A stretch of DNA of 28,384 bases, taken from positions 1 through 28,384 of IMG/VR virus record IMGVR_UViG_3300003877_000009, one strand, 5' to 3'. The translations under genes and the position numbers were made by a program. Shown here in pieces: positions 1 to 28,384 of the stretch. How positions within the stretch are numbered: the first letter of the stretch is position 1; the number at the start of each line of letters is the position of its first letter. This stretch comes from a virus. Under the pieces are notes generated by a model, which was given only the letters and a program-made list of their open reading frames with translations, was not told the DNA's origin and made no database searches.

Positions 1-24
1 CGCCCAATAGAAGTTTATTGGGCG
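1..24. repeat. Perfect 9-bp inverted repeat with 6-nt loop
   Basis: Bases 1-9 (CGCCCAATA) are the exact reverse complement of bases 16-24 (TATTGGGCG), with loop GAAGTT between. No T-tract follows on the + strand. The arm may continue beyond the left edge. It lies 27 bases before the ATG at 52 and inside the open frame of the first gene. Confidence 0.6.
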
Positions 25-615
25 GGCTTCCATGCCAACTCGTTCGATCTGATGCGAAACGGGTGGGAATTTGGCGCAGAAAAACGTCATTCTCCCGAGT
101 ACATGCATGAAGAAATACAAGTAATCATGCAGAACAAAAGATTTAGGCTACAGGCTTGGTCAAACCGATTTCTAGACTACGGCACAGCAATGCACATGCA
201 AAGGGATCGTTACGGCACAATGTCTTCTCAGCTGCCTCCCCAAATCGAAATACAGCAGATGTCCACAGGGATTCAAATGCATGTGATGGGGCCGGGCCAT
301 CCGGGTCGCGAAGCCGTGCTACATGGTTTTGACGGGTCCAGCCATGCAATGGACATGCATCGCGGTTTAGATCGTAAGTATGAGATATCAATACACGAAT
401 TATTTGAACGCTTAAGCCCCCCAGAGGGCTTCAATAAGGTAGACGACGAATCCAAGGTCTACGTTCCCGACCATTCAGTACCAGAACTCATGGCGATGAT
501 AAAAGAAAAACAAAAACCGATACAAGATGAAATACGCAAGCGCAAAGCCAAGAATGCTCCTGTAGCAGAAACTCCGTCCGCGATCATTATCCCAATAGGG
601 GCGATGTCTGCATAA
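1..615 (+). CDS. Hypothetical protein, 5' end cut by window edge
   Basis: I do not recognise this protein. The reading frame is open from base 1, and its first 17 codons (which include WAGF and NSFD) look coding, so the gene probably starts upstream of the window. The first in-window ATG is at 52 and has no Shine-Dalgarno sequence before it. The visible 204 residues are rich in Met and His in the middle (MHM, MHV and MDMH clusters) and have a charged, Lys-rich stretch followed by a Pro/Ala/Ile tail at the C-terminus. No signal peptide or membrane segment is seen. Its stop codon overlaps the polymerase start (TAATG at 613-617), so the two are translationally coupled, which suggests a role in replication or early take-over. 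A 9-bp inverted repeat occupies its first 24 bases. If that is a regulatory stem-loop, the ATG at 52 would instead be the true start. Confidence 0.7.
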   Translation, partial: RPIEVYWAGFHANSFDLMRNGWEFGAEKRHSPEYMHEEIQVIMQNKRFRLQAWSNRFLDYGTAMHMQRDRYGTMSSQLPPQIEIQQMSTGIQMHVMGPGHPGREAVLHGFDGSSHAMDMHRGLDRKYEISIHELFERLSPPEGFNKVDDESKVYVPDHSVPELMAMIKEKQKPIQDEIRKRKAKNAPVAETPSAIIIPIGAMSA

Positions 616-2489
616 TGGAATTTCCTAATTTACAACAGTTCGATTATTTCGCTTATGACACAGAAGATACTGGCCTCCGTTATAAGATAGATACTTTATT
701 TGGCTTTTCAATCTCCACGCCAGATGGCAAGGATTACTATTATGATGTCAGAGAAACGCCGAAAGCAGTCGATTGGCTTAATGATTCTACAGTGGTTTAC
801 AATGGTGTTATTATCTGCCATAACGCTAGCTTCGATTACCGCATGTCTGACCATTCTGGTATTTATCTGCCGCTTGAACAACTTGACGATACCGTGGTTC
901 GTGCTTGCCTCATAGATGAACACTTATTCGCCTATGATCTTGATTCATTGGGCAAGAAATACTTAGGAAAAGGAAAATATGGCGACATCTACAGAGAACT
1001 CGCAGACCTCTTCGGAGGAAGGGCAACGCGAAACGTCCAAATGCCGAACCTATGGCGCGCCCCCTCTGCTGTCGTCTCTCCTTATGCTAAGGCTGATACA
1101 AGACGAACTCTTGAGCTGTGGGAGTGGCAGGAATCCGAAATCGACCGGCAAAATCTTCGTGATATCGTCTCCTTTGAACGACAGCTCATGCCGACGCTTA
1201 TACGAGCAGAAATGCGAGGAATCCGAGTCGACCTTGGTTATGCCAATGAAGCTTTCGAAAAACTCACGCCGTTTCTGGATGAAAAGCAAGAGTTAATCAA
1301 CAAGATAGCCGGAGAAGATGTAAATGTCAACTCGTCACCGCAAATTAAGTCTATATTTAACCCCATCGAAGTCAGTGACGGCGTGTGGCATACGAGCGGC
1401 GGAACTCCAGTGGGAACAACGCCTAATGGAGGCCCAAGCATCAATGCGGAGATTCTCAGAGGAATGGACACGCCTTTGTCCAACGCAATCATTGATCTCC
1501 GTTCTCTCCTTAAGACCCGTGATACATTCCTTGCTAAACACGTCATGGAGCACGCAATCGGCGACTATGTTTACCCCACCATCAACCAAAATAAGGGAGA
1601 AGACGGCGGAACAGGAACAGGCAGACTGTCGATCACAAGTCCTGCTCTTCAGCAAATACCATCACGAAATAAGAAAATTGCAGCTATCATCAAGCCTTGT
1701 TTTCTTCCGCCAGAGGGCATGGTATGGTGCGATTGCGACGAATCCTCATTCGAAGTACGAGTGTTTGCTGACCTTATCGGAAATAATGAGATTGTTAACG
1801 CGTACAGGAATGATCCGGAATTGGACTTACACCAATATGTTGCGGACCTGACTAATCTGGTCCGGAATGCTGAGTACAGCGGCCAACCAAACGCCAAACA
1901 ACTTAATTTGTCGATGATTTTCAACTCCGGCGATGGGGCGATAGCAGATAAAATGGGCATGCCGTGGGAACCAGCAAGTTTCACTAAACGAAACGGCGAT
2001 GTAGTTCACTACAAAAAAGCGGGACGCGAAGCAAAGGAAATAATTGAACGTTACCACCGCAGGATTCCGGGAGTAAGGGAGTTAGCATCGCGAGACCAAA
2101 AGATAGCAGAACGACAGGGGTTCATAACCACTTACTTTGGCAGGAAACTAAGATTCCCTGGGGGATACAAATCATACTCGGCTAGCGGCATACGAATACA
2201 GGCCACTGCCGCAGATTTAAATAAAGAAAACTGGATGCTCATTGAAGAGCAACTGGGAAGGGACGGCGAATTCGGTCACCTACAACTGAACACGCATGAT
2301 TCCTATAGCTTGGCTCTGCCGGAAGATTGGAAGCCACACTATAAAAGAGTAAAAGAAGCCCTCGAAGAAGAGGACCGATTGAAAGTTCCTTTGATATTGG
2401 ATTGGTCAGGAACAGGCTACAACTGGCAACAAGCGTTGCAGGGTAAAGATTATGCTGGAAGAAGAAATAGAACCGGTAATAAAACTTGA
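615..2489 (+). CDS. dpoZ: Family A DNA polymerase with 3'-5' exonuclease, DpoZ-like
   Basis: Replicative DNA polymerase of 624 residues, organised as exonuclease then polymerase with no 5'-nuclease domain. The exonuclease shows all DEDDy motifs: D15-x-E17, N70-x3-D74 and Y157-x3-D161. In the polymerase part, the TGRL motif carries R337, motif A has D375 and E380 (DESSFEVR), motif B is around K428 (AKQLNLSMIF), Q529 sits in IQATAAD, and motif C is H561-D562-S563. Next to PurZ, MazZ and DatZ it is best read as DpoZ, the family A enzyme of phiVC8-type phages that prefers dZTP over dATP. Oddities against E. coli Pol I are Q424 for R754, L432 for F762, F436 for Y766, and HDS instead of HDE in motif C. 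The ATG overlaps the previous stop (TAATG), and the 3' end overlaps the helicase gene by 38 bases. The polymerase family is certain; Z specificity is inferred from context. Confidence 0.95.
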   Translation: MEFPNLQQFDYFAYDTEDTGLRYKIDTLFGFSISTPDGKDYYYDVRETPKAVDWLNDSTVVYNGVIICHNASFDYRMSDHSGIYLPLEQLDDTVVRACLIDEHLFAYDLDSLGKKYLGKGKYGDIYRELADLFGGRATRNVQMPNLWRAPSAVVSPYAKADTRRTLELWEWQESEIDRQNLRDIVSFERQLMPTLIRAEMRGIRVDLGYANEAFEKLTPFLDEKQELINKIAGEDVNVNSSPQIKSIFNPIEVSDGVWHTSGGTPVGTTPNGGPSINAEILRGMDTPLSNAIIDLRSLLKTRDTFLAKHVMEHAIGDYVYPTINQNKGEDGGTGTGRLSITSPALQQIPSRNKKIAAIIKPCFLPPEGMVWCDCDESSFEVRVFADLIGNNEIVNAYRNDPELDLHQYVADLTNLVRNAEYSGQPNAKQLNLSMIFNSGDGAIADKMGMPWEPASFTKRNGDVVHYKKAGREAKEIIERYHRRIPGVRELASRDQKIAERQGFITTYFGRKLRFPGGYKSYSASGIRIQATAADLNKENWMLIEEQLGRDGEFGHLQLNTHDSYSLALPEDWKPHYKRVKEALEEEDRLKVPLILDWSGTGYNWQQALQGKDYAGRRNRTGNKT

Positions 2490-4776
2490 TAAAGAAAAAT
2501 TTGACGAAATAGCCAAGCAACCGTCCCACGAATGGCGGGTATATTTGGCAGCAATGGAGTACATAAAATCCGGGATACCGGTGATTCCATTGGCGAAAAA
2601 TTCGAAACGGCTGCCACGTAAGGAACTAGGGATACAATATTCCCACGGCTCTACTAAACGGCCCGTTGTCGAAAAGTGGTTCTCCCCGGACGACGGCAAA
2701 TTTGCTGGCGGGAACATAGGCATACCGACCGGAAAAGAAGGTGGCGTGTTTGTTGTCGATGTGGACAGAAAGGGGGAAGCCGACGGGCTATTGGCCCTTC
2801 AGAACTTAGAAAAAAAGCACGGTAATCTGCCGTTATCGCCTGTGGCTGCTACCCCCGGTAAGGGAATACATTTATTGTTCAAATGGCAGGAAAATGCGGG
2901 CAGTTCAACTGGCAAATTACATAAAGCGATCGACACAAGGGGCGGAACAGTAGATGCGTTTAAAGGACATATAGTTGCGTTCCCGTCCACGATTAATGGC
3001 AAAATGTATAAATGGACGGCTGGCGGCGAATTGCCTCATATACCGGAATGGATAATGAATTCGATGGGGACCTTATGGAGTCCCCCAATGGAAGGAAGGG
3101 ACGGGAATCGAGGAAACGAGAACATTGAGGACGAGGACTTAGAAGCTCCGATCGAGCCTGATCAGATCGAGCGAATGCTATCCTTCATAGAACCGGAAGA
3201 CATGGACTATGACTCTTGGCTCAAGGTCGGCATGTCAATCAAGAGCCAGATGCCAGACAAAGACGGCTTGGCCCTGTGGGACGAATGGTCCAAGAAAGGA
3301 TCGCGCTACCGTAAAAACGAATGTGCGAGCAGGTGGAACGGGTTCAGTGATTTCGGCACAGTGCGTGGCGGAACTTTATTTTACTACGCCAACCAGGGCG
3401 GATGGGAACCGGACCAGAAGAAAGGGGACCGGACTGGCAACAGGTTCGATAAACTGGTCGAGGAAATGAACCAGCAATTCGCTATAGTTACTGTTGGCGG
3501 GAAGATACGTATCTTGAAAGAAAAAGCAGAGTTTACCGACCAGATGATCTCAAAGTTCGACCTGCTGGACAAAGACGGCTTTTCGTTACTGCTCGCAAAC
3601 AAAGTGATGAAAGTAAGAGACGATAAAGATAAAGTCAAAAAATTACCAACAGCAGCAATCTGGCTGGCGCATGAAGGAAGACGAACATTTGAAAACGGCA
3701 TCGGCCTGTTCCCTGACGACAAAGTGCCGTACGGGTTTTATAACACGTGGTCCGGCTTTGCGGTCGAGCCGAGGGAAGGAGAATGCGAACTATTCATAAC
3801 ACACGTAAAGGAAGTCATATGTTCCGGAAACAAAGACCACTATACGTGGCTACTGGATTGGCTGGCAGACATGGTTCAGTTTCCCGCACAGATAAAGGGT
3901 TGTTGCTTAGTGATGCGGGGAGACGAAGGAAGTGGGAAGGGAACCTTGGCTAATGCGATAGGGTCATTATTTGGTTCCCATCATCGGCATTTAATAGACG
4001 ACACCCACCTAACCAGTAATTTTAATGCTCACATGATGGATGCCATCACGGTTTTTGCCGACGAGATTACATATGGCGGCAATAAAAAGACCGAAGGAAA
4101 GCTAAAAGGCTTGGTGACGGAAGAATTTTTGTTAGGGGAGCGCAAAGGAATAGACGCAATACCGTACAGAAACATGGTTCATCTGATGATAGCAAGTAAC
4201 AACCAATGGGTGATACCAGCGGGCAAAAACAGTAGACGATGGTTTATGGTAGATGTCCCTTCAACAAAAATAGGGGACCATGCGTACTTTACCCAAATAA
4301 GAGACGAATTGAACAATGGCGGGCGCGAAGCTTTATTGTATTACTTGATGAACCGGAAAATAACAAGTGCTCTGAATTTGGCCCCTGTCACGGAGGCCAT
4401 CGTGGAACAAAGAGTTCTATCCAGCCAATCCGATAGTGTACTTATGTGGTGGGCTAGTGTAGTGACGAGGGGCAGATTATTGACTCCTGATGTCAAAGCG
4501 GAAAACACCGGCAATTGGCCCGAGCACGTGCTGAAAGCCGAACTTTACGATGAGTACGAAGAATATTGTTCTACTAGAAAATACGCATCGACTCAAGTTT
4601 ATTCTTTGTTCCACAAGCGAATGAAGGAGTTCGGCATAAAAACGAGTAGAGTAAAAACCGGCCCATCAAAAGTGGACCGATCATATGTTGCGGTTATTCC
4701 GAAGCTGGAGGCCGCAGCCGAAATAATAGAATTACAACACAAGGGTATCCTTGGGGAGAACGACGATGAAAGTTAA
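2452..4776 (+). CDS. Primase-polymerase / SF3 (D5-like) helicase fusion
   Basis: A 774-residue bifunctional replication protein. The N-terminus is an archaeo-eukaryotic-type primase-polymerase (Prim-Pol) domain at about residues 30-200, with catalytic-type acids D103-x-D105 (VVDVDRK), H140 in GIHLLFKW and D161 in IDTRGG. A PriCT-like linker follows at about 240-318 (DYDSWLKVG, then GGTLFYYA). The C-terminal half is a D5/DUF5906-type superfamily 3 helicase with Walker A GDEGSGKG (490-497, K496), Walker B FADE (D537, E538), a sensor-type MIASN and a downstream SRRWF arginine motif. It should unwind the fork and make primers for the polymerase. The start at ATG 2452 overlaps the end of the polymerase gene. 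A weak AGGG lies just upstream, consistent with coupled translation. No specific symbol can be given. Confidence 0.92.
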   Translation: MLEEEIEPVIKLDKEKFDEIAKQPSHEWRVYLAAMEYIKSGIPVIPLAKNSKRLPRKELGIQYSHGSTKRPVVEKWFSPDDGKFAGGNIGIPTGKEGGVFVVDVDRKGEADGLLALQNLEKKHGNLPLSPVAATPGKGIHLLFKWQENAGSSTGKLHKAIDTRGGTVDAFKGHIVAFPSTINGKMYKWTAGGELPHIPEWIMNSMGTLWSPPMEGRDGNRGNENIEDEDLEAPIEPDQIERMLSFIEPEDMDYDSWLKVGMSIKSQMPDKDGLALWDEWSKKGSRYRKNECASRWNGFSDFGTVRGGTLFYYANQGGWEPDQKKGDRTGNRFDKLVEEMNQQFAIVTVGGKIRILKEKAEFTDQMISKFDLLDKDGFSLLLANKVMKVRDDKDKVKKLPTAAIWLAHEGRRTFENGIGLFPDDKVPYGFYNTWSGFAVEPREGECELFITHVKEVICSGNKDHYTWLLDWLADMVQFPAQIKGCCLVMRGDEGSGKGTLANAIGSLFGSHHRHLIDDTHLTSNFNAHMMDAITVFADEITYGGNKKTEGKLKGLVTEEFLLGERKGIDAIPYRNMVHLMIASNNQWVIPAGKNSRRWFMVDVPSTKIGDHAYFTQIRDELNNGGREALLYYLMNRKITSALNLAPVTEAIVEQRVLSSQSDSVLMWWASVVTRGRLLTPDVKAENTGNWPEHVLKAELYDEYEEYCSTRKYASTQVYSLFHKRMKEFGIKTSRVKTGPSKVDRSYVAVIPKLEAAAEIIELQHKGILGENDDES

Positions 4777-4987
4777 TGTATTAAAGGAAAAGCTAGAAAC
4801 TGCGATAGAGTTTGATATGGCGAAAGCCGATGTTGTAGTGCGGTTCGGAAAGCTCCGGGGCGGGAAAGGCTTGCCGATAGAAATAGTCGGCTATGACTCT
4901 ATTGCCGGCGAACTTATACTAGAAGTACCGGAATTAAAGAAAGCCAACTACCCGTTCCTCCTAGAGGACGACGTGTGCGGCGACTGA
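4766..4987 (+). CDS. Small hypothetical protein (73 aa)
   Basis: I do not recognise this protein. The chosen start is ATG 4766, with GGGGAGAA at 4753-4760 five bases upstream. An in-frame TTG at 4751 is less likely because it would swallow that ribosome binding site. The gene begins inside the last codons of the helicase gene (11-base overlap), so it belongs to the replication operon. The product is a compact mixed alpha/beta protein: a Lys/Glu-rich N-terminal helix, then VVVRFGKLRGG, then alternating strands ending in an acidic tail (LLEDDVCGD). No membrane or signal segment is seen. It sits directly before the periodic GTTGGAG array, so a DNA-binding or regulatory role is possible but is only a guess from position. 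Confidence 0.75.
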   Translation: MKVNVLKEKLETAIEFDMAKADVVVRFGKLRGGKGLPIEIVGYDSIAGELILEVPELKKANYPFLLEDDVCGD

Positions 4988-5095
4988 GGTCGTTGGAGCG
5001 TTGTTGGAGGCCCGTTGGAGGCCCGTTGGAGAACTGATACACCACCGTCGAGCATACGTGGCTCGGCATACTGACACCATAGAGGACAGACACCC
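4988..5095. other. Intergenic region upstream of purZ
   Basis: This 108-base stretch is the only sizeable non-coding gap in the rightward block. It holds the GTTGGAG repeat array (4992-5031), a short inverted repeat CGAGC/GCTCG (5049-5053 with 5061-5065, 7-base loop) that overlaps two GCATAC direct repeats, and the purZ ribosome binding site AGAGGA (5081-5086). I see no convincing sigma70 promoter and no T-tract terminator in it. Confidence 0.7.
4992..5031. repeat. Four GTTGGAG direct repeats at exact 11-bp period
   Basis: GTTGGAG occurs at 4992-4998, 5003-5009, 5014-5020 and 5025-5031, each start exactly 11 bases after the last. The two central spacers share GCCC. The period is about one helical turn, so a protein would meet every copy on the same DNA face. 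Such arrays serve as iterons in replication origins or as operators. A fifth match, GTTGGAGGCC, lies inside purZ at 5365-5374, where it encodes Leu-Glu-Ala and may be chance. Confidence 0.85.
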
Positions 5096-6127
5096 ATGAA
5101 GAAAAAAGCAGATTTGATCATAGACCTACAGTACGGGTCCACAGGAAAAGGCGCAATAGCCGGATATTTAGCCGCGACTCGCGACTACGATCTAGTGATT
5201 AATGCCAACATGCCGAACGCAGGACACACATACATCGATAAAGGCGGCGCAGTGATGATGCATAAGGTCCTGCCTAACGGCGTAGTCGGCCCGCACATTA
5301 AAGACGTTATCTTAGGCCCGGGGTCGATCTTTGACCCGGCCCAACTACAAAAAGAACTTCACTTGTTGGAGGCCTTGGGCTACGATCGCTGGAACTTTCA
5401 TATCCACGAAAATGCGTGTGTTGTGACCGACTATGACAAAGAACAAGAACAGCGGCATATGGCGGACATTGGCTCTACTTGTCAAGGCACATCGGTCGTA
5501 ATGGTCAACAAAATAAAGCGAAACAAGATGCAGGACCCCACGGCCAAGACTCGATTAAAGGGGACCCCATTTGAATGCCACCTAATAACGAACGCTGAAT
5601 ATCTAAACAAAATAGATCAAGCTGAACGAATCTTACTTGAAGGGGCGCAGGGCTACAGCTTAGGCATCAATGCCGGGTTTTTCCCGTTCTGCACCTCCAG
5701 AGATTGTACGCCAGCCAGATTCTGTGCTGATATGAACATTCCGATGCCGATGATCAATAAAGTGATCGGCACAGCCCGAATGCATCCAATCCGGGTCGGC
5801 GGCAACAGCGGCCCTTGCTACGAAGATCAAATGGAGACGACATGGGAAGTATTAGGGGTCGAAAAGGAATACACCACTGTAACAGGCCGGGAACGGCGCG
5901 TGTTTACTTGGTCGCAGCAACAAATTCTAGACGCGATGTTTGTCTGTCAGCCAGATGAAGTGTTCCTTAACTTTTGCAACTATGACCCGAAAATGGTTCC
6001 CATAATCCGCTCTCTTATAGATTCTGCGGCGCGGAGTTCCGGTTGCGAAGGCCATGTACGGTATGAAGGCTGGGGCGCGAACCACGGCGACATTAAAGAA
6101 CAAATGGAGTTATATAAAGATGGATAA
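5096..6127 (+). CDS. purZ: PurZ, 2-aminodeoxyadenylosuccinate synthase
   Basis: A 343-residue member of the adenylosuccinate synthetase fold, shorter than cellular PurA (about 430). PurZ joins aspartate to dGMP, using ATP or dATP as phosphate donor. Host PurB and kinases then carry the product on to dZMP and dZTP. The diagnostic change is in the N-terminal loop: QYGSTGKG (residues 12-19) replaces the PurA GDEGKG, so the PurA catalytic Asp is Ser15, as in known PurZ enzymes. Other PurA landmarks persist: NAGHT (41-45, preceded by Pro40 where PurA usually has His), GTS at 131-133, LEGAQG (181-186), IRVGGNSGP (232-240) and TGRERR (263-268). The start is ATG 5096 with AGAGGA nine bases upstream. 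The gene leads a tight operon with mazZ and datZ, its end overlapping mazZ by 8 bases. Confidence 0.95.
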   Translation: MKKKADLIIDLQYGSTGKGAIAGYLAATRDYDLVINANMPNAGHTYIDKGGAVMMHKVLPNGVVGPHIKDVILGPGSIFDPAQLQKELHLLEALGYDRWNFHIHENACVVTDYDKEQEQRHMADIGSTCQGTSVVMVNKIKRNKMQDPTAKTRLKGTPFECHLITNAEYLNKIDQAERILLEGAQGYSLGINAGFFPFCTSRDCTPARFCADMNIPMPMINKVIGTARMHPIRVGGNSGPCYEDQMETTWEVLGVEKEYTTVTGRERRVFTWSQQQILDAMFVCQPDEVFLNFCNYDPKMVPIIRSLIDSAARSSGCEGHVRYEGWGANHGDIKEQMELYKDG

Positions 6128-6377
6128 ATATGACACAACACATCGTATAATTTCCAATATGGCAGGGGTCAAAATGCGGATGAACGCCCATAAAGGCGAC
6201 ATAGAAGACGTTGATCCTTTAGCCCTGATTAAAAAGATGCGCGGTGAAGTAGACGAGCTTGAAGAAGCCATACAGAAGGGAGATATCATGCACATTATTG
6301 AAGAATCTGCTGATGTTTTTAATTTTTTGGTAGCACTGACGCATCAACAAGTAACTAAATATAGAGTGAGGAAATGA
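6120..6377 (+). CDS. mazZ: MazZ, MazG-like (d)GTP pyrophosphohydrolase
   Basis: An 85-residue all-alpha MazG-type protein. In Z phages MazZ hydrolyses dGTP (and GTP) to the monophosphate plus pyrophosphate, giving PurZ its dGMP substrate. The metal-binding signature is present: E43-x2-E46 in GEVDELEEA and E62-x2-D65 in EESADVF. The chosen start is ATG 6120, with GGAG at 6106-6109 upstream; the frame is open further 5' but that part lies inside purZ. It overlaps the purZ end by 8 bases and the datZ start by 4 (ATGA), so the three are likely translated in step. The sequence alone would support only 'MazG-like'; the MazZ name rests on the purZ-datZ context. Confidence 0.88.
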   Translation: MDKYDTTHRIISNMAGVKMRMNAHKGDIEDVDPLALIKKMRGEVDELEEAIQKGDIMHIIEESADVFNFLVALTHQQVTKYRVRK

Positions 6378-6931
6378 TGGAAATACAAGATATACTATTA
6401 TTACAAGACGTGGGCCGGTGGGGAATTGTTCGTGTTTCAAAGCGACAGTCTGTGGCGGAGCATACATTTAATGTGACGATGATCGCACGGGCCATAGCCA
6501 AAGAAGCCGGGGTTCCGGACAACGAGCTGATTAAGTATGCTCTTGACCACGACATCGATGAAGTTATGACAGGAGACATACCCAGCCCAGCTAAAGTGCG
6601 GATGGGCATCAAGGGCAAGGGCTACGAAGGCAACGGGCGTAGCTTATGTACGGCTCAACAAGCCCTAATTGTGGAAGTAGCGGACATCATGGAGGCTTGC
6701 ATCTTTTTGAGCGAAAACGGCTTGGGCCGTCATGCTCAAGTAGTATCCCAATCTCTAGCTATAAAGCTAGTCGAAAAAATGCAGTTTGCGGACAGTCAAT
6801 TCGACAACATTGGAACGGCCTGTCAGAGGGTGTTTGATGCGGCGACACAGGGGAAATACGAAGCAGAGAAAACTGAAGTTTCTAAAGTCGTCGATGACGG
6901 CGATGACGACTTTTTTATTCCTGCGTTCTGA
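6374..6931 (+). CDS. datZ: DatZ, HD-domain dATP triphosphohydrolase
   Basis: A 185-residue HD-superfamily phosphohydrolase of the YfbR-like type. DatZ removes the triphosphate from dATP, clearing the pool so adenine is kept out of the phage genome. The metal and catalytic residues are in place: H30 in SVAEHTFNV, H59-D60 in LDHDIDEV, E63 beside it, and D104 in EVADIMEA. The TGDIPSPAK stretch (66-74) matches the equivalent loop of YfbR-like proteins. After about residue 155 the tail is acidic (DDGDDDFF). The start is ATG 6374, overlapping the mazZ stop. A second in-frame ATG at 6377 would shorten it by one residue. AGTGAGG at 6365-6371 is the likely ribosome binding site. Confidence 0.92.
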   Translation: MMEIQDILLLQDVGRWGIVRVSKRQSVAEHTFNVTMIARAIAKEAGVPDNELIKYALDHDIDEVMTGDIPSPAKVRMGIKGKGYEGNGRSLCTAQQALIVEVADIMEACIFLSENGLGRHAQVVSQSLAIKLVEKMQFADSQFDNIGTACQRVFDAATQGKYEAEKTEVSKVVDDGDDDFFIPAF

Positions 6932-7368
6932 TGGGTAAGCGCAACCCGCAATGCGAAGGCGACTTGTGGCTCCAATTCGCAGAGCACATGAAGCCATACG
7001 GGCATTTTAGCCGAGTCGAATCGCCTGAAACAAGCGATGGCATACCGGATATTGATTTCTGCATAGCCGGGACAGAAAGCCATATGGAGCTTAAATTCAA
7101 CAATGGAGACCGGGCTAAAAAGGATTTTATCCGCCCGTCCCAAGTTCGTTGGTTTAGGAAGCGGATAAAAGAAGGGGGCCATCCGTGGCTTTTTGCTCTC
7201 TTCCTTGTGGGGGGAACTCGGTATTATATGTTATTTGATGATTTGAGTGAAATATATGACGCAAGGGACTATAGTACGTGGGCGCGTCACTCTTTTAGGA
7301 CGTGGCACGGCAAAATGAATTGGGACCAATTAGCTAGTATTATTAGTGCTTCGTCCATTACAAATTAG
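6931..7368 (+). CDS. Putative PD-(D/E)XK nuclease (VRR-NUC / Hjc-like)
   Basis: A 145-residue protein with the pattern of small phage PD-(D/E)XK nucleases: an N-terminal E9, then GIPD with D40 (or D42), a beta strand, and the HMELKF element with E53 and K55, followed by Q71 in PSQVRWFRK, as in VRR-NUC and archaeal Hjc-type enzymes. Expected activity is metal-dependent cleavage of DNA, perhaps branched intermediates or host DNA. It starts at ATG 6931, sharing one base with the datZ stop (TGATG). No Shine-Dalgarno is visible, so reinitiation after datZ is likely. It is the last gene of the rightward block, and its 3' end overlaps the convergent tailspike gene by 11 bases. The nuclease fold is probable; the substrate is unknown. 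Confidence 0.65.
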   Translation: MGKRNPQCEGDLWLQFAEHMKPYGHFSRVESPETSDGIPDIDFCIAGTESHMELKFNNGDRAKKDFIRPSQVRWFRKRIKEGGHPWLFALFLVGGTRYYMLFDDLSEIYDARDYSTWARHSFRTWHGKMNWDQLASIISASSITN

Positions 7369-9709
7369 CCATCGCTACCCATGTTCCGGGAGTTCCTGAA
7401 ACAGTACATCTCCAACCAATAGGAGAGCCACTGGCAGCACTTTGATTCCAGCATGTATCACCCTGCTCCCATGTGCCAACGGTAGGTGCAGCAGTGTCAT
7501 AAACAATAGGTTGTGAATGCCCTTCGATGTCTGGCATATAAATATCTTTATAAACACCGAAGTATTCAATTTGAACATTTATTCCAGAAGCAGATAAATT
7601 CATATAAAGTTGATCGGCTTCTGCTTTAAAGAAGAAATAATGATATTCAAAATCCTCAGTTAGTAATGGCGTGTCAGGCAAACTAAGCGCCCACGAAGAT
7701 GTGCCGGTAGCTGTATCTTTATTGTCTAAGGATGCGGATATTGTTGCCGGGTATCTCATAGCTGTCACAATAGTGTACCAATCGCCAACAACTAAATCAG
7801 TGGTTATGATCGGCCCGCGATTAGTAGTGTCAGTTTGCAACAATCTATATCCCTCGCGCACTGGAGATTGTGTCAGTATGCCCCCAGCTCCGCCGCCCTT
7901 AGTGAACACGCCATTGTTATTCGGCAACATTTCAGCCACAACAGTGCCAGTGCGCGATGTGCTAGAACCAAAAGGCTTGAACGTGCTGTCTTTAGTCAAC
8001 CATTCAAGCCGTACTGGCGTGCCAGGAGAGCCAGCAGTACCTAGTTTTAACCCGCCGGTTTTTGTTCGAATGCCGTCGATGTTGATATGTACACCAGATT
8101 GTCCGATTGTAATAACATTACTTCCGGCTCCCTCATTTAACTCGCCACCGAGTATAGTTAGTGAGGACTGTGAGCTAGATGCTTCAGCGTTAGAGCCAAT
8201 ATTAGCGATTGCATCCACTGCCGTATGCTCTATGTAAGGTGCAATCATTGTTACTTGCGATTGGAATAATGTTATACCAGCGCCCTCACCAGTGGAGGAA
8301 CCACAGTTTTGCCAAAGGGGTGTGTTAAAGGATACGTTTTCAGCGTTACTTGCCTCAAGCCACTTCCTGCAATTAGCAGCCCACAGTGCAGTAAACAGTA
8401 CACCATTTGTACCTGTGCCGGTATAAACGGCTCTGTAAACTTGTGAAGCAAGACATGAATCAAAGTGGTTACTCCATGCAGAGGATGTGTAGAAAGCAGT
8501 ATGCACCTGCGCTGCTTGAATATTTCTAAATGTGTTTCTTGTGCAGCTTTGTGCTCCAGACGGGTTAAGATTCAGACCAATTAAACTTTGTGTCGGGGAT
8601 GCGACATTCGCGTCGGATGTTCCGGCTATTCTAAAATTCTCCAAAATAAGACCGACAACACCCGCATTTGTTGCTATCTCTACAGCATTCCCAGTAGTCA
8701 TACTGAAGTTGAATACAGTAGCTTTCCCAGCCCCTGAAAATTTAATTATGTAATCAAAAACTAATTTAGCGTCTAATTTATAATTCCCCGCAGGTGCATG
8801 ACCCTCGAGACCGAGCGGGCCGATATAGTCAAGACATGTCTGAAAAGCCGGTGCGTCATCCGTTGTATTGTCTATCTTTACACCAAACCATTTAACATTA
8901 ACAGCGCCGTTATAATCTCGCACCCACGCAGTAGACCCGTCACCGCCAGTAGGGATGAAAACAGTGCCGCAAAACGAACCACCATTATCTGAATAAGTAC
9001 CTGCTGCTGCACCTGTTTTTGCAATGAACCAGCCGCCGTCTAAACTCTCTATGAATATCCTTGTGCCAGCGGCAATATCGAAAGCAGCAGCGGCAGTTTT
9101 ATTGCTGGCGTTGTTGCTGGCATTAAATGTTGAAACGCCGCTATCTTTTACGCCTTTGGAGGAATCAAAGGTAGCGATATTATTTTCCGTTGCTATTAAC
9201 GGCTTCTGCATGGCATTAGGGTCGGCAGTAGTTCCCGACAACAAAGAATAGTCCCCATAGCTATCAAATGCTAAATACTTAGATGCTCTATCTGATCTTT
9301 TAGGAAGCGCCACAGGTGATGTCGATGTTTCATATTCCGGGAAATGCAGGCCCCGTGATGCTAGCTCATGGTTTTCTTGAGTTAACATCGTTAATTTATC
9401 CAGCCCTCCCTCATGAGAAGCGGAAGGGAAATTACCGCCCAAGGGATAAGATATTTGCTGATCAGCGGTCACATTTCGTAATATGGCGACTTCTGAAGCA
9501 GCAGCGGGAGCAGCGGTCGCAAATTTACAAGTGCCACCAGGGTTTGCTGTTTGATCCGCGTTCAATAGTACAGTAATGTTTAAATCTTGAACGCCATCTT
9601 CGTATGCTTCGATATCAGCAGCGTCTAGGGTCTCGAAATCAAAAGTGAAGGTATCGGTGATACCGTCGCCAGTAAAAGAGTTTAATCTATTGGTCGTAGA
9701 AACTGTCAT
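7358..9709 (-). CDS. Tailspike / tail fibre with T7-fibre-like N-terminus and beta-helix
   Basis: A 783-residue host-recognition protein. Residues 1 to about 130 resemble the virion-anchoring N-terminus of T7 gp17-type fibres (FTGDGITDTFTFDFETLD, then PAAASEVAILR, then LDKLTMLTQENHEL). At about 275-330 comes a pectate-lyase-3-like entry to a right-handed beta-helix (VKWFGVKIDNTTDDAPAFQ, then PAGNYKLD, then FSGAGKATVF). The low-complexity Ser/Gly/Asn-rich strands after it fit a beta-helical body. The C-terminus has the common spike end pattern GDTCWN, GSPIGWRCT, GTPGTWV. It may degrade capsule or O-antigen, but no catalytic residues can be assigned. The start overlaps the upstream ejection gene stop (ATGA). 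It is the last gene of the leftward block, and its 3' end overlaps the nuclease gene. Confidence 0.88.
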   Translation of the reverse strand: MTVSTTNRLNSFTGDGITDTFTFDFETLDAADIEAYEDGVQDLNITVLLNADQTANPGGTCKFATAAPAAASEVAILRNVTADQQISYPLGGNFPSASHEGGLDKLTMLTQENHELASRGLHFPEYETSTSPVALPKRSDRASKYLAFDSYGDYSLLSGTTADPNAMQKPLIATENNIATFDSSKGVKDSGVSTFNASNNASNKTAAAAFDIAAGTRIFIESLDGGWFIAKTGAAAGTYSDNGGSFCGTVFIPTGGDGSTAWVRDYNGAVNVKWFGVKIDNTTDDAPAFQTCLDYIGPLGLEGHAPAGNYKLDAKLVFDYIIKFSGAGKATVFNFSMTTGNAVEIATNAGVVGLILENFRIAGTSDANVASPTQSLIGLNLNPSGAQSCTRNTFRNIQAAQVHTAFYTSSAWSNHFDSCLASQVYRAVYTGTGTNGVLFTALWAANCRKWLEASNAENVSFNTPLWQNCGSSTGEGAGITLFQSQVTMIAPYIEHTAVDAIANIGSNAEASSSQSSLTILGGELNEGAGSNVITIGQSGVHINIDGIRTKTGGLKLGTAGSPGTPVRLEWLTKDSTFKPFGSSTSRTGTVVAEMLPNNNGVFTKGGGAGGILTQSPVREGYRLLQTDTTNRGPIITTDLVVGDWYTIVTAMRYPATISASLDNKDTATGTSSWALSLPDTPLLTEDFEYHYFFFKAEADQLYMNLSASGINVQIEYFGVYKDIYMPDIEGHSQPIVYDTAAPTVGTWEQGDTCWNQSAASGSPIGWRCTVSGTPGTWVAMANL

Positions 9710-12534
9710 GGGTTCATCCTCGGTATTTCAAGCGGCTTACGGGTTCTTTGTCCTTTGACTTTGGTTTTAAGTTCGGAAGAAGGACTATTCGGCTTAGTTG
9801 CATCATACAGCTGTCGAACAAAAGAAAGCGGATTCATAGAAAATTTAGCCTGTATGGTCGCCGCCAATTCCGGGTCTTCTGCTACTTCTTTTTCTAACTT
9901 TTTAATAAAGTTGGCCAGGCCGGCTTTGGTAGAAGCGGAAATAGCCTTTTCTAGAATGGTCCATTTCCAACCATTCGGACCGGCCTCTTGGCGTTGATAC
10001 AGGGAATTTTTCATGGCGGCCTCTACTAGTTCGCGCCGAGCCTTTCCTACTTCTTGTATGTACATATCGTAAATACGAGCATCTTCGTCGAATTCCAACA
10101 GAGAAAACTGGACTGGGCCTAAAGTAATGATAGAAGACGGCTCACCTGGAAAGATTCCATTTTCAAATAGTTCGCGGTTAGCTTTGTCGCCCTTAGCCAG
10201 ATCACCGGGCCGAACAGGAGAAACAGCATATGCGAACCCTTCGTTATCAGGAACAATAACTTTGCCGTCCCAGTAACGTTTGGGCCGGACATATTGAGAC
10301 ATAATAGGCAAATTAGCCATAACTCGTTGCTGAAGCTGGTAACCAAAATCATTGACAAATTTATCTTTGCTGACAGCGCGGCCTTTGTTGTCTGTCATCT
10401 TCTTAATAGAGCGAAGAGAGCCAGAATACGGGACCATATTTGCGGCAAGATTGGAAAAGTAATTTTCCAACATAGACTCATTATCGAAGGCATTATAGAA
10501 ATCGTCAATGCCTTTCATCCAAACAGAATCCATGACGTTTTCGCTCATTGCCAGAGTAGCCTTAACGAACCATTTTTTAGCTTCTTCTTCGGTGGCCGCG
10601 TATTTAGCTTTGTCCAAAGCATCGACCGCTAACGCAATAGAGGGAGTCATCGAGAACGGATCAAATCTTTCAAGGCCGGCCACTTTTCCGTCCGCGAAAA
10701 CATAAGCATTTGGTTGCCATCCCTCACGTTTAAGCATTTCTTTAGCTTTAAGGTCTTCAGGGCCAGAACCAGTGATTTTACCTGATTCATATAGCGACCA
10801 CAGAACAGCAGTAAGGCCGACTCCGGTGGTCATTTTAGCGAGGGCCATGTCTTTTGAAGCGCCGCCCGCAGCGACCTCCTTCCATAGCTTACTGGAAACA
10901 GGGGCCAAGATAGAAGTCTCAATGGCATACTGTAACAAATTGGACGGTGTGTTGACGAATGGCACTATAAACTGCAGGGCAGGAACATTGCCAACTAAAG
11001 CCCTCACGTTCTGGGCCATTATGCCTACTAGACCTTTAGTATCCGTATTGGTGAATGTGATTTTCTGAGCGTATTCGGCAGCATCGTCATACATTTGAGC
11101 CGTGGGATTATCTATTAAGTTGTTCATATGCTTGAACGCCGCGTCGCCCGTCAAACCTTGAAGTTCAGCGTCTCTGGCCGCCAATGAATATAACTGCTGG
11201 GTAAATGCGATTCCGCGCATTGCATCATCTTCCGCCCGTAGGAAGCGGAATGACAGCGAGTTTATGTCAGCGGCCACGTTACCGGCTTTGCCTACCGCAC
11301 TGGACCCGGTTAGAGATTCCATGTCTCTGGCGAATTTATGCATAGCGCCGCCATATTCGGCTTTACCAGCACCGAACGCAGATTCCCCGGTAATTAAGGT
11401 TTTCGACATAATGCGCAAAGTTCCCTTGATGCCGACATATGAACCCATTAAGGAACCAACTATCTCAGAAGAGCGAACTCGATCAATGTTCGGTTCGCCA
11501 CCGAGTTTTTGTCTGGCGGCCCCAATCCCTGCGGCGGTCGGGCGAATAATGGTGTTTTCCCACAAATTGGTTACAGCAACAGAAGATATGTTGACCGCGT
11601 GAGTTTCCCATCCCGAAAGTATGTTGTTTTTAAAGTACTCGACCGCAATTCGGAAGGGATCGCCCATGCTGAAGTTGTTCTGCATTCCCTTATCTGCGCC
11701 CAACCGGTCGATACGACTTACTAGATTTTCTGCGTCGCGTTTGATGGCTATATCGCCGCCGCCAGAGCTGGACTTTTCGATAGTATCGTCCATCGCCTGT
11801 AGGGAGTTGGTGTTGACTGCCTTAGCCACCATTTTTTGCTGGTTCAGAGCGCGAGCCACTTCACGGGCATTGCCCTTTGCGTAGCCGTCCAGCACCCGGT
11901 AGGTAGCACGGGCGTTCTGAAATTCCAATAAAGTCTGCGGAGTGGCGTTACCTGAAGCAATCTGACGGGCCAGACTCTCGGCACTCTCGGCAGCGGAGGC
12001 TGTCAATGAGCGGATTCCATATAGCTGGCGGTCGGTAAGCAATCCTGATTGTTGTCCTTTTAAAACCGGCTCTAGCTCGTCCAGCACATCTTGTACGGAC
12101 TCGAAATCGCCAGCTATGTCCTTAAAAGTACGGGGGGAGTCTTGGGATTCAAAAGTCGCAGCTTTTTCGATCAAAGAAGTCAAATCATCCTGCCCTTGGA
12201 CAGATTCCATAACATTAGTTACATTAGACGAATCGACCAGTTTAGTGGCCTGAGATTCTACAGCAGATTTTTCGGCATCAGTAATAGAGGTGGCAGTAGT
12301 TCTGGCCGCTTCAGGGCGGGCAGAAACTAAATCAGCGGAAGACTTAGATAGGAGCGAACGGGCTTCCTTGGGGAACACAGCCCGTAAAGCAGAACGGCCA
12401 ACACCGGCCATCATAAGTGGCTTTCCCTCTTCCGGCACTTCGCCCTGTTCGTCTTCTGCAGCGGCCACAGCCAATGCTTGGCGACCCAGATTAAGGGATT
12501 GTAACCCGTCTTCGAATTCATCGCGATTTATCAT
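9706..12534 (-). CDS. Internal virion / DNA-ejection protein (942 aa)
   Basis: A large protein in the position of T7 gp16, between other ejection-type proteins and the tailspike. The N-terminal 300 residues are polar, Ala/Ser/Glu-rich and probably helical. The middle has a recognisable pattern seen in large virion and polyvalent phage proteins: PFVNTPSNLLQYAIE, a hydrophobic stretch (VGLTAVLWSLYESG), ITGSGPEDLKAKEML, GWQPNAYVF, then RFDPFSMTPS at roughly residues 515-640. The hydrophobic stretch could insert into a membrane during ejection. The C-terminus is basic (RTRKPLEIPR). No lytic transglycosylase motif was spotted. It is joined to both neighbours by ATGA overlaps. The role as an ejected internal protein is inferred from order and size. 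Confidence 0.8.
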   Translation of the reverse strand: MINRDEFEDGLQSLNLGRQALAVAAAEDEQGEVPEEGKPLMMAGVGRSALRAVFPKEARSLLSKSSADLVSARPEAARTTATSITDAEKSAVESQATKLVDSSNVTNVMESVQGQDDLTSLIEKAATFESQDSPRTFKDIAGDFESVQDVLDELEPVLKGQQSGLLTDRQLYGIRSLTASAAESAESLARQIASGNATPQTLLEFQNARATYRVLDGYAKGNAREVARALNQQKMVAKAVNTNSLQAMDDTIEKSSSGGGDIAIKRDAENLVSRIDRLGADKGMQNNFSMGDPFRIAVEYFKNNILSGWETHAVNISSVAVTNLWENTIIRPTAAGIGAARQKLGGEPNIDRVRSSEIVGSLMGSYVGIKGTLRIMSKTLITGESAFGAGKAEYGGAMHKFARDMESLTGSSAVGKAGNVAADINSLSFRFLRAEDDAMRGIAFTQQLYSLAARDAELQGLTGDAAFKHMNNLIDNPTAQMYDDAAEYAQKITFTNTDTKGLVGIMAQNVRALVGNVPALQFIVPFVNTPSNLLQYAIETSILAPVSSKLWKEVAAGGASKDMALAKMTTGVGLTAVLWSLYESGKITGSGPEDLKAKEMLKREGWQPNAYVFADGKVAGLERFDPFSMTPSIALAVDALDKAKYAATEEEAKKWFVKATLAMSENVMDSVWMKGIDDFYNAFDNESMLENYFSNLAANMVPYSGSLRSIKKMTDNKGRAVSKDKFVNDFGYQLQQRVMANLPIMSQYVRPKRYWDGKVIVPDNEGFAYAVSPVRPGDLAKGDKANRELFENGIFPGEPSSIITLGPVQFSLLEFDEDARIYDMYIQEVGKARRELVEAAMKNSLYQRQEAGPNGWKWTILEKAISASTKAGLANFIKKLEKEVAEDPELAATIQAKFSMNPLSFVRQLYDATKPNSPSSELKTKVKGQRTRKPLEIPRMNP

Positions 12535-15377
12535 TTGAATTTACCGTCCTTACCACGTTTTTGTTTTCTGCGTTCGGATTTGCTTTCTTCGGGAATTGCC
12601 ATTGCACCAACAGAAAATGCGGGCATTCCTTCTTTGAGGAATTTGTCTTTCACTTCTTTGGTCAGGCGAATAACATTAAAAGTAGAATCCTGAATACCGC
12701 CCTGGCCCGCCAATATTTCTTCTGCGAAATCATAATATTCAGTTTCAGTCATAGTTTTTAAAAGCTCTGAACCTGCGGGAGGAGTAACATCAACATCTAT
12801 GGTGCCATCGGGATCGGCATACAATTTATACGTATATTTTTGGTTTGCTTCGTCCCAAATTTCTACTATGGCTTGGCCTCGTTGGTCTATGGCGTTGTTA
12901 AATTCCTCAATTCCGGCCTCGGAAGTCATGTCAGTTTTGCCTAGCTCTTTATACTGCGGCATATCAACCCGCTCAACTTCGAGGCCAAGTTTCTTCATGG
13001 CTTTAATGCGAGTCTCGGTTGCGCGTTTCACGATTCCTTCGTTGGAGTAGCCGCTTCCCCATTGTTCGATCACGTTTATCTGCTCGGCATTGGCAGGCCA
13101 TGCTATGAATTCGTCACCGTTGTTTATAGAATCTAAAATCTCCATCCGCATGCCCATCGCGTCCCAATTCTTGCCATAAGGTTTTGATTCAGGTCTAGTA
13201 GCATTTACTTTAGCCTTGGTCTTGTCATCTAAATACGGCCATATTTTTGCAATGGCATTTTTTTCAAAAGGGTCTATTCCATGCTCTTCTGCTAACTTTA
13301 TCAATTTTATATTATCGTCTTGTTTACCAATACCAGCATCATAAGCTACGGACACATCACCTTTGGGCGAATCAACGTACCCTTCTTGTTGACCTGACTT
13401 GTGGTAATCACTTTGAATCTCAAGAACCATTTTGCCCTTAGAGTCGCCAAGCTCTGCATTTTCGACGCGGGAATGGCCTATCATATCATCGCCATATTGC
13501 AATTGTTCATGTTGAGGGCCAGTAAAATGGCCGGGGCGATAACGGTCGTCGCCTATATCAAGGGGCTTGGATGCGATTCCACTTCGTGGATTGATGCTTT
13601 GCGGGTTAGTTCCTCTAGCGGGGGGAATTACCAGCATACGTTCACGATAGCCAGCACCCTTGATGCCTTCCCCAATGGTTTCATCTTGGGTTCGGCTGTT
13701 GGTAAGTAATGAATATGTTTCATATGATTCCTTCGCCACAGGAACCATTTTGACTTGGGGGGTTTCCTGCTCAATGATCTTCATCATGCGGAACTTGCTG
13801 ATACCAGTACCGCCGCGAGATTCTGCGTCGGTTAAAAATTTTTCGATCCCGGACCATTTAACTTCTTCAGGCTTGATGATTCCTTTGTTTATGCCTTCTT
13901 TAATTGTTTGGCGAATAGTGGTCGGTTTAGCTCCGTCTTTCACAGTAGATTCCAACCAATCTTGCATCTTGAATGTTAATTGGACCTTATCGCTCCCCAG
14001 GGGTCCGAAATCGATCGATCCGCGTTGGCCTTTAAGACCAGATGGGTGACGGAATGTAGTCTTTGAATTCTCCTTCAGCATGCCCAGCCCTTTCTTTATG
14101 TTCGTGCCAGCAAACCCACGAAGAGTTTTGTCAGTCAGGACATTTAACGGACCGCCAATGAGCGCATTTGCCGCTCCTTCAACTCCGCCCATCAGAGCGA
14201 TTTTAGCCGGGTCTTTTTCACCGCGAGTACCAGCGGCTATTTCAACGTCTTGTATATTATTTTCATATTCTGCGCCAAAACCAGCGCCAACAGCAGCGTC
14301 GTAGGCGATGCCATGAGCCAAACGTTTAAGAGCATGTCGCACGCCTTCTTTAGTGGCTTCTTTGCCCAGCCCTGTAACAAGTATGCCGCCGCCCAAAGTG
14401 ATATAATTAGCCACATCACCGAAAAGAGCACCAACAGCGCGACTTGCCACCGGTCCAGACATTTCCAAAGAATCATACATTTCATCCATCACAAGTAAAT
14501 TCTTGGCAATGGTGCCAGTTTCGTCTTGAAGAGCCATGTTAGCGAAAGTAGCCATCATTGGCAGGTTGTTCCGGAACATAGACATCGTTGATTTCAAGCT
14601 AGAATCTACTTGTTCGTCTGTTAAATCAGCAGCGTTGGGGTTGATGACCGACAAAAATTCACGGCCCGATTTAAGCCAATCTTCGCTTTTCGCAAGTGAT
14701 TCCTCGGTGTAGCCTTCAGCCGGAATATTCGATATACGTCCTTCAAATTGGTCATACTCATCGCGCATTTCGTCGTAATACCGACGGCCCAGGGAATCTA
14801 CATCGCTCATGACATCTTTAGTGGCCTTAGCAGAAGTATACGCCATAGAAAGCTGGTCATTCGACCAAGGGCCGCTAACAGAATTAGCAAAATCGTCGAA
14901 TGAGCCGTCTTCGTCGATGATTCCTCGCGCCACGTCATATAAACCGTAGGTGTTGCGGTACGAGGAACCTGCTTTAGTATTATGGTCTTCTTTTTGTAGC
15001 TTGCCTATTCCTTGTTCTATTTTTCCTTCGGGGTCAGCGAACTGGTTCGTATATTGTCTACCGGTGGCCAAGTCTCGACCGGCCACATTGACCGCTCCCG
15101 GTTTGTACGAACTATTGTTGATCTGGATACCGCCCCCGTCGTCAGTTTTAAGGGTGTTTCCTTCGTTGAAGTCTTTTTCATAGTCATATTTATCCTTAGA
15201 CGGCCCGGACACAGGTAAGTCAGTAGCCTCGTATGCCGCTTCAAATCTCGAAGATTTGCGCTTGTCTTCTTTGGCCTGATCTTCATCCATGGATACTTGA
15301 AGCTCTTGCGACAAAGAAGAATTAGCGGCAGTTTCAGCCCCCGTTTCCTTAGTGAATTGTTCAGTAAAGTCTGTCAT
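12531..15377 (-). CDS. Internal virion protein with large-polyvalent-protein domain (948 aa)
   Basis: A large protein in the ejection cluster. The N-terminal half is acidic and hydrophilic apart from a Gly-rich segment (VANYITLGGGILVTG) at about 320-335. The C-terminal half, about residues 575-800, carries a pattern I recognise from large polyvalent proteins of phages and conjugative elements: GYRERMLVIPP, IGHSRVENAE, the hallmark EIQSDYHKSGQQEGY (usually EIQSDWHQ), KPYGKNWDAMGMR and FIAWPANAEQ. The biochemical function of that domain is not known to me. The C-terminal tail is strongly basic (about ten Lys/Arg near the end). It is coupled by ATGA overlaps to the 563-aa gene upstream and the 942-aa gene downstream. 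It could be an ejected protein acting in the host early in infection. Confidence 0.78.
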   Translation of the reverse strand: MTDFTEQFTKETGAETAANSSLSQELQVSMDEDQAKEDKRKSSRFEAAYEATDLPVSGPSKDKYDYEKDFNEGNTLKTDDGGGIQINNSSYKPGAVNVAGRDLATGRQYTNQFADPEGKIEQGIGKLQKEDHNTKAGSSYRNTYGLYDVARGIIDEDGSFDDFANSVSGPWSNDQLSMAYTSAKATKDVMSDVDSLGRRYYDEMRDEYDQFEGRISNIPAEGYTEESLAKSEDWLKSGREFLSVINPNAADLTDEQVDSSLKSTMSMFRNNLPMMATFANMALQDETGTIAKNLLVMDEMYDSLEMSGPVASRAVGALFGDVANYITLGGGILVTGLGKEATKEGVRHALKRLAHGIAYDAAVGAGFGAEYENNIQDVEIAAGTRGEKDPAKIALMGGVEGAANALIGGPLNVLTDKTLRGFAGTNIKKGLGMLKENSKTTFRHPSGLKGQRGSIDFGPLGSDKVQLTFKMQDWLESTVKDGAKPTTIRQTIKEGINKGIIKPEEVKWSGIEKFLTDAESRGGTGISKFRMMKIIEQETPQVKMVPVAKESYETYSLLTNSRTQDETIGEGIKGAGYRERMLVIPPARGTNPQSINPRSGIASKPLDIGDDRYRPGHFTGPQHEQLQYGDDMIGHSRVENAELGDSKGKMVLEIQSDYHKSGQQEGYVDSPKGDVSVAYDAGIGKQDDNIKLIKLAEEHGIDPFEKNAIAKIWPYLDDKTKAKVNATRPESKPYGKNWDAMGMRMEILDSINNGDEFIAWPANAEQINVIEQWGSGYSNEGIVKRATETRIKAMKKLGLEVERVDMPQYKELGKTDMTSEAGIEEFNNAIDQRGQAIVEIWDEANQKYTYKLYADPDGTIDVDVTPPAGSELLKTMTETEYYDFAEEILAGQGGIQDSTFNVIRLTKEVKDKFLKEGMPAFSVGAMAIPEESKSERRKQKRGKDGKFK

Positions 15378-17065
15378 TGGTTAAACTGGTCCTTGGCCTT
15401 TTTATCTCTATCCAGGATTCTAGTAACTTGATCACTGGCTTCATTGATCTTTAATAACTTAGCATCGGCTTCTGCTTTAGTTATTAAACCGAGTTTGATT
15501 TTAGTTTTAATCGCTTTAATGGTTTCTTTACGATTGACCTTATACCGAGAGCCAGATTCCATTACGACAAAGCCATAGCCGGTCTGCTCTTCTAACGTTT
15601 TTAAATTGCCCATGACAGAATCGGTATAGTAATTAGTGCGGTTCTTGTCCCACCATGCAACAGGATCAAAGCCGATTGGCGATTTGTCTATCAAGCTTAG
15701 AAGGTCAAATTCGGCTTTCGAAGCAGTTAGAGAATCTATCCCGCCCAATGATAATGCAGAACTTATCATATTTTTAGAACTGCCCGTCAAATCTTGCCAT
15801 ATCATATCAATAGTACGTTTGGCAGCAGGGTTGTTGACTTGGAATTCCTGCGAGGTGTTTATGAGGCCAGTCAATGCGAGGAAATCCTTGCCATTTATTT
15901 GTTTGGATTCGGTGGCGGCAATAAGCCCATTCATCACCCGTTCACGACGCTGGGCCACCGTAGTCAACCCGCCGTCTGGGATTGATATGGAACGAACTTG
16001 GACCGCCAATTTATCAAAAGTTTCCGGGTCGGTGATAGAATATAGACTGTTGTTATATGTAGCCAGTGCTTTGCGGTCGGTGGCCGTCATTCCCTGGCCC
16101 ATGTTAACTATTTCGTCAGCGGGCAAAGGAGCGCCAATCTGGCGTATGTAATCAGTAGACTGAATAAGTTTAGTGGCGCTATTAATCAATTTGGCTTCTT
16201 TGGCTTTGGATTCCGCAACAGCATCGAGACGACCGATCTTGGCTTGGAACATGCCGTTCAAGGATTTTTTGGCTTCGACACTAAGTTTAGCATCATTAGT
16301 CATCATTGTTCGAGCGAATTCCAAATCCGGAGTGCTATCAGATAGATTAATAGATTGCATATAAATATTGGTACGAACCCGATCCGATATGGATGATTTT
16401 TCGGCATTGTATTTATTTTCTGACCACGTGCCATTTTCGAATGCAGCGTCCGCTAAATCGTTGGCTCCCTGCTCGTTGCCGGAAGATATGGCCTGACTAA
16501 ATGCAGTAGCGACTTTGATTTTTTCGGTTCGTTGAGCATGATTTAATTGGTGGCTCAGTGCGCCGTCGATTCCTTTTTCATAGAGAGCGGCATATCTCTT
16601 CTTTACGGCAACCAAGGATTTAGCATTGGGAGCGTTAGAATACGCCGCTGCCTGAATAGCCCTGGCCCGTACTTTGTATACTTGATCCGCAACCTCAGCA
16701 GCGGGAATCACTTGGCGGTCTTCTTTTATTTCTTTGCCGTCCGGCCCTAATTTAGTTGTTGTTCTATTGAACTTCACTCCCATGTCTTCGAGTTCAGCCG
16801 CAGAATAAGTATTCTTTTTGGCGATAACAACATCCAATTCGGACATTTTCTCAGTCAAAGAAGATTCGACAACAGCAAGATCGTTAGATTCAGAGGATTT
16901 TGATGCCCTCTTTATCAGATCAACGGTAGTACCAACTAGATTGATCCCGGCATTCACTACTCTTTGCTGGGAGGATTTTTCCGCGCCGGGCAAAGACACG
17001 TTAAATCGGCCCATAGAGCTAACGCCGGTTCTATTGTAATTTATTGTAGGTAGTTTTTCAGCCAT
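15374..17065 (-). CDS. Putative internal virion protein (563 aa, gp15 position)
   Basis: A 563-residue, mostly helical and hydrophilic protein with no signal peptide or clear membrane segment. I recognise no domain. It lies between the 187-residue gp14-like protein and the two large ejection proteins, so it occupies the place of T7 gp15, the inner-core and ejection tube protein. Its C-terminus is Lys/Asp-rich and looks coiled-coil-like (AEADAKLLKINEASDQV, then DRDKKAKDQF). The start shares a base with the previous stop (TAATG at 17067-17063) and the end overlaps the next gene by 4 bases. The assignment rests on order and size only. Confidence 0.75.
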   Translation of the reverse strand: MAEKLPTINYNRTGVSSMGRFNVSLPGAEKSSQQRVVNAGINLVGTTVDLIKRASKSSESNDLAVVESSLTEKMSELDVVIAKKNTYSAAELEDMGVKFNRTTTKLGPDGKEIKEDRQVIPAAEVADQVYKVRARAIQAAAYSNAPNAKSLVAVKKRYAALYEKGIDGALSHQLNHAQRTEKIKVATAFSQAISSGNEQGANDLADAAFENGTWSENKYNAEKSSISDRVRTNIYMQSINLSDSTPDLEFARTMMTNDAKLSVEAKKSLNGMFQAKIGRLDAVAESKAKEAKLINSATKLIQSTDYIRQIGAPLPADEIVNMGQGMTATDRKALATYNNSLYSITDPETFDKLAVQVRSISIPDGGLTTVAQRRERVMNGLIAATESKQINGKDFLALTGLINTSQEFQVNNPAAKRTIDMIWQDLTGSSKNMISSALSLGGIDSLTASKAEFDLLSLIDKSPIGFDPVAWWDKNRTNYYTDSVMGNLKTLEEQTGYGFVVMESGSRYKVNRKETIKAIKTKIKLGLITKAEADAKLLKINEASDQVTRILDRDKKAKDQFNQ

Positions 17066-17628
17066 TAGAATATGCCTAATACACTAGTAGCATTATTAAT
17101 GTCGCCTGAACGTTCATTGTTTTTAGCGATTTTTCCTTGAATTTCGCCTTCAAGTAAAGTGATCGCTATTTGTGACTCGGTTGATTTATTTATGTAATCA
17201 ATTTCCTTTTGAAATGAAGTATCCATTTTCTTGACGTAATCAACGTTCGTGCCGACAGATGACAAGAACCCGGACGAGGATTGTATGCCAGTTACTTGAC
17301 TTCGCAAGTCAGCGTACTGAAGTTCGGACCGCCGAACATTCTCTGCGGATTCGGCACGAATCGCGTCGGCGTTAAGCCCCGCTAATTCGTTAGTTTGCCC
17401 CTCGACAGTAGAACCCCAGCTTTCCAAGGCATCTTTGATTTTTTCCTCTACTCGGTCAGCCTCTTTTTCTGCCTTGTCCATGAATCTTTCTAATTCAGTA
17501 GCAGCTTTGTCTACTGGATTAAAATCTTCTAACTGCTTAGACAGCCAAGAGTCGCCTATGCTATAGCCTCCTATTGATATGTCGGCTTGATCCCAAGTCT
17601 GGGGCTTTAGTGGATTAAACCCGCCCAT
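17065..17628 (-). CDS. Putative internal virion protein (187 aa, gp14-like)
   Basis: A 187-residue protein close in size to T7 gp14 (196) and in the same relative place, directly after the tail nozzle gene. Residues about 35-110 are rich in Glu, Lys and Ala with heptad-like spacing (ELERFMDKAEKEADRVEEK), suggesting a coiled coil. A Gly/Ser patch (SSSGFLSSVGT) follows, then more helix. It has no classical signal peptide. Some ejected proteins of this class line the channel through the outer membrane; that role here is inferred from position. It is coupled on both sides by TAATG overlaps. Confidence 0.75.
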   Translation of the reverse strand: MGGFNPLKPQTWDQADISIGGYSIGDSWLSKQLEDFNPVDKAATELERFMDKAEKEADRVEEKIKDALESWGSTVEGQTNELAGLNADAIRAESAENVRRSELQYADLRSQVTGIQSSSGFLSSVGTNVDYVKKMDTSFQKEIDYINKSTESQIAITLLEGEIQGKIAKNNERSGDINNATSVLGIF

Positions 17629-19286
17629 TATAGTTTCTCCTGCGTCAAAGTACCGAACACGCCAGTGATAGTCATGTTAAACGGAAGGTCCTGTGTTATG
17701 GTGATCGGGGATTCCCGATCAAACCCCATATCAGTAATGTTTACTAGGCCAGTGACGGTATCGGGGGCAGTATCCATCAACACATCGGCGGCAATATCAG
17801 GCGGAGTTTCCCCGTTTATCTTAGGCAAGTAAGAGGCTATTAACCCTACAAATATGTCCTTATATCGTTTCAAATGGACTCTGCCGCTGCCCCGTTGAGA
17901 ACCTTCGTCCACGGGAAGCAAAATTAACTCTTGGTCAAAAGCCAGCCCGACATATACTATAGTCGCTGCTTGGGCCAGAGTTATTGCCCCGCTACTTACT
18001 ACATATGAACCGGCATTATATCCGTCCGAAATAGCATGCACTGTTTTTCCTTCCATGTGGTCTAATCCGGTGACAGAAATGCCGGGAGTTCCGCCGAAAT
18101 CCTTATAAACGTACGAATCCAACGGTACGGATTTTGTTAATTCTAGCAATAAATCCGTACCGTTGCGGTCCACAACAGAAACTATTTCTCCGACTCCGTT
18201 TATCTCGCCGCCCGCCATACTGTTAACTGTTCCATTGGTGTCGTGGCGAGACCAGCCGTAGACATTCACAGAGCGATTATACAAAGAGCATATGTAATCG
18301 CCATTATTATCAGTAAACCACCCCAAGTTATCGGGGTGCGGCTGGTACACAAAATCTTTAATGTTCCCAGCAGTAATATGCTCGCTAAAGAAGGTTATGT
18401 CGACTGGGACCCATGTTTCTGCATTCCGGTCGTACTGGGTAGCATATAGTTTCCTGCCATCCCCGGAGATAAATCCCAGTTTATCTCCCAGCATGCTAGG
18501 CTGAACGGACTTAGAGCCATATTGGCTTTGCTGATCGATAGATATGTCGCCAATGTATATCACAGAGCCTTGCGATGTTATGATGTATTCGCCGAAATCA
18601 GTGCCTACTATTAGATTCTTGGATTTCGATAGCCATCTGATTTCGCCGCTATCTTCCATTTCCACTTCGAAGCCATCGGCGGCTGTTGTCCCTGTAGTCA
18701 TGTCGGTGCGGGCTTGGGGTTTCGAGGCCCATATTTTGGTTCCGTTAGCGAGCCATAATTTGCCTTTATGAATAGTACCAGTAGCCGGGTAAGTACCGGC
18801 AGCAGAACCCCAGTAAGCGGGAGCAGCCGTAAAGGTAACGGCTGCATATGTTAAATCGGTTCCAGCAGCATTTAACGTAAACCTGGCTGTCGGATGGTTT
18901 TTGTGGAATACCCATAAATTTAGTCGATCAGGGTCGTGAACTATGTGAATATCGTCCAATTCCGCATCGAGATATGGGGTAATAAAGCTCGGGGTAGGAG
19001 TAGCAACGCCGTCGTTAGTAAAGGTCCAAGCTTTGGCGTTAACGAACACTATGTCAAAATACTTAGCAGACGTGGCCTGGAATACTTTTATCACACCGTT
19101 CGTTGCTCCGACAATAGTATTTAATTTTTTGGTTCCATTACGAGTTTTTGCTGGGCCGCGAGGGTCGGGGACCATGTTCCGCATAGTGGCAACTGCGGAA
19201 TTATGGGTTTCCGTATCATGTCGGTCCCTCAGCAGGGGAGATACTTCCCCTGCTGAAAAACTGCGATATGCCGGTATTAAATTCAT
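17628..19286 (-). CDS. Tail nozzle / stabilisation protein (gp12-like)
   Basis: A 552-residue tail protein. The N-terminus (YRSFSAGEVSPLLRDRHDTE, then MRNMVPDPRGPAKTRNGTK) matches the widespread phage pattern FsaGElSP...R.D...N....p.Gg...R.Gt found in podoviral tail nozzle or stabilisation proteins. The rest is beta-rich (many short Val/Thr/Asp strands), fitting the beta-propeller-type nozzle. It should sit beneath the gp11-like adaptor ring and seal the DNA channel. The start is ATG 19286, preceded by GGGGAAG. Upstream is a 12-bp palindrome at the end of the exported-protein gene. Confidence 0.85.
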   Translation of the reverse strand: MNLIPAYRSFSAGEVSPLLRDRHDTETHNSAVATMRNMVPDPRGPAKTRNGTKKLNTIVGATNGVIKVFQATSAKYFDIVFVNAKAWTFTNDGVATPTPSFITPYLDAELDDIHIVHDPDRLNLWVFHKNHPTARFTLNAAGTDLTYAAVTFTAAPAYWGSAAGTYPATGTIHKGKLWLANGTKIWASKPQARTDMTTGTTAADGFEVEMEDSGEIRWLSKSKNLIVGTDFGEYIITSQGSVIYIGDISIDQQSQYGSKSVQPSMLGDKLGFISGDGRKLYATQYDRNAETWVPVDITFFSEHITAGNIKDFVYQPHPDNLGWFTDNNGDYICSLYNRSVNVYGWSRHDTNGTVNSMAGGEINGVGEIVSVVDRNGTDLLLELTKSVPLDSYVYKDFGGTPGISVTGLDHMEGKTVHAISDGYNAGSYVVSSGAITLAQAATIVYVGLAFDQELILLPVDEGSQRGSGRVHLKRYKDIFVGLIASYLPKINGETPPDIAADVLMDTAPDTVTGLVNITDMGFDRESPITITQDLPFNMTITGVFGTLTQEKL

Positions 19287-19304
19287 AGCTTCCCCAAACT
19301 AGGA

Positions 19305-19316
19305 CTTAATATTAAG
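19305..19316. repeat. 12-bp perfect palindrome CTTAATATTAAG
   Basis: A fully self-complementary 12-mer spanning the stop codon of the 161-aa exported protein gene, 19 bases upstream of the nozzle gene. As RNA it has no loop, so it is unlikely to be a terminator. It could be a dimeric-protein site or chance in an AT-rich gap. Confidence 0.4.
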
Positions 19317-19797
19317 GAGCGGTAAGAGTGATCGAACCAGCGGTGTTGCCTACGCCAAAAACAAACCAATTTGTGCCGTCAGAAACCACATAGGCATAAT
19401 CACCAAGTGCTTCTGCAGAATTCACAAAGTTGATCTGTTTTTCATTGACACCGGGAACAGCAGCACCAGCAACTAGCATTGTTCCTTGGATTACTGCGGC
19501 GGCGGCATTGGTGCCTACGACCCAATTCGAAGTAGCGAAATTAGCGCCGATTACAAAAGTATATTTTAGACCGGCTTTCGGGGCGGGCAGAGTAACAGCA
19601 ACGCCAGCGGCAGCATTTAGAATGAATACTTTACCGTTATCTGCATTAGTCAGGACCTTAGCAGCGGTTACCGTTTCAGCAACAGTATTGACGTTAAGCC
19701 CGTTTACCTGCAGTTCAGATTTGGCGTAATTGACCGCTTGAGCCGGGATTGCAAACATAATTAACGCGGCTGCGATGATATAAGATAACTTTTTCAT
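19312..19797 (-). CDS. Exported phage protein with Sec signal peptide (161 aa)
   Basis: A 161-residue protein starting with a textbook signal peptide: positive MKK, a hydrophobic core (IIAAALIMFAI) and a cleavage site after AQA at about residue 21. The mature part is small-residue-rich and beta-type. Its segment VLTNADNGKVFILNAAAGVAVTLPAP resembles a motif found in various phage surface or structural proteins. The C-terminus ends in alternating strands (YVVSDGTNWFVFG). ATG 19797 has AAAGGA about nine bases upstream. Sitting between a membrane protein gene and the tail nozzle gene, it may act in the host periplasm, for example in lysis or superinfection exclusion, or be attached outside the particle. 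The function is unknown. Confidence 0.8.
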   Translation of the reverse strand: MKKLSYIIAAALIMFAIPAQAVNYAKSELQVNGLNVNTVAETVTAAKVLTNADNGKVFILNAAAGVAVTLPAPKAGLKYTFVIGANFATSNWVVGTNAAAAVIQGTMLVAGAAVPGVNEKQINFVNSAEALGDYAYVVSDGTNWFVFGVGNTAGSITLTAP

Positions 19798-19810
19798 GAT
19801 TTTGGTTCCT

Positions 19811-20053
19811 TTAGTTATGTAAATTTAATTTTACGTACTGCCATAAAGCGACAAAAGCACCAGTTAAAACTGCTAATGCGCCGTATTTGATTAGATGAAG
19901 CTTCACTTGATCGAGAACTTCAATCCATTTTTGATCGCGGGCCATTTTTCCGGCTAAGTAAGAATGATGCTCGTGGTGATCCTCACGACTTATGTGGCGG
20001 CTTTCCTCCAGAGCTTTAACAACGGCCTGGGCTATTTTATCTGATTCATTCAC
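19811..20053 (-). CDS. Small single-span membrane protein, holin-like candidate (80 aa)
   Basis: The chosen start is GTG 20053, with GGAGG five or six bases upstream. An ATG further upstream would lie inside the 39-aa peptide gene and lacks a good site. The product has a charged, His-rich N-terminal part (REDHHEHHSYLAGK), an amphipathic stretch and one transmembrane helix near the C-terminus (YGALAVLTGAFVALWQYV, about residues 55-73), then a short tail. The layout (large cytoplasmic N-terminus, one C-terminal span) is common among small phage membrane proteins annotated as holin-like. No endolysin lies beside it, so the lysis role is uncertain. Confidence 0.7.
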   Translation of the reverse strand: MNESDKIAQAVVKALEESRHISREDHHEHHSYLAGKMARDQKWIEVLDQVKLHLIKYGALAVLTGAFVALWQYVKLNLHN

Positions 20054-20165
20054 AACCAACCTCCAGCGGGAAGCCGTTCTCACGCTGCGCGGCTGTTCGC
20101 ATTGTAAGCGCTGCGCTTAAAACACTGGTTGAAATTAGTAGTAAAAGTGCTAGTAGTTTTTTCAT
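20046..20165 (-). CDS. 39-residue hydrophobic signal-peptide-like protein
   Basis: A short gene starting at ATG 20165 with AGGA seven bases upstream and ending at a TGA inside the start region of the next gene (8-base overlap). The product begins MKKLLALLLLISTSVLSA, a strong signal peptide or membrane anchor, followed by only about 20 polar residues with a single Cys near the end (GCE). There is no lipobox at the end of the hydrophobic part, so it is not a typical Rz1 lipoprotein. It could be a small membrane regulator of the 80-aa membrane protein, or a leader whose translation is coupled to it. Confidence 0.6.
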   Translation of the reverse strand: MKKLLALLLLISTSVLSAALTMRTAAQRENGFPLEVGCE

Positions 20166-20175
20166 AATACTTTCC

Positions 20176-21150
20176 TTAGACTAAACTGACCCAACCGGGG
20201 TATATAACTTTATTTCCTTTAGTCCATTCTGCTTTCATCCAATCCATAGCAGCGCCAACATCATCTGGTGCGCCGTTTTCAAATACGAACACTACTAATC
20301 CGTAATAATCCTGAGCTATTTCAGTACTGCCTATCGTCTCTGTGAACGATCCAGGATGCTCTTTATCGCCGTCTGGCTGTACTGAGTACCCCGTATAACT
20401 ATAATCGCAAGACGCACCTCCTATAGACAAAGTACCGTCAGACTGGCATACGTTAATATTTCCGTTAGCTACTGAGTGTCCGCACTTAAACTTGCCATCT
20501 GGATTAAACGAGTCCCACGCTGCTTGTATGTAGCTATCAGCATCACGAATACTTTTAGAGTCCGTCATTGAGCCGTCGGCCCAATGTTCCAGGGTATCCC
20601 CGCGCATAACTGCGCCAAATATGTAATCTTGACCGTTTGTTCGCGTTACATAATCTGCGTCCCGTAGGGTTGCCATCCCGCCTGTGTATGTCGGTGAGTC
20701 GCCGCTAAATACTGCGTAATAAGGCTGTATTTTTAACTGGCCGTTAGCAGTAGCGTCACCAAAATAAAAAGATAAGTGACCTCCGCCATTTGCAACTCCG
20801 CCATCCCTGGCTTTGCCGCAAGCCATTATCACAACATCTTTTCCGTTGGGATTGACCCATGATCCCGTAATATCACACGTATCAGTTCCGGCATCGCCAT
20901 CGACATTAGGCCACGACAAAAGACGCATTGCATTAGCATCACCTACGCTTACGTTTATGTCTGATTTTATTCCATCAATGACAACTCCGTTTACAATATC
21001 AGTTATAGTCGAGCCACTTCCTTCGTCACAGGGGAAGAAGTGTTTACAGACTATGCCAATAGAATTTGCTTGTGCTGGCATAGAAGAACTAACCCCTCCA
21101 CTATCCCGTTGCATCTTATGGCTTCTACGGTTACGTCGGGACTTCTGCAT
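20176..21150 (-). CDS. Lectin-like virion protein, paralogue 2 (324 aa)
   Basis: The start is ATG 21150, overlapping the stop of the upstream paralogue (TAATG). A longer frame to 21213 exists but would lie inside that gene. The N-terminus is basic (QKSRRNRRSHKMQRD), then comes VCKHFFPCDEGSGSTITD at about residues 33-50, and the C-terminus is LVVFVFENGAPDDV, AAMDWMKAEW, YPGWVSLV. Both ends match the preceding gene, so the two arose by duplication. The middle is rich in Gly, Asp and short beta strands and fits a concanavalin/LamG-like sandwich. A surface-exposed decoration or receptor-contact role is likely, but no ligand can be named. Confidence 0.75.
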   Translation of the reverse strand: MQKSRRNRRSHKMQRDSGGVSSSMPAQANSIGIVCKHFFPCDEGSGSTITDIVNGVVIDGIKSDINVSVGDANAMRLLSWPNVDGDAGTDTCDITGSWVNPNGKDVVIMACGKARDGGVANGGGHLSFYFGDATANGQLKIQPYYAVFSGDSPTYTGGMATLRDADYVTRTNGQDYIFGAVMRGDTLEHWADGSMTDSKSIRDADSYIQAAWDSFNPDGKFKCGHSVANGNINVCQSDGTLSIGGASCDYSYTGYSVQPDGDKEHPGSFTETIGSTEIAQDYYGLVVFVFENGAPDDVGAAMDWMKAEWTKGNKVIYPGWVSLV

Positions 21151-21899
21151 TAAACAAGACCCATCCACGGCGGGTAAATCTGGCGCAACGTACCATTCGT
21201 TGTGCCTGTCCAATTTGCATACATCCAGTCAATAGCAGTTTCGTGATCAGACGGGATTCCGTCTTCAAATACAAACAGCGCAAGTCCTTGTAGTTTCATG
21301 CCCAAGGAATCGAAATAAGCGGCGGGCGTAAATCCTGTTACCTCAGTTATTGACGCAGTGACGCTTTGGTCTAAGTCGCCCTTTACCCGATACGTCAACT
21401 CCCCACTTCTATCTGCAATATTCGCCATAGAAAGGCTTAAGCCATCAACTAACGTGGTGTTTAAATCAGGAGTAGTTACATTCGCATCATCATCACCACG
21501 AATACTTGCATTTTGATGGCTTACGATAATGCCGTTTTGTGCTGCGCTTCCAGTCCTGCCAATAGCGATAGTGTGGATATTTGCTACTACGCTGTCATCC
21601 ACAGCAGTTCCAACACCGAGCATGATAAAATCTTTTTCATTAGTGTCTGCCCATGCGCCAGAAGCTAATGCAGTAGTGCCTAGCTGTGTACGTTGAGCCG
21701 AGCCTAATGTTGCATCCCACACAAACTTACCTACATCAGTAATAACAACATTGCCAGCAACATCTGAAATTGTATCGCCAGAAGTTTCTCCAATTGGAAA
21801 AAAGTGCTTACAACATACTGGTATAGATACTGCCTGATTTCTAGGTTTAGCTGATGTTGTGTTGTTACGATCTCTCGTCATTTTATGTGTCATTCTCAT
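21150..21899 (-). CDS. Lectin-like virion protein, paralogue 1 (249 aa)
   Basis: Shares its frame with the next gene: a basic, Arg/Asn-rich N-terminus, then VCCKHFFPIGETSGDTISD at about residues 28-46, and an end reading LALFVFEDGIPSDH, AIDWMYANW, YPPWMGLV. The body is beta-rich with repeated Gly/Thr/Asp turns, consistent with a concanavalin/LamG-like fold. It is 75 residues shorter than its paralogue. The ATG at 21899 overlaps the previous stop (TAATG). Placed between the tail adaptor and nozzle genes, it is probably a structural or decoration protein. Confidence 0.75.
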   Translation of the reverse strand: MRMTHKMTRDRNNTTSAKPRNQAVSIPVCCKHFFPIGETSGDTISDVAGNVVITDVGKFVWDATLGSAQRTQLGTTALASGAWADTNEKDFIMLGVGTAVDDSVVANIHTIAIGRTGSAAQNGIIVSHQNASIRGDDDANVTTPDLNTTLVDGLSLSMANIADRSGELTYRVKGDLDQSVTASITEVTGFTPAAYFDSLGMKLQGLALFVFEDGIPSDHETAIDWMYANWTGTTNGTLRQIYPPWMGLV

Positions 21900-22447
21900 T
21901 ATGCTGTCTCCGCCAAAATGTCCATGTTAGTCGTTATGCCGCTACCATTTACATAAAGGAAATCAGCACGTCTTAAAATGCCTCCGAACTCGAACCATTC
22001 AGACCAACCATCATCAGCACCTACGAGTGAGGCTTTAGGTATGTACGATAATTCGTTGTACTCAACATCGGTAGCCTCTGCACCGCCAGCAGCAGCAAGC
22101 CATGCCCATGCTTGAGTATCATTAGTTGTGTCATCTATAGGGGAAGCATCGAATACAACACGGACAATGTCCCCGACAGTAGGAGGAGTTCCGCCTGCAC
22201 CGGGCATCAGCTTAAATCGAACAGCAGTAACTTCTTCAGCAGCAGCCCACGTCATGTGGCCTAGTAGCAACTGTGTTTCTGCTACGTCTTCTATAAAGCG
22301 GTTATGAGACTGCGAAAACGGTTCTGTGACCACATTCCCCGCATCGTTGCCTTTTTTGTCTGTTGTGCCAACTAAGGCAAAACACCGGTACTTTATCTTG
22401 TTGACTACTATGTTATATGTTTCCCGAATAATAGTTGGAACTGACAT
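21899..22447 (-). CDS. Hypothetical structural protein (182 aa)
   Basis: I do not recognise a named family. The 182-residue product begins with a short strand-rich part (YNIVVNKIKYRCFALVG), has an Ala/Gly-rich loop region (WLAAAGGAEATD) and ends in beta strands (WFEFGGILRRADFLYVNGSG). No signal peptide or membrane helix is seen. It is encoded directly after the tail adaptor and is coupled to the first lectin-like gene by TAATG, so it may form a complex with those proteins. A ribosome binding site (AGGAG) precedes the ATG at 22447. Confidence 0.75.
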   Translation of the reverse strand: MSVPTIIRETYNIVVNKIKYRCFALVGTTDKKGNDAGNVVTEPFSQSHNRFIEDVAETQLLLGHMTWAAAEEVTAVRFKLMPGAGGTPPTVGDIVRVVFDASPIDDTTNDTQAWAWLAAAGGAEATDVEYNELSYIPKASLVGADDGWSEWFEFGGILRRADFLYVNGSGITTNMDILAETA

Positions 22448-22456
22448 GATTTACTC

Positions 22457-23032
22457 CTATCTCCGGCTAGTTAGCCTTGTTTGGTTCATTCTTGGATGCT
22501 TGCCCTGGGAGCCATCGCTTTCAAGGGCAAGAGCCAGTTTGTTTTGGTAAATAGCATACATTGTAGATTCTTTCTTTTGCGATTCTGTCAGCGGGATGGC
22601 AAGGTCGTATGCCATCCGGGCCGCTAAACACTGGTTGAACATGTTTGAAAATTTTGACGTGTCTTTAATTGATGTTACCGTTTTAACGTAAATCTTCGGC
22701 GAATCACATACAATTCCCTCCGCTTCTAAGCGGTAATCGAAATCATAATCAGAATCTGTGGCTTTGTCGCTTACGAATATTACCTTTAATTCAGTGGACG
22801 GAACTGCAAAGTAGTATTTGTAACCCCAAGCCGGGGCTGCAGAATTATATGTTGACCAAACAAATCTTGAGGTAGCAAAAGACCATTCTCCCTCTTCGAG
22901 AACCGAATCAAGAGAAAATTGGAAATTCGCTTTGATGGCTCGAGCTTGTTTGGTGGCATCATCAACGGAAGCCATCAAATTTTGCCCGAGCCAACTAAGC
23001 GTTAAATTTCCAATTTCAGTCTTGGAAGCCAT
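22457..23032 (-). CDS. Tail adaptor, T7 gp11-like (tail tubular protein A)
   Basis: A 191-residue protein close in length to T7 gp11 (196). It shows the family pattern: an N-terminal helix with TLSWLGQ, an Ala-rich helix (DDATKQARAIKANF), VLEEGEWSFATSR, then GYKYYFAVP and LKVIFV, a later KIYVKTVTS, and a C-terminal helical part (CLAARMAYDLAIPLTES). The adaptor ring binds under the portal and receives the nozzle. Six bases separate it from the upstream 139-aa gene. Confidence 0.85.
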   Translation of the reverse strand: MASKTEIGNLTLSWLGQNLMASVDDATKQARAIKANFQFSLDSVLEEGEWSFATSRFVWSTYNSAAPAWGYKYYFAVPSTELKVIFVSDKATDSDYDFDYRLEAEGIVCDSPKIYVKTVTSIKDTSKFSNMFNQCLAARMAYDLAIPLTESQKKESTMYAIYQNKLALALESDGSQGKHPRMNQTRLTSRR

Positions 23033-23038
23033 GATAGG

Positions 23039-23458
23039 TTACTTGGCGGCTTCCGTTGCTTTTTTGCTATCAGCTCCGGCACCTTTTTTGCCAGATTTGA
23101 TTTCGGCCAATTGGATTTCGGCCAGTTCTGCTTTGGCTGCTGCTTCACGAGCCTGATCGCTTTGGATTTGTTCTGCAGTAACTTCGGACTTGGAAAGAAT
23201 TTCTTCCATTTCATTGGCCACGTTGGAACGTTTTGTGATTTCCAGGCCCGCCACGAATTCTTCGTGGGCAGATTTTGACATCTTTTCGCCAGAATTTTTG
23301 TAGCCCAGATAGTTCATATGAGATAATACGCTCTCATATTCGATATCTAATTCCGTCGATAAGGTTTTGCAACTGAAAATTTCTTTGTCATCAAGAAACT
23401 TCTTCAACTTTTTTAAGGTAGTCGAATTAAACCCTGCTGCTTTTACGCCGAATGGCAT
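23039..23458 (-). CDS. Hypothetical protein (139 aa), helical with Ala/Glu repeats
   Basis: I do not recognise this protein. Residues 1-60 could form a small helix-turn-helix-like fold (TLKKLKKFLDD, then TLSTELDIEYESVLSHMNYLG). Residues about 80-139 are a low-complexity Ala/Glu/Lys helix with a short internal repeat (LAEIQ/LAEIK), mirrored in the DNA by two GATTTCGGCCA copies 15 bases apart at 23099-23109 and 23114-23124. It lies between the capsid and tail adaptor genes. It could be a head completion or minor head protein, but this is from position only. Confidence 0.7.
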   Translation of the reverse strand: MPFGVKAAGFNSTTLKKLKKFLDDKEIFSCKTLSTELDIEYESVLSHMNYLGYKNSGEKMSKSAHEEFVAGLEITKRSNVANEMEEILSKSEVTAEQIQSDQAREAAAKAELAEIQLAEIKSGKKGAGADSKKATEAAK

Positions 23459-23468
23459 GGATCACCCC

Positions 23469-23678
23469 CTATTGGTAACCGGCTTCGCGCAATGCATCCG
23501 CAAGGCGCTCAGTGATTACGTCGATACTTAAAGAACGTTTAGCCACTGCAGAATCTAATATCAGAGCCACTTTACCGGCACCCACGACCGTAGAAACGGT
23601 CTCGGTTCCAACTAAAGTGGAGATAGAAAATTGCTGCTTTGACTGACTAACTCCGCCAACTATTGATATTGCTGCCAC
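23469..23678 (-). CDS. Small hypothetical protein downstream of capsid (69 aa)
   Basis: The chosen start is GTG 23678, because AGGAGAAA (23691-23684) sits at proper spacing upstream. The frame extends to a TTG at 23702, but that would run through the terminator's T-tract. The product is beta-rich at first (SIVGGVSQSKQQFSIST, VSTVVGAGKVALILD) and ends in an amphipathic helix (ITERLADALREAGY). No family was recognised. Its place directly after the capsid gene and its hairpin suggests a minor head protein. Confidence 0.65.
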   Translation of the reverse strand: MAAISIVGGVSQSKQQFSISTLVGTETVSTVVGAGKVALILDSAVAKRSLSIDVITERLADALREAGYQ

Positions 23679-23691
23679 GTTACTTTCTCCT

Positions 23692-23716
23692 AAAAAAGGC
23701 AAGGCCCCGAAGGGCC
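23692..23716 (-). terminator. UUCG-loop hairpin with T-tract after capsid gene
   Basis: On the - strand, 7 bases after the capsid stop, GGCCC-TTCG-GGGCC (23716-23703) forms a 5-bp all-GC stem with the very stable cUUCGg tetraloop. TTGCC and then six T residues (23697-23692) follow. The T-run is set off by five bases, so termination is probably partial. That would let abundant capsid transcripts end here while some polymerase reads into the tail genes. Confidence 0.7.
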
Positions 23717-23723
23717 ATACCGA

Positions 23724-24587
23724 TTATAATGAATCCAGCAAATGCCAGTGCACTATCTGTTCATCTTCCACACGAATAGCGCCCAGAGTCATGAAACTGT
23801 AAATGCGCCACAGGAATGACGTACTTGGGTCTTCAGCAACACGAGTTGTGATATCGCGGTTCATTTGAAGACCAAGTGCACGTTGGGTCATCGCAAAGCA
23901 GCTGATCTCACCAGCGGCAGGATTTAACAGCCGTGTTGATACGATCCAATCGAATCCCATCCAGCCCTGAATCATGCCATTTGTGGCAAGTAATTTGCTG
24001 CTAACATAGTCGTCACTGGTCGCTTCAGTAAGTTGTTGAATCTTACGGAGCTGTTTAGGACCGATGACCATGTATTTGCGCTCGTTAGCGTCAATGTCGT
24101 TTTCCATGAATTTCTCATAGACTTCAGTAACGCCATCAAAAGTGAAAACGCCAGTACCGTCGCCAACTACTTGAGAAGTCGGGAAAGTAACCGCTGCGCC
24201 AGTGCCATCACGGGAATCTCCCGTAGTAGCCGCGATAATAACATCATCAACCTGGCGTTGCATTGCCATGGCAATACTGAGTGTAATATTTGAATTTGGG
24301 TCAACCAGCATCTGCACGATGTCTTCTTGTTCAGAAGTATCGCCGATATCATAGGTTGAAGTGATAGACGTTCTGCGATCCCAATTAGAATCGTTTTCAG
24401 GAGTAGCTTGACGAGGGCCAGATTTCAAAGATGCTGCATTTGAACCCATGGTTTCCCAGTTATGCTTTTCAGAACTAACTGAAACTTCCTGAACGCACAT
24501 ACGGAGCTTAGCAGCGCGCTGCTGAGCAAGGTGTCGTACGTTATTTTCAAACGTCTGGACGTAAATGTTGTCGATATTAATCGCCAT
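23724..24587 (-). CDS. Major capsid protein
   Basis: A 287-residue coat protein directly downstream of the scaffold gene. It has the features of an HK97-fold capsid of the Phage_capsid_2-like group: an N-terminal helix (VRHLAQQRAAKLR), a motif TSTYDIGDTSEQEDI with an adjacent LVDPNSNITLSIAMAMQRQVDD helix, an Ile-Gly-Pro loop (YMVIGPKQLRKIQQL), and a late strand region (FMTLGAIRVEDEQIVHWHLLD). Its ATG has GGAG seven bases upstream, and a consensus sigma70 promoter lies about 125 bases upstream, so it probably gets its own strong transcription. A hairpin terminator follows the stop. Confidence 0.9.
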   Translation of the reverse strand: MAINIDNIYVQTFENNVRHLAQQRAAKLRMCVQEVSVSSEKHNWETMGSNAASLKSGPRQATPENDSNWDRRTSITSTYDIGDTSEQEDIVQMLVDPNSNITLSIAMAMQRQVDDVIIAATTGDSRDGTGAAVTFPTSQVVGDGTGVFTFDGVTEVYEKFMENDIDANERKYMVIGPKQLRKIQQLTEATSDDYVSSKLLATNGMIQGWMGFDWIVSTRLLNPAAGEISCFAMTQRALGLQMNRDITTRVAEDPSTSFLWRIYSFMTLGAIRVEDEQIVHWHLLDSL

Positions 24588-24752
24588 TGAAATTCTCCAG
24601 AATTATAATTACATAAACTTTTTCAGAAGTAGCCACGACACCCGTCATGATTTCTATGTAGTACAATTCCAGATCGACAAAGCGGTAGCCCGGATGATGT
24701 ATAGACCCTATTATAACACACCCCGACTATCCCTGTCAAGTATATGCGATAT
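24588..24752 (-). other. Scaffold-capsid intergenic region (promoter and leader)
   Basis: This is the largest gap in the leftward block. It contains the consensus promoter (24710-24739), a leader of roughly 116 bases, a small stem-loop in the leader (CATGAC-GGGT-GTCGTG, 24649-24634) and the capsid ribosome binding site. No other gene was found in it. Confidence 0.75.
24710..24739 (-). promoter_or_regulatory. Consensus sigma70 promoter for the capsid gene
   Basis: On the - strand, TTGACA (24739-24734) and TATAAT (24715-24710) are both exact consensus hexamers with an 18-base spacer. Transcription should begin near 24703. This indicates host RNA polymerase drives capsid expression, rather than a phage-encoded single-subunit polymerase. 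Confidence 0.88.
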
Positions 24753-25607
24753 TTATGGTGATTCTGTAGACGCGTTAGGGTAAGCTTGTTTCATCAAGGC
24801 CACATAAGCATCCGTGGCGCGTTTTTTCTCATCGCCAACTGCAGTATAGAAGGGATGCTTGGCATTGGCATGGATTTCGTCCAGCTGACTTTGGGCCTCT
24901 GCAGGCGACAATGCGCCGACTTTGCCTGATTTGTTGCTGCTGTTTTCCATCATTTCGCGGCCTTCACCGCCAAGGGCAGTGCCTACTTTATATAGCCAAT
25001 TCATAGTGTCGACACCGGCAGTGCCTTCCTTAGCAGCCGCCACAACAGAATCTGGAGCGCCGGTAGCTTCTGCAGTTTTAGTCACAATAGCCATTCGTTC
25101 TTCGTAAGCCTGGCCCCAATCGGTTTTCAAGTCTTTAACAGCCTGTTCCTTTGCTGTGACAGCCGCCGTAGTGCTTTCAACTTCCGTAACCAGGACTTTA
25201 GTCATAAAAGACTTGAATTGTTCCTTAGTCATGTTGGCTTCTTTGGCCACGTTGCGGAAATATTCCTGGCGATCAGCATTTAATTCAACGCCATCAGGAA
25301 CGTTTACGTCCGGCAATTCGTAATCTTTTGCGTCGGACGGAACGCCAAGCTTAGACCAGAATTCTGAGGATTGCTCTGCGTTTTCCAGGTCCGGTTTTAG
25401 CATCCAATTCGGCAATTTACTGCCCATGCTCTCGTTGAAAGCAGCAATGTCTTCATCGCTAGCATTTTCAGACGGTAAACGAACTGAATGGCCCTGCATG
25501 GATTTCAATTCAATAAATGATTTTGCCATGTCGTCCACAGAATTAAAATTCTGCAGGCTGGCATTGTTCTGGTACTCTTCTGAAATCAAACTTTTATCTA
25601 ATGGCAT
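24753..25607 (-). CDS. Scaffolding protein
   Basis: A 284-residue acidic, helix-rich protein between the portal and capsid genes, the usual place of a scaffold. The N-terminal third has Asp/Glu/Ser-rich linkers and a segment WSKLGVPSDAKDYELP typical of phage scaffold-like proteins. The middle is a long Glu/Lys/Ala helix (EVESTTAAVTAKEQAVKDL). The C-terminal part contains AKHPFYTAVGDEKKRATDAY, close to the KHPY/HP...H pattern near the end of such proteins. It would guide capsid assembly and then leave. The ATG at 25607 has GGGGG upstream. Confidence 0.82.
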   Translation of the reverse strand: MPLDKSLISEEYQNNASLQNFNSVDDMAKSFIELKSMQGHSVRLPSENASDEDIAAFNESMGSKLPNWMLKPDLENAEQSSEFWSKLGVPSDAKDYELPDVNVPDGVELNADRQEYFRNVAKEANMTKEQFKSFMTKVLVTEVESTTAAVTAKEQAVKDLKTDWGQAYEERMAIVTKTAEATGAPDSVVAAAKEGTAGVDTMNWLYKVGTALGGEGREMMENSSNKSGKVGALSPAEAQSQLDEIHANAKHPFYTAVGDEKKRATDAYVALMKQAYPNASTESP

Positions 25608-25608
25608 G

Positions 25609-25845
25609 TTATTCCCCCTTACCTATTCTAATATTTAAATGTATAAATGTGATGACATCAACCTGTGCTGCTCTAGCGGTGTCCCCGCGAGAATTGCCGT
25701 CCGGCAGTACTATTGGAGAAAACAAAAATTCATTCTCCAAAATCTGCAAGACTTTTTGGCCCTCTGGAGAGCCAAAAACATCCTTGAACATCCGTGATTC
25801 TTCGAAAATTTCTTCTTTTAAATTATCTATTTTGCTATCCGCCAT
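25609..25845 (-). CDS. Small head-region protein, Bbp19-like candidate (78 aa)
   Basis: A 78-residue protein whose start overlaps the portal gene end by 11 bases and whose stop is followed almost at once by the scaffold start. The pattern MFKDVFGSPEGQKVLQILENEF, then a short loop and a closing helix (VDVITFIHLNIRIG), resembles small proteins of the Bbp19 type found between portal and capsid genes in podoviruses. Their function is not established. The family match is from memory of the pattern and moderate at best. Confidence 0.65.
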   Translation of the reverse strand: MADSKIDNLKEEIFEESRMFKDVFGSPEGQKVLQILENEFLFSPIVLPDGNSRGDTARAAQVDVITFIHLNIRIGKGE

Positions 25846-27508
25846 TTTGTCCCCCGACTAATTGTAGCGATGATGCGCCGTCTGCCATTGCAGTAGCGGC
25901 TTCTCCTTCGTTTTTAGCTATTTCCGCGTTCTGCATGCGGTCTTGCTTTTCTTTCCGATCTTTCCGTAATTCGTCGACCTTGGTCTTACTGTTGTTTAAG
26001 CGAGTAGGAACACCAGAAGCTGATGCAATTTCGCGCATCATATCGTCCACATTAGGAATATCTTTGGCTTCTGGGAATACTTCGACCAGTCCTGCGATTC
26101 CGCCGATGTATTGTTGGATAGCCTCAACGGTTTGCATGCGTTGTGCACGAGGCAACGGGCCGATATAGTGTACTTTATATTTAGCCTCGGATTCAGCTAT
26201 TATTTCTGGCGGCTCGGGCAACCGGCCCGCACGAGCCAATAAATTGAAACATCGCGCGATCAATGGGTCTAAATAATCGTTCTGCAACCGGCCCAATACA
26301 GGGCCAAGTAGTCTTTGGATCAATTCGTATCGAATACTTGCCTCAGTTGCGGTCATTGCTGGGGTTTCTTTAAGTTCAAGCTGGTCGACGAAAAATGCTT
26401 TACGTATTGAGGCTTGTAGCCGATCTAATTTTAGCTCACCAACGTCAAAACGGGCTTTTGACTCGTATGCCCAAGCATCGTCCTTCGAACGGACCACGGT
26501 AATGCCGCCTCGGCCAAGGTCAAGATCGGACAAAAGTCCGCGCCTAGTGACGAACGTCGTCGGGTCAATAACTTTGCCGAGGGCTTCAAATGTTTGCTCG
26601 GTGAGTTCATTGGCTGAAAGGATGTCTGATAAACAGACAAATGCAGGGGAGTGACCATACTTTGAGCCTGATACCTTTTTCCATCTAGCAATATAAGCTG
26701 GCATTTCATATTTGCCTCCAGTGTAGCCTAATTGAGTCCCGTCCTTACGTAATACCCATTTAGCCCCGTATGGACGTTCTGACGGGCCGAGAATTCCCGC
26801 CCCTTTGTTGTGCATTTTGTCAGGGCGAGGATAAATGCAATATATGACTTCGAATTTTTCGATTTCGCCGCCTGACTCTGCCTTTGAAGTTATTTCATCA
26901 GGAAGTTTAGCCGCCGCCTCTCCGATTGATTTCGGAACGTTAATAAATTTATCTACTATCTGTCGAGCATTCCATTTGTATCGGCGGTAGAATACGTTAA
27001 CTTGGCCGCTGCTGTCCTCTTCGAAATAGGTGTCTTCCATAGGTGAGGCTGAAAATTCAAATCCATTCCATTCAACTTCACTGGCCGCTTCGTTGATAAG
27101 AATCGAAGTTCCTAGTGACGATAGATCAAGGTAGAATTCGCTCGACTCTGTATTAAAGTTTGAGTTTTGGAGTTCGTTCCACATGATGTCCTGGCATTCT
27201 TCTATCCATGTAGATGCATCATAGTCATCATTTAATTCTTGGTCTTCGAAGCCTAGAGTAAACCATATAGTGGACATCGAAGTAAGGGAACCTTGCAACG
27301 AAGCAGCCAATGTCTGGCACGAGTCTATGGCTGTTGAGTCGAAGATTTTACGTCTGCGCCACTCGACTGATAATTCGTTTTGTTGTTCATTGAAATATTC
27401 GCCCCTGAAAGGCACCACGAATTGTTCTATTACTTCGAAGGTTCCGTCCAGTACCTTACGATCCTGAACTGCGGCGGAAAATCTTCTTACTATTTCTTCG
27501 TTTTTCAT
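25835..27508 (-). CDS. Portal (head-tail connector) protein, T7 gp8-like
   Basis: A 557-residue protein, close to T7 gp8 (536). It has the podoviral head-tail connector pattern: FDSTAIDSCQTLAASLQGSL with SMSTIWFTLGF at about residues 55-88, then a helical section, LSSLGTSILINEA at about 128-140, YRRYKWNARQIVDKF, a long middle domain, and a C-terminal helix region rich in Lys/Asp/Glu (LRKDRKEKQDRMQNAEIAK). It forms the dodecameric ring for DNA packaging. The start overlaps the terminase stop (ATGA), and the end overlaps the 78-aa gene by 11 bases. Confidence 0.9.
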   Translation of the reverse strand: MKNEEIVRRFSAAVQDRKVLDGTFEVIEQFVVPFRGEYFNEQQNELSVEWRRRKIFDSTAIDSCQTLAASLQGSLTSMSTIWFTLGFEDQELNDDYDASTWIEECQDIMWNELQNSNFNTESSEFYLDLSSLGTSILINEAASEVEWNGFEFSASPMEDTYFEEDSSGQVNVFYRRYKWNARQIVDKFINVPKSIGEAAAKLPDEITSKAESGGEIEKFEVIYCIYPRPDKMHNKGAGILGPSERPYGAKWVLRKDGTQLGYTGGKYEMPAYIARWKKVSGSKYGHSPAFVCLSDILSANELTEQTFEALGKVIDPTTFVTRRGLLSDLDLGRGGITVVRSKDDAWAYESKARFDVGELKLDRLQASIRKAFFVDQLELKETPAMTATEASIRYELIQRLLGPVLGRLQNDYLDPLIARCFNLLARAGRLPEPPEIIAESEAKYKVHYIGPLPRAQRMQTVEAIQQYIGGIAGLVEVFPEAKDIPNVDDMMREIASASGVPTRLNNSKTKVDELRKDRKEKQDRMQNAEIAKNEGEAATAMADGASSLQLVGGQNGG

Positions 27509-28384
27509 TTCCTTACCCTCGGCATTTTAGTTGTTCTTCTGCGGCCCCCAGATAGGGCAGGAATTACTTTGTGCTGCAATGATTCCATTTCGGTATAATT
27601 TTCATTCCATGCTATGGACATATACTTTATGGCGGACGCTCCATGTGATGCCCAATCGTGAAGCGGCCTATCCATGAACACTCGTAGTTTATCGTTATAC
27701 TCGCGGCGGTAGTTGGTGCAACAATCAACGAGGCGCTGCACATCGGGGCTGTCTGTGTTAAAGCTGATTCTCGGTATAAAAGAACGAGCAAAATCGATCT
27801 GTTGGGTCATGCTTACATTAGGGCATATCTCGAACTCGAAATCCGCTAATGATTGTGCCATTTCATTATATGATACTGCAGTAAATTTGTCCCTCTGCTT
27901 TATGTCATGCGGCGCAACGTGATATCCATATGAATACGGGAGTTCACGTAAAATTTTAATCCAATGTTCGATGCCTTTATCGGTCCCTTCGCGATAATCT
28001 ATTATGTTGATGGAAGAACCCTTCCCCTCTTGAGCAAACACAATAGAATTAGCGTCCCTGACTCCGATATCCCAAAATGTATGAACTGGCTTGCGGGGGT
28101 CCCATTTAAAGGAACCGTATTGCGCCAATTTCATTTCTTCCGTCCAATACGCTCCGAAAAGCCCTGCATCGAAACTGCAATAAAATTCTTGTAGTGCTAA
28201 TTGATAATCCATCCCAGCATCTATCTCAGCCTGGAATTGATCTGTTGAAATCACTGGAGAGCCATCTTCTCGTGCCGAATGTTCAATATCCAGCAGCTCA
28301 CAGAACCATTCGGGATTCCCTTTGGCCATCTGATATAAGTCACTTCCATGATTCTTTCCTCGTGGGGTGTAAATAAAAATAGCC
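27505..28384 (-). CDS. Terminase large subunit, partial (nuclease part)
   Basis: The frame is open to the right edge, so only the C-terminal 292 or so residues are in the window and the Walker ATPase motifs are outside. Before the internal Met at 28329 the frame reads YTPRGKNHGSDLYQ, a typical TerL segment at the ATPase-nuclease junction. Nuclease-domain landmarks are FWDIGVRDAN (first metal Asp), YHVAPHDIKQRD, and a terminal DWASHGASAIKYM. The last usually reads SH-x-ADA-x-RY, but here the Asp is Ser. It packages phage DNA into the prohead through the portal encoded next. Confidence 0.88.
   Translation of the reverse strand, partial: AIFIYTPRGKNHGSDLYQMAKGNPEWFCELLDIEHSAREDGSPVISTDQFQAEIDAGMDYQLALQEFYCSFDAGLFGAYWTEEMKLAQYGSFKWDPRKPVHTFWDIGVRDANSIVFAQEGKGSSINIIDYREGTDKGIEHWIKILRELPYSYGYHVAPHDIKQRDKFTAVSYNEMAQSLADFEFEICPNVSMTQQIDFARSFIPRISFNTDSPDVQRLVDCCTNYRREYNDKLRVFMDRPLHDWASHGASAIKYMSIAWNENYTEMESLQHKVIPALSGGRRRTTKMPRVRK

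Follow-up and report, generated by a model that had tools for sequence, protein, structure and literature searches.

Gene content of the locus

The window (the whole stretch of 28,384 nucleotides that was analysed) is a 28.4-kb viral contig fragment, and it derives from a phiVC8-like Z phage, whose DNA is probably built with the modified base Z. Tail and head genes make up its leftward block, and the rightward block encodes a family-A DNA polymerase, a primase-helicase of 774 amino acids, a 73-amino-acid ORF, PurZ, a MazG-like protein, a DatZ-like HD protein and a member of a PHROG "DNA helicase" family (Table 1). As the earlier note had stated, the space before purZ is the only sizeable gap of the rightward block: it is the sole intergenic gap of at least 30 bp inside the block, a further 51 bp preceding the block's first gene at the contig edge. 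This gap is probably transcribed along with the rightward block. GC skew, a check suggested in the earlier note, tracks gene orientation and is uninformative on an origin at 5 kb.

Table 1. Features at and around the gap upstream of purZ (positions refer to the window)
Feature	Position	Strand	Remark
Primase-helicase, 774 aa: Prim-Pol (PF09250), PriCT-2 (PF08707) and SF3-type DUF5906 (PF19263)	2452..4776	+	proposed initiator binding the array
C-terminal part of the primase-helicase, residues about 658-768, winged-helix topology in the model	4423..4755	+	proposed array-binding domain
73-aa ORF, ATG overlapping the primase stop region	4766..4987	+	lineage-specific by sequence comparison
Most A+T-rich 30 bp of 4701-5400 (23/30 A/T), beside the primase stop	4770..4799	.	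possible strand-opening site
Intergenic gap, 108 bp, 59% GC: array, short hairpin and purZ leader	4988..5095	+	
Four head-to-tail GTTGGAG cores (7 bp) with 4-bp spacers, period 11 bp	4992..5031	+	proposed iterons
Inverted repeat GTCGAGC-ATACGTG-GCTCGGC, 7-bp stem, 7-nt loop	5047..5067	+	
purZ, 2-aminoadenylosuccinate synthetase, first gene of the Z block	5096..6127	+	
Remaining Z block: MazG-like (MazZ), DatZ-like HD phosphohydrolase, PHROG "DNA helicase"-family protein	6054..7368	+	

The phased repeat array

Four copies of GTTGGAG, which the earlier note had described as standing in perfect 11-bp phase before purZ, were confirmed at 4992-4998, 5003-5009, 5014-5020 and 5025-5031, with a start-to-start step of exactly 11 bp. 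The units are, in order, GTTGGAGCGTT, GTTGGAGGCCC, GTTGGAGGCCC and GTTGGAGAACT; the 7-bp core is identical in all four, the 4-bp spacers differ (CGTT, GCCC, GCCC and AACT), and the two units in the middle are identical throughout. The array starts 216 bp past the stop of the primase-helicase gene, with the 73-amino-acid ORF in between, and its end is separated from the purZ start codon by 64 bp. Since it begins 4 bp past the stop of the 73-amino-acid ORF and its 11-bp period breaks the reading frame, coding does not explain it, and the remark in the earlier note that the coding annotation offers no explanation is borne out. The lone GTTGGAGGCC found within purZ (5365-5374) matches ten bases of an array unit.

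Chance falls far short of explaining the array. In Markov shuffles of the window (orders 1 and 3, 40 each), no 7-mer occurred with even three phased copies at any period between 8 and 22 bp; analytically, about 1e-7 four-copy arrays are expected per window. Furthermore, the array is the sole non-coding 7-mer cluster in 28 kb. It could nevertheless be a functionless minisatellite, namely, an 11-bp unit that slippage multiplied within a recently gained noncoding spacer, which we regard as less likely than a set of iterons but as a serious alternative. Two adjacent identical units are what a recent duplication would give, but all four positions at which unit 1 departs from the common unit belong to the spacer, the core being unaffected, a contrast with a p of about 0.03 once free choice of the block is allowed for, the argument being weakened to this value by the core having been picked after the units were seen. 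The solitary occurrence of such a cluster in the window, at the position where related initiators have their iterons, also speaks against neutral duplication.

Promoter and structure content of the gap

A tandem operator would fit the head-to-tail repeats with their 11-bp step and 7+4-bp geometry, pho boxes likewise having a 7-bp core plus a 4-bp spacer. A winged-helix regulator, either a host protein of the OmpR/PhoB type or a phage-encoded one, might occupy these repeats and control transcription of purZ-mazZ-datZ, and the location of the array a short distance ahead of purZ, within the block's sole sizeable gap, would suit such a role. However, the neighbouring promoter expected of an operator was not found, in that no sigma70-like promoter could be recognized in the gap (best match, 7/12) by a check confined to this promoter type; moreover, no known operator with a GTTGGAG core was found, and the sequence is unlike the pho box. 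We consider control of the Z genes through the array less likely than a role as iterons, but a serious alternative.

No A+T-rich tract occurs in the gap, nor does it contain inverted copies of the core. A+T-rich opening sites commonly accompany iterons, although they are not known to be essential, and the one nearest to the array is at 4770-4799. The hairpin with a 7-bp stem that lies in this probably transcribed region could point to an RNA-level element in the purZ leader, such as an attenuator, a ribosome-binding control or a processing site. Nonetheless, the leader folds no better than shuffled sequences (RNA z = +1.36; DNA z = +1.61 for the 108-nt gap), the hairpin is no more stable than shuffled sequence (z = -0.77 for the hairpin alone), no T run follows it on the 3' side, and the exact helical phasing favors recognition of DNA over recognition of RNA. 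The fold and promoter/terminator checks thus lent no support to an RNA structure or terminator in the gap, and an RNA-level role appears very unlikely.

Related loci

Relatives of the phage, at about 31 to 56% protein identity, comprise Vibrio phage phiVC8 and its kin, K300, Alteromonas phage ZP6, Stenotrophomonas phage BUCT555 and viral contigs. In none of 83 related loci (six named phages and, from viral contigs, 57 loci around purZ and 20 around the primase gene) did we find the four-copy 11-bp array, and mostly there was no gap either; in the closest phages found (about 50 to 56% protein identity), the array is missing together with the segment that holds it, i.e., the 73-amino-acid ORF plus the gap. 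In 35 of 59 purZ loci (some of them redundant), purZ is immediately preceded by the SF3 primase gene, usually with an overlap or a zero gap. The earlier note had named the absence of phased repeats at this place in close relatives as grounds for discarding its reading. Every relative found lacks them; since these relatives are distant and devoid of the whole segment, the comparison indicates lineage-specificity and not lack of function. On the sequences compared, the array and its segment (the small ORF plus 108 bp) are lineage-specific, and it follows from their absence in the closest relatives that the array, if an origin, would not be the ancestral one. That the array is missing from all relatives is also what a neutral minisatellite would predict.

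Where relatives do have a gap before purZ, some carry a promoter in it, as would be expected if this junction served the regulation of the Z genes. A clear sigma70-type promoter, TTGACA-N17-TACAAT, was detected by script in the gap of Burkholderia phage Bm1, and TTGACA-N17-TATACT and TTGACA-N17-TATAAT were read by eye before purZ in K300 and in the related locus L148, respectively. Most relatives, however, are gapless at this junction, so that their Z genes are read from upstream, which argues against an operator. Strong inverted repeats occupy the short gap before purZ in phiVC8 and K300, the corresponding place in the window being the purZ leader, and this is the comparative observation that favors an RNA element. 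In phiVC8 (L002:5957-5976), a perfect 20-bp palindrome, GGGTGTCGACGTCGACACCC, with a DNA fold z of -4.05, is located between primase and purZ, at the place that matches the array of the window. Small ORFs found directly before purZ differ by lineage (the 73-amino-acid ORF in the window, and others in L141, L162 and L174), and the junction before purZ looks like an insertion hotspot.

GTTGGAG arrays in other contexts

Arrays of GTTGGAG with an 11-bp step were recovered from 6 viral and 39 bacterial loci of mixed contexts, and an SF3 helicase was present in only 1 of these 45 loci; for this reason GTTGGAG at 11 bp was rejected as a diagnostic motif. No SF3 gene was found near a GTTGGAG-N4 x3 array in any of the 39 bacterial loci, which implies that such arrays also have other causes, and many of these loci resemble plain tandem repeats, in line with a minisatellite. 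A scan with variable spacing returned, among the matches listed, mostly coding repeats with spacings divisible by 3, and it was left out of the statistics. In two loci (L003:571-610 and L005:12054-12082), the ORFs that contain 11-bp GTTGGAG arrays resemble, on inspection, phage replisome-organiser proteins, the array being in the linker, as in lambda O.

Repeat clusters 3' of SF3 helicase genes

As a comparison set, we considered 14 plasmids, satellites and temperate phages, hand-picked from search hits, that encode SF3-type helicases (DUF5906 or VapE) related to the window protein or to VapE. Clusters of repeated 7-mers occur within 420 bp 3' of the helicase gene in 10 of these 14 elements and within 420 bp 5' of it in none, and cluster coverage amounts to 13.8% in the 3' region versus 0.47% elsewhere. 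Examples of the repeats are GGTGTCCA in a Roseomonas plasmid, GGTTACAA in Proteus pW47-1, GGTGGCA in pKNA06 and GTTCCACCC in pLAO97; four of the elements, namely, the Roseomonas, pMP1, Citrobacter and Proteus plasmids, encode DUF5906 homologues of the window protein. Among lytic phages with homologous primases, no repeat cluster was found within 420 bp 3' of the primase gene (0 of 11), the labels "lytic" and "temperate" being taken from record names and gene content.

The reversed motif GAGGTTG, which was intended as a control, retrieved GTTG arrays beside VapE and is thus not a neutral one. In particular, 13 of 22 viral contigs with GAGGTTG-N4 x3 arrays have the array 8 to 101 bp 3' of the stop of a VapE helicase gene, while VapE was found in none of 30 control contigs; these loci belong to a few families, hence to fewer independent cases, and, having been picked for their arrays, they inform on position only. 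Like the array of the window, these arrays are built on a GTTG core repeated every 11 bp, and they are likely the replication origins of the elements that carry them. At such loci, among them L211:4898-4923, L213:1254-1279, L215:3392-3417 and L221:2341-2366, 11-bp GTTGG-core arrays 3' of VapE-type genes are accompanied by inverted and 9-bp-spaced copies. An 85.9-kb contig (L219:13078-13106) carries a GTTGTGCAGAG array followed by GTTGCGCATAA and related copies, and no VapE was found in that record at the threshold used. A limited literature search returned no paper joining VapE with iterons.

The primase-helicase

The gene beside the array encodes an SF3-type helicase, the proposed initiator, as judged by its three Pfam domains and by the match of residues 467 to 665 to solved chains named Primase (6k9c and 6k9e; 2e-12). 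Short direct repeats are found downstream of this gene, although at a distance and behind the small ORF. In the model of the C-terminal 155 residues (mean pLDDT, 71; pTM, 0.60), pLDDT is mostly 76 to 89 in the winged-helix part, and the last 110 residues follow the order helix-strand-helix-helix-strand-strand, which is typical of winged helices. The structural neighbors of the model are mostly winged-helix proteins, with weak scores (Z of 5 to 6; Foldseek E of 0.06 or worse), and the best matches, again with modest scores, include DNA-bound (origin-bound) Cdc6/Orc1 initiators and the replication terminator protein. The predicted fold fits a DNA-binding domain at the C terminus of the primase-helicase. 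For the 73-amino-acid protein, in turn, Pfam, PHROGs and phage records yielded no homologue, and no DNA-binding domain was recognizable; it was dropped as the array binder, the lack of a detectable homologue leaving it no special candidate for that role.

A candidate replication origin

Our preferred reading, to which we give slightly less than an even chance, is that the array consists of iterons to which the phage's own primase-helicase binds through its C-terminal winged-helix domain, and that these belong to a replication origin located 3' of the initiator gene. We infer that four head-to-tail sites on one face of the helix would be recognized by this domain of the Prim-Pol/PriCT-2/SF3 protein and that binding would lead to helicase assembly at the array; unwinding, which might begin at the A+T-rich stretch beside the primase stop, and priming would follow, after which the family-A polymerase of the phage would take over. 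Between the two options raised in the earlier note, the iteron-type origin is the better supported, given the position of the array 3' of an SF3 gene, where related initiators have iterons, whereas the Z-gene operator finds no support in the sigma70 promoter check. Against iterons count the empty tallies among the related loci and the lytic phages, the small ORF that splits the array from the primase stop, unlike most comparison cases, the bacterial arrays without SF3 genes, and a GC-rich gap free of inverted copies.

If the iteron reading holds, the locus would by analogy work like known SF3-initiator origins. SaPI Rep and SCCmec Cch2 use their C-terminal domains to contact iterons that immediately follow the genes encoding them, and Cch2 has only three such iterons (PMC7581432). 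As in these systems, the window has short direct repeats 3' of an SF3-type helicase gene, and its helicase may likewise have a C-terminal DNA-binding domain; it differs in the intervening small ORF and the distance of the array, in its core (GTTGGAG versus AAGTG) and in the phage having its own family-A polymerase. pRN1 (Prim-Pol, SF3 and winged helix) requires a region downstream of its gene, and a similar suggestion has been made for Bordetella phage BIP-1, whose domain order, including PriCT-2, is identical to that of the window protein (PMC4234260). The cis element, putative in the window, would lie 3' of the replication gene in all three; however, the pRN1 element is a 100-nt stem-loop without iterons, and the window, with its proposed iterons and weak hairpin, contains no large stem-loop of the pRN1/BIP-1 type (about 100 nt) 3' of the gene.

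The VapE arrays described above (L211, L213, L215 and L221) resemble that of the window in their GTTGG core, their 11-bp period and their position 3' of an SF3-type helicase gene, but they stand beside VapE and not DUF5906, much closer to the stop, on the opposite strand and with extra inverted and 9-bp-spaced copies. Repeats similar to these, mainly with 9-bp steps, occur in Synechococcus phage S-LBS1. The P4 alpha protein has a Toprim-type primase, and its iterons differ from the array of the window. It resembles the window protein as a single polypeptide in which primase, helicase and a winged helix binding the origin repeats are combined (PMC4234260), the winged helix and its binding being proposed in our case.

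In a limited literature search, no report of a mapped replication origin was found for phiVC8-type Z phages, and a four-copy array beside a Prim-Pol/SF3 gene offers a direct and cheap test of where the copying of Z-DNA starts. More generally, short repeats just 3' of SF3-type helicase genes, as in most of the comparison elements, provide a simple rule for locating origins. It is also possible to speculate, as an improbable extension, that a lytic Z-DNA phage acquired a plasmid- or satellite-style iteron origin like that of the unrelated VapE phages, the shared core, step and position reflecting a recurrent recognition code of SF3 initiators that would be read here with 2-aminoadenine in place of adenine.
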